From the NCBI GenBank assembly GCA_003220345.1, contig QHSC01000087.1, forward strand, positions 34,857-98,856: DNA of 64,000 nucleotides. The letters run 5' to 3'. The translations under genes and the position numbers were made by a program. Positions within the stretch are counted from its first letter, which is position 1. Each line of letters begins with the position of its first letter. The DNA is from Candidatus Rokuibacteriota bacterium (GTDB taxonomy: Bacteria; Methylomirabilota; Methylomirabilia; Rokubacteriales; CSP1-6). Below the pieces are notes generated by a model. That model searched no databases. It had not been told where the DNA came from and was given only the letters and a program-made list of their open reading frames with translations. Below are positions 1 to 64,000 of the stretch, in pieces.

Positions 1-380
1 CGCTCGGACGCCCGCAGAGGGATGCCCGCCATGTCGAGAAGACGGACCGCATTGATGTAGTCGCCTTCGTAGGTGACGGAGAATCCGATGAGGTCGAAGT
101 CCTTGAGCGGGCGGAGCGACTCGAGGGAGAAGGGGGCGGTCCCGCTCCTCCGCTGCTCCTCGAGATCCTCGGGATCCGGGAAGAAGACGCGCTCGCAGAC
201 CGCGTCGGGAATGGCGTTCAGGTGCTCGTAGATCGTCTGGAAGCCCAGGTTCGACATGCCCACCGCGTAACTGTTCGGATACACGAGGGCGATGGACATA
301 CGTCCGCCCCAGTCCTTGTGGACCTGGCCTTCCTCACCGGCGAGCAGGCTTTGGGCTTTGCGCTTGAGCTTCCAGGACAT
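1..380 (-). CDS. Radical SAM protein, N-terminal part (partial, runs off the left edge)
   Basis: The ATG is at 378-380 and the frame stays open to the window edge, giving 126 residues with no stop. The visible part starts MSWKLKRKAQ and carries a VYPNSYAVGMSNLGFQ stretch followed by an RVFFPDPEDLEE stretch. This is typical of the B12-binding-like N-terminal domain of the TIGR03960/TIGR03936 group of radical SAM proteins. The CxxxCxxC cluster motif would lie beyond the edge and cannot be checked. The gene sits 84 bases downstream of yjbQ on the same strand. A different B12-binding radical SAM family remains possible. Confidence 0.6.
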   Translation of the reverse strand, partial: MSWKLKRKAQSLLAGEEGQVHKDWGGRMSIALVYPNSYAVGMSNLGFQTIYEHLNAIPDAVCERVFFPDPEDLEEQRRSGTAPFSLESLRPLKDFDLIGFSVTYEGDYINAVRLLDMAGIPLRASE

Positions 381-464
381 GCCGTGAGTTTACCATGCCG
401 GCTGCGACACCACGGCCGCGGCGGCGGTGGGGACGAGGCGAGGAGAGAGACCTCGGGGCCTGGG

Positions 465-941
465 CTAGACCCCCATGATCTGTACGTCGATGTTCCGCGG
501 CCGTGGGCCATCGAGCTCGGCGAAGAGAATGGACTGGAAGCGTCCGAGGGACAGCTCCCCCCCGCTGATGCCCACGGCCACGCTACGGCCGAGGAGGGCC
601 GCGCGCAGGTGGGAATGAGCGTTGCCGCGCTCGCAGTCGGAATATCGCGGATCGTCGTGGCGGTAGCCGTTGTTCTCGGTCACCAGCGACTGGATCATCG
701 TCTTGACGTCCTCGATGAGGGCGCCCTGGAACTCGTTGACGAACAGCGCGCACGTGGTGTGCAGGGAATTGACGAGCAGGATGCCTTCCTTCACGTCCGC
801 GCTCAGCATGATGTCTCGGATCTGCTTGGTGATGTCGAGGACCTGGGTGTGGTTCTCACTCAGCATCGTGAAAGTCTTCCGCACGACCTTGAGGGTCTCC
901 ACTGCCTTGCCTCCCTCGTCGCGGGCGCGTCCTGCCATCAA
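465..941 (-). CDS. YjbQ family protein (UPF0047, secondary thiamine-phosphate synthase type)
   Basis: The 158-residue product shows the whole UPF0047 fold signature: NSLHTTCALFVNE (about residues 58-70), a histidine-rich HDDPRYSDCERGNAHSH block (95-111) and a C-terminal GRFQSILFAELDGPR block. His61, His109 and His111 are the likely metal or substrate ligands. Family members complement thiamine-phosphate synthase mutants weakly, but their natural role is unsettled. The first 13 residues are probably not family sequence, so a GTG start at VETLKVV may be the true one. It lies just downstream of the tRNA trio and could be read from the same promoter. Confidence 0.85.
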   Translation of the reverse strand: MMAGRARDEGGKAVETLKVVRKTFTMLSENHTQVLDITKQIRDIMLSADVKEGILLVNSLHTTCALFVNEFQGALIEDVKTMIQSLVTENNGYRHDDPRYSDCERGNAHSHLRAALLGRSVAVGISGGELSLGRFQSILFAELDGPRPRNIDVQIMGV

Positions 942-968
942 CGCCCGTGCAGGTGTTCACCGCGCTGC

Positions 969-1057
969 TGGTGCCGAGGGAGGGAATCGAACCCCCACGG
1001 CCCGGCAGGGCCAGCGGATTTTAAGTCCGCTGCGTCTCCCAGTTCCGCCACCCCGGC
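969..1057 (-). tRNA. leuZ: tRNA-Leu (UAA)
   Basis: An 89-base cloverleaf including an encoded CCA (969-971). Acceptor arms GCCGGGG and CCTCGGC pair with one wobble. The anticodon loop CTTAAAA gives anticodon UAA. The T arm contains GGTTCGATTCC, and the long class II variable arm expected of tRNA-Leu is present. It is the last of three tRNAs in the operon. Confidence 0.97.
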
Positions 1058-1082
1058 GCCTGCTGCGCCCGCCGGCTCGACT

Positions 1083-1158
1083 TGGAGGCGGCGAGCGGAT
1101 TCGAACCGCTGAATAGAGGTTTTGCAGACCTCCGCCTTAGCCACTTGGCTACGCCGCC
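1083..1158 (-). tRNA. cysT: tRNA-Cys (GCA)
   Basis: A 76-base cloverleaf with encoded CCA (1083-1085). The acceptor stem is GGCGGCG/CGCCGCC. The anticodon stem GAGGT/ACCTC closes the loop CTGCAAA, giving anticodon GCA. The T loop is GGTTCGAATCC. Middle gene of the Gly-Cys-Leu trio. Confidence 0.97.
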
Positions 1159-1205
1159 GCATACCTCAAGGGGGCCGGCCGGACCCGAGCCCCGCAAATT
1201 TTTCA

Positions 1206-1280
1206 TGGAGCGGGAAACGGGATTCGAACCCGCGACCCCAACCTTGGCAAGGTTGTGCTCTACCACTGAGCTATTCCCGC
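1206..1280 (-). tRNA. glyW: tRNA-Gly (GCC)
   Basis: A 75-base cloverleaf with encoded CCA (1206-1208). The acceptor stem is GCGGGAA/TTCCCGC. The anticodon loop TTGCCAA gives anticodon GCC. The T arm contains GGGTTCGAATCCC. It is the first tRNA after the promoter at 1312-1340. Confidence 0.97.
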
Positions 1281-1311
1281 ACGAAAATCGTCCTGTCCAC
1301 GGATCGAACGG

Positions 1312-1340
1312 AGTGTAACAAAGCGCTTGTCTGGTGTCAA
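1312..1340 (-). promoter_or_regulatory. Sigma70-type promoter of the tRNA-Gly/Cys/Leu operon
   Basis: On the minus strand a perfect -35 TTGACA (1335-1340) and -10 TACACT (1312-1317) are separated by 17 bases. Transcription should start near 1305, about 25 bases before mature tRNA-Gly. The site begins immediately downstream of the galT stop codon, so the tRNAs have their own promoter. Confidence 0.8.
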
Positions 1341-1341
1341 C

Positions 1342-2364
1342 TTACGGGCCTTTTGGCACCCCCTCGCGGAGGTATCGGGCGGCCTCCTCCGGGGGGGTCG
1401 GATTTATGAAGAAGCCCGTTCCCCACTCGAATCCGGCCATCCGCGTCAGCTTGGGAGCGATCTCCACGTGCCAGTGGAAATGGTCGAGTGCCGGCGTCTT
1501 GAGCGGGGCGCTGTGGAGCGTGAGGTTCCATGCCGGGTCGCTGAGCACACGGTCCATCCGCCTGATCACGTCTCCCAGGACGCGGGCCAGGGCCAGGAGC
1601 TCGCCGCCGCCCATCTCCTCGTAGCTCGACCGGTGGCTCTCGGGCAGCACCCAGGTCTCGAAGGGGAAGCGCGGCGCATAGGGCGAGAGCGCCACGAAGC
1701 CTCCCTCGCCCAGGATGAGGCGCCCGAGCCCCCTCACCTTTGCATGCATCTCCTGGCGGATGATGTCGCACCAGATGCAACGCTTCTTGATCCGGAAATG
1801 GCGGAGCGCCCCCTCCAGCTCACCCTCCACCGCCAGGGGCACCATGGGCGTGGCGATGAGCTGGGAGTGCGGATGCTCGAGGGAGGCGCCCGCCGCCTCG
1901 CCGTGGTTCTTGAACACGCTGACGTACTCGAAGCGCTTGTCCTTCTGGAGATCGATCATGCGGTCCCGCCATGCGCCGAGCACGGCGGCAAGGTGCGTGT
2001 CGGGCAGGGTGGCGAGGGAAGCCGTGTGGTCGGGCGACTCGACGATGACCTCGTGCGCACCGATTCCGCTCATGCGGTCGTAGAGACCCTCGCCGGTAGG
2101 CTCCAGCTCGCCCTCGATCCTCAGCGCGGGAAACTTGTTCGGAACGACCCGCACCGACCAGCCGGGAGCATTGGGCGCGCTCCCCGGCCCGCGCACGGCC
2201 AGCACCTCGTCGGGCGTGCGCGTCTCCTGGCCCGCGCAGAACGCGCAGGGCCCCGCGCTGACCGGGTGCGCGGGCATCGAGAGGAAATCCGATGGGCGCC
2301 GCGATCGCTCCGTCGAGATGATGACCCATCGTCCGACGATGGGATCGCGGCGGAGCTCAGCCAC
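1342..2364 (-). CDS. galT: Galactose-1-phosphate uridylyltransferase (HIT superfamily)
   Basis: The 340-residue product has the GalT layout: an N-terminal DPIVGRWVII motif, CAFC zinc-type cysteines (40-43), a nucleotide-binding NKFPAL stretch (76-81), an active-site HPHSQ (164-168) and a C-terminal HWHVEIAP second HIT-like motif. GalT exchanges UMP between UDP-glucose and galactose-1-phosphate. The active-site motif is HPHSQ where E. coli GalT has HPHGQ, a substitution I associate with deeper-branching members that may accept other hexose phosphates. The start is GTG. The first 8 bases overlap the 3' end of gpsA, so it is translationally coupled as the last gene of the run. Confidence 0.88.
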   Translation of the reverse strand: MAELRRDPIVGRWVIISTERSRRPSDFLSMPAHPVSAGPCAFCAGQETRTPDEVLAVRGPGSAPNAPGWSVRVVPNKFPALRIEGELEPTGEGLYDRMSGIGAHEVIVESPDHTASLATLPDTHLAAVLGAWRDRMIDLQKDKRFEYVSVFKNHGEAAGASLEHPHSQLIATPMVPLAVEGELEGALRHFRIKKRCIWCDIIRQEMHAKVRGLGRLILGEGGFVALSPYAPRFPFETWVLPESHRSSYEEMGGGELLALARVLGDVIRRMDRVLSDPAWNLTLHSAPLKTPALDHFHWHVEIAPKLTRMAGFEWGTGFFINPTPPEEAARYLREGVPKGP

Positions 2365-3367
2365 GGACGGCGCCTTCTTCCTCGGGCCGCGGCTCGCGCG
2401 CGAGCAGTGCCTGGAGAGCGTCGCGGACGGCGCGGCCGTCGAACAGCACCGCCGACACCTGCTCGCAGATCGGCATGGACACGCCCTTGGTCCGGGCCAG
2501 GGTGAGCGCGGAGGCGACGGTGCGCACGCCTTCGGCGATCATGGGCGTCGAGCTCTCGACCTCGGCCAAACTGCGCCCACGCGCGATCCCGAGCCCGAGG
2601 GCATGATTGCGGCTCTGCGCGCCCGTGCAGGTGAGCACGAGATCTCCCAGGCCGGCCAGCCCGGACACGGTGGCGGGCCGCCCGCCCAGGGCCACCGCGA
2701 GTCGGCCGATCTCGGCCAGTCCCCGCGTGATGAGAGCGGCGCGGGCATTCTCTCCGAGCTCGAGACCGTCGCTCAGTCCCGTGGCGATGGCCATGACGTT
2801 CTTGAGCGCCCCTCCGATCTCCACGCCGATCACGTCGCGGTTGGTGTAGAGGCGCAGGCCCGGCGCGGTCAGCCTCCCCTGCAGCTCGTCCGCGGCCGCG
2901 ACATCCGACGAGGCGACGACGAGGGCGGTGGGGCGGCCGAGGACGACCTCGCGGGCGAAGGAGGGCCCGGACAGGACGGCCACCGTTCGCCCCGGCGCGA
3001 TCTGAGAGAGGACCTCGGACATGCGAAGCGCGCTGGCCGGCTCCAGCCCCTTGGTGGCGGACAGCAGGATCGCGCCGGGAGGGACGAAGGGCGCCATCGG
3101 GGTCAGCACGCCGCGCAAGAAGTGGGAGGGCACGGCGACCACGACGAGGCCAGCGCCCGCGAGGGCCTCATCGCGATCGCCTGTGATCTCCACGAGGTCG
3201 GGCAGACGCACGCCGGGCAGGTAGCGTGGATTCTCGCGAGCCGCCGCCATGGACCGCGCCACGGCCGCGTCGCGAGCCCATAGCCGGGTCGGCGTTCCCA
3301 GGCGCGCCAGATGCGCGGCGAGGGCCGTGCCCCAGCTCCCGGCGCCGACGACCGCGGCGCCGCTCAT
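2357..3367 (-). CDS. gpsA: NAD(P)-dependent glycerol-3-phosphate dehydrogenase
   Basis: This 336-residue enzyme makes sn-glycerol-3-phosphate from dihydroxyacetone phosphate for phospholipid synthesis. The N-terminal Rossmann motif GAGSWGTA (8-15) is intact. The catalytic lysine is in GGALKNVMAIATGL (Lys189), and the C-terminal GLGDLVLTC motif is present. Length is normal for the family. The ATG overlaps the plsY stop by four bases (ATGA). It is followed by galT and preceded by plsY, which uses its product. Confidence 0.96.
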   Translation of the reverse strand: MSGAAVVGAGSWGTALAAHLARLGTPTRLWARDAAVARSMAAARENPRYLPGVRLPDLVEITGDRDEALAGAGLVVVAVPSHFLRGVLTPMAPFVPPGAILLSATKGLEPASALRMSEVLSQIAPGRTVAVLSGPSFAREVVLGRPTALVVASSDVAAADELQGRLTAPGLRLYTNRDVIGVEIGGALKNVMAIATGLSDGLELGENARAALITRGLAEIGRLAVALGGRPATVSGLAGLGDLVLTCTGAQSRNHALGLGIARGRSLAEVESSTPMIAEGVRTVASALTLARTKGVSMPICEQVSAVLFDGRAVRDALQALLAREPRPEEEGAVRG

Positions 3368-3960
3368 GCCGCGGGCAGCCGCCCGCCCAGGCGGTTTTCC
3401 TTTCCGTCAGCGAGACGTCGGATGTTTTCCCGGTGGCGCCACAGGATGACGAGGGCCGCGAGCGCCGCCGCCCCGGTCGACGCCCGTGGATAGCCCAGCA
3501 GGAAAACGCCGACAGGCAGCACGAGCGCGGCCGCCATGCAGGCGAGCGAGACATAGCGAGAGATCGCGACGATCGCGATGAAGAGCACCGCCGCGGGCAG
3601 GACGGCCTTCGGAACGAGAGCGAGAAACGCCCCGAGCGCCGTGGCCATCCCCTTGCCTCCTCGAAATCGCAGGAAGACGGGCCAGCAATTGCCCACCACG
3701 GCCAGGAGCGCACCCGCCGCCCCCCACGCCGGCTCGGGTCCCAGCACCTCGGCCACGCGCACCGCGAGGTAGCCCTTGACCACGTCCCCGAGCAGGGTGA
3801 GGACGGCGGGCACGGGTCCCAGGGTACGCAGCACGTTGGTGGCGCCGATGTTTCCGCTGCCCTTGCCGCGGATGTCGAAGCCCCCCGCGGCCCGCGCCAC
3901 GAGAAAGCCGACGGGGATGGCGCCGATGAGATAGGAGGCGACCAGCCCCAGCGCCCTCAC
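3364..3960 (-). CDS. plsY: Acyl-phosphate:glycerol-3-phosphate acyltransferase
   Basis: A 198-residue multi-pass inner-membrane protein that transfers an acyl group from acyl-phosphate to glycerol-3-phosphate, the first step of phosphatidic acid synthesis. All three PlsY loop motifs are visible: GKGSGNIGATNVLR, GDVVKGYLAVR and FRGGKGMATALG. I chose the GTG at 3958-3960 because it overlaps the pgsA stop as GTGA and gives a first residue just before the first membrane helix (ALGLVASYLIGAIP). Longer upstream frames run back through pgsA. It lies between pgsA and gpsA in a phospholipid block. Confidence 0.95.
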   Translation of the reverse strand: MRALGLVASYLIGAIPVGFLVARAAGGFDIRGKGSGNIGATNVLRTLGPVPAVLTLLGDVVKGYLAVRVAEVLGPEPAWGAAGALLAVVGNCWPVFLRFRGGKGMATALGAFLALVPKAVLPAAVLFIAIVAISRYVSLACMAAALVLPVGVFLLGYPRASTGAAALAALVILWRHRENIRRLADGKENRLGGRLPAA

Positions 3961-4532
3961 GGCCAGCGTTCCTGGTCCTTGATGAGCGTCCGCGGCCCCG
4001 CCTTGAGGAGGAAGCGGTAGAAGTAGTCCGCGCCCGAGAGGACGGTGAAGCCGAGCGCGACCCACAGGGTGCCCCACGACAACAGGTGGAAGGGCAGGAA
4101 GTCGCGCGGCACGCCGCGGTCGAGGATGAGAAAGGTGATGGCGACGTACTGGGTCACCGTCTTGATCTTGCCCAGTCCCGAGGCGGGCACGATGACGCCC
4201 ATGGACAGCGCGACGCCCCGGAGCCCCGTCACCGCGAGCTCGCGGCCGATGATGACCATGGCCATCCAGGCCTGGATCATGTCCACCTGGACGAGGGAGA
4301 TGAGGGCGGCGGCCACGAGGAGCTTGTCGGCCACGGGGTCGAGGAGGGTGCCGAGGCGCGTGACCTGGTTGCGGCGCCGGGCCACCCGCCCATCGAGCCA
4401 GTCGGTCAGGGAGGCCGCGAAGAAGATGAGGGCGGCGATCAAGACGTGTACGCGTGACGACGAGATCAGGAAGACGATGACGAAGGGCACGAGGACGATG
4501 CGGACGAGGGTGAGCGCGATGGCGAGGTTCAT
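3957..4532 (-). CDS. pgsA: CDP-diacylglycerol-glycerol-3-phosphate 3-phosphatidyltransferase
   Basis: A 191-residue membrane enzyme for the committed step to phosphatidylglycerol. The CDP-alcohol phosphotransferase signature (DG-x2-AR-x8-G-x3-D-x3-D) is complete, running from Asp47 to Asp69. About four hydrophobic helices follow. The ATG start (4530-4532) overlaps the comB stop by four bases and matches the usual MNLxxxLTLxR N-terminus. The tRNA trio that follows pgsA directly in enterobacteria lies about 2.7 kb downstream here. Confidence 0.95.
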   Translation of the reverse strand: MNLAIALTLVRIVLVPFVIVFLISSSRVHVLIAALIFFAASLTDWLDGRVARRRNQVTRLGTLLDPVADKLLVAAALISLVQVDMIQAWMAMVIIGRELAVTGLRGVALSMGVIVPASGLGKIKTVTQYVAITFLILDRGVPRDFLPFHLLSWGTLWVALGFTVLSGADYFYRFLLKAGPRTLIKDQERWP

Positions 4533-5317
4533 CTGGTGGCGTCCGGCCGCGCACGGCGGCGCAACCGAATATCGGCTGCCCCCTCCGCGCAAGTCAAGGT
4601 TGCCCCCTCGGGTGTGATCAGCCCGTCGCCCAGGACGGGCACCATCTCCGCCGTGTCGACCACGAGGCAGGCATCCAGATCGACGGCGCGGGCTTTCGCG
4701 GCCAGGGTCCTCGCCCAGGTCGAGTCGGAGCGCAGCCGGTCCAGGCGCGAGCCGTAGAGGCGCCCCAGGGCCTGGGCGGCCAGGGCCTCTCCGCTCGGCT
4801 CCGTACCCTCCTCCGCGCCGCAGAGCTGTTCCACGAGGAGGCCCGCGCACACCGCGTCCTCGAGCGAGAATGCGCCTTTCTCTCCCGCGCAGAGCACCGT
4901 CACGTCCTGCCCGCGACGCGCGGCCCACACGGCGGCGGCCGAGACATTGGTCAGGGCGGCCACGGCCACCGCGTCGGCTTCACGCGCCTTGAGCATGGCT
5001 CCCGTCCCATTCGTGGTGGTAAGGACGAGCGTGCGTCCGCCCACGCGCGCGGGCGTGCACTCGAGCGGCGAGTTTCCGAGATCGAAATCCTCGATGGCCT
5101 CGCCGTTCCGCTCGCCGGCGAGCAGCAGCCCGGGGCGCCGGGCCGCGACGTCGCGTGCCTCCTCGGGGGTGGCCACGGGAATCACCCCCGCGCAGCCTGC
5201 CACGCAGGCAGCAACCACCGTGGTGGTCGCCCTCAGCACGTCGACGACGAGGGCCGTTCGCCCGGCGAGAGCCAGGCGCGGGAACTCCCCGGGCGTCAAG
5301 GCCACATGCACGCGCAT
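4529..5317 (-). CDS. comB: ComB-type 2-phosphosulfolactate phosphatase
   Basis: The 262-residue product has the ComB signature: VDVLRATTT (25-33), LAGERNGE, DLGNSP, TTTNGT and GEKGAFSLEDAVCAG. ComB removes phosphate from 2-phosphosulfolactate in coenzyme M synthesis in methanogens. In bacteria without coenzyme M the family is widespread and its substrate is unknown, so the activity here is family knowledge only. No comA or comC is nearby. The ATG at 5315-5317 is 17 bases after the argG stop. Confidence 0.85.
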   Translation of the reverse strand: MRVHVALTPGEFPRLALAGRTALVVDVLRATTTVVAACVAGCAGVIPVATPEEARDVAARRPGLLLAGERNGEAIEDFDLGNSPLECTPARVGGRTLVLTTTNGTGAMLKAREADAVAVAALTNVSAAAVWAARRGQDVTVLCAGEKGAFSLEDAVCAGLLVEQLCGAEEGTEPSGEALAAQALGRLYGSRLDRLRSDSTWARTLAAKARAVDLDACLVVDTAEMVPVLGDGLITPEGATLTCAEGAADIRLRRRARPDATR

Positions 5318-5334
5318 GGGGAGGAGGCGAGGAC

Positions 5335-6543
5335 CTATCGGCCGCCGTCCCGGAGGGCGCGGATCTTGAGGCGAAGAGCATTGAGATTGATGAAGCCCTC
5401 GGCGTCCTTCTGCCGGTAAACGCGGTCCGCCTCGAAGGTCACGAAATCCGTCCGGTAGAGCGAGCGCGGCGAGCGCCGCCCCGCCACGGTGACCGTACCC
5501 TTGTAGAGCTTGAGCCTCACCGTGCCCGTCACGTCCTTCTGGATGCCGTCCACGAGCGTTTGAAGCGCCTCGCGCTCCGGGGCGAACCAGAAGCCGTAGT
5601 AGATCGTCTCGGCGTAGCGCGGCACGAGGGAATCGCGCAGGTGCACGACCTCGCGGTCGAGGGTCAGCGACTCGAGGGCACGGTGGGCCACGTGCAGGAT
5701 GGTCCCCCCCGGGGTCTCGTAGACCCCCCGCGATTTCATGCCCACATACCGGTTCTCCACGAGGTCGACCCGCCCTATCCCGTGCTCGCCACCCAATCGA
5801 TTGAGCGCCTCCAGGAGCGCGGCGGGGCCGAGACGCCGGCCGTCCACGGCCACGGGATTCCCCGCCTCGTAGTCGATCTCGATGTACACGGGCACATCCG
5901 GGGCGGACTCCGGCGAGTTGGTGAGGAGGAACATCTTGGGCGGCGGCTCCGTCCACGGGTCCTCGAGGATTCCCCCCTCGAAGGAGATGTGGAAGAGGTT
6001 GCGATCGGTCGAGTACGGCCGCTCCGCGGTCACGGGCACCGGGATGTCGTGCTTCCGCGCGAACTCCATGAGCGAGGTGCGGGAGTCGAGGTCCCATTCC
6101 CGCCACGGGGCGATGACGGTCAGCTCGGGGGCGAGAGCGGCGTAGGTGAGCTCGAAGCGGACCTGATCATTGCCCTTGCCCGTGGCGCCGTGGCTCACGC
6201 CGTCGGCCCCTTCTTCTCGAGCGATCTCCACCTGGGCCTTGGCGATGAGGGGCCGCGCGATGGAGGTGCCGAGGAGGTAGGAACCCTCGTACACGGCGTT
6301 GGCGCGCAGCATGGGAAACACGAAATCTCGCACGAACTCTTCCCGGAGGTCCCGGATGTGCACGGAGGAGGCCCCGGTGCGGAGGGCCTTGTCGCGCACG
6401 GGGATCAGCTCTTCGCCCTGGCCGAGATCCGCGCAGAAGGCGATCACATCGCACTTGTAGGTCTCGATGAGCCAGCGCAGGATGACGGAGGTGTCGAGTC
6501 CGCCCGAATAGGCGAGCACCACCTTCTTGACGGACTTGCTCAT
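5335..6543 (-). CDS. argG: Argininosuccinate synthase
   Basis: A 402-residue cytosolic enzyme joining citrulline and aspartate with ATP. The N-type ATP-pyrophosphatase P-loop [10 protein letters not shown] is at residues 11-20. The family blocks [13 protein letters not shown] (citrulline/aspartate site) and EGGILEDPW are present, and length is normal. The ATG at 6541-6543 overlaps the argF stop (ATGA). It is the third arginine gene transcribed after argB-argD-argF overlap-coupled genes; argH is not in the window. Confidence 0.97.
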
Positions 6544-7451
6544 GCCGTGCCCGAGAGGTGCAAGACGATGCCTTTCTGGATGTGCAGCCGGTTCTCCGCC
6601 TGGTCGAGGACGATGCTCCGCGGCCCGTCCAGGACCGCGTCCGTGATCTCCTCGCCGCGGTGGGCGGGCAGGCAGTGCATGACGAGGGCCTGCGGAGAGG
6701 CGAAGCGCAGCAGCGTGTCGTTGACCTGATAGCGCTGGAAGGCCTCGAGGCGCGTCTCGCGCTCCCCCTCCTGCCCCATGCTGATCCACACGTCCGTGTA
6801 GAGCACGTCGGCGCCCTCGGCCGCCTCGCGGGCATCGGTGGTGACGCGGACCACGCCCCCCAGCGAGCGGCAGGCCTCGAGCACCGCGGGAAGAGGCTCG
6901 TAGCCCGGCGGACACGCGGCCCGCATCTTGACGCCCGTCAACGCGCAGAGGAAGAGCAAGGAGTTGAGGACGTTGTTGCCGTCGCCGATCCAGGCGAGCT
7001 CCAGTCCCTTGAGCTCGACGCCGCGCTCCCAGAGGGTGTAGAGGTCGGCCATGGCCTGGCACGGATGCTCGAAATCGGAGAGCGCATTGATGACGGGCAC
7101 CGTGGCGTGGCGCGCGAGCTCCTCGAGGGTCTGGTGGGCGAAGACGCGGGCGGCGATGCCGTCCACCCAGCGCGAGAGATTGCGGGCGATGTCGGGCACC
7201 GACTCACGCTTGCCCATGCCGATCTCCTGGGCGGAGAGATAGACGGCCGCTCCCCCCAGCTGGACCATGGCGACCTCGAAGGTGACGCGCGTTCGCAGGG
7301 ACGGCTTCTCGAAGATGAGGGCGAGGGTGCGACCGGCGAGCGGCGTCACGCGCTCCCCCGCCTTGACCTTGGCCTTCAGCTCGGCGGTGAGCTTGAAGAT
7401 GTCGAGGACGTGCTTCCGGTCGAGGTCGCGGATGGACAGGAGATGATTCAC
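6540..7451 (-). CDS. argF: Ornithine carbamoyltransferase
   Basis: A 303-residue enzyme forming citrulline from ornithine and carbamoyl phosphate. The carbamoyl-phosphate motif SLRTR is at 51-55. HPCQ (second substrate loop) and the C-terminal [11 protein letters not shown] are intact. I took the GTG at 7449-7451 as start because it overlaps the argD stop as GTGA and begins [10 protein letters not shown], the standard N-terminus. A longer open frame upstream lies within argD. Confidence 0.96.
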
Positions 7452-8647
7452 GGCGCCGTCGCCTTCAAGGCAGTGTCGATGATGCCGCACGCCTGCCCGA
7501 TCTCCTTGTCGCTCACGATGAGGGCGGGGGCGAGGCGGAGCGTGTTGTCGCCCGCGGTGAGGGCGAGCAAGCCCCGCTCGCGACAGGCCGTGACCACGTC
7601 ACCCACGGGGGGCGTCACGTCGAGCCCCACGAGGAGGCCGCGCCCGCGCGCCGCCTTGACCGCCTTCGGGTGCTTGGCGCGAATTTCCTCGAGGGCCTGG
7701 AGGAGGACCTTCCCCATCTGCGCGGCGCGGTCGGCCAGCCGGTCCTCGATCAGAGTGCTGAACACCGTCACGCCGACCGCGGTGGCGAGCGGGTTGCCGC
7801 CGAAGGTCGACCCGTGGCTGCCCGGCGTGAACACGCTCGCCACGTCCTCGGTGGCGAGGGTCGCCCCGATGGGCACGCCGTTGGCGAGGGCCTTGGCGAG
7901 GGTCATGATGTCCGGCGCCACCCCCGAGTGCTCGTAGGCCCAGAGCTTGCCGGTGCGTCCCATGCCTGTCTGGATCTCGTCGAGGATGAGGAGGATGCCC
8001 GCCTCGTCGCAGAGCTTGCGGAGGCCGGGCAGGTAGCCGTCGTCGGGCACGATGATGCCGCCCTCGCCCTGGATGGGCTCGACGAGCACGGCGGCCGTCC
8101 GGCTGTCGATGGCGCGCTCGAGGGCCTTCAGGTCGTTGTAGGCGACGTACTTGAAGCCGGCGGGAAGCGGCTCGAAGCCGTGGTGGTACTTCTCCTGGGC
8201 GGTCGCCGTCACGGTGGCCAGCGTCCGGCCGTGGAAGCCGCCGTGCATGCTGATGATGTCGCCGCGGTCGCTTCCGCCGTGCTGCTTGGCCCACTTCCGA
8301 GCGAGCTTGATGGCCGTCTCGTTGGCTTCCGCGCCCGAGTTCGAGAAGAAGACCCGGTCCGCGAACGAATGGTCGCAGAGCAGGGCCGCGAGCTGCGCCT
8401 GCTGGGGGATGTGGAAGATGTTCGAGACGTGCACGAGGGTGGCCGCCTGCTCCCGCAGCGTCCCCACGACCTTGGGATGGCAATGACCGAGCGCGGTGAC
8501 GGAGATGCCGCCCGTGAAGTCGAGGTACTCCTTGCCGTCCGAGTCCCACACGCGCAGGCCCTCGCCTCGCACCAGTGCCACCGGCTGCCGCTTGGTGAAG
8601 GTCATGATCCGCGCGTCCGAGAGCTCGATCATCCGCTTGGTGTCCAC
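7448..8647 (-). CDS. argD: Acetylornithine aminotransferase (class III)
   Basis: A 399-residue PLP enzyme that converts N-acetylglutamate semialdehyde to N-acetylornithine. Visible landmarks are the ISVTALGHCHP entry motif, FSNSGAEANETAIKLARK, the ILDEIQTGMGRTG segment and the Schiff-base lysine in TLAKALANGVPIG. The start is GTG (8645-8647), with an AGGAGA ribosome-binding site eight bases upstream. It is coupled to argF and follows argB by 13 bases. Confidence 0.95.
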   Translation of the reverse strand: MDTKRMIELSDARIMTFTKRQPVALVRGEGLRVWDSDGKEYLDFTGGISVTALGHCHPKVVGTLREQAATLVHVSNIFHIPQQAQLAALLCDHSFADRVFFSNSGAEANETAIKLARKWAKQHGGSDRGDIISMHGGFHGRTLATVTATAQEKYHHGFEPLPAGFKYVAYNDLKALERAIDSRTAAVLVEPIQGEGGIIVPDDGYLPGLRKLCDEAGILLILDEIQTGMGRTGKLWAYEHSGVAPDIMTLAKALANGVPIGATLATEDVASVFTPGSHGSTFGGNPLATAVGVTVFSTLIEDRLADRAAQMGKVLLQALEEIRAKHPKAVKAARGRGLLVGLDVTPPVGDVVTACRERGLLALTAGDNTLRLAPALIVSDKEIGQACGIIDTALKATAP

Positions 8648-8660
8648 CTGGCGTCTCCTG

Positions 8661-9536
8661 TTAGAGGACGATCTCCGTCCCGATGCCTTCCTTGGTCAGG
8701 ACCTCGAGGAGGATGGCGTGAGGGACCCGGCCGTCGATGATATGCGCCTTCTGGGCTCCGCCCGCCAGCGCCCGGAGCGCGGACTCGACCTTGGGCAGCA
8801 TGCCTCCCTCGATGACCTGGCTCTTCATCAGGCGCTCGGCCTCCCGCTTGACGAGCGTCGAGATGTGCTTGCCGTCATCGCCCATGATCCCCTGCACGTC
8901 GGTCAGATGGATGAGCTTCTCGGCCAGGAGCGCGGCGGCCACGTCCCCCGCCACGAGGTCGGCGTTGATGTTGTACGTCTCGCCCGCCGAGCCGACTCCC
9001 ACGGGGGCGATGACGGGGATGAAGCCGCCCGCCTCGAGGACGCGGATGGGCTCAGGATCGACGCTCTCGACCTCTCCCACCAGCCCGATGTCCGCGAGGC
9101 TGCCGTCGGCCTGACGGTGCATGCGCTTTCGCGCGCGGATCATGGAGCCGTCCTTGCCGGAGAGCCCCACGGCGCGGCCGCCGTGCAGGTTGATCAGCCC
9201 GACGATCTCCTTGTTGATCTTGCCCACCAGCACCATCTCGACGATCTCCACCGTCTCGGGATCCGTTACCCGCATCCCGCCCACGAATTTTGGCTCCTTG
9301 CCCAGGCGCTTCATGAGGGCCCCGATCTGCGGGCCTCCGCCGTGGACGATCACCGGCCGCATCCCGACCAGCCGGAGGAGGAGGACGTCGCGGGCGAACT
9401 GCTCCTTGAGGTCGGCCTGCTCCATGGCCGCGCCGCCATACTTGATGACCAGGGTCTTGCCCTGGAAGGCGCGGATATAGGGCAGCGCCTCGAGCAGCAC
9501 CTCCGCCCGCTGGATGGCCTTCGTGTCCGTGCTCAC
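8661..9536 (-). CDS. argB: Acetylglutamate kinase
   Basis: A 291-residue kinase for the second arginine step. The phosphate-binding motifs KYGGAAM and VHGGGPQI are intact, as are GLSGKDG and the [15 protein letters not shown] nucleotide block. The N-terminus [19 protein letters not shown] carries the helix typical of the arginine-inhibited hexameric type, so feedback control by arginine is likely (family inference). The start is GTG at 9534-9536. First arginine gene in the run, 15 bases after hslU. Confidence 0.96.
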
Positions 9537-9551
9537 GCCCTCGCCCTCTCT

Positions 9552-10913
9552 TTAAAGGATGTAGCGCGAGAGGTCCTCGTCCTTGAGGACGGGGGCCAGG
9601 TGGGCGCGGACGTAGTGCGCGTCGATGGTCACCTCCTGGCCGCGCATGTCCGGCGCGGCGAAGGAGACCTCCTCGAGCAGCTTCTCCATCACCGTGTAGA
9701 GCCTCCGCGCCCCGATGTTCTCGGCGCGCTGGTTCACCGTGGAGGCGATCTCCGCCACCTCCTCGACGGCGTCCTGCCCGAACGTGAGGGTCACGCCCTC
9801 CGTCTTCAGCAGCTCCACGTACTGTCGGATGAGGGCGTTCTGGGGCTCGCCAAGGATGCGGACAAAATCCTCGCGCGTCAAGGGCTCGAGCTCGACCCGG
9901 ATGGGAAAGCGCCCCTGCAATTCGGGAATGAGGTCCGAGGGCTTGGAGACGTGGAAGGCGCCCGCCGCGATGAAGAGGATGTGGTCGGTGCGGACCATCC
10001 CGTACTTGGTCGTCACCGTCGAGCCCTCCACGATGGGCAGGAGGTCGCGCTGCACGCCCTCCCGCGACACGTCGGGGCCGTGCGCCCCTTCCCTTCCCGC
10101 GATCTTGTCGAGCTCGTCGAGGAAGACGATGCCGGAATCCTCCACCCGGCGAATGGCCTGGCTCACCGCCTCGTCCACGTCCACGAGCTTCTGGGCCTCC
10201 TCCTGGGCGAGGAGCCGTCGCGCCTCGCCGACCTTGACCCGCCGGCGGCGGGTCTTGCCCGGCATGAGGTTGGCCAGCATGTCCTTGATGTTCATGCCGA
10301 CCTCCTCCATGCCCTGGCCGGAGAAGATCTCGAACATGGGCCCTGCCTGGACCTGGACGTCCAGCTCGATCATGCGCTCGTCGAGCTTGCCCGCCTTGAG
10401 CTGGGCGCGCAGCTTGTCCCGGGTGGCGTCTCGCGAGGCGTCGGGCGAGATCTCTTCCAGCGTGCCGCTCGAGAAGGCCTCCCCGGGCCGGCGCGGAAGG
10501 AGGAGATCGAGCACACGCTCCTCGGCGAGGATCTCGGCGCGCTCCCGCACCGCGGTGGCCATCTCGGCCTTGACCATGGTCACGGAGAGCTCGGTCAGGT
10601 CCCTGATCATGGACTCGACGTCCCGACCCACGTAGCCGACTTCCGTGTACTTCGAGGCCTCGACCTTGATGAAGGGGGCCTGGGAGAGCTTGGCGAGCCG
10701 CCGCGCGATCTCCGTCTTCCCCACGCCCGTGGGCCCGATCATGATGATGTTCTTGGGCGCGACCTCGTCGCGGAGCTCCGCGGGCAGGTTCTGGCGCCGC
10801 CAGCGGTTCCTGAGCGCGATGGCCACCGCCTTCTTGGCCGCGTGCTGGCCCACGATATAGCGGTCCAGCTCCGCCACGATCTGCACCGGAGTCAACGCCG
10901 GGGACCCGTTCAT
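9552..10913 (-). CDS. hslU: ATP-dependent protease ATPase subunit HslU
   Basis: A 453-residue AAA+ unfoldase that feeds the HslV peptidase. Walker A GPTGVGKT is at residues 60-67. Walker [12 protein letters not shown], the pore GYVGRDVE segment, a long I-domain (about residues 110-240) and the C-terminal LSRYIL tail that docks into HslV are all visible. The ATG overlaps the hslV stop. Length is close to that of E. coli HslU (443). Confidence 0.97.
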
Positions 10914-11464
10914 GGCTGCAGTGTCTCTACGGTTATGTGGTCGTTCGTATACACGCAGATCCCGGCGGCGATGCGCAGCGCCTGCTCGGCGATCTGCTCT
11001 GCCGCCAGGTCGGAATGCGCGCAGAGCGCGCGCGCGGCCGCGAGCGCGTAGGGCCCACCCGAGCCTATCCCGATCAGGCCATCGTCGGGCTCGATGACAT
11101 CGCCCGTGCCGGAGACGATGAAGGAGACCTCGGCGTCGGCCACCGCGAGGAGCGCCTCCAGGCGGCGGAGGACGCGATCCATCCGCCAGTCCTTGGCGAG
11201 CTCGACGGCGGCGCGCGACAGATTCCCGCGATGCTCCTCGAGCTTGGCCTCGAACTTCGCGAACAGCGTGAAGGCATCCGCGGCGGCGCCGGCAAAGCCC
11301 GCGAGCACCCGCCCGTGATAGACCTTCCGCACCTTGCGCGCCCCCGCCTTGACGATCGTCTGCCCGATCGAGACCTGACCATCACCGGCGAGGGCCACGC
11401 GACCCTTGTGGCGCACGCAGGCGACCGTGGTCGCGTGGAACGCATCGTTCGTGGGCGCCATCAC
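10910..11464 (-). CDS. hslV: ATP-dependent protease peptidase subunit HslV
   Basis: A proteasome-like N-terminal nucleophile peptidase. The catalytic threonine is the first Thr of [10 protein letters not shown], followed by [17 protein letters not shown]-like ([10 protein letters not shown]) and the [14 protein letters not shown] block. Roughly ten residues precede the threonine, so a short propeptide must be cleaved, unlike E. coli HslV where Thr follows Met directly. Start is either GTG 11464 (184 residues) or ATG 11461; both are close to the xerC stop. Confidence 0.95.
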
Positions 11465-11465
11465 G

Positions 11466-12338
11466 CTACTTCGCCCGCGGATGCGTGGAATCGTAGACCT
11501 TCATCAGGTGTTCCGGGCTCACGTGGGTATAGCGCTGCGTCGTGCTGAGCCGGCTGTGGCCGAGCAGCTCCTGGATGAGACGCAGGTCCGCGCCCTCGCC
11601 CAGCATGTGCGTGGCGAAGCTGTGTCGAAGGGTGTGGGGCGTCACGCGCCGGTCTATGCCCGCCGCGCGGGCCCGCTGCTTCACGATGCGATGGACGCTC
11701 CGCGTGGTCAGGCGCCCGCCGCGCGCGTTGGTGAAGAGCGCCCCTCTCGCCTCGCCGCGCACGGCGAGCCAGCTGTCCACGGCATGCAGGGCCTCGTCCC
11801 CCACGGGGACGACACGCTCCTTGCCTCCCTTGCCCAGAACCCGCACCGTGCCCTGCCGTCGGTCGACGTCGTCTCGATCGAGGCCGCAGCACTCGGCGAC
11901 CCGCAGCCCCGTGGCGTAGAGCAGCTCGAGGACGGCGCCGTCACGCAGGCCGGCCCCCGAGCGCTCCGTCCGAAGATCGAGAAGCTCCTTCGACTCGTCT
12001 TTGGGAAGAAAGGAGGGCAGGCGTTTCGGGAGCTTGGGGCTCCGGACCTGCCGCGCGGGATTCAGCTCCACCACGCCCCGCCGGGCGAGGAACTTGAAGC
12101 AGCTCCGCACGGTGGCGAGCTTCCGCGCGATCGAGCTCTTGGCGAGCTTGCGGTCGTGCAGCCAGGCCAGCCATGCGCGGATGGCCCGCCCGTCGGCGGA
12201 GTGGAGCTCCGTGACGCCCTGGCGGGCGAGGAAGGCGCGGAGCTCGGCGAGATCGGTGGCATAGCCGCGCAGGGTGTGGGGCGAAGCTCCGCGCTCGTGA
12301 TCGAGATATCGAAGGAACTGGGCGACGGCGTCCGGCAT
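11466..12338 (-). CDS. xerC: Tyrosine recombinase XerC
   Basis: A 290-residue site-specific recombinase that resolves chromosome dimers at dif with XerD. An N-terminal SAM-like domain (about 1-90) precedes the catalytic domain with [12 protein letters not shown] (Arg), [12 protein letters not shown] (His/Arg) and [15 protein letters not shown] (nucleophile Tyr). I chose ATG 12336-12338 ([12 protein letters not shown]), the family N-terminus, instead of an upstream in-frame start inside topA. Its position between topA and hslVU is a housekeeping arrangement, not a phage integrase context. Confidence 0.93.
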
Positions 12339-12348
12339 GCCGGACCTC

Positions 12349-14598
12349 TCAGGCGACCGAGGGGACGACCTCGGCGCGATAGCCGCATTCGCCACGAATG
12401 CAGGTGCGCGTGCGCTTGCCCCCCTTGGCCACGCGCTCCGTGAGGAAGGGGGCACCGCACGTCGGGCACGGCTCCAGGATAGGCCTCGCCCACGCCACGA
12501 ACTTGCAGTCCGGGTACTTGCTGCAGGCGTAGAACGTCTTGCCCCGGCGGCTCCGGCGCTCCACGAGCTGGCCCTCGCAGCCGGCTTCCGCGCACGCGAT
12601 GCCGAGGGTGACGGGCTTGGTGGTCTTGCATTCCGGATAGCCCGAGCAGGCGATGAACTTGCCGAAGCGGCCGTGCTTGATCACCATGGGCTTGCCGCAG
12701 GTGGGACAGCTCTCCTCCGTGGGCTCGTCGGCGGGCTTCTCTCGCCCCCCCAGGTCCTTGGTGTACTTGCACTCGGGATAGGAGGAGCATGCGAGGAACT
12801 TGCCGAAGCGTCCCCACTTTTCCACCAGAGGCTTGCCGCAGTCCGGGCAGGGCTGACCCGTGTCCACGCCGCCCTTGAAGTTGTCCATGCCCTTGCCCGC
12901 GCGCTTGAGGTCCTTCACGAACTGCTTGTGGAAGGCCTCCACCGTCTTGACCCAGTCGGCGTCGCCTTCCTCGATCTTGTCCAGCGACTCCTCGAGCTGG
13001 GCCGTGAACTCGACGTCCATGACCTCGGGGAAATACGGCACCAGCATGTCGTTGACCTGCATGCCGAGCTCGGTCGGGAAGAGCGTGCCCTTCTCGCGCC
13101 GGACGTACTCGCGGTCCTGAATGGTGGAGAGGATCTGCGCGTACGTGGACGGCCGCCCGATCCCCTGCTCCTCGAGCGTCTTGACGAGCGAGGCCTCGGT
13201 GAAGCGGGGAGGCGGCTGGGTGAAGTGCTGCTTGGGATCGAGGGCGAGGAGCTTGAGGATCTCTCCCTCGGTCAGGGGGGGAACCACGGACTCCTGCTCC
13301 TCTTCCGGCGTCGTCTCCGACTCCTCGCGCGACTCGACGTAGACGGCCATGAAGCCGGCGAACTTCAGGGTCGAGCCCTGGGCGCGGAAGAGACACCGGC
13401 CCGCCTCGATGTCGGCCGACACCGTGTCGTAGACGGCCGGCAGCATCTGGCTGGCCAGGAAGCGCTCCCAGATCAGGCGGTAGAGCGCGAGCTGGTCCTT
13501 GGAGAGAAACCGCGTGAGGGCCTTGGGCTCGCGCTCCACCGCGCTCGGGCGGATCGCCTCGTGGGCCTCCTGGGCGCTCTTCTTGGCCTTGTAGGTGGGC
13601 GCGGAGCCCGGCAGGTACTCGCGCCCGAGCCGCCCCGTGATCCACGTGCGCGCCTCGTCCTGCGCCTCGCGCGCCACCCGCACGGCGTCGGTGCGCATGT
13701 AGGTGATCAAGCCGACGGCGCCTTCGCTGCCGAGCTCGATGCCCTCGTAGAGCTGCTGGGCGAGCATCATGGTCTTCTTCGCCGTGAAGTGGAGCTTGCG
13801 GCTCGCCTCCTGCTGGAGCGTCGAGGTGATGAAGGGCGCGGCGGGATTCCGTCGCCGCTCCCCGCGCGTGACGCTCTTGACCCGCCAGGTGGCGCCGTGG
13901 AGCCCGGTCATGACCTTGAAGGTCTCGGCCTCGGAGGGCAGGCTCGCCTTCTCACCCTTGACCTCACGGAGGGTGGCCGTGAAGTCGGGCGGGTTCTTGC
14001 CCTTGAGCCGCGCGTGCAGCGACCAGTACTCGGTGGCCACGAAGGCCTGGATCTCGCGCTCGCGCTCCGTGATCAGGCGCACGGCCACCGACTGGACGCG
14101 CCCGGCCGAGAGGCCGCGCCGGATCTTCTCCCAGAGGAGCGGCGAGAGCTTGTAGCCGACGAGGCGATCGAGCACGCGCCGAGCCTGCTGCGCGTCCACC
14201 TTCTTGATGTCGATCTTGCCCGGGTGCAGGAAGGCGGCCTTGACCGCGCGCTCGGTGATCTCGTTGAACATGATCCGGTGCGTCTTGGCCTTGGGCACCC
14301 CCAGCTCCTGCGCGAGATGCCAGCCTATCGCCTCGCCCTCGCGGTCCGGGTCGGTGGCGATGTAGAGCGCGTCGACCTTCTCGGCGGCCTTCTTGAGGTC
14401 GTCGAGCACCTTCTTCTTGGCGGGCAGCACCCGGTAGTCGGGCTTGAAGCCTTTCTTCTCGTCCACGCCCAGCTTGCTCTTGGGGAGGTCGCGGACATGG
14501 CCCATGGAGGCCCGCACGATGAAGCTCGAATCCAGATATTTCTGGATCGTCTTGACCTTGGTGGGTGATTCGACCACCACCAGCGATTTCTTGGCCAC
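12349..14598 (-). CDS. topA: DNA topoisomerase I (type IA)
   Basis: A 749-residue enzyme that relaxes negative supercoils. The TOPRIM domain begins VVESPTKVKTIQKYL (about 8-22) and has DPDREGEAIGWH. The active-site tyrosine lies in GLITYMRTDAVRVA. Four C-terminal zinc-ribbon-like repeats follow: three start CPDCGKP, CPTCGKP and CAEAGCE, and end in SYPEC, GYPEC or KYPDC; the last starts CPTCGAP and ends RGEC. Start is GTG (14596-14598), matching the family MAKKSLVVVESP start. It sits 22 bases after dprA, an arrangement common to many bacteria. Confidence 0.97.
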   Translation of the reverse strand: MAKKSLVVVESPTKVKTIQKYLDSSFIVRASMGHVRDLPKSKLGVDEKKGFKPDYRVLPAKKKVLDDLKKAAEKVDALYIATDPDREGEAIGWHLAQELGVPKAKTHRIMFNEITERAVKAAFLHPGKIDIKKVDAQQARRVLDRLVGYKLSPLLWEKIRRGLSAGRVQSVAVRLITEREREIQAFVATEYWSLHARLKGKNPPDFTATLREVKGEKASLPSEAETFKVMTGLHGATWRVKSVTRGERRRNPAAPFITSTLQQEASRKLHFTAKKTMMLAQQLYEGIELGSEGAVGLITYMRTDAVRVAREAQDEARTWITGRLGREYLPGSAPTYKAKKSAQEAHEAIRPSAVEREPKALTRFLSKDQLALYRLIWERFLASQMLPAVYDTVSADIEAGRCLFRAQGSTLKFAGFMAVYVESREESETTPEEEQESVVPPLTEGEILKLLALDPKQHFTQPPPRFTEASLVKTLEEQGIGRPSTYAQILSTIQDREYVRREKGTLFPTELGMQVNDMLVPYFPEVMDVEFTAQLEESLDKIEEGDADWVKTVEAFHKQFVKDLKRAGKGMDNFKGGVDTGQPCPDCGKPLVEKWGRFGKFLACSSYPECKYTKDLGGREKPADEPTEESCPTCGKPMVIKHGRFGKFIACSGYPECKTTKPVTLGIACAEAGCEGQLVERRSRRGKTFYACSKYPDCKFVAWARPILEPCPTCGAPFLTERVAKGGKRTRTCIRGECGYRAEVVPSVA

Positions 14599-14620
14599 TC
14601 TCTATCCTTTCGCGTGAGAC

Positions 14621-15577
14621 TCAGGCAGCCACGAAGCGCTTCCCTTCGAGCTGCCGTATCCGCCCTTCGATCTCGAGCGTCATGAGAAACGCGGAGGCCC
14701 GTCCGGGCGCCAGTCCGCTCCTTTCGATGATCTGGTCTATGCCCACGGGTTCCTGCCCGATAACTCGAAGCAGGAGAAGGCTTTCGTCATTGCCTGCTTC
14801 TCGATGATCAGCCTGCCCTTGACCGTGGGCGAGGCGGTCTGGGCTACCCGCGTTCGCCGGGACAGCCACTGGCTTCACCTGGTCGCGGAAGCGGAGGGAA
14901 AGCTGGCCGACCACGTCCTCCCATCCCTGCACGAGGGCCGCGCCGTCCTGGATGAGGCGATGGGCACCCCGGCTCATGAGACTGGTCAACGGTCCCGGCA
15001 CCGCCATGACCTCGCGCCCGAGCTCTCCCGCGAGGCCCGCGGTGATGAGCGAGCCGCTCTTCTCGGCGGCCTCCACCACCACCACGCCCAGCGATAGGCC
15101 GGCGATCACGCGATTGCGCACGGGGAAATAGCCCGCGAGCGGTGGCGTGCCCGGCGCAAACTGAGACACCACCGCGCCGCCCTCGGCGACTTCGAGCGCG
15201 AGCCGACGGTTCTCCGGCGGATAGATCACATCCACGCCCGAGCCCAGCACGGCGATCGTGCGGCCGCCCGCCCGGAGCGCGCCACGGTGGGCGGCGCTGT
15301 CGATGCCCCGCGCGAGCCCCGAGATAATCGTGATCCCGCGGGCCGCGAGGTCCGCGGCGAGACGCTCGGCGCACCCGATACCGTATTGCGTCGCCTCGCG
15401 CGCGCCCACGATCGCGATGGCGAGGGTATCGTCCGCCTCCAAGCGTCCGCGCACCCAGAGACGCTCGGGCGGCAAGGGAATCTCCCGCAAATTCGCAGGG
15501 TACGAGATCTCGTCGCGGGTGATACACATCGCCGCGGCGGCTGTCTCACCTTGGATACGCTCTCGCGTGACGCTCAT
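14621..15577 (-). CDS. dprA: DNA-processing protein DprA (Smf)
   Basis: A 318-residue protein that loads RecA on incoming single-stranded DNA. The Rossmann core motifs AIVGAREATQYG, SGLARGIDSAAHRGAL and GSGVDVIYPPENRRL are clear, and a C-terminal winged helix (about 255-315) is present. The N-terminal SAM-like domain found in longer DprA proteins is short or absent. ATG at 15575-15577. The gene starts about 76 bases below the palindromic element at 15654-15780; cpoB lies beyond that. Confidence 0.94.
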   Translation of the reverse strand: MSVTRERIQGETAAAAMCITRDEISYPANLREIPLPPERLWVRGRLEADDTLAIAIVGAREATQYGIGCAERLAADLAARGITIISGLARGIDSAAHRGALRAGGRTIAVLGSGVDVIYPPENRRLALEVAEGGAVVSQFAPGTPPLAGYFPVRNRVIAGLSLGVVVVEAAEKSGSLITAGLAGELGREVMAVPGPLTSLMSRGAHRLIQDGAALVQGWEDVVGQLSLRFRDQVKPVAVPANAGSPDRLAHGQGQADHREAGNDESLLLLRVIGQEPVGIDQIIERSGLAPGRASAFLMTLEIEGRIRQLEGKRFVAA

Positions 15578-15653
15578 TTAATGTCCATGCTCACGACACA
15601 GTGCCGACCAGTATAGCAAACGACCCTCGAAACCCCTCCAAACCGCCCTTCCT

Positions 15654-15780
15654 GGTACTGGGTCAAGTTGCGAGTCAGACGAGGCCCGAGGGAGCCAGCA
15701 ACGCGAGGCGTACGTGGGTGTACGTTGAGCGTTGCTGGCGACCGAGAACGAAGTATGGCGAAGCAAATTGGCCCAGTACC
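15654..15780. repeat. 127-base nested imperfect palindrome between dprA and cpoB
   Basis: The element starts GGTACTGGGTCAAGTTGC and ends with its near inverse GCAAATTGGCCCAGTACC. Inside, GCCAGCAACGC (15694-15704) pairs exactly with GCGTTGCTGGC (15729-15739). Innermost, CGTAC (15709-15713) pairs with GTACG (15720-15724). The outer end abuts the cpoB stop codon at 15781. No open frame of its own. It could be a REP/MITE-like element, a structured RNA, or a terminator-like block after cpoB. Confidence 0.75.
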
Positions 15781-16632
15781 TCAGCGGACGCGCGAGCCGC
15801 CATTGGTCCGGCCCGCGAGAAATCCGCGCGCCTGAGTGGCTGCCTCGCTTCGCGGATATTGCTTGATCACCTGCTCCCAGGCCGCGCGCGCCCCCGCCGC
15901 GTCCCCCATGGCGCGCTTGCACAGGCCGATCTTGAGCAGCGCCTCCGCGACCTGCGTGGTCTGCGTGTAGTTGTCGACCGTCTTCTGGAACTCCACGACC
16001 GCCTGCTTGTAGTCGCGCTGCCGGTAGAAGGCCTCGCCGATCCAGTTCTGGGCGGCCGCGGCCTGCGGGTGATTGGGGAATTGCGTGACGAACTCCGTGA
16101 ACTCGAGGGCGGCCTGGCCATCTTCCCCCGCGCGGAGCTTGGCGAGGGCCGCCGCGAACATGCGATCCGCGTCGGGATTGCGGAGCGTCGGCGTGGGTGG
16201 CGCGACCGCCGCGCGCGGGGGCGCCGCGGGCGGCAGCATGGGCGGCGGAGGCTGCGACAAGGCCGCGGGCGGCGGCGTGGCCGGAGGGGTCACAGGAGTC
16301 GCGCGCTGGATGGCCTCCACGGCGAGACGCGCGTCGTCGACGGAGGCCTTGAGCTTGGCGAGCTGCTCGCTGAGGCTCTTGAGCTCGGTCACGAGAAAAG
16401 CCTGCTGGGCATCGAGGGCCTTGACCTCGCCGGTCAGCCGCCCGACTTCCTGCGTCTGCGTCTCCTGCGTTTTTCTCACGTCCTCGAGGGTGGCGGGACG
16501 CGGGGGCCGCTCCACCGCGGAGCGCTCCGCGGGTCCGGATGCGGGCGCCACGCTCTTGCTTCCGCTCGAGCAGCCGGCGACGATGAGGCCGACCACCGCG
16601 CAGATGATCGCGTGAAAAAAGAGACCAGCCAT
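15781..16632 (-). CDS. cpoB: Tol-Pal system protein CpoB (YbgF), lipoprotein form
   Basis: The 283-residue product has an N-terminal signal with lipobox LIVAGC (Cys21), so it is probably a lipoprotein rather than the soluble periplasmic E. coli form. A coiled-coil segment (about 45-105, rich in heptad leucines) is followed by a Pro/Ala linker and three TPR repeats (about 165-280) ending in LLKIGLCKRAMGD and WEQVIKQYPRSEAA. CpoB coordinates peptidoglycan synthesis with outer-membrane constriction. Start chosen at ATG 16630-16632 because it gives a proper lipoprotein signal. tolB/pal are not in the window. Confidence 0.88.
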   Translation of the reverse strand: MAGLFFHAIICAVVGLIVAGCSSGSKSVAPASGPAERSAVERPPRPATLEDVRKTQETQTQEVGRLTGEVKALDAQQAFLVTELKSLSEQLAKLKASVDDARLAVEAIQRATPVTPPATPPPAALSQPPPPMLPPAAPPRAAVAPPTPTLRNPDADRMFAAALAKLRAGEDGQAALEFTEFVTQFPNHPQAAAAQNWIGEAFYRQRDYKQAVVEFQKTVDNYTQTTQVAEALLKIGLCKRAMGDAAGARAAWEQVIKQYPRSEAATQARGFLAGRTNGGSRVR

Positions 16633-16640
16633 GATTGGGC

Positions 16641-16670
16641 ACCGTAGCATCCGGTTCCACGCCAAGTCAA
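16641..16670 (-). promoter_or_regulatory. Candidate promoter of cpoB, leaderless geometry
   Basis: On the minus strand -35 TTGACT (16665-16670), an 18-base spacer and -10 TACGGT (16641-16646) with an extended TGC just upstream. Only eight bases separate the -10 from the chosen ATG, so the transcript would start at or next to the start codon. The match is moderate. Confidence 0.4.
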
Positions 16671-16694
16671 ACCGCAGACGCAAGTGCGCCATTT

Positions 16695-16723
16695 TTGACT
16701 CAATCAGGCCTTTTCGCTAGCAT
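16695..16723 (+). promoter_or_regulatory. Candidate promoter of the YeeE/YedE transporter gene
   Basis: On the plus strand TTGACT (16695-16700) and TAGCAT (16718-16723) are separated by exactly 17 bases. Transcription would begin near 16730, leaving a leader of about 110 bases. That leader (16741-16843) is rich in GCGAG/CGAAG units resembling other intergenic stretches of this contig. Confidence 0.5.
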
Positions 16724-16843
16724 GCGCGCATGATGGCCTTTCGAGCCGAGACGTGGCCGAGCTGCCGCAGGCACGAGCGTGTGGCCGTGCGAGGTAAGCG
16801 CCGAAGGTGCGAGCCGAGAGCTGAGTCGAGAGCGAGTACCTAA

Positions 16844-17836
16844 ATGGACATCGAGTGGCCTTTCTATCTTTCCGCGTTGGCCGCAGGCGGCCTGTGGGGC
16901 TACGTCAGCCAGCGCGGCGGATTCTGTCTCGTGCGCGCGGTCTCCAACATGGTCCTCATGGGCGACGCGACGATTCTGCGCGCGTACGGGCTGGCGTTGC
17001 TCGTGGCCATGATCGGCGTGCAGGCCCTGCAGGCGGGAGGCCTCGTGGAGATCCCCATACGGCCCTTTCACTGGCTCTCGAACGTCACGGGCGGCCTCAT
17101 CTTCGGCGCGGGGATGATGCTGGGCGGCGGCTGCTCGGGCAGTACCTGGTATCGAACCGGCGAGGGCGCGGTGGGCGCGTGGATCATCCTGCTGGGCTTT
17201 GCCCTCGGGGCCACTGCCGCGCGGCTGGGTTCCCTCGCGCCCGTTCGCGCGTCGCTCCAGGCTCCTGCCATCACGATCGGCGGCGCCCCTCCCACCCTGG
17301 CCACGATGCTCAGCGTCTCACCGTGGCTCGTCATCCTCGTGCTCGCGATCGCGGGGGCGATCTGGATGGCGAGGGCGCCGGGCGAGCCGCAGCATCGCAA
17401 GTGGTCCTGGCCCGCCACCGGCGTGGCCGCGGGTCTCCTCATCGCGGCCGGCTGGTGGGCCTCGAGCCTCGGCGGACCGCCCGTCGGTCTCACCTTCGCC
17501 GTCAACACCGGCGAGCTCCTCACCTACCCGCTCGTGGGCTTCCCCAACCGTGTGAACTGGAGCATGGTCATGCTCATCGGCGTGCCCGTGGGGGCATTCA
17601 TCGCCGCCTGGGGCTCGGGCGAGTTCAGCTGGAAGCTGCCGCCAAGCTCGAGCCTCGTCAAGATCTTCTCGGGCGGGCTTCTCATGGGAGCCTCCGCCAT
17701 CGTGGCCGAAGGCTGCAACGTGACGCAGGGACTGACGAACGGCGCGACCCTGGCCGTGGGCAGCCTGGTGACGCTCCTGTCCATGCTCGCGGGCGGCTGG
17801 CTGACCCTCTGGACCCTGTATTTAAGGAAGGAGTAG
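16844..17836 (+). CDS. YeeE/YedE family membrane transporter (sulfur compound uptake, TsuA-like)
   Basis: The only plus-strand gene I can support. The 330-residue product has about nine to ten membrane helices. It carries the three family cysteine motifs: GGFCLVRA (Cys28), GGGCSGSTWY (Cys97) and AEGCNVTQG (about Cys291). In characterised relatives such as TsuA these cysteines pass thiosulfate across the inner membrane. Substrate here is inferred from the family only. It has its own promoter and no tusA/sirA partner beside it. It converges on the DinB-like gene, whose stop codon is 12 bases away. Confidence 0.88.
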   Translation: MDIEWPFYLSALAAGGLWGYVSQRGGFCLVRAVSNMVLMGDATILRAYGLALLVAMIGVQALQAGGLVEIPIRPFHWLSNVTGGLIFGAGMMLGGGCSGSTWYRTGEGAVGAWIILLGFALGATAARLGSLAPVRASLQAPAITIGGAPPTLATMLSVSPWLVILVLAIAGAIWMARAPGEPQHRKWSWPATGVAAGLLIAAGWWASSLGGPPVGLTFAVNTGELLTYPLVGFPNRVNWSMVMLIGVPVGAFIAAWGSGEFSWKLPPSSSLVKIFSGGLLMGASAIVAEGCNVTQGLTNGATLAVGSLVTLLSMLAGGWLTLWTLYLRKE

Positions 17837-17848
17837 CGGAGGCTCCTT
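17828..17848. terminator. Possible bidirectional hairpin between convergent genes
   Basis: AAGGAG (17828-17833) and CTCCTT (17843-17848) form a six-pair stem with a nine-base loop, in the 11-base gap where the YeeE gene and the DinB-like gene converge and overlapping both stops. U-tracts are short on both sides, so the call is weak. Confidence 0.3.
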
Positions 17849-18321
17849 TACTTCCAGTTGTTCACGACCTGCCGGAGTATGGCGAACTCCCCGATGTGGT
17901 AGGCGTTGTGGTCGACGATGAGAATCGCTTCCCGGAGAATCGTCTGGCCGTCACCGTGCGGGATCTTTGCGTGCAGGTCGGTCCGCGGGTTCTTGACGAG
18001 GGCGATCATCTCCTTCAGATCGCTCTGGTACCTGGCGATGGTCTCGTCCCAGTCCTTCTTGGTCGCCTTGGCGTTCTTGGCCGGCCAGTATCCCCGCGGC
18101 CACTCGAGCTCCTCGTAGTCCGGATTCCTGATGAAGTCGATGATGTCCCACTGCGCGATCCGGATGTGCTCGAGCAGGTGCCAGAAGGTGTACGGCACGT
18201 TCGGCGGTCTGACGTTCATGTCCTTGAGGGGGAAGCCCTTGACCGCATCCGCCAGCGACATGTGCGCTTGGGTGCCGAGGAAGATGGCGAGCTGCTCGCG
18301 CAGCGCCTTGTCGCCGCGCAT
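17848..18321 (-). CDS. DinB-like four-helix protein
   Basis: The 157-residue product fits the DinB/YfiT-like four-helix bundle. The metal-ligand histidines are visible in TFWHLLEHIR (about residue 48) and in DHNAYHIGE near the C-terminus. Members are metal-dependent thiol transferases or S-transferases of mostly unknown substrate, often induced by stress. ATG at 18319-18321, three bases after the moeA stop, so it may be co-transcribed with moeA. No closer functional assignment is possible. Confidence 0.75.
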   Translation of the reverse strand: MRGDKALREQLAIFLGTQAHMSLADAVKGFPLKDMNVRPPNVPYTFWHLLEHIRIAQWDIIDFIRNPDYEELEWPRGYWPAKNAKATKKDWDETIARYQSDLKEMIALVKNPRTDLHAKIPHGDGQTILREAILIVDHNAYHIGEFAILRQVVNNWK

Positions 18322-18324
18322 CGT

Positions 18325-19554
18325 CTAGCGGACCTCCCGGAGCAGGATGACGGGCACCATCTCGCCCGCCGCGATCGTGCTGTCACCGGGAATCACGGCG
18401 AGGCCATCGGCGGCGACCATGGAGCGAAGTATCCCGGAGCTCTGATCTCCGGTGAGCCGCGCTCCGTAACCCCCCGACTCGTCCGCGGTCAGCGCCACGC
18501 GCAGGAAACCTCTCCGCCGGCCCGGATTCGGGATGGCGGCGAGCGCCCGCGCCTGGACCACGGGCCGTTGCAATCGTGCATGGCCTCCCAGCCGCCGCAG
18601 CGCGGGGCGCACGAACAGCTCGAAGGTGACCATGGCCGAGACGGGATTGCCCGGCAGCGCGAAGACGGGCAACGCGCCCTTCCCCGTCGACGGAATGGTC
18701 GCGAAGGCGATGGGCTTGCCGGGGCGCATGTTGACGAGCCACAGGTGCTGCTCGGCTCCCAGCTTTTCGAGGGCCGCCTTGACGAAATCGTGCTCGCCGA
18801 CGGAGACGCCCGCCGAGGAGATCAGGAGATCGCAGCCGAGTCCCCAGCGGAACCGCGCCTCGATCTCCTCGAGCCGGTCGGGCGCCACACCGAGAGGAAC
18901 GGGCTCGCCGCCCGCCTCGATGACCTGCCCCGTCAGGGAATAGGTGTTGGAGTTGGGGATCTGCCCGGGGCCCAGGAGTCCGCCCAGGTCCACGATCTCG
19001 TCCCCCGTCGAGAGGATGCCCACGCGCGGCTTCCGCACCACTCGGACCTGCGCATGGCCGAGGGCGGCCAGCAGACCGAGCTCGGCCGGCCCGATCAGGC
19101 GCCCGCGCTCCAACACTGATTCGCCCGCGCGCATGTCCTCGCCGCGGGGCCGGACGAACTCGCCAGCCTTGACGGGCCGAGCCACGAGGAGCGTGGTCCC
19201 CTCCGTTGTGACCTCTTCTTGCGGAATGACGCTATCAGCGCCGTCGGGTAGCGGCCCGCCCGTGAAGATGCGGAAGGCCTGTCCGGCGGTGAGCGGCTTG
19301 TCGGCCACGTGCCCCGCGGCAATGCGCCCGGCGATCTCGAGCCGTGCCGGAGACTTCGTGGAAGCGCCTGTGGCATCGGCGCTCCTCAGCGCATAGCCGT
19401 CCATCGAGGAGTTGGGCCATGGTGGGAGATCGAGGGTCGAGGAGACGGCGTGGGCGAGCACGCGGCCGAGGGCGCGCGTGAGGGGCACCTGCTCCTCACC
19501 GAGGGTACCCACCCGCGCCAGTATCCGCTCGAGGGCTTCTTCGACCGAGATCAT
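18325..19554 (-). CDS. moeA: Molybdopterin molybdenumtransferase
   Basis: A 409-residue enzyme that inserts molybdenum into adenylated molybdopterin. Family motifs: NSSMDGYA, TGGPLPDGADSVI, the MPT-binding LSTGDEIVDLG, SSAGVSVGEHDF, RPGKPIAFA and LPGNPVSAMVTFE. Length is normal. I chose the ATG at 19552-19554 (MISVEEALERIL). The product is needed by the formate dehydrogenase encoded about 20 kb away; no other moa/mob genes are in the window. Confidence 0.95.
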   Translation of the reverse strand: MISVEEALERILARVGTLGEEQVPLTRALGRVLAHAVSSTLDLPPWPNSSMDGYALRSADATGASTKSPARLEIAGRIAAGHVADKPLTAGQAFRIFTGGPLPDGADSVIPQEEVTTEGTTLLVARPVKAGEFVRPRGEDMRAGESVLERGRLIGPAELGLLAALGHAQVRVVRKPRVGILSTGDEIVDLGGLLGPGQIPNSNTYSLTGQVIEAGGEPVPLGVAPDRLEEIEARFRWGLGCDLLISSAGVSVGEHDFVKAALEKLGAEQHLWLVNMRPGKPIAFATIPSTGKGALPVFALPGNPVSAMVTFELFVRPALRRLGGHARLQRPVVQARALAAIPNPGRRRGFLRVALTADESGGYGARLTGDQSSGILRSMVAADGLAVIPGDSTIAAGEMVPVILLREVR

Positions 19555-19930
19555 GCGGGCATTGTAGCAAGGGGTCCTGGCGAGCGCCTTCGCGACCAAG
19601 AGGTATCCGAACGAACACGTCAAAGTCCGCATTCAAAGTTTTTCGCTTGACAGCTTCGTCGCCGGCCCTCGGTCGTGCGGCGGCAACCTTCAGATCGTAC
19701 CAGCCCAGCGGCACGCTCAGGCTCACCGGTCGACAGTTGGATGCGATCGGAACAAGAATCACTTCCCGGTCGAGATCGCACGCCTCGAAGGCTCCCGGAG
19801 GCCCAGAAAATCAGGGGCCACGGGGGCGTCCGAGTTGACTCGGAGAAGGCCTGAATGTGGGGTGGGCGATCGGCGTCCTGCATCCTCTCGCCCAGACCGT
19901 CCGATCTAGTCCGTCGCGGTGCGAATCGGG
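19555..19930. other. 376-base intergenic region between the MFS gene and moeA
   Basis: No supported gene. A minus-strand frame (about 19496-19762) reads like protein for some 40 residues but has no family resemblance, no good start and overlaps moeA. The right part contains moderately AT-rich DNA. The only signal I see is the moeA promoter at its left end. Confidence 0.5.
19561..19569 (-). promoter_or_regulatory. Extended -10 promoter of moeA, leaderless geometry
   Basis: The minus strand reads TGC-TACAAT, a good extended -10 with five of six -10 matches. Six bases separate it from the moeA ATG, so transcription is predicted to begin at the start codon itself. No -35 match is present, as allowed for extended -10 promoters. 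Confidence 0.5.
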
Positions 19931-21073
19931 CTAACCGACGCTCTTGTCCTGCCGCTCCACGGGCTCGCGAGGGAGCGTCCACGCCGCGAAAAGCCCCAGC
20001 ACGTTGCCGCCCGCCGCGATCAAGATCGCCGCCCCGTAGCTCCGCGTCACGTCGAACAGGTGGCCCGCGGTGATCGGCAGGACGATGGCGCCGGCGCACC
20101 ACGCGAGGTAGATCCGGCTGGCGATGCGACCGTACAGCTCACGCCGCCAGTACACGGCGACGGCGGCGGCCGTGACGCCCGACATCAGCCCATAGCCCGT
20201 TCCGACGAGGGCGAGCGATACGACCGCAATCGCGGGCGTGGGCCAGACCGTCAGCGCCACGTTGCCGGCGAGCGCGACCGCGTGGGCGACGGCGGCGACG
20301 GTCGGGACCGTGAACCAGTCCACCAGCCATCCGCCGCCCACACGGGCGACCGCGATCGTCGCCGCGATGAACGTCGTGCCGGAGATGGCGACCGCGGCGG
20401 CCCCGCCGTACGCGGCGATCATCCCGGCCGCCTGGCTGAGCACCATGAGCCCGGCCGAGGCCGCGAGAAAGAACACGAGCGAGAGTGTCCAGAACACGGA
20501 CCGACGCCGCTCGCGCTCTTCCGGGGTCGCCACCGCCGCGCCGGACGAGAGCGTGACGCCGGCGCGCGTGATCAGCCACGCGCTGAGCAGGCCCGTCACG
20601 CCGAGGACCGTGGCGAGCGCGCCGAGAGTGGCGCGGACACCGAACGCGCGAATGCCCCATCCGAAAAGGGGAGCCGCGATCACGGCGCCCGCGGGATACA
20701 GACCCACGAGGTACCCATTCACCAGGCCATGGTGTCGCGTGACGGCGAGGTTCACGACCTGCTGCGAGAGGATATAGGCGGCGCCGCCCCCGGCGCCGAA
20801 GCACAGGCCGTAGCCCACCGCGAGCTGGAGCAGGTTGCCTGCCGTCGCCGCCAGCGTGATGCCGAGCATGGTCGACGTCGCGCAGACGAGCACCAGAACC
20901 GGCGTGGGAGCAAGACCGTAGACGTAGGGCGTGAGGTTTGCGCCGCCCCCGAATCCCGCGGAGGCGAGGGCGAAGACGAGCGCGAGCTCGGCGCGGCTCA
21001 GTCCGAGGAGCGACTCGAGAGGCTTCAGGAACACGCTGAACGCGTAGAGCGAGCCGAGCGGAAGATTGAGCAC
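19931..21073 (-). CDS. MFS transporter of the oxalate/formate antiporter (OFA) type
   Basis: The 380-residue product is a 12-helix MFS carrier. Its N-terminus LPLGSLYAFSVFLKPLE and the LSRAELALVFALASAGF helix match the OFA group (N-x-x-xGSxYAWSVF type). A mid-loop of charged residues (ATPEERERRRS) separates two six-helix halves. The start is GTG at 21071-21073, which leaves the first helix slightly short; no better start is in frame upstream, so the N-terminus may be trimmed. Substrate is a small monocarboxylate or oxalate by family only. It follows the act operon by 58 bases and could be read from it. Confidence 0.75.
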   Translation of the reverse strand: MLNLPLGSLYAFSVFLKPLESLLGLSRAELALVFALASAGFGGGANLTPYVYGLAPTPVLVLVCATSTMLGITLAATAGNLLQLAVGYGLCFGAGGGAAYILSQQVVNLAVTRHHGLVNGYLVGLYPAGAVIAAPLFGWGIRAFGVRATLGALATVLGVTGLLSAWLITRAGVTLSSGAAVATPEERERRRSVFWTLSLVFFLAASAGLMVLSQAAGMIAAYGGAAAVAISGTTFIAATIAVARVGGGWLVDWFTVPTVAAVAHAVALAGNVALTVWPTPAIAVVSLALVGTGYGLMSGVTAAAVAVYWRRELYGRIASRIYLAWCAGAIVLPITAGHLFDVTRSYGAAILIAAGGNVLGLFAAWTLPREPVERQDKSVG

Positions 21074-21131
21074 AGTGGCGGCGGCAATCGCGCGCCCCGG
21101 GCTCGGCCTCGTCGTAGTGTCGACGACGGCG

Positions 21132-22271
21132 CTACTTGGCCTGGCGGAGGACGGGATTGTAGGTCTGGAGGAAGCGGCGGCGGCTTAGCGCGAAGAGGGC
21201 GAAGAAGCCCGCGGTGATCAGGACCTCCTTGACCCCGAGGGGGAAACCGATCGCCCGGTCGAGGGACGGGAAGACCACGAGCACGTGCTCGACGAAGATC
21301 GAGATCCAGCCGAAGAAGAGGATGACCACGAGGACCTTGTGCCGGGTGGGCGGCCGCCCGGTCAGGCGCTTGAGCAGGTAGGCGAAGGGGATCAGCCAGC
21401 CGAAGATGAAGACGAGCCACGCCACCACGCCCCACGGCGGGTTGAAGAAGCGCGCCACGAAGAAGCGGGTCTCGATGGGCACGTTGCCGTACCAGATCAC
21501 GAGGTACTGCGAGAAGAAGAAGTACATCCACATGACCGACATGGCGAAGGTGAGCTTGGCCATGTCCTGGATGCCCGAGGGCGCGACGTTGGTCACCCCG
21601 CGCGCGTTGGCGCGGATGGTCAGGAAGGTCACGAGCCCGAAGCCCGTGTACAGTGCCTTGACCACGTAGTAGCCGCCGAAGAGCCCGCTGTACCAGATGG
21701 GGTCGAGGGTCATCACGAGGTCGAAGGCCCACAGGGAGACCACGAGCACGAAGAGGATGAGGAGCGTGGTCGCGAGCTTGTTCCGGCGCGCCTCCGCCTC
21801 CTGGGTGTCCGCGCCACCCTTGTCCTGGGCGAAGACAGCCTTGGCGAAAGTCAGCGCCACCCAGTAGAGGGCCGCCGTCCCGATGGCGATCCGGATCGCC
21901 ATGAAGGGCACGTTGAGCCAGACCGCCTTGTTCTCGATGGGCGCGCTCACCCAGGGATAGAGGGTCGCCCGCCCGAAGAACAGGATCACGAAAAGGATGA
22001 GGGAGACGGGAAGAAAGCCCGCCGTGGTGAGCGCGATGCGCTTCACGGAGGGCGACCAGCGCCCCTCGGTGACCTGGATCGCCCCCGCCAGGGTCGGGCC
22101 GACGATGGCGAGGCACGACCAGAAGATGAGGTTGACGAGGTAGATGCCCCAGGTCGACTTGGGATCGGCCCGGAACACGCCGAAGAGGAAGGCGGCGGCG
22201 CCGAGGAGCGCCAGGAGCCAGAGGAGCCCCGTCCCCTTGCCCGCGGAGTCGCCGGTCGCGTCGGGGCTCAT
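21132..22271 (-). CDS. actF: Alternative complex III subunit ActF
   Basis: A 379-residue membrane subunit with about ten helices. ActF-type landmarks: RADPKSTWGIYLVNLIFW near the N-terminus, FDLVMTLDPIWYSGLFGGYY in the middle, and SQYLVIWYGNVPIETRFF. ActF packs with ActC in the quinol:electron acceptor oxidoreductase and resembles it distantly. The ATG overlaps the actE stop (ATGA). No cytochrome oxidase genes follow; an MFS carrier does. Confidence 0.92.
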   Translation of the reverse strand: MSPDATGDSAGKGTGLLWLLALLGAAAFLFGVFRADPKSTWGIYLVNLIFWSCLAIVGPTLAGAIQVTEGRWSPSVKRIALTTAGFLPVSLILFVILFFGRATLYPWVSAPIENKAVWLNVPFMAIRIAIGTAALYWVALTFAKAVFAQDKGGADTQEAEARRNKLATTLLILFVLVVSLWAFDLVMTLDPIWYSGLFGGYYVVKALYTGFGLVTFLTIRANARGVTNVAPSGIQDMAKLTFAMSVMWMYFFFSQYLVIWYGNVPIETRFFVARFFNPPWGVVAWLVFIFGWLIPFAYLLKRLTGRPPTRHKVLVVILFFGWISIFVEHVLVVFPSLDRAIGFPLGVKEVLITAGFFALFALSRRRFLQTYNPVLRQAK

Positions 22272-22774
22272 TTCTGGGCCAGGGTGCGCAGGTAGTTGAC
22301 CACGTGCCAGCGCTCCACCGGAGAGAGCGCCTCGGCGTAGGACGGCATGACGGCGCCGCCCACCGAGAGATAGCTCTGCCAGTACCCGTCGGTGCGGGCC
22401 TTCTGGAGCCCCGCATTGCTCAGGTCGGCCGGGGGCACGAACTTGGTCGCCACGAGCCCGTCGCCCTTGCCGGAAGGACCGTGGCAGGGCGTGCAGTACA
22501 CCACGTAGAGCCTCTCGCCCGTCTTGATCGACTCCGGGGTGGGCGGCACGGGGTTCTTGCGCGCGGAGGCGGCCTCGCGCTGCTCCTTGGAGTAGTAGAG
22601 CTGCCCGCCCTCGCGCGGCAGGCTACCCGGGGCCATGGCGAACGACATCTCGCCCGGCATGATCCGCTGGGTCACCGTCATGTTGTGGTTCCACCGGTAC
22701 ACGAGCAGGATCCCCTGCACCGACGCCGCGCCGCCGACCATCAGGAGGACGAGGACGAAGACGTACTTCATCAT
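22268..22774 (-). CDS. actE: Alternative complex III subunit ActE, monoheme cytochrome c
   Basis: The 168-residue product has an N-terminal hydrophobic anchor (residues 3-25). A single c-type heme motif CTPCH lies at 94-98 and a probable axial Met in GGAVMPSY. It carries electrons at the periplasmic face of the complex. The ATG (22772-22774) overlaps the actD stop. An alternative ATG one codon in is possible. Confidence 0.92.
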   Translation of the reverse strand: MMKYVFVLVLLMVGGAASVQGILLVYRWNHNMTVTQRIMPGEMSFAMAPGSLPREGGQLYYSKEQREAASARKNPVPPTPESIKTGERLYVVYCTPCHGPSGKGDGLVATKFVPPADLSNAGLQKARTDGYWQSYLSVGGAVMPSYAEALSPVERWHVVNYLRTLAQK

Positions 22775-23271
22775 CGCCGCACCTCCTCCGCGCCGGAGGC
22801 GGTCAGGAGCGAGGTCACCGTGGCCGCCGTCTCCGGCGGGCAGCTCACCGCCACCCCGAAGCGATCGAGGGTGAAGCGCGGATCGTACGTCGGCGAGGGG
22901 GAGAGCTTGGGCAGCCGCCCGAGCAGGAGGATGGCGAGGGCGGTGGCCAGGCCGCCGAAGAGGATGGTCAGCTCGAAGGCGATGATGACGAAGGGCGGGT
23001 ACGACACCGGATCCTTCGCCCCCGTGACCAGGCTCCACTTGAGCGAGGACCAGATGGTCAGGAAAAAGCCCGTGCTCGTCCCCGTGAGGGCGCCGATCAG
23101 GGTGAACAGGCGCACCTTGGAGAGCGGCCGCACCCGCTCGACCTCCTCCTCGATCTCCTCCACCGGCACCGGCGTGTAGACGGTCAGCTCCGAGAAGCCC
23201 CTCTCGCGGAGCTTCCGGATGGCATCCAGCGTCGTGTCGACGTGGGCGAAGATGCCGAGCACGCTCGCCAT
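22771..23271 (-). CDS. actD: Alternative complex III subunit ActD (DUF3341)
   Basis: The 166-residue product has the DUF3341 layout: an N-terminal soluble part with a VDTTLDAIRKLRERGF segment, VYTPVPVEE, two membrane helices (about 55-75 and 95-118) and a short C-terminal domain. ActD is a small cytoplasmic-side membrane subunit of alternative complex III. ATG at 23269-23271, two bases after actC. Confidence 0.92.
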   Translation of the reverse strand: MASVLGIFAHVDTTLDAIRKLRERGFSELTVYTPVPVEEIEEEVERVRPLSKVRLFTLIGALTGTSTGFFLTIWSSLKWSLVTGAKDPVSYPPFVIIAFELTILFGGLATALAILLLGRLPKLSPSPTYDPRFTLDRFGVAVSCPPETAATVTSLLTASGAEEVRR

Positions 23272-23273
23272 GG

Positions 23274-24620
23274 CTAGTGGCGTTCCCCGTGCGCGTGCTT
23301 GAGGGGATGGGGTAGCACCTCCTTGACCTCGACGATGGACAGCGACGGCATGACGCGGATGAAGCCCAGGAACAGGAGCATGAACCACGCGAACGAACCG
23401 ACGATGATCGTGGAATCCGTCAACGTCGGATAGTACGTGCCCCAGGTGTACGGGTAGAAATCGAAGCCGAGGCCCAGGACGATGATGTTGAAGCGCTCGA
23501 ACCACATCCCCACCAGGACGAAGAGAGACACGATGTAGAGCGTCACCACATGCGTGCGCGCTTTCTTCCAGAACAGCACGATGGGCACGAGACTGTTGCA
23601 GAAGTACTGGAGCCAGAAGGCCCACGCGTACTGTCGGGTGGCCCGGTAGAAGAGCGAGGCCCGCTCGAAGTGCTCGCCGCTGTACCACGACGTGAAGGCT
23701 TCGCACGCGTAGAAGTAGGTCAGAACCAGGCTCGTGACCAGGATCAGCTTGCCCATCGCGTCGAGGTGCTTGTCCGTGATGTAGTCATACCAATTGAAGA
23801 GATAGCGCATGGGGAGCATCAGGAGCAGGACCATGGCGAAGCCCGAGAAGATGGCCCCGTCCACGAAGAAGGGGGCGAAGAGCGTCGAGTGCCAGCCGGG
23901 CACGAGGGCCATGGCGAAGTCGAAGGACACCACGCTGTGCACGGAGAGCACGAGAGGGGTGGCCAACGCGGCCAACAGCCCGTAGGCCCGGCGATAGTGC
24001 CGCCACTGCGAGTCCGAGCCCTCCCAGCCGAGCGAGATGACGGCGTAGATCTTCTTCTTGATCCCGGTTGATTGATCCCGCAGGGCGGCCACGTCGGGCA
24101 CCAGGCCCACGAGGAAGAAGACCACGCTGATGGTCAGGTACGTCGAGATGGCGAAGACGTCCCACACGAGGGGCGACTTGAAATTGGGCCAGAGGTAGCG
24201 CTGGTTCGGGTACGGCGTCAGCCAGTAGGCGAACCACATGCGCCCGGCGTGGATGAGGGGGAAGAGCCCGGCCGTCATGACGGCGAAGACGGTCATGGCT
24301 TCGGCGCCCCGGTAGATCGAGGTGCGCCACTTCGCGCGGAAGAGGTACAGGATGGCGGAGATGAGGGTGCCGGCGTGCCCGATGCCGATCCAGAACACGA
24401 AGGTGGTGATGTACATCGCCCACATCTGGGGCGTGCGCTTGCCCGCCGCGCCCATGCCCGTCCAGATCTGGAAGGCCCAGGCGAGCACGCCGCACCCGAG
24501 GATGAGGGCGACGAGGCACATCCAGGCGAAGTAGGTGTTGCCCGGCATGCTGACGGTGCGGGCGACGTCCCGGTTGACGTCCGCCCAGGAGGGCTGGCCC
24601 GGCCGGGTCGCCACGCTCAT
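23274..24620 (-). CDS. actC: Alternative complex III subunit ActC (NrfD/PsrC family)
   Basis: A 448-residue integral membrane protein with about ten helices, the quinol-oxidising subunit. NrfD-family features include MYITTFVFWIGIGHAGTLIS, TPYPNQRYLWPNF, VSFDFAMALVPGWHSTLFAP and FERFNIIV. Conserved His and Asp in the quinol site region are visible. The ATG overlaps the actB stop. The order B-C-D-E-F is the usual act order. Confidence 0.95.
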   Translation of the reverse strand: MSVATRPGQPSWADVNRDVARTVSMPGNTYFAWMCLVALILGCGVLAWAFQIWTGMGAAGKRTPQMWAMYITTFVFWIGIGHAGTLISAILYLFRAKWRTSIYRGAEAMTVFAVMTAGLFPLIHAGRMWFAYWLTPYPNQRYLWPNFKSPLVWDVFAISTYLTISVVFFLVGLVPDVAALRDQSTGIKKKIYAVISLGWEGSDSQWRHYRRAYGLLAALATPLVLSVHSVVSFDFAMALVPGWHSTLFAPFFVDGAIFSGFAMVLLLMLPMRYLFNWYDYITDKHLDAMGKLILVTSLVLTYFYACEAFTSWYSGEHFERASLFYRATRQYAWAFWLQYFCNSLVPIVLFWKKARTHVVTLYIVSLFVLVGMWFERFNIIVLGLGFDFYPYTWGTYYPTLTDSTIIVGSFAWFMLLFLGFIRVMPSLSIVEVKEVLPHPLKHAHGERH

Positions 24621-27600
24621 GCCTTGTGCCCCTTCTCCGCCCCGTGGCCTCCCGTCTCGCCCCGGACGACCTTGGCGAGATAGGTCACGGCCGGCCTCGT
24701 CCCCAGCTCCTGCAGCACGTGATAGCTGCGCGGGCTCACGGAGAGCTTGGCCACCCGGGCCGCGCCTTCCTTGAGATTGCCGAAGGTGATGGCCTGGGTC
24801 GGGCAGGTCTGCTGGCAGGCCGTCTGGATGTCGCCGTCCTTCACCGCGCGCTCCGCCTCGCGCGCATCGTTCTTGCCCTTCTCGATGCGCTGGATGCACA
24901 TGGTGCACTTCTCCATGACGCCGAGCTGGCGGACGGTGACGTCGGGATTCAGCTGCTGGTCGAGGGGCGCCGTCCACGTGTAGTTGAACCAGTTGAAGCG
25001 GCGGACGTGATACGGGCAGTTGTTGCCGCAGTACCGCGTGCCCACGCAGCGGTTGTAGACCTGCGCGTTGAGGCCTTCCTTCGTGTGGTAGGCGGCGTAG
25101 ACGGGACAGACGGGCTCGCACGGCGCCACCGCGCAATGCTGGCAGAACATGGGCAGGAACACGTTGGTCTTCCCGCCCTGCCCCTTCTCCCATCGCTCGA
25201 GGCGGATCCACTGCTGGGCGCGGCCGTAGGCGACCTGGGCCTTGCCCACCACGGGAACGTTGTTCTCTGCCGAGCAGGCGACCACGCAGGCCTGGCAGCC
25301 CGTGCAGGCGTCCACGTCGACCGCCATCCCCCAGCGGTAGTCCGGATACTTCACGGGCGGATACATGCTGGGAAGGCTCGCGCCCTCCGGCGACTTGCCG
25401 CGCAGCTCCATCTCGCGCGCCGCGGCGAGGCCGACGATCTCCGCGATCTCACGGTTCTCGTCGTCGAAGGTCGCCTGCGGGATGGCGAGCGGACGGCGCG
25501 CGCCCGTGCGCGCGAGGCTCACCTTCACCGCGAGATGCGGCAGTCCGCCCGAGGCCGCCTCGGGCGCGGCGGGCAGGAGCTGCAGCGGGCTCGCTCCGCC
25601 GTTCAGGAAGACGTCGTGCTCCGTGTTCGTCCTGATGCGACCGCCGTTGGCGAAAGCGCCCGGAAAATCGTGCCCCAGCCCCATGGCCACGGCCACCGCG
25701 CCTGGGTGCAGCGTCTTCGAGGGCCAGGCGGGCAGCTCGATGCTCCCGTGCGGAGAGGTCAGCTTGACCATGTCTCCGCGGCCGAGTCCGAGCTTGTCCG
25801 CCGTCTCGACGGGCACCTCGACCCAGCCGTCCCACGCGACCTGGGTCATGACATCGGGAGCTTCCTGGAGCCACGGCTTGTCCGCCGAGCGGCCATCGTA
25901 GAAGCGCGCGGAAGGGTACAGGAGGAGGGCATGCGTGCCGTCGCCCTCGAGCTTGGCCGGCTCTCCCGTGAGTCTCCCGATGTTCGCCTTACCCACCGCC
26001 GCCGTGGCGGGCGCGCCCCACACGCCACCGCGCCGGAGCGACTCCTCCCAGAAATCGGCGAAGACCTTCCCGCCGCCGTGCTGGCGCGCGAGCCCTTGCC
26101 ACTGCTCGCGGACATACTCCTCGAAGCTTCCCCACTTGAGCGGGCCCTTGCCCTCTTCGGTGCCGAGCGCCCGCCGCCCGAGCGAGAGCAGGATATCGCC
26201 CGTCGACTTGCCGTCCACGGGCTTGCCGTCCATGGTCACCGGCCCCATGGTCGGCTGCATGAGGCCGATGACGCCATCGCGCGCGGCGTAGTCGCCCCAC
26301 GACTCGAGCGCGTGGAGGGCGGGAAGGACCACGGTGGACTTGGCCGTGGTCTCCGTCGGATGGCTGGCCAGACTGACCACGAGGCCGACCTTGGCGAGGG
26401 CCTCGCCGAAGCCGGACTTGGCGGGCATGTTGTACACGGGGTTGACGTCGGCGAGGACGAGGACGTCGATCTCGCCGGCGGCCATGGCCTGCGTGAGCTT
26501 GGTCATGTCGGCATACGAGCCGGTCTTGCCCAGCGCGGCGTCGGCTCCGAAGCGGATGGTCTTGCCCACGGCGCCCACGGCGCTGTTCAGGAGATTGACG
26601 GCGATGAGGGTGTCGGTGGCCTGCGGCCCCGTCATGGCCACGCCCCCGCCGATGGCGAGGGCGCCGTTGGCCTGCGCGAAATCGTGGGCGATGCGCTTGA
26701 TGGTCTCCGCGGGAACGCCCGAGATCTCCGCCGCCTTGGCGACATCCACGCCCTTGACGGCGGCGCGCAGCGCGCCCGCGTCGGCTTCCTTGGCGTGCCG
26801 TCCCTCCTCCAGGATGACCTGGAGCATGGCGAGGGCGAGGACGCCTTCCGTGCCGGGCGCGTTGCGCAGCCACTCGTCGGCATTGGCCGCCGTCATGGAC
26901 TGGCGGGGCTCGACGTGCACGAAGGTGCCCGCGCGGCCGCGGCCGAGGGCGTGCATGCGGGCGAAGGCGCCCGCATAGGCCACGGGGTTGATCCACGTCT
27001 CGAGGAAATCGGCGCCGAAGGAGAGGAGGTAGCCCGCCTCCTCGATGGCGTAGTGCGGGATGGCGTCCCGCCCGAAGGCCGCCCGGTTGGCCGCGCGCAG
27101 GGCCTCGTAGCCCAGGGGCTCGTACGCGATGCGCGGGCGCGCGCCCAGGGCCCGCGTCCACTCGTCCATGAGGCGGCCGAGGCTGCCCGTCTCGAGACCG
27201 CTCACCAGCGCGATTCTTCTCCCCTGCCGCCCCTTGACGAGGGCAGTCAGCTTGTCGCCCGCCTGCTTCTCGACATCGTCCCAGGCCGCCGCTTTCCCGC
27301 CGGACTGCGCGCCGCGGAATCGATCAGGGTGATAGAGGCCCTGGAGCTGGGCCTGGCCGCGGATGCAGAGCGCGCCAGCGTTGACGGGATGATCGGGATT
27401 GCCCTCGAGCTTGATGACGCGGCCGTCGCGATTCTTGGCCACGAGGCCGCAGCCCGATGGACATTCGCGGCACACCGTCGAGAAGTAGGCGGCGACGCCG
27501 GGCACGATGCCGTCGGGAGGGACGACGTAGGGAATGAGCTTGAGGGGCGTCTGGCCGAGCAGCTCCTCGGCCTCCTTCCCACAGCCCGCGGCAGCCACCG

Positions 27601-27685
27601 CGGCGCCGGAGGTGGCGACGATCTTGAAGAACGCGCGCCGGTTCATTCCCGCGGGGCCTGGTCCGCTCTCGCCCGGCTCGCTCAT
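24617..27685 (-). CDS. actB: Alternative complex III subunit ActB (molybdopterin-like fused to ferredoxin domain)
   Basis: The 1022-residue product carries a Tat signal (NRRAFFKIVATSG). A molybdoenzyme-like domain (about 50-760) has a CRECPSGCG cluster motif; in characterised complexes it does not hold a molybdenum cofactor. A C-terminal ferredoxin domain follows with CTGCQACVVACSAENN, CQHCAVAPCEPVCP, CVGTRYCGNNCPY and CTMCIQRIEKG-plus-CQQTCP, the three [4Fe-4S] plus one [3Fe-4S] pattern of ActB. Start chosen at ATG 27683-27685; MNRRAFF at 27644-27646 is the alternative. First act gene here; actA is missing. Confidence 0.93.
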   Translation of the reverse strand: MSEPGESGPGPAGMNRRAFFKIVATSGAAVAAAGCGKEAEELLGQTPLKLIPYVVPPDGIVPGVAAYFSTVCRECPSGCGLVAKNRDGRVIKLEGNPDHPVNAGALCIRGQAQLQGLYHPDRFRGAQSGGKAAAWDDVEKQAGDKLTALVKGRQGRRIALVSGLETGSLGRLMDEWTRALGARPRIAYEPLGYEALRAANRAAFGRDAIPHYAIEEAGYLLSFGADFLETWINPVAYAGAFARMHALGRGRAGTFVHVEPRQSMTAANADEWLRNAPGTEGVLALAMLQVILEEGRHAKEADAGALRAAVKGVDVAKAAEISGVPAETIKRIAHDFAQANGALAIGGGVAMTGPQATDTLIAVNLLNSAVGAVGKTIRFGADAALGKTGSYADMTKLTQAMAAGEIDVLVLADVNPVYNMPAKSGFGEALAKVGLVVSLASHPTETTAKSTVVLPALHALESWGDYAARDGVIGLMQPTMGPVTMDGKPVDGKSTGDILLSLGRRALGTEEGKGPLKWGSFEEYVREQWQGLARQHGGGKVFADFWEESLRRGGVWGAPATAAVGKANIGRLTGEPAKLEGDGTHALLLYPSARFYDGRSADKPWLQEAPDVMTQVAWDGWVEVPVETADKLGLGRGDMVKLTSPHGSIELPAWPSKTLHPGAVAVAMGLGHDFPGAFANGGRIRTNTEHDVFLNGGASPLQLLPAAPEAASGGLPHLAVKVSLARTGARRPLAIPQATFDDENREIAEIVGLAAAREMELRGKSPEGASLPSMYPPVKYPDYRWGMAVDVDACTGCQACVVACSAENNVPVVGKAQVAYGRAQQWIRLERWEKGQGGKTNVFLPMFCQHCAVAPCEPVCPVYAAYHTKEGLNAQVYNRCVGTRYCGNNCPYHVRRFNWFNYTWTAPLDQQLNPDVTVRQLGVMEKCTMCIQRIEKGKNDAREAERAVKDGDIQTACQQTCPTQAITFGNLKEGAARVAKLSVSPRSYHVLQELGTRPAVTYLAKVVRGETGGHGAEKGHKA

Positions 27686-27901
27686 GCCACGCTCCGCCGA
27701 GTCATGCGGGATCGAGGTCGAGACGAGATGGAGAAACACCGGGATGGAGAATCTGGGACCGCAGAAGCGAAAGCCGTGGTGAACACAGCGGGCTCACCCA
27801 CCATTGACGCTCATCCGCTCCTTGCGCGCCGATCAGCTGCCGCGCGTGTGATGCGCTCCGGGATGGCCGGCGGACGAACTCTCCGGGCTACGGCCTTGTG
27901 A

Positions 27902-27930
27902 ACCGTATCACGCAGAAAAAGCAGGGTCAA
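27902..27930 (-). promoter_or_regulatory. Candidate promoter of the act operon
   Basis: Minus strand -35 TTGACC (27925-27930), a 17-base spacer, and -10 TACGGT (27902-27907) preceded by TGA (extended -10). It lies in the 294-base gap between hemL and actB. The transcript would have a leader of about 210 bases in which I see no gene and no clear riboswitch. Confidence 0.6.
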
Positions 27931-27979
27931 TAGTCATCTTGCCGATTTTCGCGATGCGGGACTCCCGCGCGGCCGCGGG

Positions 27980-29266
<1,287 letters not shown>

Positions 29267-29274
29267 GGCGCCGG

Positions 29275-29745
29275 TCAGGACTGCGGGCGCTTCCAGTCGA
29301 AGGCGATGAAGTCCCCCGCGGCGGGGTCCCAGCGAAAGGCCCCCGCCTCCACCACCCGCCCCTCCATCACCGAGAGCACGACGTAGGTCGCGTCCGGATA
29401 CGCGGGCTCTCCATTGACGAGGGCGTTGCGCTTGTCCGTGGGAGAGAAGTAGGCGCCCGTGTCGATGTGGGAATGATAGATGGTGAGGACGCGAAAGCCC
29501 TGCGCCTCTCGCCGGCCGATGGCGATCAGGTCGGCGGGATCGATGTAGTAGGCGGTTCGCGCATCGCGCGGGTGGCGCACGGGATCCTTGGCGTGAAGCT
29601 CGTTCTGCATGTTCCGGCAGGGCATCAAGATTCGCTCGAGTGGCGGCTCTGGCCGGTCCAGGACCACGCCACAGCATTCCGACGGGTACTCAGCGACGGC
29701 CTGCGCTTCGACCCGCGCGTATTCTTCGGGCGTGAGAACAACCAT
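29275..29745 (-). CDS. JAMM/MPN metallopeptidase, Mec-like
   Basis: The 156-residue product has a perfect JAMM motif, His91-Ser-His93-x7-Ser101-x2-Asp104, with the upstream glutamate Glu23 in [10 protein letters not shown]. Its place directly after a MoaD/ThiS-type carrier gene and a cysteine synthase gene is the mec-cysO-cysM arrangement of mycobacteria. There Mec hydrolyses the CysO-cysteine adduct. Here it may also trim the carrier's C-terminal tail, as QbsD does for QbsE in Pseudomonas (inference). The ATG starts two bases after the carrier's stop. Confidence 0.85.
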
Positions 29746-29747
29746 CG

Positions 29748-30059
29748 TCAGACGAGAGCTGCCTCGGACGAGGACAGGCCAGCCCCCCCGGCGAGGGCCG
29801 GAATAATCGAAACCTCGTCCCCGTCCTTCAGGGTGGTGCCGAGCCCGTCCAGCGATTCGATCGCCTCGCTGTTCACGTACACGTTGACGTGATCGTGGAT
29901 CTCCCCCGCCTCGTTGCGCACGAGGCCTTTGAGCGCCCCGAATCGATCCTCGAGCTCGTCGAGCAGCCCGCGCACGTCCTGCGCGTCCACGGACACCTTG
30001 TCCTTGTTGTTGGTCGCCCGGCGAAAGGGCGTGGGTATGTACACCTCGACGCTCATCAT
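29748..30059 (-). CDS. MoaD/ThiS-family sulfur carrier, CysO-like, with C-terminal extension
   Basis: A ubiquitin-fold carrier of 102-103 residues (ATG 30057-30059 or 30054-30056). The family hallmarks RFGALKGLV, HVNVYVNSE and LKDGDEVSIIPALAGG are clear. In relatives the chain ends at GG, which is adenylated and thiocarboxylated. Here the GG (residues 90-91 of the short form) is followed by AGLSSSEAALV. The tail must be removed for activity if this is a normal carrier. The neighbouring JAMM peptidase is the obvious candidate. A run of seven G/C at the GG codons is the one place where a sequencing slip could matter. Confidence 0.87.
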   Translation of the reverse strand: MMSVEVYIPTPFRRATNNKDKVSVDAQDVRGLLDELEDRFGALKGLVRNEAGEIHDHVNVYVNSEAIESLDGLGTTLKDGDEVSIIPALAGGAGLSSSEAALV

Positions 30060-30090
30060 TGCTCTCCTTGCCGTTCGGAACGAGACGCTT

Positions 30091-31035
30091 TCAGAACTGC
30101 ACGCTGAGATAGCGCTCACCAGTATCGCACAGCACGGTGACCACGACCCGGTCGGCGGGGAGCGCCTCGGCGACCCGACAGGCCGCCCAGACATTCGCTC
30201 CCGCCGAGATGCCCACGAGCAGCCCTTCCTCGCGCGCCAGTCTCCGCGAGGTCGCGGTGGCGTCCTCGTCGCGCACCAGGATCACCTCGTCGAGCACGTC
30301 CCTATTCAAGACGCCGGGCACGAAGGACGCGCCGATGCCCTGGATGCCGTGGGGGCGAGCCCGCCCGCCCGAGAGCACGGGCGAGCGCGCCGGCTCGACG
30401 CCGATCACGCGCACACCGGGCACGCGATCCTTGAGGACTTCCCCCACTCCCGTGACCGTGCCCCCCGTCCCCACTCCCGCCACGAAAGCGTGGATGCGCT
30501 CCTCGGTTGCCTCCAGGATCTCCAGCGCGGTGGCCCGTCGATGCGCCTCGGGATTGGCCGGGTTCTCGAACTGCTGGGGCATGAAATAGTCCGGGTGCTC
30601 GCGCTGGAGCTCCTGGGCCGCGAACACGGATCCGGACATCCCCTCGATGGCCGGGGTGAGATGGATCTCCGCCCCGTAACGCGCGAGGAGGCGCTGACGC
30701 TCGACGCTCATGTCATCCGGCATGGTCAGGATGAGCCGGTAGCCGCGCACCGCGCAGACCATGGCGAGCCCGATGCCCGTGTTGCCGCTCGTGGGCTCGA
30801 CCACGGTGGCGCCGGCCTTGAGCGCGCCGCGGCGCTCGGCGTCCTCGATCATGGCCACGGCGATGCGGTCCTTGACGCTGCCCCCCGGATTCAGCGATTC
30901 CATCTTCGCCAGCACGGTCGCGCCGTCGCTCTTGGGCAGCCGATTGAGCTTCACGAGCGGCGTTCCGCCGACCACGTCGAGCACCGAAGCCGCGATCTTC
31001 GGCCGGCCCGTGGCTGCCAGTCTTCGCTGAGTCAT
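30091..31035 (-). CDS. cysM: Cysteine synthase, CysM/CysK family
   Basis: A 314-residue PLP enzyme. The Schiff-base lysine is Lys55 in NPGGSVKDRIA. PTSGNTGIGLA and AGVGTGGTVTGVG phosphate-binding motifs are present, and it ends CDTGERYLSVQF. The carrier and JAMM genes directly downstream suggest it uses a protein thiocarboxylate and O-phosphoserine like mycobacterial CysM; sequence alone cannot exclude ordinary O-acetylserine sulfhydrylase activity. ATG 31033-31035 was chosen (MTQRRLAATG); longer upstream frames enter the rrf2 gene. Confidence 0.9.
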   Translation of the reverse strand: MTQRRLAATGRPKIAASVLDVVGGTPLVKLNRLPKSDGATVLAKMESLNPGGSVKDRIAVAMIEDAERRGALKAGATVVEPTSGNTGIGLAMVCAVRGYRLILTMPDDMSVERQRLLARYGAEIHLTPAIEGMSGSVFAAQELQREHPDYFMPQQFENPANPEAHRRATALEILEATEERIHAFVAGVGTGGTVTGVGEVLKDRVPGVRVIGVEPARSPVLSGGRARPHGIQGIGASFVPGVLNRDVLDEVILVRDEDATATSRRLAREEGLLVGISAGANVWAACRVAEALPADRVVVTVLCDTGERYLSVQF

Positions 31036-31043
31036 GGCCACCA

Positions 31044-31073
31044 ATCCTATCGGGAACGTCAGTTCCCCGCCAA
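31044..31073 (-). promoter_or_regulatory. Candidate operator-promoter of cysM-cysO-mec
   Basis: Minus strand TTGGCG (31068-31073) and TAGGAT (31044-31049) are 18 bases apart. Sixteen of the 18 spacer bases are the perfect palindrome GGGAAC-tgac-GTTCCC (31052-31067). A T8 run lies just upstream. It sits in the 46-base gap after the rrf2 gene, and is a good candidate operator for that regulator. Confidence 0.5.
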
Positions 31074-31081
31074 AAAAAAGG

Positions 31082-31525
31082 TCAGATGTGATACATCGGT
31101 TTGGCCAAGGCGCGACGCTCGAAGGCTTGACGCCGGAGATCCTCGAGCGTGGTGCCGTCGACGACGGAATCCACGGCCTCCGAGACGGCGCGCCAGAGCG
31201 CCACGAGATCACCGGCAGCGTCTCCCGGCATCGCCCGCCCCGACCGTCCCGCGCCGCCCACGCCCGAGGGACCCTCGACGGCGCGCAGCACGGCGCCCAC
31301 GGTGATCTGGGCGGGCGGCTTGGCCAGCCGATAGCCGCCGGAAGAGCCGCGGCGCGAGTGGAGAAATCCCGCCCGCTTGAGCCCGAGCAGCACCTGCTCG
31401 AGATAGCGCTGGGGAATGCTCTGGCGCTTCGCGATGTCCTGGATGGGCTCGAGCGTGTCGGGATCTCGAAGGGCGAGGTCGAGCATGGCCTTGATGGCGT
31501 ATTCGCCCTTGGCGGATATCCTCAC
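31082..31525 (-). CDS. Rrf2-family transcription regulator (CymR-like, no cysteines)
   Basis: The 147-residue product starts [18 protein letters not shown] and has the Rrf2 winged helix: [27 protein letters not shown] recognition region and a [13 protein letters not shown] wing. It contains no cysteine, so it cannot hold the [2Fe-2S] cluster of IscR or NsrR. Cluster-free members such as CymR control cysteine metabolism with cysteine synthase as partner. Its place just before cysM supports that role (inference). The GTG start overlaps the hemB stop as GTGA. Confidence 0.87.
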
Positions 31526-32505
31526 GGGCGGCGCCGCTCCAGCACGCGCGCCGCCTCCTTGGCGAAGTACGTGATCACGATGTCGGCCCCCGCCCGGCGG
31601 ATGCCCGTCAGCGCCTCCATCATGGCCGCCTCTTCGTCGAGCCAGCCGAGCTGGCCGGCGGCGCGGATCATCGCGTACTCGCCCGACACGGAATATGCGG
31701 CCACGGGCAAACCGAACTCCGCCTTCACCCGTGAGAGCACGTCCAGGTACGGCAGCGCGGGCTTGACCATCACGATGTCCGCGCCCTCGTCGACGTCGAG
31801 GGCGACCTCGCGCATGGCCTCCATGGCGTTGGCGGGATCCATCTGGTACGCGCGCCGGTCGCCGAACTGCGGGGTGGAGTCCGCCGCCTCGCGGAACGGC
31901 CCGTAGAAGGCGGAGGCGTACTTGGCGGAGTAGGCCATGATCGGCGTCTCCTGGTACCCGCTCTCGTCGAGCACCTCGCGAATGGCGGCCACGCGCCCGT
32001 CCATCATGTCGGAGGGAGCCACGAGATCCGCTCCCGCCTCCACGTGGGAGAGCGCGGTGCGCGCGAGCAGATCGAGGGTGGGATCGTTCTTGACGCGGCC
32101 GTCCTCGACCACGCCGCAGTGGCCGTGGCTCGTGTACTCGCAGAGGCACACGTCGGTGATGACGAGGAGGTCGGGAATCGTGTCCTTCACGGCGCGGACC
32201 GCCTGCTGGATGATGCCGTCCTCGGCGTACGCCTCGCTGCCGCGGGGGTCCTTTTCTGCGGGCAGGCCGAAGAGGAGCACGGCGGGGATGCCCATGGACG
32301 CCGCGTCCTTGCACTCCTTCAGCAGCTCGTCCACCGAGAGGCGGCTCTGCCCCGGCATGGAGCCGATGGGCTCGCGCACTCCGCGGCCATGGGCCACGAA
32401 GAGCGGGTAGACGAAATCATCCACCTTGAGGTGGGTCTCGCGGACCATCTTGCGCAGGAGCGGCAGCTCGCGGAGACGACGGGGTCGGTACAGGGGCGAC
32501 GGCAT
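31522..32505 (-). CDS. hemB: Delta-aminolevulinic acid dehydratase (porphobilinogen synthase)
   Basis: A 327-residue enzyme joining two 5-aminolevulinates. The two Schiff-base lysines are Lys195 ([17 protein letters not shown]) and Lys248 ([10 protein letters not shown]). Zinc-site cysteines Cys120, Cys122 and Cys130 in [14 protein letters not shown] show the zinc-dependent type. ATG at 32503-32505. It follows hemD by 37 bases. Confidence 0.97.
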
Positions 32506-32542
32506 GGCTGATCTCTCCTTCTCTCTTCTCTGGGCGCCTGGG

Positions 32543-33358
32543 TCAGTGGCGCGGGGCGCCCTTGGACTTGTAGTACTTTTCGAGCGCGGCGGCGAGGCCG
32601 GCGATGGTGTACTCCTCCGCCACGATCTCAGGCTCGAGCCCCGCCGCGGCGGCGGTGGCCCGCGTGACGGGCCCGATGCAGGCGACGGTGACGCCGGCCA
32701 TGAGCCGCTCGAGCTCGCCGGGCGCGAAGATCGACACGAAGTGACGCACCGTCGAGGAGCTGGTGAACGTCACCGCGTCGACCACGCCCGCTCCCAGCGC
32801 CTGCTTGAGCTCCGCCATGTTCTCCGAGGCGGGGCGCGTCCGGTACGCCGCCACTTCCTCGACGCGCGCGCCCAGCCTCTCGAGCTCGCGCACGAGGAGA
32901 TCGCGCGTCTCGGCGGCCCGCGCGAGCAGGACGCGCTGGCCCGGCCGCACCAGGGCGGCGAGCGCGCGCGCGAGCCCCTCGGCGACGTATTCCTCGGGCA
33001 CGACCGTGGCGGGAAGGCCCACCGACGAGAGCGCCTCGGCGGTGGCGGGCCCGATGGCGGCGACACGGCAGCGCCCGAGGGCGCCCGCGTCGAGGCCGAG
33101 GGCGGACAGCCGGGCCTTCACCATCTCCACGCCATTGACGCTCGTGAAGACGGCCCAGTCGTACTCGCCGCCCCGCCGGAGGGCGGCGTCCAGCGGCGCC
33201 CAGGTCGGAGGCGGCTCGATGGCGATCGTGGGCGCCACGAGCACGCGCGCGCCCGCGGCCTCGAGCAGCGCCACGAAGCTCGCCGCCTGCGCCTTGGCGC
33301 GCGTGACGACAACCAGCCGGCCCGCGAGCGGCCGCGCGGTCTCCACGGCCGCCATCAT
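32543..33358 (-). CDS. hemD: Uroporphyrinogen-III synthase
   Basis: The 271-residue product shows the weakly conserved two-lobed HemD fold: [15 protein letters not shown] at the N-terminus, [36 protein letters not shown] and [10 protein letters not shown]. It cyclises hydroxymethylbilane. The ATG (33356-33358) overlaps the hemC stop. Context between hemC and hemB supports the call. Confidence 0.93.
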
Positions 33359-34275
33359 GCCGGGCCCCCCCGGCTCGCGTCCAGGAGCTCGGCGGCGCCG
33401 CGCGAGAGGAGATCCTCGGCCAGGGCCCGGCCGAGCGCCGCGGCCTGCGCAGACGCGCCCTGCGTGCGTCCCCTGACCATGGTCTTGCCGTCGGGACTCG
33501 CCACGAGGCCGTCCAGATGAAGCGTGGCGCCGTCGAGCTGGGCATGGCCCGCCACCGGGGTGTGACATCCCGCCCCGAGTCTCTCGAGAAATGCCCGCTC
33601 CGCGAGCGCCGCCATTCTCGTCCCAGTGTCGTCCACGGCCCCCAGAACTTCAAGCACCGCGCCGTCGGCCACCCGTGCCTCGATGGCCAGGATCCCCTGC
33701 CCGACCGCCGGGAGAAACTCCTCGGCAGGCAGCGTTTGCGCGTGGCTCGGTCGCGCGCCGAGACGGTCGAGCCCCGCCTGCGCCAAGATGATCGCCTCGT
33801 ACTGGCCCTCCGCCAGCTTGCGGAGCCGCGTATCGACATTGCCGCGAATGGGCTCGGCGCGAACATCCGGGCGTCGATGAAGGAGGAGGGCGCGCCGGCG
33901 AAGGCTCGAGGTGCCGACGCGCGCGCCCGGCGGCAAATCGTCGAGCCCCGCCTCGTCGCGGGTGACGAGGACGTCGCGGGGATCCGCCCTCGGCGCGTAG
34001 GCGACGAGCACGAGACCGTCGGGGAGGAGCGCGGGCATGTCCTTCAGGCTGTGGACGGCCGCGTCCACGCGCCGTTCCAGGAGCGCCTCCTCGATCTCCT
34101 TGACGAAGAGCGCCTTGCCCCCGAAGTCCGCGAGGGCGACGTCGGCGAGCCGGTCGCCGGTGGTGGTGATGAGCGCGACGTCGATCTCGACGCCGCGGCC
34201 GCGCAGGCGCTCGGCCACCAGCTCCGTCTGGGCGAGGGCAAGACGGCTCCCCCGGCTCCCCAGGGTGAGCCTCAC
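33355..34275 (-). CDS. hemC: Porphobilinogen deaminase (hydroxymethylbilane synthase)
   Basis: A 306-residue enzyme that polymerises four porphobilinogens. LGSRGSRLALAQTE at the N-terminus, HSLKDMPALLPDGL, GTSSLRRRALL and the dipyrromethane-cofactor cysteine in ERLGAGCHTPV are all present. I took the GTG at 34273-34275, which overlaps the hemA stop as GTGA and gives the family start VRLTLGSRGS. Confidence 0.96.
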   Translation of the reverse strand: MRLTLGSRGSRLALAQTELVAERLRGRGVEIDVALITTTGDRLADVALADFGGKALFVKEIEEALLERRVDAAVHSLKDMPALLPDGLVLVAYAPRADPRDVLVTRDEAGLDDLPPGARVGTSSLRRRALLLHRRPDVRAEPIRGNVDTRLRKLAEGQYEAIILAQAGLDRLGARPSHAQTLPAEEFLPAVGQGILAIEARVADGAVLEVLGAVDDTGTRMAALAERAFLERLGAGCHTPVAGHAQLDGATLHLDGLVASPDGKTMVRGRTQGASAQAAALGRALAEDLLSRGAAELLDASRGGPA

Positions 34276-35567
34276 GGCTCGCGCCCGGCGCCGCCCCTCG
34301 GGTGGAGGCCGAACAGCTCCGAGATGAACTCGATCCAGCGACGATGGTGGCCCGCGCGCGAGGAGTCGCGGAGCTTCACGGTGGGGCCGTGCAGGACCTT
34401 GTTGACGAGCCCCTGGGAGAGGGCCTCGAGCGCTTCGCGCGTGGCGGGGTCGGCCCCGGGAAGCCGGGCGAGGGCCCGGGCGACCTCGGCGCGGCGGATC
34501 TCCTCGAGCTTCTCGCGCAGGGAGACGATGGTGGGAACCACTTCCAGGTCGCGCAGCCGCGCGGCGAACTTGGTCACCTCGCGCTCCACGAGGGCCTCCG
34601 CCCGCTGGGCCTGGCGGTGGCGCTCGCGCAGGTTGGCCTCGACCACCGAGCGCAGGTCGTCCACGTCGTAGACGAAGACGCCGTCGAGCGCGTTGACGGC
34701 GGGCTCGACGTTGCGCGGCACCGCGATGTCGATGAGGAAGAGCGGCCGTCCCCGGCGGGCGTGGAGGACGCGCTCCACCTCGGCGGCCCGGATGATGGGC
34801 TCGGGCGCCGCGGTCGACGTGATGACGATGTCGACCTGCGCGAGCACGGGGAGGAGCTCCTCGAAGGGCACGGCGGTGCCCGCGAGGTCCCGCGCGAGGG
34901 CCTCCGCGCGCGCCCACGTGCGATTGGCGACGTAGACGGGGAGCGTCCCCTCCTCCACCAGATGCCGCGCGGCCAGCTCACCCATCTCGCCCGCTCCCAC
35001 GAGCAGCACCGATCGCCCGTCGAGGCCGCCGAAGATCTTGCGGGCCAGCTCCACGGCGGCGAAGGACACGGATACGGCGTGGCGCCCCACCTCGGTATCC
35101 GTGCGCACGCGCTTGGCGACCGCGAAGGCCTGGCTCATGAGCGAGTGGAGCACGGGGCCCACGGTCCGGCACGCCTGGGCGAGGGCGAAGGCGTCCTTGA
35201 CCTGCCCGAGGATCTGCGGCTCGCCCAGGACCATCGAGTCGAGACTGGAGGCGACCCGGAAGGCGTGCTGCACCGCCTCCACCCCGCCATGCGTGTAGAG
35301 CAGCGGCTCGAGGGTGGGGAGCCCGATGCCCCGCTGCGCGCCCATTTGGCGAAACGCGGCGCTCCTCGCCTCGCCCGGCACGTCGGCCACGCCGTAGACC
35401 TCGACGCGGTTGCAGGTGGAGAGGATCATGATCTCCGCGCACGTCCCGCGGCCGACGAGATCGCTCACGATCTCGCGCAGCTTGTCCTCGTCGAGGGCGA
35501 GCTGCTCGCGCACGGCGAGGGGCGCCGTGTGGTGGGAGAGCCCGGCCACGAAGAGACGCTCCATCAT
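34272..35567 (-). CDS. hemA: Glutamyl-tRNA reductase
   Basis: A 431-residue enzyme that starts the C5 tetrapyrrole pathway. The catalytic cysteine is Cys52 in LSTCNRVEVYG. The NADPH-binding VLLVGAGEMGELAARHL and the SSLDSMVLGEPQILGQVK motif are intact, with a C-terminal dimerisation helix domain. ATG at 35565-35567 overlaps the stop of the membrane gene upstream. Confidence 0.97.
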   Translation of the reverse strand: MMERLFVAGLSHHTAPLAVREQLALDEDKLREIVSDLVGRGTCAEIMILSTCNRVEVYGVADVPGEARSAAFRQMGAQRGIGLPTLEPLLYTHGGVEAVQHAFRVASSLDSMVLGEPQILGQVKDAFALAQACRTVGPVLHSLMSQAFAVAKRVRTDTEVGRHAVSVSFAAVELARKIFGGLDGRSVLLVGAGEMGELAARHLVEEGTLPVYVANRTWARAEALARDLAGTAVPFEELLPVLAQVDIVITSTAAPEPIIRAAEVERVLHARRGRPLFLIDIAVPRNVEPAVNALDGVFVYDVDDLRSVVEANLRERHRQAQRAEALVEREVTKFAARLRDLEVVPTIVSLREKLEEIRRAEVARALARLPGADPATREALEALSQGLVNKVLHGPTVKLRDSSRAGHHRRWIEFISELFGLHPRGGAGREP

Positions 35568-36370
35568 GAGCCGTGCCGTCCCTGGAAGATCACGCCCGCG
35601 CCCAGCGTGGCGAGGAGCACGCAGAAGCCCACGATGGCGAAGTAGGCGGCCCGCCGCCCGCCCCAGCGGCCGACGACGCGCCCGGACAGGGTCGCCGCGT
35701 AAACGAGCCACATCACGATGGAGAAGAGCGCCAAGGGATCGAGCACGAGGTCCCGTCCCCACGCGCGCCCGGCCCTGACCACGCCCAGCCCCAGGCCCAC
35801 CGTGAGAAAAGGAAAGGCCACGGTCAGGGTCACGAGGGTCAGGCGATCGAGCGTCTGCAGCGAGGGCATGCGGTAGTAGAAGACGCCGGGCCGCTTCGCC
35901 TTGAGCTGGCGCTCCTGGAGCACGTACATGAGCGCGCTCCCGAAGTTGAGAACGAGCGCGGCCAGCCCCACGAGGACGAGGGCGACGTGGACGAGGATCC
36001 ACGCGCTCGATGCCTGCGGCTCGAGGGCGAGATCTCTCAATCCCGTGGGCAGGCCAAGTCCGAGGGCGAGGACCACGGGGAGCAGGAAGGCGCCGAAGGC
36101 CGTGATGCCGTAGCGGCGCTCGACCACGAGATCGACGAGGACGGCCACCCAGATCACCACGGAGACGACCTCGGCGAGAGTGAGGACGGGCGGGCGCCCC
36201 AGCTCCATGCCCCGGAGCCCCACCGCCGCGGTGTGACAGATCCAGCCCGCCAGGGTCAGCACGCGCGCCGCTCGCCCGAGATCGTCCCGGCGCCAGATGA
36301 GCGAGGATAGTGCGGCGACGGCGGCCAGGATGTACGCGGTGAGGGCCACGTCGAAGACGACGGCGTTCAC
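35564..36370 (-). CDS. HemX/CcsA-like membrane protein
   Basis: The 268-residue product has about eight membrane helices and belongs to the cytochrome c assembly (CcsA/HemX) superfamily. Family stretches include AWILVHVALVLVGLAAL and LMYVLQERQLK. The tryptophan-rich heme-handling loop of true CcsA is reduced to AWGRDLVLDP, which fits HemX, the membrane protein that lowers HemA levels in Bacillus. The gene order hemX-hemA-hemC-hemD also fits. GTG start 36368-36370 overlaps the fdhE stop. Confidence 0.82.
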   Translation of the reverse strand: MNAVVFDVALTAYILAAVAALSSLIWRRDDLGRAARVLTLAGWICHTAAVGLRGMELGRPPVLTLAEVVSVVIWVAVLVDLVVERRYGITAFGAFLLPVVLALGLGLPTGLRDLALEPQASSAWILVHVALVLVGLAALVLNFGSALMYVLQERQLKAKRPGVFYYRMPSLQTLDRLTLVTLTVAFPFLTVGLGLGVVRAGRAWGRDLVLDPLALFSIVMWLVYAATLSGRVVGRWGGRRAAYFAIVGFCVLLATLGAGVIFQGRHGS

Positions 36371-37248
36371 GCCGCGGAGCCGCCTTCCGGCGGGAGCAGA
36401 TGCACGAGCGAGGGCGTGGCCCGCCAGTACCCTTGGCGCGTGGCGTACACGTCGAGATGCGGCGAGGCCCAGTCCTCGACGACCGGCGCTCCCGCGTTCC
36501 AGCGCTGCCGGCGGTCCACGCCCTTGAGATACCCGCGGCAGCTCCGGCACGCCTCCACGAAATAGCCCTCCTCGGCGCCCTCGGCGACGAGGCGCACCAT
36601 GTCGCCGGACTGCCACGTCTCGCAGAAGGGGCAACGGAGCCGCGGCGCTGTCCAGGCGCCGCCGCAGAGGTGACAGGAGAGCCGCCGGCGGCCGTCTTCC
36701 CCGACATCGCCCCAGGCGGGCAGGCCGCCGCACCAGGGACAGCTGCCGCGGTCCCAGGCGCCCTCGGGCAGCCCCCGCGTGCCGGACAGGAAGCGCTCGA
36801 GGGCGGGGCGGAGGCCGGCATGGGACAGGAAGCCCGCGAGGTGCGCGGGCAACCCGACCTCCTCCTGGAGGACGGCGACGCCGTCCTTGCCGGATGTCGG
36901 CAGCAGCGCGGTGGGCCCGAGACGTCCGCCGTCCCAGGCCTCCGCGAATCGCCGCAGCGCCTCCGCGTCTCCCGGGCTGCCCACGGCCAGCCGCTCCATG
37001 ATCGGCCCCAAGAGGTCCTCGAGCGATGCGGGCTCGAGCTCCAGGACGGCATCGGCCATGAGCGGGACCCCGCGCGTCCAGCGCGAGAGGCATTCCTCCG
37101 GGCGCCAGACGAGCGGCTCGACGGCGCCATCGTCCCAGCTCCGCCACCCTTCGAGCACGGCCGTCCAGAAGTCCAGAGCCTGACCGAGCTCGCGGCGCCG
37201 CTCGAGGGCGGCCTCCCACTCCGCGAGAAGCGCCGTGTAGTCAGGCAT
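36367..37248 (-). CDS. fdhE: Formate dehydrogenase accessory protein FdhE
   Basis: The 293-residue product contains the FdhE rubredoxin-like iron site: paired motifs CPWCGG, CHLCGG, CPFCE and CRSCRGYLKG between about 165 and 245. FdhE is needed for maturation of Tat-exported formate dehydrogenases. The N-terminal half is poorly conserved, as is usual. ATG at 37246-37248, three bases after fdhD. The structural fdh genes lie just upstream. Confidence 0.9.
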   Translation of the reverse strand: MPDYTALLAEWEAALERRRELGQALDFWTAVLEGWRSWDDGAVEPLVWRPEECLSRWTRGVPLMADAVLELEPASLEDLLGPIMERLAVGSPGDAEALRRFAEAWDGGRLGPTALLPTSGKDGVAVLQEEVGLPAHLAGFLSHAGLRPALERFLSGTRGLPEGAWDRGSCPWCGGLPAWGDVGEDGRRRLSCHLCGGAWTAPRLRCPFCETWQSGDMVRLVAEGAEEGYFVEACRSCRGYLKGVDRRQRWNAGAPVVEDWASPHLDVYATRQGYWRATPSLVHLLPPEGGSAA

Positions 37249-37251
37249 GGC

Positions 37252-38010
37252 TCAGACGAGCCCCGAGAGGTCGAGGGCTTCGCCCGCGTACAGGTTCAGC
37301 CCGTCGCCGCGGACATACCCCGCCACCGTGATGCCGAGCTGCTCGGCGAGGGCCACCGCCATCTCGGTGGGCGACGTGCGCGAGGCGATGAGGGGCACGC
37401 CCATCCGCGCGGCCTTGAGCAGCATCTCGGAGGAGACGCGGCCGGTGGAGAGCAAGATGCGATCGTCCGTGGGCAGGCCCCGGAGGAGGGCCAGGCCCTT
37501 GAGCTTGTCGACGGCGTTGTGGCGGCCGACGTCCTCGGCGACGAGCAGCACCCGATCGGCGTCGGCGAGCGCCGCCCCGTGAATGCCGCGCGAGGCGTGA
37601 TAGTGCCGGGCGTCGCGGAGCAAGTCGTGCAGCCGGGCCGCGAGCGCCTCGGGCTTCACCTTGAGGGTGGAGCGCACGCGCGGGAAGAGCCGCGGATCGA
37701 TGCGGAAAGTGATCCCTCCCCCGCACCCCGAAGTGAGGATGCGCTCGGTGGGGAGCGTCACGGGCCGCGTCAGCGTCACGTCGGCGCGCCCGTCCACCTC
37801 CGAGACGGAAAGACCGGTGACCTCGTCGAGGCCCGCGATCACCTTCTCCATCCAGAGGTAGCCCAGGACGAGGGGCTCGAGATCGAAGGGCGAGCACAGG
37901 AGGGTGAGGAAGCGCTCGCCGTTGACGTACACGGTCAGCGGCTGCTCGCGGACTACCTCGGCCTTGACTTCCTGGAAGCGGCCGCCCTTGAGCTGGAAGT
38001 ACGTCCGCAT
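37252..38010 (-). CDS. fdhD: Formate dehydrogenase sulfurtransferase FdhD
   Basis: The 252-residue product has the FdhD core: REQPLTVYVNGE, DLEPLVLGYLWMEKVI, EDVGRHNAVDKLKG and STGRVSSEMLLKAARMG. FdhD moves sulfur from the cysteine desulfurase to the Mo/W-bis-MGD cofactor through conserved cysteines in a flexible loop. Here the loop reads TSGCGGGITF, with only one cysteine where many members have CxxC. First gene of the long minus-strand operon, just after the fdh terminator. Confidence 0.92.
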   Translation of the reverse strand: MRTYFQLKGGRFQEVKAEVVREQPLTVYVNGERFLTLLCSPFDLEPLVLGYLWMEKVIAGLDEVTGLSVSEVDGRADVTLTRPVTLPTERILTSGCGGGITFRIDPRLFPRVRSTLKVKPEALAARLHDLLRDARHYHASRGIHGAALADADRVLLVAEDVGRHNAVDKLKGLALLRGLPTDDRILLSTGRVSSEMLLKAARMGVPLIASRTSPTEMAVALAEQLGITVAGYVRGDGLNLYAGEALDLSGLV

Positions 38011-38035
38011 CGTCCCTATCGTGCCACGCCGGTCC

Positions 38036-38066
38036 GGAAAACCAAAGGGCCCCCGTCCGGGGGCCC
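38036..38066 (-). terminator. Rho-independent terminator of the fdh operon
   Basis: On the minus strand an eight-pair stem GGGCCCCC/GGGGGCCC with loop GGAC (38047-38066) is followed by TTTGGTTTTCC. It lies between the fdh structural genes and fdhD, separating the two transcription units or attenuating read-through. Confidence 0.75.
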
Positions 38067-38090
38067 TCGGCAAGTCAACCAGATTCGGCG

Positions 38091-38160
38091 TGCGACCCGC
38101 GAGAGGGTCCGGGGCGACGTGTGAGGCGCAGCCGAAGGCGAGCCGAGCCAACCCTCAGAA
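38091..38160. repeat. GCGAG/CGAAG-rich intergenic stretch
   Basis: Contains GCCGAAGGCGAGCCGAGCC (38131-38149), closely matching GCCGAAGGTGCGAGCCGAGA (16800-16819) in the YeeE gene leader. It sits just downstream of the nrfD-like gene. No coding potential I would support. Confidence 0.35.
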
Positions 38161-38189
38161 AATTGGCGGTCGCTCCCCCCCGGATCCGG

Positions 38190-38919
38190 TCAAGCGTTCG
38201 CCATGACGATGACGTAGCGGAGGATGAAGCCGCCCACGAGCACCAAGGCGGCGGGAATCGCCCCCGGTACCTTGAGTCCGGTGAGATCCACGAGAAGCGG
38301 AAGGACGAGCCCCACCGCCACGAGCCCTCCCCAGAAGAGGGGAGCGAGCTGTCCCGTCACGAGCGGCCCCGCGGCGCTGCCCAGGAGAAAGACGAAGGCC
38401 GCGAGCACGAGGATCGATCGCGGCCATGCCCGTGGAGGCGCCGGAGGCGAGGAAGAGGGCGCCCATGAGCCGCGCCTCGCGCCAGAGGGGCAGGGCCGTC
38501 GCGCTCAGGAGCACGCCGGTATAGGCGGCGATGAAGAACCCAGCGATCGTTCCCACCAGGCTCACCACCCGGCGGACGGGGGCCACGCCTTCCCCTCCCA
38601 CGAGCGAGAGGGCGGAGGAGACGAAGGCGAAGAGGCCGAAGACGCCGAGCATCCAGGCTCCGATGGACATCGGATCCCAGAACTTGAAGTGCCGCATCAT
38701 GTTCATGAAGCGGCTCGGCGTGCCGAGGTCGAGGATGAGGAGGATGCCGCAGAGCCCGATCAGGAGAAGAGCCAGGACATAGCCGATGCGGATCACGCTC
38801 TTGTCCCGCGGTCCCCCGAAGTTGTCGGCGATGGCCGCGGTGAAGTACGCGCCGCCCGCGATGCCCCCGAGGAAGAAGTACCAGACGATGAGCAGGTGCC
38901 AGTCCGGTGACTTAAGCAT
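38190..38919 (-). pseudogene. Frameshifted NrfD-like membrane subunit of formate dehydrogenase
   Basis: The N-terminal part (38919 down to about 38420) reads MLKSPDWHLLIVWYFFLGG and continues with five helices to GASTGMAAI. The frame then breaks at GATCGATC (38412-38419). The C-terminal part continues in another frame as LAAFVFLLGSAAG to the end MANA (stop 38190). Removing one GATC unit restores one continuous NrfD/PsrC protein of about 242 residues, so a 4-base tandem duplication is the simplest explanation. NrfD subunits pass electrons to quinone. The start overlaps the iron-sulfur gene's stop. Real mutation or assembly error cannot be told apart here. Confidence 0.75.
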
Positions 38920-39697
38920 TGCCGCCGTCCTTGGTGGCGCCACCGCGCTCGCGGAAGGCCACGAGCGCGCCCACCCCCACCAGGAGCGCCGAGCCCACCG
39001 CGAGGAGCGAATCCACCTTCACGTTGCGCTGGGGCAGGAGCGGCTTCTCCGGGAGCTGGTAGGTCGCCGGCCGGTCGAGGAGCAGGAAGAAGGCGTTGAG
39101 ACCTCCCAGCGGCCCGTTCGAGTCGGCGCCGTACAGCTGCGCGTCCTTGTAGCCCAGCTCCTTGAGGGCGGCCACGCGCTTCTGCGCCTTGGGCACGAGC
39201 TCGTCGCGGAAGCCGAACTGGATGGAGTCGGTGGGACAGGTCTTGGCGCACGCGGGCCCGAGCCCGTTGTGGATCCGGTCGTTGCAGAACGTGCACTTGT
39301 TCGCGCGCCCCGTGTCGTGGTTGAAGGAGACCACGCCGAAGGGGCAGGAGCTGACGCAGTACCGGCAGCCGTTGCACACGTCCTGGTTGATGTTGACGGT
39401 GCCGAACTCCGTGCGATAGATCGCCCCCGTAGGGCAGGCGTCGAGGCAGCCGGCCTGGGCGCAGTGCTTGCAGACGTCCGACATGAGGAGCCAGGCGAGC
39501 TCACCGTTGGGCTGGGGCTTCTCCATGAAGCGGACGAGGCGATATGTCTTGTCCGTGAAGGTCGCGTGGTTCTGGTAGGAGCCGGTCCACTCGGGCTGCT
39601 CGCTGGGCAGCTCGTTCCACTGCTTGCAGGCGACCTGGCAGGCGCGACAGCCGATGCACAGCGAGGTGTCCGTGAACATCGCCAGCGTGCGGGCCAT
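38912..39697 (-). CDS. Formate dehydrogenase iron-sulfur (beta) subunit
   Basis: The 261-residue product has four cluster motifs: CIGCRACQVACKQWNELP, CKHCAQAGCLDACP, CNGCRYCVSSCPFG and CTFCNDRIHNGLGPACAKTCP. A C-terminal membrane helix (about 232-250, SLLAVGSALLVGVGALVAF) anchors it in the same way as FdnH. It passes electrons from the catalytic subunit to the membrane subunit. ATG 39695-39697, two bases after the catalytic gene's stop. Confidence 0.94.
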   Translation of the reverse strand: MARTLAMFTDTSLCIGCRACQVACKQWNELPSEQPEWTGSYQNHATFTDKTYRLVRFMEKPQPNGELAWLLMSDVCKHCAQAGCLDACPTGAIYRTEFGTVNINQDVCNGCRYCVSSCPFGVVSFNHDTGRANKCTFCNDRIHNGLGPACAKTCPTDSIQFGFRDELVPKAQKRVAALKELGYKDAQLYGADSNGPLGGLNAFFLLLDRPATYQLPEKPLLPQRNVKVDSLLAVGSALLVGVGALVAFRERGGATKDGGNA

Positions 39698-39699
39698 GG

Positions 39700-42600
39700 C
39701 TACACCTCCCCCTTCTTGACGTTGCACATGAAGGCTTTCGTCTCCTGGATGTACACCGTCGGATCGGCCACGGTGGCCGAGAGGTCGTTGGTGATGTCGC
39801 CCTTGGCGATGCCGTTGTACCCCCAGTGCCACGGCACACCGATCTGGTGGACCGTCTTGCCGTCGATCATGAACGGCTTGAGCCGGTGCGTGACCATGGC
39901 CTTGGCGACGATCTTTCCGCGCGGCGTCGACACCGTGACCTTGTCGCCGTTGGCGATGCCGAGCTCCTTGGCGAGCTCGTGGCTGATCTCGGTGAAGTGC
40001 GACTCGAAGAGCTCGGCGAGCATGGGCAGGTATCGCGACATGACCCCGGAGAGGTGGTGCTCGGTCAGCCGGTACGTGGTGATGACGTACGGGTAGTCCT
40101 TGGAGCCCAGGGGGGCGAGGTCGTTCCGCTTGTCGGGCACGCTCCAGATCTTGGCCACGGGATTGTTCTGCTGCTTGGAGAGCAGATTCTTGGTCGGCGA
40201 CTCGATCGGCTCGTAGTGCTCCGGGAAGGGGCCGTCGTTGAGGGGCCCGAAGAAGGCGCCCACCAGGTCGGCCCGCATGATGAAGGGCTTGTCGCCGTTC
40301 TTGGCGTCGGGGGCGAGGAACGCGTTGAAGTCGGGCACGTCGAGCCCGACCCACTTGCCGGTCTTGTCCGGCGTCTGGCCGGGGGCGGCCGGGTCCCACC
40401 AGATGAGCTTCTTCTTCTCGCTCCACGGCTTGCCCGCGAGATCGGCGGAGGCGCGATTGTAGAGGATGCGCCGATTGGCCGGCCACGCGAAGCACCAGCC
40501 GTGGGCGAGGTAGTCCTTCTCGTCGGCGGGCTTGTGGGCATTGGCCTTGTTGACGAGCTTGCCGTCCGGTCCCTCGTTGATGACGCCCGTGTATATCCAG
40601 CAGCCGGAGGCGGTCTTGCCGTCATCCGTCAGCTGGGCGAAGCTCGCGATGGCCTGGCCCTTCTTGTAGAGGAGCTTGCCGTCCTTGTCCGCGATCTCCT
40701 CGGTGGCGAAGCCGTTGACCTCTTTGAGGACCAGCTCCATGTCCGGGTGGTCGGGCTTCTCGCCGTAGGTGAAGCCGGCGGCGAGGAAACCCCTGTCCCG
40801 CTCCTTCTTCGAGCCCGCGTACATCTTCTGGAGCCGGTGGGCGAGCGTGCAGACGAACTGCGCGTCGGTCTGGACGTCCCCGGGCGGATTCACCGACTTC
40901 TCGTGCCACTGGATGAGCCGCATGGTGTTGGTCAGCGTGCCGTCCTTCTCCGCGGCGGGCGCCGCCGGGATGAAGAACACCTCGGTCTTGACGTCCTTGG
41001 GGTTGGTGCCCGGCGCCTTCCACACCTCGGCCGTCTCGGTATTGAAGATGTCCACCACGACCAGCCAGTCGAGCTTCTGCATGGCCGCGCGCGCGAGCTT
41101 GGCGTTCGGTCCGCCCACCGCGGGATTCTGGCCGTCGCAGAAGAAGCCCTTGATCTTGCCCTTGTACATGTCGACGAACGTGTGCTGGTGGCTGTAGGCA
41201 TCCGCGGAGGCGCGCTTGGGCAGCCACTGGTAGCCGAACTCGTTGTCCTTGGTCGCCGCATCGCCGTAAAACGCCTTCAGCAGGCTCACCGAGAACTTCG
41301 GCAGGTTGACCCAGAAGCCGCCCTTGGGCGTCACTTTCTCCAGATACGTCTTGAAGTCTGGATGGGCATCGCGGAGAGGCATCGGCATGTAGCCCGGCAG
41401 CTCGTGGTAGAGCACCTCGAGATCGGTGGCGCCCTGGACATTGGCGTGCCCACGGAGGGCCGTCACGCCCCCGCCCGGCCGTCCGATGTTGCCGAGGAGG
41501 AGCTGGAGCATGCAGAGAGCCCGGATGTTCTGCACGCCGTTGGTGTGCTGGGTGAGGTTGAGCGCGTAGGTGATGGTGCCGGTCTTCTCGCGCCCCGAGG
41601 TGCCGCAGTAGAGCTTTGCCACCTCGACGAACTTGGCCTTGGGGATGCCGCACACGCGCTCCACCATCTCCGGGGTGTAGCGACTGTAGTGACGCTTCAG
41701 GAGCTGAAAGACGCAGTTCGGATCCTGCAGGGTGAGGTCACGCTTCGGATTGCCCTCGGCGTCGAGCTGGTACTTCCACGAGGTCTTGTTGTACGTCTGG
41801 GCCACGTGCGGATCGGTGCCGCCCTGGCCCGTCTGCTCCAGGCCCTCGAAGAGCCCGCCCAGATCCGTGGGCGTCTTGAAGGCGGGGTCGATGAGGAACG
41901 GAGCGTTGGTGTAGGAGACGACGTAGTCCTTGAAGTAGAGGTTGTTCTGGATGGCGTAGCTCATCAGCCCGCCGAAGAAGGCGATGTTGGTGCCGGAGCG
42001 CAGGGGAACGTGGACGTCCGACACAGCGCTCGTGCGGGTGAAGCGCGGGTCGACGTGGATCACCTTGGCCCCGCGCTCCTTGGCCTTCATCACCCACTGG
42101 AAGCCCACGGGGTGATTCTCGGCCATGTTGTTCGTGCACATGATGACGTCCGCGTGCTGGACGTCGATCAGGTTGGTCGTCATCGCCCCCCGCCCGAACG
42201 TGGTCCCCAGAGCTGGGACCGTGGCGGAGTGTCAGACTCGAGCCTGATGCTCGTGGTAGACGATGCCGAAGGCGCGGTTGAACTTGGTGAGGAGGTAGCA
42301 CTCCTCGTTGTCGATGCAGGCGGAGCCGAGGGAGGCGATGGCCTCGAGCCGGTTGACGACGACGTCCTTGCCTTCCTTGTCCTTCTCCCGCTCGATGAAG
42401 TACTTCTCGCGGGTGTCGTAGTAGCGCTTGGCGATCTCGTCGTACATCCACTCGATGGGCTTCTCTTCCCACTTCTCCGAGCCCGGCGCCCGGTAGAGCG
42501 CCTTGGTGGGTCGCAGCGGGTTGTTCGAGAGCTGTATGGTCGCCGCGCCCTTGGGACAGAGCTTGCCCAGGGTGTGTGGAGTGTCCGGATGCCCTTCGAT

Positions 42601-42810
42601 GTCGATGATGCTGTCGCCCTTGGAATACACGAGCTGATTGCAGCCGACCGAGCAATAGGGACAGACGCTCGTGTGAACCTTGGCTTCCTTGATCCTGAGC
42701 GTGGTCGCCGCGGCCTCGACGCGCTCGAGACCCAACGTCGCCACGCCGACGGCCGCGCCGACTCCGGCCGATCCCGCGTGCTTGAAGAACTCCCTGCGTG
42801 ACAGGCTCAT
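39700..42810 (-). CDS. fdhA: Formate dehydrogenase catalytic subunit, selenocysteine-containing (UGA at 42232-42234)
   Basis: A 1036-residue Tat-exported molybdenum/tungsten bis-MGD enzyme oxidising formate in the periplasm. Tat motif SRREFFK is at 4-10. The [4Fe-4S] cysteines are Cys50, Cys53, Cys57 and Cys85. At codon 193 the frame meets UGA in HQARV-U-HSATVPALGTTFGRG, exactly where FdnG/FdhF have selenocysteine (NQARV-U-HG). The same frame stays open to 39700 with family blocks MAENHPVGFQWVMKAKERG and GVQNIRALCMLQLLLGN. A SECIS-like hairpin follows the UGA. Treating the UGA as a stop would split an intact gene. Confidence 0.95.
42202..42234 (-). promoter_or_regulatory. UGA selenocysteine codon and bacterial SECIS hairpin
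   Basis: The UGA is at 42232-42234. Eleven bases later the coding strand forms a six-pair stem GGTCCC/GGGACC (42202-42220) closing a seven-base loop AGCTCTG. Spacing and loop closely resemble the E. coli fdhF element, whose loop is AGGUCUG. The hairpin should recruit SelB to the stalled ribosome. Confidence 0.85.
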
Positions 42811-42904
42811 GACCGAACCTCCCTCTTTGGAGCGGTCATTCTGGGTCTGCGCGCCGGCCCATCCTTGCAGTTCGGCCGGCCGTTCGTGCTGCGGAATTAC
42901 GCGG

Positions 42905-42934
42905 ATTATGGGACCTCTCGGGAAGCCGTGTCAA
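42905..42934 (-). promoter_or_regulatory. Sigma70-type promoter of the formate dehydrogenase operon
   Basis: Minus strand -35 TTGACA (42929-42934), 18-base spacer, -10 CATAAT (42905-42910). The leader to the fdhA ATG is about 90 bases and ends with a GGGAGG ribosome-binding site. It contains GC-rich inverted pieces (CGGCCGGCC) but no element I recognise. Confidence 0.65.
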
Positions 42935-42964
42935 CATTACCGACCCGGCGTGTAGCGCCCTGCG

Positions 42965-43282
42965 TCAGGGTGGACTTTCCCGGCCGAGGTGGGCCCTGTC
43001 CTTGATGTAGAGCTCGTATCGCTCCTCGACGAGAGCCAGGGCTTCGGCCACCTTGCCTCGCTCCAGCGCTTCGACAATGGCCCGCTGATGCCTGACCTCC
43101 ATGATGGCGCCGCCCAGAACAGGATCGTAGTATCGACCAAGTTCCAGAAGTATTCTGCGTACTTGCGCCATATCTCCTAGATTCTCCTTGAGCTCACCGA
43201 TGAGCACCAGCGCATGATCCTCTCGCTTGCGCTCCTTGAAGCCGCGGTTTCTGGGAGGCTCGTCAGCGGACATCGCGGCCAT
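42965..43282 (-). CDS. Small protein resembling the C-terminal part of a GntR-type FCD domain
   Basis: About 102-105 residues, starting at ATG 43280-43282 or 43271-43273, overlapping the end of truA. The last 45 residues (EVRHQRAIVEALERGKVAEA and on) read like the last two helices of an FCD ligand-binding domain. There is no helix-turn-helix, so it is not a complete regulator. It may be a remnant or a stand-alone protein. It lies directly upstream of the fdh promoter. Confidence 0.45.
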   Translation of the reverse strand: MAAMSADEPPRNRGFKERKREDHALVLIGELKENLGDMAQVRRILLELGRYYDPVLGGAIMEVRHQRAIVEALERGKVAEALALVEERYELYIKDRAHLGRESPP

Positions 43283-44012
43283 AGAGAACGCGCAAGAGAA
43301 TCAGACCGTGACCTGGAGCGGTCGGGCCCGAGCGGGTGCGGTCGCGAGCGGCGAGGAGCTCCGCCATCCAGGACGCAGATCGCGCGCCCCGTCCCACCTC
43401 GACCAGGCTGCCGACAATGTTGCGAACCATGTGGTGCAGGAAGGAATCCGCCGAGAGGAGAACGGCCAGATGCTCACCGCGACTCACGAGTCGCGCCGAG
43501 CGGATGGTGCAGGTCGGCGTCCGGCCCCGCCCCTGCGCGGCACAGAAGGCCGAGAAGTCGTGCTTGCCGCGCAGCAGTCGAAGCGCCCCGCTCATGGCCT
43601 GGGCATCGAGCGGGTAGCGCGGATGCCAGGCATGACGGCGCAGAAGGGGATGCGCGACCGCGCCCCGATCGATCAGATAAAGGTAGCGCTTGCCCAGGGC
43701 CCAGCGCCGCGCGTCGAAGCCAGGAGGCGCCTCGGAGACCGCGAGCACGCGGATGGCCTCGGGCAGCAGCGCATTAAGTCCGCGCGCCAGGCGATCAGGC
43801 GCCATCCGGGAGGCGGTGGCGAGGCTCGCCACCTGGGCGAAAGCGTGGACGCCCGCGTCGGTGCGGCTGGCCCCGGTGACCTTGACGGGCTCTCCGAGAA
43901 TTCGCTCCGCGGCCGCCATCACGAGCCCTTGCACGGTGGGGCGGCCGGGCTGCACCTGCCAGCCCTGGAAGTCCGTGCCGTCGTACGCCAGGGTCAGGCG
44001 CAGGGCGCGCAA
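43263..44012 (-). CDS. truA: tRNA pseudouridine(38-40) synthase TruA
   Basis: The product, about 249 residues, has the TruA core: AYDGTDFQGWQ near the start, the catalytic aspartate in GASRTDAGVHAFAQ, RYLYLIDRG, HDFSAFCAA and SFLHHMVRNIVG. The most likely start is TTG at 44010-44012 because the family sequence begins there and no ATG/GTG is placed correctly; an open frame upstream lies inside asd. It follows asd by seven bases, an asd-truA order seen in many bacteria. Confidence 0.92.
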   Translation of the reverse strand: MRALRLTLAYDGTDFQGWQVQPGRPTVQGLVMAAAERILGEPVKVTGASRTDAGVHAFAQVASLATASRMAPDRLARGLNALLPEAIRVLAVSEAPPGFDARRWALGKRYLYLIDRGAVAHPLLRRHAWHPRYPLDAQAMSGALRLLRGKHDFSAFCAAQGRGRTPTCTIRSARLVSRGEHLAVLLSADSFLHHMVRNIVGSLVEVGRGARSASWMAELLAARDRTRSGPTAPGHGLILLRVLYGRDVR

Positions 44013-44019
44013 GGCAGGC

Positions 44020-44931
44020 TCAGCGGATGAGGAGCTCGGCGATCTGAACCCCGTTGAGCGCGGCGCCCTTGCGGAGCTGGTCACCCACCACCCAGAAGTT
44101 CAGCGCATTGGCCCGGCTGAGATCCTGGCGGATGCGGCCGACGTAGCAGTTGTCCTGACCCTCGACGAGCACGGGCATGGGATAGCGCTTCTGCGCGGGA
44201 TCGTCCCAGAGGGTGAGCCCGGGGAAGCTCGAGAAGAGCTCGCGCGCCCGCTCTGGTCCCACCGGCACTTCCGTCTCCGCATTGACCGCCACCGAGTGCG
44301 CGGTGAACACGGGGACGCGCACCGTGGTGGGCGAGATGGGAAGGTCGGGAGCCTCGAGGATCTTCCGGACCTCGTGGACCAGCTTCATCTCTTCCCCCGT
44401 GTAGCCGCCCTCCACGAACTTGTCGATGTGAGGGATGACATTGAACGCGATCTGGTGATCGAAGAAGCGCGGCGTGATGGATTCGCCACGGGCCCAGGCG
44501 AGTGTCTGCTCCCGCAGCTCGTCCACGCCGCCGACGCCCGCCCCCGACACGGCCTGGTAGCTGGTGGCGATCACGCGCGTGAGTCGGCCGGCGTCGTGGA
44601 GAGGCTTGAGCGGCATGACGGTGACAATGGTCGTGCAGTTGGGACAGGCCACGATACCCTGGTGACCGCGGAGGGCGTGGGCATTGACCTCTGGCACCAC
44701 GAGGGGGACCGTGGCGTCCATCCGGAAGGCGCTGGACTTGTCGACCACGACCGCGCCCGCCTTGACCGCGTGCGGCGCGTACTCCCTGGACTGGGCCGAG
44801 CCCGCCGAGAAGAATGCGACGTCGACGCCCTTGAAGGCCTCGGGTCCTACCTTCTGCACTCGAATCGACTCGCCCTTGAAGGGGACGCTCTTGCCCACCG
44901 ACCGCTCGGAGGCGAAGGCGCGGAGCTCCAA
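44020..44931 (-). pseudogene. asd: Aspartate-semialdehyde dehydrogenase lacking its N-terminus
   Basis: The open frame begins at a TTG (44931) with ELRAFASERSVGKSVPFKG, which corresponds to about residue 35 of normal Asd. The catalytic cysteine (ACPNCTTI) and the substrate arginine/histidine blocks (GESITPRFFDHQIAFNV, TAHSVAVNAE) are intact. The expected N-terminal VAVVGATGxVG NADP-binding strand and loop are absent. Upstream the same frame meets a stop, and another frame offers ATG-GCA-ACA-GGC (44950) that runs into the gene out of frame. A deletion of roughly 80-90 bases with frameshift fits. As read, the protein should not bind NADP. Confidence 0.8.
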
Positions 44932-44992
44932 TCGTTAGGCCTGTTGCCATGTCTTCACCGTTCCCTGTCCATATCGAGCCATCTATTTGTCT

Positions 44993-45017
44993 GCGGGGGC
45001 CTCGACATGGCCCCCGC
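44993..45017. terminator. Nine-pair hairpin between leuB and asd
   Basis: GCGGGGGCC (44993-45001) and GGCCCCCGC (45009-45017) pair perfectly around a seven-base loop. No U-tract follows on the minus strand, so it is either a Rho-assisted terminator, an mRNA-stabilising hairpin after leuB, or part of the disrupted asd 5' region. Confidence 0.5.
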
Positions 45018-45040
45018 ACTCCCCCCGTCCGCACTCAACG

Positions 45041-46129
45041 CTATGAGTAGGACTTCTCGACTTCGGCAGAGATGAGGTCGCCCATTTCCTTGGTGCCCAC
45101 CAGGGTGGTTCCCGCGGCGTGGACGTCGCGGGTGCGGTGCCCCTGCTCGAGCACCCGGATCACCGCGGAGTCGATGCGATCGGCGTCCGCGCCCAGGCTC
45201 AGCGAGTAGCGGAGGAGCATGGCCGCGGAAAGGATGGCCGCGATGGGATTGGCGACTCCCTGCCCCGCGATATCGGGCGCGGTGCCGTGCACGGGCTCGT
45301 AGAGCCCCACGCGGCCCCCGATGCTTGCCGACGGGAGCATGCCCATGGAGCCGGCCAGGATGGCCGCCTCGTCGGAGAGGATGTCGCCGAAGGTGTTCTC
45401 GGTGACGATGGTGTCGAAGTGCGTCGGCTTGTGGACGAGAGCCATGGCGCAGTTGTCCACGAGGACGTGCTCGAGGGCCACCTGCGGATAGTCCTTGCCC
45501 ACGCGGGTGACCACCTCGCGCCAGAGCTGCGAGACCACAAGGACGTTGGCCTTGTCCACGGAAGCCAGTCGCTTCTTTCGCTTCATGGCGACGTCGAAGG
45601 CGGCCCGGGCCACTCGCTCCACCTCGCGCGAGGTGTAGGCCATGGTGTTCACGGCCCGGGCGCCGCCGTCGGCGAACTCCTCCCGGCCCCGCGGCTCGCC
45701 GAAGTAGAGCCCGCCCGTCAGCTCCCGGATGACCATGATGTCGGTGCCCTCGACCACCTCGCGCTTCAGGGGGGAGGCGTCCAGCAGCATGGGGAAGCAC
45801 TTGGCCGGTCGCAGGTTGGCGAAGAGGTCGAGCTCCTTGCGAAGGCCCAGGAGTCCCCGCTCGGGCTTCTGCTCCTGCGGCAGAGCGTCCCACTTGGGTC
45901 CCCCGACCGCGCCGAAGAGGATGGCGTCGCTCTGCTCGCACAGCCGGAGGGTGGAGGCGGGGAGCGGCTCGCCCGTGGCGTCGATGGCCGCCCCTCCGAT
46001 GAGAGCGGCCTCGAACTCGAAGGAGGCGCCGGTGGCCCGGCCCACCACCTCGAGCACCTTGCGGGCTTCGGGCGTCACCTCCTGCCCGATGCCGTCGCCC
46101 CCGAGCAGCGCGATCTTGTGCGTCGTCAC
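45041..46129 (-). CDS. leuB: 3-Isopropylmalate dehydrogenase
   Basis: A 362-residue NAD-dependent enzyme of leucine synthesis. Landmarks are ALLGGDGIGQEVTPEA, GLLGLRKELDLFANLRPAK, the substrate loop VIRELTGGLYFGEPRG, Lys/Tyr MAYTSREVERV, and DILSDEAAILAGSMGMLPSA. Start is GTG (46127-46129). leuA is upstream across a 189-base gap; leuC and leuD are not in the window. Confidence 0.96.
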   Translation of the reverse strand: MTTHKIALLGGDGIGQEVTPEARKVLEVVGRATGASFEFEAALIGGAAIDATGEPLPASTLRLCEQSDAILFGAVGGPKWDALPQEQKPERGLLGLRKELDLFANLRPAKCFPMLLDASPLKREVVEGTDIMVIRELTGGLYFGEPRGREEFADGGARAVNTMAYTSREVERVARAAFDVAMKRKKRLASVDKANVLVVSQLWREVVTRVGKDYPQVALEHVLVDNCAMALVHKPTHFDTIVTENTFGDILSDEAAILAGSMGMLPSASIGGRVGLYEPVHGTAPDIAGQGVANPIAAILSAAMLLRYSLSLGADADRIDSAVIRVLEQGHRTRDVHAAGTTLVGTKEMGDLISAEVEKSYS

Positions 46130-46146
46130 GACAGGTCCCCTGCCGG

Positions 46147-46310
46147 GGCGGCGAGAATGGTCCAGATGCGGAGCGGCGACGGCAGCGCTGCCCGAGGCGT
46201 ACTCTCACTCAGCCCTCGCCTCGTGGCTTCGCCCCTCAGCTCGAAATGCCACGTGCGCTGAGGGCAGCCCTGACGGAGCCGACGAAGCAGATGGGCCATT
46301 CTCGCCGTCC
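46147..46310. repeat. Palindromic intergenic element between leuB and leuA
   Basis: The 189-base gap holds an outer inverted repeat, GGCGGCGAGAATGGTCCA (46147-46164) against TGGGCCATTCTCGCCGTCC (46292-46310). Inside, GCCCCTCAGC (46231-46240) faces GCTGAGGGC (46257-46265). The nested layout resembles the element at 15654-15780, although the sequence is different. No open frame worth reporting. Confidence 0.55.
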
Positions 46311-46318
46311 CTGGGACC

Positions 46319-47866
46319 CTAGGGCCCGATCTCCTTGACCTTCTGGCCTCCCGCCGGATGCACCAGGCGGTTGAGCGCGTTCACGTATGCTCGCGCGCTC
46401 GCCTCGATCACGTCAGTCGAGCTGCCTTTGCCCGGCACCACGGTGCCGTCGAAGTCCACCCGGACCGACACCTCGCCGATGGCGTCCTTGCCGGAGGTGA
46501 CGGCGCGCAGCTGATAGTCCTGGAGCCGACCCTTGAGCCCGGTGATGGCGTCGATGGCGTTCAGCACCGCGTCCACCGGCCCGTCGCCCACGCCCGAGTC
46601 CTGGAAGACCTCGGTGTCCTTCTTGAGACGCACCGTGGCCGAGGGGATGATGCCCGTCCCGCTGATCATGTGCAGGTAGTCGAGCGTGTACGTCTCGGGC
46701 ACCTGGGCGATCTCGTCCTTGACGATGGAGATCAGGTCGTCGTCGAAGATCTCCTTCTTCTTGTCCGCGAGATCCTTGAACCGCTTGAAGGCCTTGCCGA
46801 GCTCGCCCTCGTCGAGATCGAAGCCGAGCTCTCTCAACCGCGCGGCGAGAGCGGCCCGGCCCGAGTGCTTGCCCATGACGAGCTTGTTGGCGGCCCGGCC
46901 GATGTCTTCCGGCTTCATGATCTCGTAGGTGAGCTTTTCCTTGAGCACGCCGTCCTGGTGGATGCCCGCCTCGTGGGCGAAGGCGTTCTCGCCCACGATG
47001 GCCTTGTTGGGCTGCACGTGCACGCCCGTAATGGAGGAGAGGAGGCGCGAGCTCTTGAAGATCTCCTCCGTGCGCACCTGGGTGTCGATCTCGAAGAAGT
47101 CCTTGCGCGTCTTGAGCGCCATCACGATCTCCTCGAGGGAGGCGTTGCCCGCCCGCTCCCCGATGCCGTTGATGGTGCACTCGATCTGCCGCGCCCCCGC
47201 CCGGATGGCCGCGAGGGAGTTGGCCACGGCCTGGCCCAGGTCGTTGTGACAGTGCACGGAGAGCACGGCCTTGCCGCTGTTCTTGACGTGCTCCCGGATC
47301 TTCATGATCCGGTTGAACCACTCCTCGGGAATGGCGTAGCCCACGGTGTCCGGGATGTTGATGGTGCGGGCCCCCGCGTCGATGACCGCCTCCAGCACCT
47401 CGCACATGTAGTCGAAGTCCGTGCGGGAGGCGTCCTCGGGCGAGAACTCCACGTCCTCGCAGTACGCCCTCGCGTGCTTGACCGCGTCGACGGCCGCCTT
47501 CAGGACCTCGGCCCGGCTCTTCCTGAGCTTGTACTTGAGGTGGATGTCCGAGGTGGCCACGAAGGTATGGATGCGGGAGCGCCTCGCGTACTTGACCGCC
47601 TCCCACGCCCGGTCGATGTCGGCGAGCCCCACCCGGCTGAGCCCGCAGATGATGGGCGCCCCCTCCAGGGTGCCCACCTGCTTGGCGACCTCGCGCACCG
47701 CCTCGAAATCCTCGTCCGAGGAGATGGGGAAGCCCGCCTCGATGACGTCGACGTTGAGGCGGGCGAGCTGCCGCGCCATCTCGAGCTTCTCCTGCGTGTT
47801 CATGGAAAACCCGGGGGCCTGCTCGCCGTCCCGGAGCGACGTGTCGAAGATGATGATCCGGTCCAT
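46319..47866 (-). CDS. leuA: 2-Isopropylmalate synthase
   Basis: The 515-residue enzyme commits 2-ketoisovalerate to leucine. The catalytic HMGL-like domain (1-280) has FDTSLRDGEQAPGFSMN, HCHNDLGQAVANSLAA and INGIGERAGNASLEE. The LeuA dimer/allosteric domain follows, with the Gly-rich end VVPGKGSSTDVIEASARAY, so leucine feedback is expected. ATG 47864-47866 is preceded by AGGAGG-like GGAGG; a GTG one codon earlier is less likely. Confidence 0.96.
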   Translation of the reverse strand: MDRIIIFDTSLRDGEQAPGFSMNTQEKLEMARQLARLNVDVIEAGFPISSDEDFEAVREVAKQVGTLEGAPIICGLSRVGLADIDRAWEAVKYARRSRIHTFVATSDIHLKYKLRKSRAEVLKAAVDAVKHARAYCEDVEFSPEDASRTDFDYMCEVLEAVIDAGARTINIPDTVGYAIPEEWFNRIMKIREHVKNSGKAVLSVHCHNDLGQAVANSLAAIRAGARQIECTINGIGERAGNASLEEIVMALKTRKDFFEIDTQVRTEEIFKSSRLLSSITGVHVQPNKAIVGENAFAHEAGIHQDGVLKEKLTYEIMKPEDIGRAANKLVMGKHSGRAALAARLRELGFDLDEGELGKAFKRFKDLADKKKEIFDDDLISIVKDEIAQVPETYTLDYLHMISGTGIIPSATVRLKKDTEVFQDSGVGDGPVDAVLNAIDAITGLKGRLQDYQLRAVTSGKDAIGEVSVRVDFDGTVVPGKGSSTDVIEASARAYVNALNRLVHPAGGQKVKEIGP

Positions 47867-47884
47867 CACGTATCCTCCATCGCG

Positions 47885-48700
47885 CTAGTGCGCGTCCCTG
47901 GTTCCCTTCTCGTTGACCATCGGCTGATCCAAGCGGCGGCGCACCCACACGGGGCGCGTGGGACCGCTCAGCAGGTACAGCGAGAACAGGATGAACAGGA
48001 ACCACTGCGGATGCGTGGCCACGATGAGCACGCCCAGGACCACGAGGACGAGCACCTGGGCGGGGCGGCGGCGCGCGAAGTCCACTTCCTTGAAGCTGTA
48101 GTAGCGGAAGGTCGAGACCATGAGGAGGGCGACCACCACCGTGCCCACGCTGATGGCGGCGGCCTGCCAGCGCCCGATCTCCGTCCCTTCCAGGAGCAGC
48201 GCGGTGGAGGCGACGATGCCCGCGGCGGCGGGGGTGGGCAGACCCACGAAGTAGCGGCGGTCCGTCACGCCCTGGTAGACGTTGAAGCGCGCGAGCCGGA
48301 GGGCGCCGCAGATGACGAAGAGAAAGGCCCCGAGCCAGGCCACGCGGCCGAATTGCTGGAGGGCGAGGGCATAGAGCATGAAGGCGGGCGCGACGCAGAA
48401 GGACACCACGTCCGCGAGGGAGTCGAACTCCACGCCGAACTGGGTGGTGGTCCTGGTCAGCCGCGCGACCTTGCCGTCGAGGATGTCGAGGATCATCCCC
48501 ACGAAGACGGCCACCGCCGCCTCGACGAAGCGGGCTTGCGCGGAGAGCACGATGGCGAGGAAGCCGCAGAAGAGGTTGCCCGTGGTGAGGAGGCTGGGAA
48601 GCAGGAAGATGCCCCGCCGCGGATGCTCGCGGAACTCCTGCCAGCGCCGGCGCCGCGGATGGCGCGCGCCGTCCCCGCTCTGATGCTGTCTCCGTCTCAC
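47885..48700 (-). CDS. pssA: CDP-diacylglycerol-serine O-phosphatidyltransferase
   Basis: The 271-residue membrane enzyme makes phosphatidylserine. The CDP-alcohol phosphotransferase signature is complete, DG-x2-AR-x8-G-x3-D-x3-D in DILDGKVARLTRTTTQ and following. About seven helices. The first 30 residues are Arg-rich and cytoplasmic. Start is GTG (48698-48700), overlapping the psd stop. Partner of psd in phosphatidylethanolamine synthesis. Confidence 0.94.
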   Translation of the reverse strand: MRRRQHQSGDGARHPRRRRWQEFREHPRRGIFLLPSLLTTGNLFCGFLAIVLSAQARFVEAAVAVFVGMILDILDGKVARLTRTTTQFGVEFDSLADVVSFCVAPAFMLYALALQQFGRVAWLGAFLFVICGALRLARFNVYQGVTDRRYFVGLPTPAAAGIVASTALLLEGTEIGRWQAAAISVGTVVVALLMVSTFRYYSFKEVDFARRRPAQVLVLVVLGVLIVATHPQWFLFILFSLYLLSGPTRPVWVRRRLDQPMVNEKGTRDAH

Positions 48701-49323
48701 CGCAGCACTCCCATGATGGTCTCTCCGCCCCGCACCCTGTCCCCCACCCGTACTCTCAGCACAGCGCCTCGCGGAACGATGAGGTCCGTCCGCGAGCCGA
48801 ACCGGATCAGCCCGTACCGCTCACCCGCCTGGAGCTTGTCCCCCGGCCGCACTCGGCACACGATGCGGCGGGCGAGCACCCCCGCGATCTGCCTCACCCC
48901 CACGCGCGCGCTGTCCCCCTCCAGGGCCACCGTGCAGCGCTCGTTCAGCTCCGAGGCCTCGTCCCGATACGCGGCCAGGAAGCGTCCCTCCGCGTACTGG
49001 ACGTCTCGCACGAGCCCCGCCACGGGGGAGCGGTTCACGTGCACGTCGAGGGGCGACAGGAAGATGGACACCCGCGTCGCTCGCCCCACCCAGCCGTCGT
49101 CCACGTCCGCCACGCCCATCACGCGCCCGTCGGCGGGGGCGAGAACCGCTCCCGTCACCGCGGGCGGCGTCCGCTCGGGATCGCGGAAGAAGCCGAGGCA
49201 CGCCAGCGCGAAGAGCGCGAGGGGGGCCGCCGCCCACCACCACCCGATCCAACCCAGGATACACGCGGCCGCCGCGGCGGGGACGATAAAGCGCCAGCCT
49301 TCGACGGCGACGGGGAGGCGCAC
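48697..49323 (-). CDS. psd: Phosphatidylserine decarboxylase (short type)
   Basis: The 208-residue proenzyme is the short, archaeal-type PSD. Two N-terminal helices are followed by the core with LAPADGRVMGV, FLSPLDVHVNRSPVAG and the self-cleavage site in LIRFGSRTDL, where the Gly-Ser bond breaks to make the pyruvoyl group. Start is GTG (49321-49323). It lies between ilvC and pssA, an ilv-psd-pssA-leuA arrangement shared by several bacterial groups. Confidence 0.94.
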   Translation of the reverse strand: MRLPVAVEGWRFIVPAAAAACILGWIGWWWAAAPLALFALACLGFFRDPERTPPAVTGAVLAPADGRVMGVADVDDGWVGRATRVSIFLSPLDVHVNRSPVAGLVRDVQYAEGRFLAAYRDEASELNERCTVALEGDSARVGVRQIAGVLARRIVCRVRPGDKLQAGERYGLIRFGSRTDLIVPRGAVLRVRVGDRVRGGETIMGVLR

Positions 49324-49338
49324 GCGCTCGCCGTCCCG

Positions 49339-50343
49339 CTACACCCGCGGGGGCTTGATCCAGGACATCATCTTGCGCAGCCGCGCGCCCACTTCCTCGA
49401 TGGGATGCGCGGCGTCGCGGCGCCGCTGGGCGAGAAAGCCCGCGCGGTGCGCCTGATTCTCCAGCACCCATTCGCGCGCGAACTGGCCCGACTGGATCTC
49501 CCCGAGGATCTTCTTCATCTCGGCCTTGGTCTCCTCGCTGATGATCCGCGGCCCCCGCGTGTAGTCGCCGTACTCGGCAGTGTCCGACACGGAGTAGCGC
49601 ATGTAGGAGAGACCGCCCTGGTAGAAGAGATCCACGATCAGCTTCATCTCGTGCATGCACTCGAAGTAGGCGACCTCGGGCTGGTAGCCCGCGTCCACGA
49701 GCGTCTCGAAGGCGGCCTTGATCAGGTGTGAGACGCCGCCGCACAGGGTCGTCTGCTCGCCGAAGAGATCCGTCTCCGTCTCTTCCTTGAAGGTCGTCTC
49801 GATCACGCCGGCGCGCGTGCAGCCCACGCCCTTGCCATAGGCGAGGGCGGTGTCCCGCGCCTTGCCCGACACGTCCTGGTACACGGCCACGAGGGCAGGC
49901 ACGCCCGGGCCCGCGGTGAAGAGATCGCGCATCACGTGACCGGGCGCCTTGGGCGCGATCATCGACACGTCGACGTCGGGCGAGGGCACCACCTGGTTGA
50001 AGTGGATGTTGAAGCCGTGGGCGAACATCAAAGTCTTGCCCTTGCCGAGGGTGCCCTTGATGGACTCCTCGTAGATCTGCCGCTGGCTCTGGTCGGGCAG
50101 GAGGATCATGATGACGTCGGCGGCGGCGGCCGCGTCGTTCACCGTCATCACCTTGAGCCCGTCCTTCTCCGCCCGGGGCCAGCTCGGCGAGCCCTTGTAG
50201 AGCCCGACCACCACGTCCTGGCCCGAGTCCTTGAGATTCAGGGCGTGCGCGTGCCCCTGGCTGCCGTAGCCGATGATGGCGATCTTCTTGCCCTTGAGCA
50301 GCCCGAGGTCCGAGTCCTGATCGTAGAAAATCTTCGCCGGCAT
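49339..50343 (-). CDS. ilvC: Ketol-acid reductoisomerase (class I)
   Basis: The 334-residue NADPH enzyme makes dihydroxy acids in valine/isoleucine synthesis. Rossmann motif [17 protein letters not shown], Mg-ligand stretch [13 protein letters not shown], and [17 protein letters not shown] are present. Length shows the short class I form. ATG at 50341-50343 with an AGGAG site 11 bases upstream. It follows ilvN by 22 bases. Confidence 0.97.
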
Positions 50344-50365
50344 GACGTGTGCTCTCCTGTGATGG

Positions 50366-50965
50366 TTAGTCCGCGAACCCGACCACGCGCGGGTCCTGGG
50401 CGGCGGGGTTCGAGGGGCGCGGGGGGGCGGTCTTGCCCAGCTTCTCCTCGGCGCGGCGGAGCCGCGTCTTGGGGCTGCGGGCGATGGCGACCTTGCCCGT
50501 GCGCACCACTTCCTGGATGCCGAAGGCCCGGAGGAGCTCGAGCATGGCTTCGATCTTGGACTCCTCGCCCGTGACCTCGAGGGTGTAGCTGGCCGCGGTC
50601 ACGTCGATGACCTTGGCGCGGAAGATGTCCGCGATGCGGAGGACCTCCGCGCGCGCGCTCGGCTCCGCGTTGACGCGGACGAGGAGCATCTCGCGCTCCA
50701 CGTGCGTCTCCTCGCTGAGGTCGATGACCTTGATGACGTCGATGAGCTTGTGGAGCTGCTTCATGACCTGCTCGATGACGAAGGCGTCGCCCCGCACGAC
50801 CAGGGTCATGCGCGACACCGCGGGGTCGAGCGTCTCCCCCACGGACAGGCTCTCGATGTTGTAGCCCCGGGCGGAGAAGAGCCCGGCCACGCGCGAGAGC
50901 ACCCCGAAGCGGTTCTCCACGAGAACCGCGATGGTGTGCTTCTTGATCTCCGGCGCATCGGCCAC
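50366..50965 (-). CDS. ilvN: Acetolactate synthase small (regulatory) subunit
   Basis: A 199-residue regulator of IlvB. The ACT domain (about 10-85) has [25 protein letters not shown] start and [10 protein letters not shown]. The C-terminal IlvN domain follows. About 35 extra residues at the end (basic, then Pro-rich, from RSPKTRLRR to VVGFAD) are longer than in most homologues. GTG start 50963-50965, two bases after ilvB. Confidence 0.95.
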
Positions 50966-50967
50966 GG

Positions 50968-52722
<1,755 letters not shown>

Positions 52723-52753
52723 AGCGTTACCCTCCTTCGTTCTCGTGCGCTCA

Positions 52754-53586
52754 CTACAGCAGCCCCGCCGAGGCGAGGCACTCCTTGATGTCTTCGATGG
52801 CATCGCCGTCCGGCGTCCCGAGGGGCGCCCGGCACGGCCCGCCATAGAAGCCCTGCAGGTCCAGGGCGGCCTTGAGCCCGCCGATGCCGAATCGTCCGGC
52901 CACTCCCCGGTCCGCGAGCATCATGCGCGCGGCGATGGCCTTGGCCTCTTCCCATCGCCCATCGCGCGCGAGCCCGTACACCTCGCACAGCTCGCGGCCG
53001 GCGATAGCGCCGAGGGCGAGGACGCCGCCCGAGGCTCCGATGGGCAGCGCGGGCAGCAGCGCCGCCGCCGAGCCCACGAGCACGTGGAAAGTCTTCGGCG
53101 TCAGGTGGATGGGTGCTCGGCGATGCGCGCGACGGTGTCGGGCTCGAGATTGATCCCGGTGTTGAGCGGGAAGTTGTAGAGCATGACGGGGATGGGCGAG
53201 GCCTCGGCCACCGCGACGTAATGGCGCACCTGCGCTCCCGCCTGGGCGAAGCCCTTGGTGAAGTAGTGCGGGGTGATCACGATGGCCGCGTCCGCCCCGA
53301 TCTCCGCCGCGCGCTTCGTCTGGCGAATCGTGTGAAGCGTGGAGTTCGCGCCCGTCCCGGCCAGGAAGGCCTTGCCGCGAGGGATCGCCTCGCGGGCGGC
53401 CACGAGCACGGCGTCGCGCTCGGCCTCCGAGAGCATGGGAAACTCGCCCGTGGAGCCCAGCACGACGTAGCCCGCGAGGTCCGTGGCGTTCCACTTGGCC
53501 AGGTTCGCCTTGAGCCGATCCGTGGCGACCTGGTCGCCGCGGAAGGGCGTGGGCACGGGGACGTACACGCCGTGGAAGTCACGCAC
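52754..53586 (-). pseudogene. DapA/NanA-family aldolase with an internal deletion
   Basis: The first part (GTG 53586 to stop 53101) covers DapA residues 1 to about 155: PVPTPFRGD, GSTGEFPMLSEAER, AGTGANST and the active-site tyrosine in TPHYFTKGF, ending in RIAEHPST. The second part continues in another frame from LTPKTFHVLVGSAAALLP to the stop at 52754. The missing piece, about 20 residues, is where the family has HPNIVGIKDSSGD with the Schiff-base lysine. The gene as read cannot be active. It follows ppdK with an 8-base overlap. Substrate class (dihydrodipicolinate synthase or another pyruvate aldolase) cannot be decided. Confidence 0.82.
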
Positions 53587-56386
53587 GGGGGCGGCTCCTT
53601 GACGCGCGACCGGACGTGTGTCCTTCCGCGCGTCGCGGTTGCTTGATCTGGGCATGCGCGGACGCGAGCCAGGCGATGGGCACCATGTAGGGAGAGCAGG
53701 AGACGTAGTCCATGCCCACGTCATGGCAGAACTCGACGGAGGACGGCTCGCCTCCGTGCTCTCCGCAGATGCCCACCTTGAGCTTGGGCACAGTCTTGCG
53801 GCCGCGCTCGATGCCGATCCTGATCATCTCCCCTACCCCTTCCTGGTCCAGCACGGCGAAGGGATCGCTGGGGAGCAGCTTGTGCTCCAGGTAGAAGGGC
53901 AGGAACTTGCCGATGTCGTCGCGGCTGTAGCCGAAGGTCATCTGGGTCAGATCGTTGGTGCCGAAGGAGAAGAACTCGGCGTGCTGGGCGAGCTCGTCCG
54001 CGATCAAGGCCGCCCGCGGCACCTCGATCATGGTGCCGACCGAATGACCGACCTTGACGCCCATGTCGCTCACCGTCTGCCGGGCGACGCGCTCCGTCAT
54101 CTCGCGCGTGAGCTTCATCTCCTCGACGGTGCCCGTGAGCGGGATCATGATCTCGGGAGGCTCGACCCGCACGCCCCGCTTCGCCACCTCGCAAGCCGCT
54201 TCCATGATCGCGCGCACCTGCATCTCGTAGATCTCGGGGAAGGTGATGCCGAGCCGGCAGCCCCGGTGGCCGAGCATGGGGTTGGCCTCCTGGAGAGCCT
54301 CGATGCGCGCCCGGATGGCGCCTAGCTCCTGGTGCCGGGCCGGGTTGATGCCGAGGGCGTCGAGCCGCGTGTACTCCTCGAGCACTTCCTTGTACTTGGG
54401 AAGGAACTCGTGGAGGGGCGGGTCGAGAAGCCGTATGGTCACAGGAAAGCCGTGCATGGCCGTGAAGATGCCGATGAAGTCCTCGCGCTGGAAGGGCAGG
54501 AGACTGTCCACGGCCTTGCGGCGGGCCTGCTCGTCACGGGACATGATCATCTCGCGGACGATCGCGATGCGGTCCGCCTTGAAGAACATGTGCTCCGTGC
54601 GCACGAGGCCGATGCCGACCGCCTTGAATTCCCGGGCCTTGGCGGCGTCCTCCGGAGTGTCGGCGTTGGCGCGCACCTTCGTCGTGCTGACCTTGCCTGC
54701 CCATTCGAGGACCTTCTCGAACTCCGGGGAGAGCGTCGGGTCCACGAGGGGCAAGGCGCCCATGACCACCTCGCCCGTCGCGCCGTTCAGGGTCACCACC
54801 TGCCCCTCGCGCACCACCGTCCGTCCCGCGCGGAAGAGCCGGCTCTCCTCGTCCACCACCACGTCGCCCGCGCCCACCACGCAGCTCTTGCCCCAGCCGC
54901 GCGCCACGACGGCCGCGTGAGAGGTGAGCCCGCCGCGCGAGGTCAGCACTCCCTGGGCGGCGTGCATGCCCGCCACGTCTTCGGGGGACGTCTCCGCGCG
55001 CACGAGGATCACCTGCTCCTCGCGCAGCGCCATCTCCACCGCCTTCTCGGGATCGAAGACGACCTTGCCGACGGCCGCCGCCGGGGTGGCGGCCAACCCC
55101 TGAGCGATGGCCGTGTACTTGGCCTTGGGGTCCACCGTCTTCACCAGGAGCTGGTTGAGCGAGGAGGGCTCGACGCGAAGGAGGGCCGTGTGGATGGACT
55201 TCTCTCGTCGTTCCGACGACTCTTTTATCCGGCGATCGTCGAACAATCCTTCCTTCAGCATCTCCACCGCGATGCGCACGGCGGCGCCGGCCGTCCGCTT
55301 GCCCGAGCGCGTCTGCAAGATGAAGAGCCGGCCTTCCTGCACCGTGAACTCGATGTCCTGCATGTCGCGGTAGTGGCGCTCGAGCCGGTCCTTGATGGCC
55401 ACGAGCTCGTCGTAGACCTTGGGCATGCTCTCCTTGAGGGCGGCGATGGGCTGCGGCGTGCGGATGCCCGCCACCACGTCTTCGCCCTGAGCGTTGACGA
55501 GGAACTCTCCGAAGAACCGCCGCTCGCCGCTCGACGGGTCGCGCGTGAAGCACACCCCCGTGCCCGACGTCTCGCCGAGGTTGCCGAAGACCATGGCCAT
55601 CACCGTCACCGCGGTGCCCCAGTCGTCGGGGAGCCGGTGGATGCGCCGGTAGTCGACGGCCTTCTTGGCGAACCACGAGTCGAAGACCGCAGACACGGCC
55701 AGCCGGAGCTGCTCGACGGGATCCTGCGGGAAGGCCTTGCCCGTGCGGGCCTGGACGAGCCGCTTGAACTCCGCCACGAGGGCCTTGAGCGGCTCGCGCT
55801 GCAGGTCGGCGTCGGACCGGGCCCCCGCCTGGGCCTTGGCTCGATCGAGAAGCTCGTCGAAGGCGTGGCGGTCGATGCCGAGGACCACGTCACCGAAGAT
55901 GGTGATGAAGCGGCGATAGCAGTCCCAGGCGAAGCGCTCGTTCTTGGTCCAGCGCGCGAGCCCCAGCACCGTCCGGTCGTTGAGACCGAGGTTGAGGACG
56001 GTGTCCATCATGCCCGGCATGGAGGCGCGGGCCCCCGAGCGCACGGAGACGAGGAGGGGCCGCGCGGGGTCTCCGAGCTTGAGGCCGACGGCGGCCTCCA
56101 GGCGAGCGAGCGCCGCGAGCACCTGCTCCCAGAGCCCCGCCGGGTGCTTGCGTCCCCCCGCCGAGTACGCCGCCCAGGCCTCGGTCGTGATCGTGAAGCC
56201 GGGCGGCACCGTGACGCCCAGGTTCGTCATCTCCGCCAGCTCGCAGCCTTTACCGCCGAGCAGATGTCGCAGCGCGCTCGACCCCTCCGCCTTCCCGTTG
56301 GCGAAGGCGTACACGTACTTGTGTCGGCGAGCACCGCTGCTCGGAGACGCCGTCCGCGCGCCCTTGCGTACCCTGGCGTGTGCCAT
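53579..56386 (-). CDS. ppdK: Pyruvate, phosphate dikinase
   Basis: A 935-residue enzyme interconverting pyruvate + ATP + Pi with PEP. The ATP-grasp domain (to about 350) has GGKGCELAEMTNLG, SVRSGARASMPGMMDTVLNLG and ETSGTGVCFTRDPSSG. The phosphohistidine is in SRGGLTSHAAVVARGWG. The PEP-utilising barrel has HRGCRLGITFPEIYEMQ and VGICGEHGGEP with the catalytic cysteine. The C-terminal tail is basic and unique. It has its own promoter with an operator-like palindrome, and the GntR gene lies just upstream, suggesting gluconeogenic control. Confidence 0.97.
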   Translation of the reverse strand: MAHARVRKGARTASPSSGARRHKYVYAFANGKAEGSSALRHLLGGKGCELAEMTNLGVTVPPGFTITTEAWAAYSAGGRKHPAGLWEQVLAALARLEAAVGLKLGDPARPLLVSVRSGARASMPGMMDTVLNLGLNDRTVLGLARWTKNERFAWDCYRRFITIFGDVVLGIDRHAFDELLDRAKAQAGARSDADLQREPLKALVAEFKRLVQARTGKAFPQDPVEQLRLAVSAVFDSWFAKKAVDYRRIHRLPDDWGTAVTVMAMVFGNLGETSGTGVCFTRDPSSGERRFFGEFLVNAQGEDVVAGIRTPQPIAALKESMPKVYDELVAIKDRLERHYRDMQDIEFTVQEGRLFILQTRSGKRTAGAAVRIAVEMLKEGLFDDRRIKESSERREKSIHTALLRVEPSSLNQLLVKTVDPKAKYTAIAQGLAATPAAAVGKVVFDPEKAVEMALREEQVILVRAETSPEDVAGMHAAQGVLTSRGGLTSHAAVVARGWGKSCVVGAGDVVVDEESRLFRAGRTVVREGQVVTLNGATGEVVMGALPLVDPTLSPEFEKVLEWAGKVSTTKVRANADTPEDAAKAREFKAVGIGLVRTEHMFFKADRIAIVREMIMSRDEQARRKAVDSLLPFQREDFIGIFTAMHGFPVTIRLLDPPLHEFLPKYKEVLEEYTRLDALGINPARHQELGAIRARIEALQEANPMLGHRGCRLGITFPEIYEMQVRAIMEAACEVAKRGVRVEPPEIMIPLTGTVEEMKLTREMTERVARQTVSDMGVKVGHSVGTMIEVPRAALIADELAQHAEFFSFGTNDLTQMTFGYSRDDIGKFLPFYLEHKLLPSDPFAVLDQEGVGEMIRIGIERGRKTVPKLKVGICGEHGGEPSSVEFCHDVGMDYVSCSPYMVPIAWLASAHAQIKQPRRAEGHTSGRASRSRPRA

Positions 56387-56433
56387 TTCCTCGACCCCCT
56401 CGGTCGGGCGGCCCGGTCTGCAGAGAAAGAAAG

Positions 56434-56454
56434 GCAGGCCCCGAAGAGGCCTGC
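56434..56454 (-). terminator. C(UUCG)G hairpin in the ppdK leader
   Basis: The minus strand reads GCAGGCCTC-TTCG-GGGCCTGC followed by CTTTCTTTCT. It looks like an intrinsic terminator, yet it lies between the ppdK promoter and the ppdK start. It may end transcription from the upstream gntR operon, attenuate ppdK, or cap the 5' end of its mRNA. Confidence 0.65.
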
Positions 56455-56465
56455 GTTATCCGGTG

Positions 56466-56512
56466 ATGGTATGCGACGGCAAGCCCGATGTCAACAAATA
56501 TGTTGCGTGACA
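56466..56512 (-). promoter_or_regulatory. ppdK promoter with overlapping operator-like palindrome
   Basis: Minus strand -35 TTGACA (56489-56494), 17-base spacer, -10 TACCAT (56466-56471). The -35 box is embedded in nested inverted repeats: CAACA-N4-TGTTG (56492-56505) within TGTCA-N14-TGACA (56489-56512). This is a plausible site for the GntR-family regulator encoded immediately upstream. Confidence 0.6.
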
Positions 56513-56517
56513 GGCAC

Positions 56518-57267
56518 TTACGAGACTTTGCGCGGCCCCTTGCTCCGCGCCTTGACGGGACGAGCGCGCGTGAAGCTCTCGCTTCCGGTGACAAGTTTCT
56601 CGACAGCCTCCAGATGGGTGCGCATCGCTCGATACGCCCCCGCTTCGTCTCCGCGACGTATTGCCCGGAGCATGCGCCGGTGGTCGTGATGCGAACGCGT
56701 GGGACGGCCGGGCGTGAGCAAGCTTTCCTCGCGACTCTGGGAGAGTAGATCCAGCAACGCATTGACGATTCGGACGATGGCGCGGTTGTGTGCGGCCTCG
56801 GCGATGGCGGCGTGCAGGGCCGAGTCCTGCGCCATTCCCGTCCGCCCCTGGGCGACCTCGCGCGCCTGCTCTTCGAGGATGCGCTCCATCTCGCCCACCT
56901 CTTCGCGGGAGGCCCGCCGCGCGGCCAGCGCGGCGATGGCCGGCTCGAGGATGCGACGCGCCTCGAAGAGCTCCCCCACCGCTTCGCGATGCGGGAGAAT
57001 GACGAGGGCGAGCGGCTCGATCAGCGCCTCCACCGAGACGTCACGCACGAAGGCGCCCTCGCCCGCCCGGATCTCGATGAGGCCGCGGCTCTGCAACGAG
57101 CGCAAGGCCTCGCGCACCGAGGTGCGGCTGACGCGGAATCGCTCGGCGAGCTCGCGCTCCGGGGGAAGGCGATCGCCCGAGTTCAGGCGGCCGTCGGCGA
57201 TCAGCGCCTTGACCTGGCGAACGATGTCCTCGTAGATCCGGATGGACTTGACGGGCTCGAGCTCCAT
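56518..57267 (-). CDS. GntR-family (FadR/FCD subfamily) transcription regulator
   Basis: The 249-residue product has an N-terminal winged helix (about 8-72) with GDRLPPERELAERFRVSRTS and SLQSRGLIEIRAGEGAFV. An FCD domain (about 90-230) carries the metal-ligand histidines in DSALHAAIAEAAHN, HHDHRRMLRAI and MRTHLEAVEK. FCD regulators usually sense small carboxylates. Last gene after tctCBA-terC-terC, and next to ppdK, so either unit may be its target. The ATG overlaps the terC stop by one base (TGATG). Confidence 0.92.
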   Translation of the reverse strand: MELEPVKSIRIYEDIVRQVKALIADGRLNSGDRLPPERELAERFRVSRTSVREALRSLQSRGLIEIRAGEGAFVRDVSVEALIEPLALVILPHREAVGELFEARRILEPAIAALAARRASREEVGEMERILEEQAREVAQGRTGMAQDSALHAAIAEAAHNRAIVRIVNALLDLLSQSREESLLTPGRPTRSHHDHRRMLRAIRRGDEAGAYRAMRTHLEAVEKLVTGSESFTRARPVKARSKGPRKVS

Positions 57268-57968
57268 CAGGTGCCTTCCCTTCTCCGGGCGTGGGCAGGC
57301 GCGGACCTCGCCCGCCACCAGCCGAGCGCCGTCACCGCCGCCGCGAGCACGATGGACAGCCAGATGTCGGCGGCGGCCGCGCCGATCCCGAGCGAGCGCC
57401 GGACCATGGGGTCGTCCGTGATCATCTCGCCCGCGACATATCCCAGCACGCCCCCTCCGAGCCAGATGATCCATTCGTGGCGGGCCATCAGACGGGCCAG
57501 AAAGCCGCTCCCCCAGACCACCAGCGGCAGGGAGAGGGCGATCCCGAAAACGACGAGGACCATGTCTCCCCTGGCCGCGGCCGCCACCCCCAGCACATTG
57601 TCGAGGCTCATGGTCACGTCCGCCACCACGATGATCCAGATCGCCTCCCTGAGGGACGTGCCGTGTCGAGTCCCCGCATGATCCATGTGACCTGGGCGAA
57701 CGAGCCGGACGGCGATCCAGATCAGGGCCAGCCCGCCGACCAGCTGGAGAAGCGGAATGCGCAGGAGAAAGCTCACCACCGCGATGAAGATGACGCGGAG
57801 GCCCACGGCCCCGAGGGTGCCCCAGAGGCGGCCGACGAGCTGCTGGCGCGCCGGCAGGTCCCGCACCGCGAGGGCGATCACGAGCGCGTTGTCTCCGGCC
57901 AGGGAGATGTCGATGAGCACGATGCCGAGGAGACGCGCCCAGAATTCCGGATCCAGGAGAAAGCTCAT
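57267..57968 (-). CDS. TerC/YjbE-family membrane protein, second copy
   Basis: The 233-residue product has about seven helices and the twin acidic TerC motifs LIDISLAGDNALVIALAV (about 19-36) and VVADVTMSLDNVLGVAAAA (about 113-131). YjbE/MeeF-type members are implicated in manganese efflux or metal loading of exported enzymes. The ATG overlaps the preceding terC stop. The C-terminal ends in a basic tail. Confidence 0.88.
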   Translation of the reverse strand: MSFLLDPEFWARLLGIVLIDISLAGDNALVIALAVRDLPARQQLVGRLWGTLGAVGLRVIFIAVVSFLLRIPLLQLVGGLALIWIAVRLVRPGHMDHAGTRHGTSLREAIWIIVVADVTMSLDNVLGVAAAARGDMVLVVFGIALSLPLVVWGSGFLARLMARHEWIIWLGGGVLGYVAGEMITDDPMVRRSLGIGAAAADIWLSIVLAAAVTALGWWRARSAPAHARRREGT

Positions 57969-58642
57969 GCCCGCTTCTGGGAGAGCCGCCACCCGATGGC
58001 GGTGAGGGTACCGGCCATGGCGATGGCCACGGGCAGCTTGAGGCCAGCGTCCAGGCCTTGGCCCAGCGCTCGGAGCACCACGGGGTCGTCCAGCAACATC
58101 TCCCCCGCGACAAAGCCCAGGACTCCGCCGCCCACCCAGATGATGGCGGGATAGCGATTCATGAGCGTGGCGAGGACGCTGCTGCCCACGATGACGATGG
58201 GCACGGACATCGCGATGCCGATGCCCACGAGCATCATGTCTCCCCGCGCGGCCCCCGCGATGGCCAGCACGTTGTCGAGGCTCATGGTCACGTCGGCCAC
58301 GAGAATGAGCCACACGGCATGCCAGAACGATCGGCCGTGGCGGCCCGTCTCCGGCTCCCCTCCCTCGGGCTGGACGAGCTTGTAGGCGATCCACAGGAGC
58401 ACGAGGGCGCCCGCCGCTCTGAGAAAGGCCAGCTCGAGGAGCCGGCTCACGATTCCCACGAAGGCCAGGCGGAGCACGACGGCGCCCAAAGTGCCCCAGA
58501 TCTGCCCGAGGACGCGCTGGCGCTTCGGCAGGGAACGCACGGCCAGCGCGATGAGGACGGCGTTGTCACCGGAGAGGAGGAGGTTGAGGAATCCAATCTC
58601 GAGCAGACGGATCCAGAATCCCGGATCGGAAACGAAATGCAT
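57965..58642 (-). CDS. TerC/YjbE-family membrane protein, first copy
   Basis: The 225-residue product is a TerC protein with LLSGDNAVLIALAVRSLP and LVADVTMSLDNVLAIAGAA motifs and about seven helices. It aligns along its length with the next gene, so the two are a tandem duplication or a heteromeric pair. ATG 58640-58642 chosen; a GTG at 58645 is one codon earlier. It begins 16 bases after tctA. Confidence 0.88.
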   Translation of the reverse strand: MHFVSDPGFWIRLLEIGFLNLLLSGDNAVLIALAVRSLPKRQRVLGQIWGTLGAVVLRLAFVGIVSRLLELAFLRAAGALVLLWIAYKLVQPEGGEPETGRHGRSFWHAVWLILVADVTMSLDNVLAIAGAARGDMMLVGIGIAMSVPIVIVGSSVLATLMNRYPAIIWVGGGVLGFVAGEMLLDDPVVLRALGQGLDAGLKLPVAIAMAGTLTAIGWRLSQKRA

Positions 58643-58658
58643 CACCTGATCGAGCCGG

Positions 58659-60179
58659 TCAAGTCTCCCGGGGCTTGACGGCGGCCACCGGGGCTCCCCG
58701 GAGCCGGCGCACCCAGGGCGTGATCGCCGGCAGGGCGAAGAAGAAGAGCGCCACGGCGGTGATGGCCCCGGAGATGGGACGCTCGAGGAAGATCAGGAGC
58801 GAGCCGTGCGACATGATCAGGCTCTGGCGCAACGCATTCTCGGCCAGATCGCCCAGGACGAGGGCCAGCACGAGCGGCGCCAGGGGATAGTCGAGCTTCT
58901 TGAAGGCATAACCGACCACGCCGAAGATGAGCATATACCAGATGTCGATCATGCGACCGTTCACGGAATAGGCGCCCACGGCGCAGACAGAGACGATGAG
59001 GGGCGTGAGAATGGCAAAGGGGACGCGCAGGATGGCCGCGAAGAGGGGGACGAAGGCGAGGACCATGGCCACGCCGATGACGTTTCCCGTGTACATGCTG
59101 GCGATGAGGCCCCACACGAATTCCGGCTTCTCCTTGAAGAGCATGGGCCCGGGCTGGAGTCCCCAGATGATGAGCCCGCCCAGCATGACCGCCGCCGTGG
59201 GCGAGCCGGGAATGCCGAGGGTGATCATGGGCAGGAGCGAGGCGCCGCCCGCCGCGTGCGCGGCCGTCTCGGGCGCCACCACGCCTTCGATGTCGCCCTG
59301 GCCGAAGCGCTCGGGGTTCCGCGCGAAGCGCTTGGCGAACGAGTAGCTCATGAAGGAGGCGGGAGTCGCCCCGCCCGGCTTGAAGCCCATCCAGAAGCCG
59401 ATGAAGCAGCTGCGCAGGAAGGTCCGCCAGTAGCGCGGGAGAGTCCGCCACGTCTCCAGCACGACGCGCGGGCTCATCTTGGCGGAGGCGCCCTTGAAGG
59501 ACAGACCCTCCTCCATGGTCAGCAGGATCTCGCCGATGCCGAAGAGACCGATCACGGCCACGATGAAATCGAACCCTTTCATGAGGTCGGTGAAGCCGAA
59601 GGTCAGCCGCAGGGCTCCCGTCACGATGTCCAGCCCGACCGCGGCCATGATGAAGCCGATGAGGATGGACACGAGCGACTTCATGGGATTCCCGCCTCCC
59701 AGCCCCACGAAAGACGAGAAGGTCAGGAGCTGGATGGCGAAGAACTCCGGCGGACCGAACTTGAGCGCCACCTCGGCGAGAAGGGGCGCGAAGAGCGTGA
59801 TGAGGACCACGGAGAAGAGGGCGCCCACGAACGACGAGGTGAAGGCCGCGGTGAGGGCCTGCCCTCCCTGTCCGTTCCGCGCCATGGGATAGCCGTCGAA
59901 GGTCGTGGCCACCGACCAGGGCTCGCCCGGGATATTGAAAAGGATCGAGGTGATGGCGCCGCCGAAGAGGGCGCCCCAGTACAGGCTCGTGAGCAGGATG
60001 ATGGCGGAGGTCGGCTGCATCGAGAAGGTCAAGGGCAGCAGGATGGCTACGCCGTTGGCACCCCCCAGGCCGGGAAGGACCCCGATGATGGTGCCGAGGG
60101 CGACGCCGATGACGGCGAGAAAGAGGTTGTGCGGCTGCAGCGCAACCTGGAAGCCCAGGAAGAGGTTCTCGATGCCCAC
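58659..60179 (-). CDS. tctA: Tripartite tricarboxylate transporter, large membrane subunit TctA
   Basis: The 506-residue permease has about 11-12 helices. TctA signatures: GTIIGVLPGLGGANGVAILLP-type motif near residue 30-50, ALFGGAITSILFNIPGEPWS, and the second glycine-rich loop ITLGIPGSPTAAVMLGGL. It moves carboxylates delivered by the periplasmic receptor TctC. GTG start 60177-60179, three bases after tctB. Confidence 0.95.
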   Translation of the reverse strand: MGIENLFLGFQVALQPHNLFLAVIGVALGTIIGVLPGLGGANGVAILLPLTFSMQPTSAIILLTSLYWGALFGGAITSILFNIPGEPWSVATTFDGYPMARNGQGGQALTAAFTSSFVGALFSVVLITLFAPLLAEVALKFGPPEFFAIQLLTFSSFVGLGGGNPMKSLVSILIGFIMAAVGLDIVTGALRLTFGFTDLMKGFDFIVAVIGLFGIGEILLTMEEGLSFKGASAKMSPRVVLETWRTLPRYWRTFLRSCFIGFWMGFKPGGATPASFMSYSFAKRFARNPERFGQGDIEGVVAPETAAHAAGGASLLPMITLGIPGSPTAAVMLGGLIIWGLQPGPMLFKEKPEFVWGLIASMYTGNVIGVAMVLAFVPLFAAILRVPFAILTPLIVSVCAVGAYSVNGRMIDIWYMLIFGVVGYAFKKLDYPLAPLVLALVLGDLAENALRQSLIMSHGSLLIFLERPISGAITAVALFFFALPAITPWVRRLRGAPVAAVKPRET

Positions 60180-60182
60180 GCG

Positions 60183-60644
60183 TCAGTAGCCGAAGTACGC
60201 CTCGAGAGGTCCCTTGGGCATGGGCACGAGGAACCAGATCTCGAAGACGTAGAAGGTCACGGCGGAGACGACGACGCTGACCACGGCCACGGACAGCCAT
60301 GGAAACCGCCCGATCCACCGCATGTAGATGGCCATGTAGAGGGTGGTAGCAACGTAGAGGCCGAGCCAGGGCATGGACAGCACGTAGCCCGTGGCGGGGA
60401 CCAGCACCTTCAAGACCGGCGTCATGGCCCCGGGCGGAATGAAGGGCGTGCGGTCCGCTCGTCGGATGCCCTGGATGGTGATGACGAGGCAGGCCGCGAT
60501 CAGGGCGAGGCCGAGCCAGAAGGGAAAGAAGCCACTCTTGGGTCCGTCGGTGCCCCACCCCACGCCCAGGCGAAGAGAATCCCAGATCACGAGCACCCCG
60601 CCCGCCATCAGCACCACTGCCGTGGTTAGGTCGGCTGCGCGCAT
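60183..60644 (-). CDS. tctB: Tripartite tricarboxylate transporter, small membrane subunit TctB
   Basis: The 153-residue product has four helices and the TctB pattern GTDGPKSGFFPFWLGLALI near residue 30-50 and VFEIWFLVPMPKGPLE at the end. I took ATG 60642-60644 (MRAADLTTAVVLMAGG), the family start; upstream in-frame codons lie within tctC. Five bases separate it from tctC. Confidence 0.9.
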   Translation of the reverse strand: MRAADLTTAVVLMAGGVLVIWDSLRLGVGWGTDGPKSGFFPFWLGLALIAACLVITIQGIRRADRTPFIPPGAMTPVLKVLVPATGYVLSMPWLGLYVATTLYMAIYMRWIGRFPWLSVAVVSVVVSAVTFYVFEIWFLVPMPKGPLEAYFGY

Positions 60645-60649
60645 GGTCG

Positions 60650-61633
60650 CTACTTCTTCAACAGCCCGCCTTTGGTCATCAGGTCGCGATGCACCTGCTC
60701 TTCTTGCTCGAGCCACTTCTTGAAGTCGTCTCCCACGAGCCAGGCGGGCTTGAGCGCGCCCTGCTGCATGTAGTCCTTGAACTCCGGAGTGTCGGCGACT
60801 TTCTTCAGGAGATCCTGGTACCAGGCCAGGGCTTCCTTGGGCATGTCAGGAGGCCCGAAGACTCCGCGGAGCATGAGGTAGGTGATATCCGTGCCGAGCG
60901 CTTCCTTGACCGTCGGAATGTCCTTCCACTCGGGCACCGGGATACGGGCGGCGTCGAAGACGGCGAGGGGCCGGACCCGGCCCGCCTTCCAGTGGCTGAC
61001 GCACTCGATCGGATTGTTGACGGTGGAGTCCACGTGCTTTCCCACGAGGTTGACGCAGACCTCGCCGCCGCCCTTGAAAGGCACGTAGGTGAACTTCACC
61101 CCCTGCGCCTGCTCGAGCATGATGGTGATGATCTGGTCTTCCTGTGCCGAGCCCGTGCCGCCCATCTTCATGGTGCCGTTCTTGGCCTTGACGGCCGCGA
61201 GATACTCACGCGCCGTCTTGTACGGTGTCTCCGCGTTGACCCAGAGGATGAACTCGTCGAGGGCGATGCGCGCCACCGGCGTCATGTCTTTCCAGCTGAA
61301 GGGAATGCCCGTGTGGAGCGGCGTGGTGAAGAGGTTCGAGAGGGTGATGACGATAGTGTGCGCGTCACCCTTCTTGCCCTGGACGTGCAGGAACCCCTCG
61401 GCGCCCGCGCCCCCGGATTTGTTCACGGCGATGATAGGGCGCGGAGTGAGCTTGTGCTTCTCGGCGATGCCCGCAATGAGGCGGGCCATCTGGTCCGCGC
61501 CGCCGCCCGTTCCCGCCGGGATCACGAACTCGATGGGCTTGGTGGGCTGCCAGGCGGCCGGCGCCGGGGTGGCCCACACAGTAAGGGCTCCGACCAGCAT
61601 CGACCCGATCAGACGTCGCCGTTGACGTGTCAT
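60650..61633 (-). CDS. tctC: Tripartite tricarboxylate transporter, periplasmic receptor TctC (Bug family)
   Basis: The 327-residue product has a signal peptide (about 1-26, cleavage after ATPAPA). The Bug binding-protein fold begins KPIEFVIPAGTGGGADQMAR and includes VNKSGGAGAEGFLHV. The ligand is a carboxylate in known members, but cannot be read from sequence. ATG 61631-61633 with a GGGAGGG site. It follows the oxidoreductase beta gene by 166 bases. Confidence 0.94.
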   Translation of the reverse strand: MTRQRRRLIGSMLVGALTVWATPAPAAWQPTKPIEFVIPAGTGGGADQMARLIAGIAEKHKLTPRPIIAVNKSGGAGAEGFLHVQGKKGDAHTIVITLSNLFTTPLHTGIPFSWKDMTPVARIALDEFILWVNAETPYKTAREYLAAVKAKNGTMKMGGTGSAQEDQIITIMLEQAQGVKFTYVPFKGGGEVCVNLVGKHVDSTVNNPIECVSHWKAGRVRPLAVFDAARIPVPEWKDIPTVKEALGTDITYLMLRGVFGPPDMPKEALAWYQDLLKKVADTPEFKDYMQQGALKPAWLVGDDFKKWLEQEEQVHRDLMTKGGLLKK

Positions 61634-61740
61634 GTCCTACCCTCCCAGGGAGTGCTCAGGCTCGATACCGATGCGGCCCGCTCACCGAGACATACGTCCG
61701 GACGGGACGGCGGGATGCGCAAGGACGACGTGGCAAACGG

Positions 61741-61780
61741 CGAGGGCCGGACGCGGCGCGCGGCCGCGGCCCGGCCCTCG
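61741..61780 (-). other. Intercistronic stem-loop between oxidoreductase beta and tctC
   Basis: CGAGGGCCGG (61741-61750) and CCGGCCCTCG (61771-61780) pair perfectly over ten bases around a 20-base GC-only loop that can fold further. No U-tract follows. It may protect the upstream mRNA end or set different levels for the enzyme and transporter genes. Confidence 0.6.
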
Positions 61781-61799
61781 ATGGATGAATCGCGGCGGG

Positions 61800-62807
61800 T
61801 TACTTGCCCGCCGCGGCCCTTCTGAACGGGATGACACCGGGAATCTCCCACTTGTCCCACATCTCGTCCACCTTGGACTGGAAGTACTCGAGATCCTCCT
61901 CGGTGAAGTGAGCAAAGCGGCCCTGCTTGAGCAGGTACTCTCGCACGGGCTTGCGCGGGCGGCCTTCCACGATGGCCTTGGTCTTGCCGTAGTGGCGCAC
62001 CACGCCGTCCTCGACCTCGTAGAGCGGAAAGACACCGCATTCCACCGCGAGCTCGCCCAGCTCGTGGCTGAGCATCGGGTCGTAGTCCCAACCCTTGGGG
62101 CACGGATCGAGCGAGTGTATGAACGTCGGCCCGCCGATGGAGAGGGCCTTGCGGACCTTGTTCATCATCTCGACGGCGTACGAGGCGTCGACGGTGGCGA
62201 CGTAGCGGCACTCGGGGTGCCCAGCCGCCAGCATGCCCGCCATGTTCTTCTTCCAGCGCGTGTGGATGATCCGCTTCAACGTGCCCGGCGGGCTGAAGGT
62301 CGTATTGGCGCCGTACGGCGTCGAGCCCGAGAGCTGGATGTCCGTGTTGGCGTACGACTCGTTGTCGTACATCAGGATGAGCGAGTTGTACTCCTTGTGC
62401 GTCAGGGTCGCCGAGATGGCCCCGAGGCCCATGTCCGCCCCGCCCCCGTCGCCGCAGAAGGCGATGACGTTGATCGGCTCGGACTTCATCTTGCCCTTCT
62501 TCATGAGGGCCTTGAGACCCGCCGCCGTGCCGAGCGCGGCCGAGCCCGAGGAGCCGAGCTGGGTGTGCATCCACGGCACCACCCAGGGCGTCGTGTAGTA
62601 CGTCGTGTTGGCGACGTACATGCACCCGGTCGCGCCCAGGACTATGGTCCGCGGCCCCGCCGCCTTGACCATGAGCTTCATGACCAGGGCCGACTCGCAG
62701 CCCTGACAGGTGCGGTGACCAGAGGTGAAGTATTCCTCGATGGTAACCTTCTTAACTCCACGGAACGGCTCTAGAATCTGCGTGGCGTTCGCGAATGCCT
62801 CAGCCAT
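61800..62807 (-). CDS. 2-Oxoacid:ferredoxin oxidoreductase beta subunit (TPP-binding), probable oxalate type
   Basis: The 335-residue product is PorB-like. Cluster cysteines are Cys34 and Cys37 (HRTCQGCESA), Cys62 (GATGCMYVA) and one in SLDPCPKGWDYDP. The TPP motif is FCGDGGGADMGLGAI to MYDNESYANTD. It forms the catalytic core with the alpha subunit encoded upstream. The 335 residues include a C-terminal extension with REYLLKQGRFAHFTEEDLEY. ATG 62805-62807 with a GGGAGAGAG site. Substrate is discussed under the alpha subunit. Confidence 0.9.
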   Translation of the reverse strand: MAEAFANATQILEPFRGVKKVTIEEYFTSGHRTCQGCESALVMKLMVKAAGPRTIVLGATGCMYVANTTYYTTPWVVPWMHTQLGSSGSAALGTAAGLKALMKKGKMKSEPINVIAFCGDGGGADMGLGAISATLTHKEYNSLILMYDNESYANTDIQLSGSTPYGANTTFSPPGTLKRIIHTRWKKNMAGMLAAGHPECRYVATVDASYAVEMMNKVRKALSIGGPTFIHSLDPCPKGWDYDPMLSHELGELAVECGVFPLYEVEDGVVRHYGKTKAIVEGRPRKPVREYLLKQGRFAHFTEEDLEYFQSKVDEMWDKWEIPGVIPFRRAAAGK

Positions 62808-62818
62808 GATCTCTCTCC

Positions 62819-64000
62819 CTATTCTCTGACGCCCAGCCACTGCGTCTTGAGGGGGGACTTCCCTGTCTTGGCAGCTTCGAAACAGAGGTCGGTTGCCTTG
62901 TAGACGTCTTCGAGCGTCACCTCGCGGCCGCCCAGCCCGCAGATGAAGGACAGGAGCGGCGGACGCTTGTCGGCATTGTACATGGCCGCCCGGATCTCGT
63001 TGGCGACCACACCCGATCCGAAGGGCGAGCCGAAGGAGTAGTCCCGGTCGATGACACCGATGGCCTTGGCGCCCTGGAGGGCGGTGACCATCTTCTCCGT
63101 CGGGAAAGGCCGGAACCAGCGGGGCCGGATGAGCCCCACCTTCATGCCCTTGGCGCGCATGTTCCGGATGCCGACCTTGAAAGGCAGCGAGATCGTGCCC
63201 ATACCCATGAGGATGACTTCGGCGTCCTCCGTCATGTACTCCTCGAACCACGGGTTCTCGGGGCCGCGGCCGAAGGTCTTCCGGAAGTCCGCGTAGGCCT
63301 CTTCGATGACCGTGTACGCGCGGTTCATCGCCTCGTTGTTCTGCCGCCGGATCTCGATCACCCAGTCCTCGTTGGCCTGCGGCGCGACCGTGATGGGATT
63401 GTCCGGGTGCAGGAGCAGGTCGCCACGGTTGTAGGGCGGCAGGAACTTGTCGACCTTGGCCCGGCTCGGCACCTGCACGATCGCCTGCGAATGCGTGAGG
63501 AAGGCTCCGTCGGCGGAGATCGCGATGGGCAGGAAGACTCGCCGATCCTCGGCGATGCGATAGGCGAGCAAGGTGGTGTCGAGCATCTCCTGGGCCGTGT
63601 CCACCCAGATGAGCAGCCAGCCCAGGTCCCGCACGGTCAGCGCGTCGTTGTGCTCGACGCCGAAGGCGCCCGGATCGTCGAGCGCGCGGTTGCCGACCAT
63701 GCACACCATGGGGACGCGCAGCGGCGGCGTCACCGTGAGGCACTCCATCGCGTACATCCAGCCCACGCCCGAGGACCCGCAGAAGACGCGCGCGCCGACG
63801 GTCGAGGCGTGCTTGACGATCTCGAACTGGCTGTGCTCGCCCTCGGCCACGATGTACTCGGCCTCCAGCTGGCCGTTGGCGATCTTCTTGGCTATGGCCT
63901 GCATCACAGTGTCGTAGGGACGGATCGGGTACGCCGTCACCACGTCGAGGTCGGCGAGGGTCAGCGCTTCCGCGCAGGCCTCGCTCCCCGAGATGAGCAT
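62819..64000 (-). CDS. 2-Oxoacid:ferredoxin oxidoreductase alpha subunit, oxalate-oxidoreductase type (reaches the right edge)
   Basis: At least 393 residues, ending WLGVRE. The alpha-subunit pyrimidine domain has TAYPIRPYD (residues 23-30) where pyruvate enzymes have YPITP. VGNRALDDPGAFGVEHND follows. As I recall, oxalate oxidoreductase of Moorella has YPIRP with Arg31, Arg109, Asp112 and Phe117; here they would be Arg27, Arg105, Asp108 and Phe113, a constant offset of four. That also suggests the true start is a few codons beyond the window edge and that the ATG at 64000 may be internal. The gamma/delta subunit is presumably outside. Confidence 0.85.
   Translation of the reverse strand: MLISGSEACAEALTLADLDVVTAYPIRPYDTVMQAIAKKIANGQLEAEYIVAEGEHSQFEIVKHASTVGARVFCGSSGVGWMYAMECLTVTPPLRVPMVCMVGNRALDDPGAFGVEHNDALTVRDLGWLLIWVDTAQEMLDTTLLAYRIAEDRRVFLPIAISADGAFLTHSQAIVQVPSRAKVDKFLPPYNRGDLLLHPDNPITVAPQANEDWVIEIRRQNNEAMNRAYTVIEEAYADFRKTFGRGPENPWFEEYMTEDAEVILMGMGTISLPFKVGIRNMRAKGMKVGLIRPRWFRPFPTEKMVTALQGAKAIGVIDRDYSFGSPFGSGVVANEIRAAMYNADKRPPLLSFICGLGGREVTLEDVYKATDLCFEAAKTGKSPLKTQWLGVRE

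What the first reader, a model, noticed from the sequence alone, without database searches (positions are those of the whole stretch)
29275..31035. CysO-like carrier with an 11-residue tail after GG, beside a JAMM peptidase and cysteine synthase
Carrier proteins of this group normally end at GG. Here IIPALAGG is followed by AGLSSSEAALV before a stop that is neatly two bases ahead of the next gene. The next gene is a JAMM peptidase with a perfect H-S-H-x7-S-x2-D motif and cysM is upstream. This suggests a carrier made as a precursor, matured by the JAMM enzyme, then thiocarboxylated for cysteine synthesis. It would unite the mycobacterial Mec-CysO-CysM pathway with QbsD/QbsE-style trimming.
Basis: partly seen in the sequence, partly recalled or inferred. 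Interest (0 to 1): 0.75.

Follow-up and report, generated by a model that had tools for sequence, protein, structure and literature searches.

The report
Locked sulfur carrier with disposable tail
A bacterial sulfur-carrier protein is encoded with eleven extra residues after the two glycines where such carriers must end to be loaded with sulfur; the peptidase encoded next door, which in some relatives is part of the same protein, is predicted to cut them off so that the carrier would then be charged, likely for making cysteine.

Summary
Window 29748-30059(-) is a CysO-like ThiS/MoaD carrier with 11 residues after IPALAGG; its stop lies two bases before a JAMM gene with intact catalytic residues, and a cysteine synthase lies upstream. 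Run lengths of 4-10 G never put the stop at GG.

The tail is a lineage-wide pattern. Of 54 countable cysK-linked orthologues, 0 stop right after PALAGG, against 8 of 25 second carriers from the same lineage. Tails differ even between carriers with identical bodies, and many contain tandem copies of the carrier's own PALAGG end. In five genomes the carrier is fused in frame to the JAMM; 49 database fusions with a complete motif all keep PALAGG at the junction. Best reading: the carrier is made locked and the JAMM unlocks it.

JAMM uncapping of capped carriers is known (QbsD/QbsE, PtmS1/PtmS2; DRJAMM on MoaD-MoaE), so this is a new variant. The synthase is CysK-type, not CysM, and a mycobacterial-type CysO ends at GG, which weakens the proposed link to the mycobacterial pathway. 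The genome's only detected E1 has TGA at its catalytic cysteine, a place conserved in 13 of 13 genes read: probably selenocysteine. Cleavage and sulfur flow are untested.

The parts
29748..30059 (-). ThiS/MoaD-family, CysO-like sulfur carrier made as a precursor, 103 aa (or 102 from the second ATG at 30056)
   Evidence: ThiS 51.5 bits; CysO 3dwg and 4n6e in the PDB; cysK-linked orthologues found in 55 genomes
29784..29801 (-). PALAGG end of the mature carrier; predicted cut after the second G
   Evidence: homology to solved carriers stops here; PALAGG at the junction of 52 of 52 carrier-JAMM fusion rows
29751..29783 (-). 11-residue tail AGLSSSEAALV, predicted to be removed
   Evidence: sequence; tails hypervariable in relatives
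29783..29789 (-). run of seven G on the GG codons
   Evidence: sequence; effect of run lengths 4 to 10
29275..29745 (-). JAMM (Prok-JAB) peptidase, 156 aa; the only Prok-JAB match of the genome
   Evidence: PF14464 52.7 bits; one match in the own genome
29434..29475 (-). catalytic motif H-S-H-x7-S-x2-D ([14 protein letters not shown]); the motif glutamate is at 29677-29679
   Evidence: the exact motif is in 51 of 54 JAMMs seen next to the carrier; of the other three, one is cut by a contig end and two have a loop insertion
30091..31035 (-). cysteine synthase, CysK type, likely user of the carrier's sulfur
   Evidence: TIGR01139 429 bits; found upstream of the carrier in 52 of 55 loci
31082..31525 (-). 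Rrf2-family regulator; best regulator-specific match after the superfamily model is CymR, below its cut-off
   Evidence: present in 51 of 55 loci

Best explanation
The carrier is encoded in a locked form, its two-glycine end capped by a tail, and the JAMM peptidase encoded beside it is predicted to cut after the glycines so that an E1 enzyme would charge the exposed end with sulfur, likely for the CysK-type synthase of the same gene cluster. Shown by sequence: the tail, the intact JAMM, the conserved cysK-carrier-JAMM order, the variable tail on a conserved body, in-frame carrier-JAMM fusions with PALAGG at the junction, and one detected JAMM and one detected E1 in the genome. Inferred: the cut and its place, activation by that E1 (itself a probable selenoprotein), and delivery of sulfur to CysK. 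The tail's sequence seems to carry no information: it drifts, slips and duplicates because any cap, even the JAMM itself, would be removed.
For: 0 of 54 countable orthologues stop right after PALAGG, 8 of 25 second carriers do; in 22 genomes with both, the cysK-linked tail is longer in 20. 0 of 120 listed homologues stop at the first ALAGG; carriers with bodies at least 98% identical have tails 62% identical on average and only 30% share the length. Carrier-JAMM fusions in 5 genomes, at least 3 label changes on the tree, 49 database fusions with a complete motif and PALAGG at the junction. The three family genomes without a JAMM over cut-off also lack this carrier. In 48 other genomes tested, 32 of 32 with a tail or an E1 fusion have a JAMM over cut-off, 12 of 16 with a GG end do. 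The junction is low-confidence, probably flexible, between two well-modelled domains. Precedent: capped carriers need a JAMM in Streptomyces platensis (PMC6006322, passages); DRJAMM cuts MoaD-MoaE (PMC8832034, passages).
Against: No cleavage data. Carrier and JAMM are also neighbours where CysO ends at GG (Tsukamurella), so adjacency alone does not mean trimming. 29 of 54 tails are only 1-2 residues. 23 of 120 homologues and 2 of 54 orthologues end in GG anyway, by a repeat or an extra G, and might be charged there without a cut. Second carriers of G066 and G068 end in GGR though no JAMM over cut-off was found there (genomes 82% and 77% complete). Six of 57 family genomes show no full-length E1, one of them (G039) rated 100% complete. 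Nothing shows that CysK takes sulfur from the carrier rather than sulfide.
Confidence: 0.72

Rival explanations
1. The JAMM mainly frees cysteine from a carrier-cysteine adduct, as Mec does in mycobacteria, and another protease trims the tail.
For: Mec has that role in the CysO pathway (PMC3227635, passages), and the synthase is next door.
Against: The synthase is CysK-type. Only one Prok-JAB was detected in the genome, and the carrier is fused to that JAMM in five genomes with GG at the junction. The two roles could also coexist in one enzyme, since both are cuts after GG.
Confidence: 0.13
2. The tail stays on. The carrier works with it, or, in repeat-bearing forms, is charged at a later GG.
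For: 23 of 120 homologues and L005 of the 54 orthologues end in GG by a later copy of the repeat or similar. Tails are tolerated in great variety.
Against: Charging needs a C-terminal glycine (passages), and 52 of 54 orthologues and 97 of 120 homologues do not end in GG. A carrier fused to a whole JAMM has no free glycine end.
Confidence: 0.07
3. The carrier-JAMM pair is a protein-modifying system: the carrier is attached to targets and the JAMM removes it; trimming is incidental.
For: Iyer and colleagues proposed such use for some JAB-linked systems (PMC1779556, section 16); the JAMM has weak similarity to archaeal desampylase (41 bits, cut-off 130) and its fold to PfJAMM1.
Against: The constant neighbour is cysteine synthase (52 of 55 loci). 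E2-like proteins were not searched for beyond the ORFs read around the carrier.
Confidence: 0.06
4. The tail is an assembly error in the G run.
For: There is a 7-G run, and P0003, a database protein with the same body, shows a frame that another run length would give.
Against: No run length from 4 to 10 ends the protein at GG. Only 3 of 54 orthologues have a run of 7 or more G there, yet all 54 have a tail.
Confidence: 0.02

Closest known systems
QbsE/QbsD and PtmS2-PtmS3/PtmS1: capped sulfur carriers with a JAMM protease
   Same: Carrier with residues after GG beside, or served by, a JAMM. PtmS2 and PtmS3 have caps MV and C, and deleting ptmS1 stops thioacid formation (PMC6006322, passages; QbsD as cited there).
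   Different: There the caps named are one or two residues and the sulfur goes to natural products. Here caps run to 35 residues or more, are partly tandem repeats, or are the JAMM itself, beside a cysteine synthase.
DRJAMM and MoaD-MoaE of Deinococcus radiodurans
   Same: A JAMM cuts a natural fusion behind a carrier's glycine end and so activates it (PMC8832034, passages).
   Different: The fused partner there is MoaE, not the JAMM, and the product is for molybdopterin.
Mec-CysO-CysM of mycobacteria
   Same: JAMM, CysO-like carrier and a cysteine synthase together (PMC3227635, passages; operon seen in Tsukamurella).
   Different: The synthase here is CysK-type. Tsukamurella CysO ends at GG. 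Other genes and other order (hem and Rrf2 genes, not clpS).
ThiS/MoaD + JAB + cysteine synthase neighbourhoods of Iyer, Burroughs and Aravind 2006
   Same: Same three gene families, and the prediction that JAB may free ThiS or MoaD fused to other proteins (PMC1779556, sections 12 and 16 read).
   Different: Repeat-built tails and ThiS/MoaD-JAB single chains were not in the parts I read; a phage TAPI-JAB fusion is listed in its table.
MoeB selenoproteins of marine metagenomes
   Same: ThiF/MoeB protein with in-frame TGA; MoeB is a listed selenoprotein family (PMC1088965, PMC2398784, PMC13188914, passages).
   Different: Here the E1 has a rhodanese domain in front (by my reading) and is the only E1 detected in a genome with a capped carrier.

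Membership tests
Capped sulfur carrier with JAMM uncapping (QbsE/QbsD type) | ThiS/MoaD fold ending in GG followed by extra residues | tested here: met
   54 of 54 countable orthologues
Capped sulfur carrier with JAMM uncapping (QbsE/QbsD type) | JAMM with intact catalytic residues encoded with it | tested here: met
   JAMM follows in 54 of 55 loci
Capped sulfur carrier with JAMM uncapping (QbsE/QbsD type) | the JAMM removes the cap after GG | not testable with these tools
   needs MS; only comparative support
Capped sulfur carrier with JAMM uncapping (QbsE/QbsD type) | an E1 that thiocarboxylates the trimmed carrier | tested here: inconclusive
   one E1 gene detected in the genome, with TGA at the catalytic Cys position; no activity data
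Mec-CysO-CysM pathway | CysM-type synthase using O-phosphoserine | tested here: not met
   passes CysK and not CysM models; differs from Tsukamurella CysM in the loop next to the recalled phosphate-binding Arg. The Tsukamurella enzyme itself passes only the general cysKM model, so the models alone do not define this subtype
Mec-CysO-CysM pathway | CysO ending at GG | tested here: not met
   11-residue tail here; Tsukamurella CysO ends at GG
Mec-CysO-CysM pathway | JAMM that hydrolyses carrier-cysteine | not testable with these tools
   -
Selenocysteine MoeB/ThiF | in-frame TGA at a conserved Cys, with conservation after it | tested here: met
   13 of 13 genes read; Cys at that place in the 7 of 23 loci where the motif was found
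Selenocysteine MoeB/ThiF | SECIS hairpin just after the TGA | tested here: inconclusive
   hairpin pairs in 13 of 13 and 5 of 9 four-fold sites invariant against 1 of 92 elsewhere, but three longer stretches were not more stable than shuffles
Selenocysteine MoeB/ThiF | tRNA-Sec, SelA and SelB in the genome | tested here: inconclusive
   tRNA-Sec over cut-off, 67.9 bits; SelA and SelB not searched

The most novel reading that the evidence does not exclude
A self-unlocking sulfur relay: the carrier is always born locked, its lock is a hypervariable tail grown by tandem copying of its own cleavage site (PALAGG), and in at least two lineages the lock is the very peptidase that opens it, so that carrier and JAMM are one self-processing precursor. 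The freed carrier is then charged by an E1 whose catalytic residue is selenocysteine. Because every tail is discarded, slippage in the G-rich end is tolerated and can even switch between free and peptidase-fused forms.
Probability: 0.45. Interest if true: 0.75.

Novelty: new variant of a known kind. Interest (0 to 1): 0.6.

Why it matters
Ubiquitin-like proteins of eukaryotes are made as precursors and trimmed to GG. Here a bacterial metabolic relay appears to do the same, with natural variation on a large scale: one conserved body, a different cap in almost every relative, and caps that are the protease itself. That is a ready-made set of substrates for learning what a JAMM reads (the folded carrier and GG, or the residues after it too), and natural single-chain substrate-enzyme proteins for structural work. 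It also pairs a sulfur carrier with a probable selenocysteine E1, which makes the role of selenium in protein thiocarboxylation testable.

Tried and rejected
Considered and set aside: (1) A G-run error hiding a GG end: no run length from 4 to 10 gives it. (2) Programmed frameshifting at the G run to make carrier-JAMM: in the window 5 or 8 G would be in the JAMM frame, but only 3 of 54 orthologues have a run of 7 or more G there, and among 45 unfused loci with a start found the JAMM frame offset is 2 in 40 and 1 in 5. (3) Tail as a conserved functional peptide: tails differ between carriers with identical bodies. (4) A tandem repeat in the window's own tail: none found; a 21-base repeat of 3.9 copies is in relative L006. 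(5) JAMM within about 4 kb as a test in distant loci: uninformative, since the JAMM is often elsewhere in the genome (of 76 loci, 23 with a tail of 1-2, a tail of 3 or more, or an E1 fusion have no JAMM motif nearby by the regex used and other classes also mostly lack one). (6) SECIS by energy: 54-base stretches of three E1 genes were not significantly more stable than shuffles (z 1.58, 1.23, -0.79); two of those stretches also began at different places relative to the TGA. I rely on synonymous-site conservation and the short hairpin. (7) Literature: the search for QbsD/QbsE and for HcyS/HcyD gave nothing on those systems themselves; the quinolobactin, Wolinella methionine and 2-thiosugar papers are not held. 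HcyS/HcyD as a further trimmed carrier is recalled only. (8) A VIA-align look and a second structure job were not run.

Rows dropped before counts: L135 (carrier frame broken before GG) from the tail count, so 54 of 55; L017 counted as 35 although its contig ends there; L017, L127 and L135 left out of the tree (52 of 55 rows); L152 left out of the second-carrier count (no recognisable GG end), so 25 of 26 fetched; 48 of the 76 non-Rokubacterial loci were given; only the 120 listed of 1762 and of 1250 proteins were examined; P0176 (JAMM start missing) and three cut-off fusions were left out of the 49.

Full report
WHAT IS THERE. On the minus strand the window holds, in order of transcription, hemB (31522-32505), an Rrf2 regulator (31082-31525), a cysteine synthase (30091-31035), a ThiS/MoaD carrier (29748-30059), a JAMM peptidase (29275-29745) and a hemL-like gene (27980-29266) (hemL is my reading of the ORF). 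The carrier's best solved relatives are CysO of Mycobacterium tuberculosis (3dwg) and of Amycolatopsis (4n6e), matched over residues 2-92, so homology stops at GG. Eleven residues follow, then TGA, two bases, and the JAMM's ATG. The JAMM has E in YPSECCG and [14 protein letters not shown]. The synthase passes the CysK model and not the CysM model. Varying the G run from 4 to 10 never gives a GG-ended carrier.

WHERE IT COMES FROM. The closest named relatives of the carrier are four Candidatus Rokuibacteriota contigs (69-81% identity), so I take it for a member of that group (inference). Of 95 genomes of the phylum, 92 match the carrier. I located the cysK-linked carrier in 55 genomes, 54 of family f1 (which has 57 in the search) and one of f2. 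Upstream cysK was found in 52 of 55 loci, the Rrf2 gene in 51 and hemL downstream in 51; several misses are loci with little flank. A JAMM follows in 54 of 55; the 55th contig ends first.

THE TAIL ACROSS RELATIVES. Of 55 loci 54 could be counted. None stops right after PALAGG: 29 have 1-2 extra residues (12 have one, mostly R), 20 have 3-35, 5 are fused in frame to the JAMM. Two of the 54 still have GG as last residues, L005 through a repeat and L016 through an extra G. In 33 unfused loci the carrier's stop overlaps the JAMM's start by four bases. Many of these genomes hold a second carrier, usually after a threonine-synthase-like gene and before a small NIL-like protein (names by my reading). 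I fetched 26; of 25 countable, 8 end at GG, 15 have one extra residue, 2 have two. Fisher p for a GG end is 4e-5; in 22 genomes with both, the first tail is longer in 20, equal in 1 and shorter in 1. These tests ignore shared descent. In the three fusion genomes whose second carrier was fetched (G049, G051, G054) that second carrier ends at GG.

THE TAIL LOOKS DISPOSABLE. A database search gave 1762 homologues, of which the 120 listed were examined. None stops at the first ALAGG; 23 of 120 end in GG through a later copy or extra G. Tails are 2-53 residues; the ranking may favour tails like the query's. Pairs with bodies at least 98% identical (79 pairs among 121 sequences, the window's included) have tails 62% identical on average, and 30% share the length. 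P0002 and P0003 have the window's body over the 90 residues compared and quite different tails. Of 121 tails 43 contain at least one more exact PALAGG, up to three. In L006 this is a 21-base tandem repeat of 3.9 copies; in the window's own tail no repeat was found, but it looks like a shortened form of P0001's AGRPSLGGAGRPSSEAALV. P0003's tail contains the stretch that a 6- or 9-G run would give in the window.

THE PEPTIDASE AS THE CAP. In G049, G051, G054, G061 and G085 the carrier continues in frame into the JAMM (a sixth, G077, has a broken carrier frame and is not counted). On a 52-row tree the label needs 3 changes, which starred branches force; they may be three gains or fewer gains and a loss, so at least two lineages. 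A search with one fusion gave 1250 proteins, of which the 120 listed were examined: 52 have both pieces, 49 of them with the full catalytic motif, and all 52 read PALAGG at the junction (the expression used allowed several other residues), followed by varied linkers. The AlphaFold2 model of the L030 fusion (mean pLDDT 87, pTM 0.60) has two well-modelled domains and pLDDT under 50 at residues 88-91, at the junction. Foldseek matches it to CysO (4n6e, 3dwg), to PfJAMM1 alone and with SAMP2 (5ld9, 5lda) and to a bacterial Ubl-deubiquitinase complex (8tyx). The model says nothing on the geometry of a cut.

JAMM PRESENCE. The own genome has one Prok-JAB match, the window's. The three f1 genomes without a JAMM over cut-off (G066, G068, G070) also lack this carrier, which may be missing contigs. 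Of the 76 non-Rokubacterial loci, 48 genomes were searched: 32 of 32 whose carrier has a tail or an E1 fusion have a JAMM over cut-off, 12 of 16 with a GG end do (p about 0.009 by hand, relatives counted apart). Against: G066 and G068 have a second carrier ending GGR. In sister families the carrier is fused to an E1 instead (8 of the 9 class-level loci fetched, L154-L160 and L162), again with GG inside; a JAMM lies further down the same stretch in 5 of these 8 (L156-L160). An Aliarcobacter plasmid has cysteine synthase, a JAMM and a carrier ending GGI within 3.3 kb.

HOW IT MOST LIKELY WORKS. Shown: gene order, tails, fusions, intact JAMM. Inferred: the JAMM recognises the folded carrier and cuts after GG; an E1 activates the new end and puts sulfur on it; the CysK-type enzyme is the likely user, because it is the constant neighbour. 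Charging at a C-terminal glycine is established for such carriers (passages in PMC3227635 and PMC6006322). O-acetylserine should be available: cysE passes its cut-off in 19 of 21 genomes searched, the own included. Where Tsukamurella CysM reads LRN the window's enzyme reads IQG (that this Arg binds O-phosphoserine is recalled).

THE E1. The only ThiF match of the genome is a rhodanese-ThiF protein with an in-frame TGA in ...GLVPS*SEAGVLG... (domain order by my reading). Of 23 other loci scanned for this motif 7 showed it, all with Cys; in 16 the pattern was not found. The TGA is at that place in 13 of 13 E1 genes read, the own included. In the phylum search 51 of 57 f1 genomes have a ThiF match with one TGA, whose exact place I checked only in the 13; 6 have no full-length match, among them G039, rated 100% complete. 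In the 13 codons after the TGA 5 of 9 four-fold sites are invariant, against 1 of 92 elsewhere (p = 9e-6), and a CCUGGG-CGUGCU-CCCAGG hairpin pairs in 13 of 13 (one with CCCGGG). Energy tests on longer stretches were not significant. tRNA-Sec passes its cut-off in 79 of 95 genomes, the own included at 67.9 bits. SelA and SelB were not searched. So selenocysteine is likely. MoeB is a listed selenoprotein family (PMC1088965, PMC2398784, PMC13188914, passages), and the last mentions a Methylomirabilota genome with 63 predicted selenoprotein genes, so this part is not new as a family.

KNOWN OR NEW. Uncapping by a JAMM is known: capped PtmS2 and PtmS3 with PtmS1, and QbsD as cited there (passages); DRJAMM on MoaD-MoaE (passages). 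Iyer and colleagues listed cysteine synthase + ThiS/MoaD + JAB operons and predicted that JAB frees fused carriers (sections 12 and 16 read, other passages seen). In ten searches of the held library, of which I saw listings and the papers named here, I met no report of repeat-built caps, of ThiS/MoaD-JAMM single chains in cysteine operons, or of this system in Rokubacteria; none of the searches asked for tandem repeats by name, and the library lacks most subscription papers. Hence: new variant of a known kind.

Noticed in passing
G000:C19, L133 minus strand about 1378-2598 (TGA at 1678-1680): The genome's only detected ThiF/E1, with a rhodanese domain, has an in-frame TGA at the catalytic Cys, the same in 13 of 13 genes read, followed by a conserved hairpin: probable selenocysteine.
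   Followed up: partly
window 29783-29789: The 7-G run on the GG codons: 5 or 8 G would join carrier and JAMM in one frame, 6 or 9 would give a long tail whose letters occur in database protein P0003. Slippage could make mixed precursors.
   Followed up: partly
L002 1501-1779 (+), own genome contig C339: A second carrier ending GGR between a threonine-synthase-like gene and a small NIL-like protein, with no JAMM of its own in the stretch: perhaps a sulfur relay for another amino acid, sharing the JAMM.
   Followed up: partly
L154-L160, L162 and Chloroflexi-labelled loci such as L037 and L041: The carrier is fused in frame to an E1 with GG inside the chain, which would also need a cut (14 of 76 loci).
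   Followed up: partly
window 27980-33568: The cysteine synthase-carrier-JAMM genes and an Rrf2 regulator sit inside a run of heme-synthesis genes (hemB, hemL, and hemD-like by my reading); the arrangement is kept in most relatives. Why sulfur transfer and heme synthesis are joined is unexplained.
   Followed up: partly
L135 (G077) and L136 (G075): JAMMs of these two loci have extra residues inserted inside the H-S-H...S-x2-D loop; similar insertions occur in a few database fusions such as P0141, P0156 and P0179.
   Followed up: no
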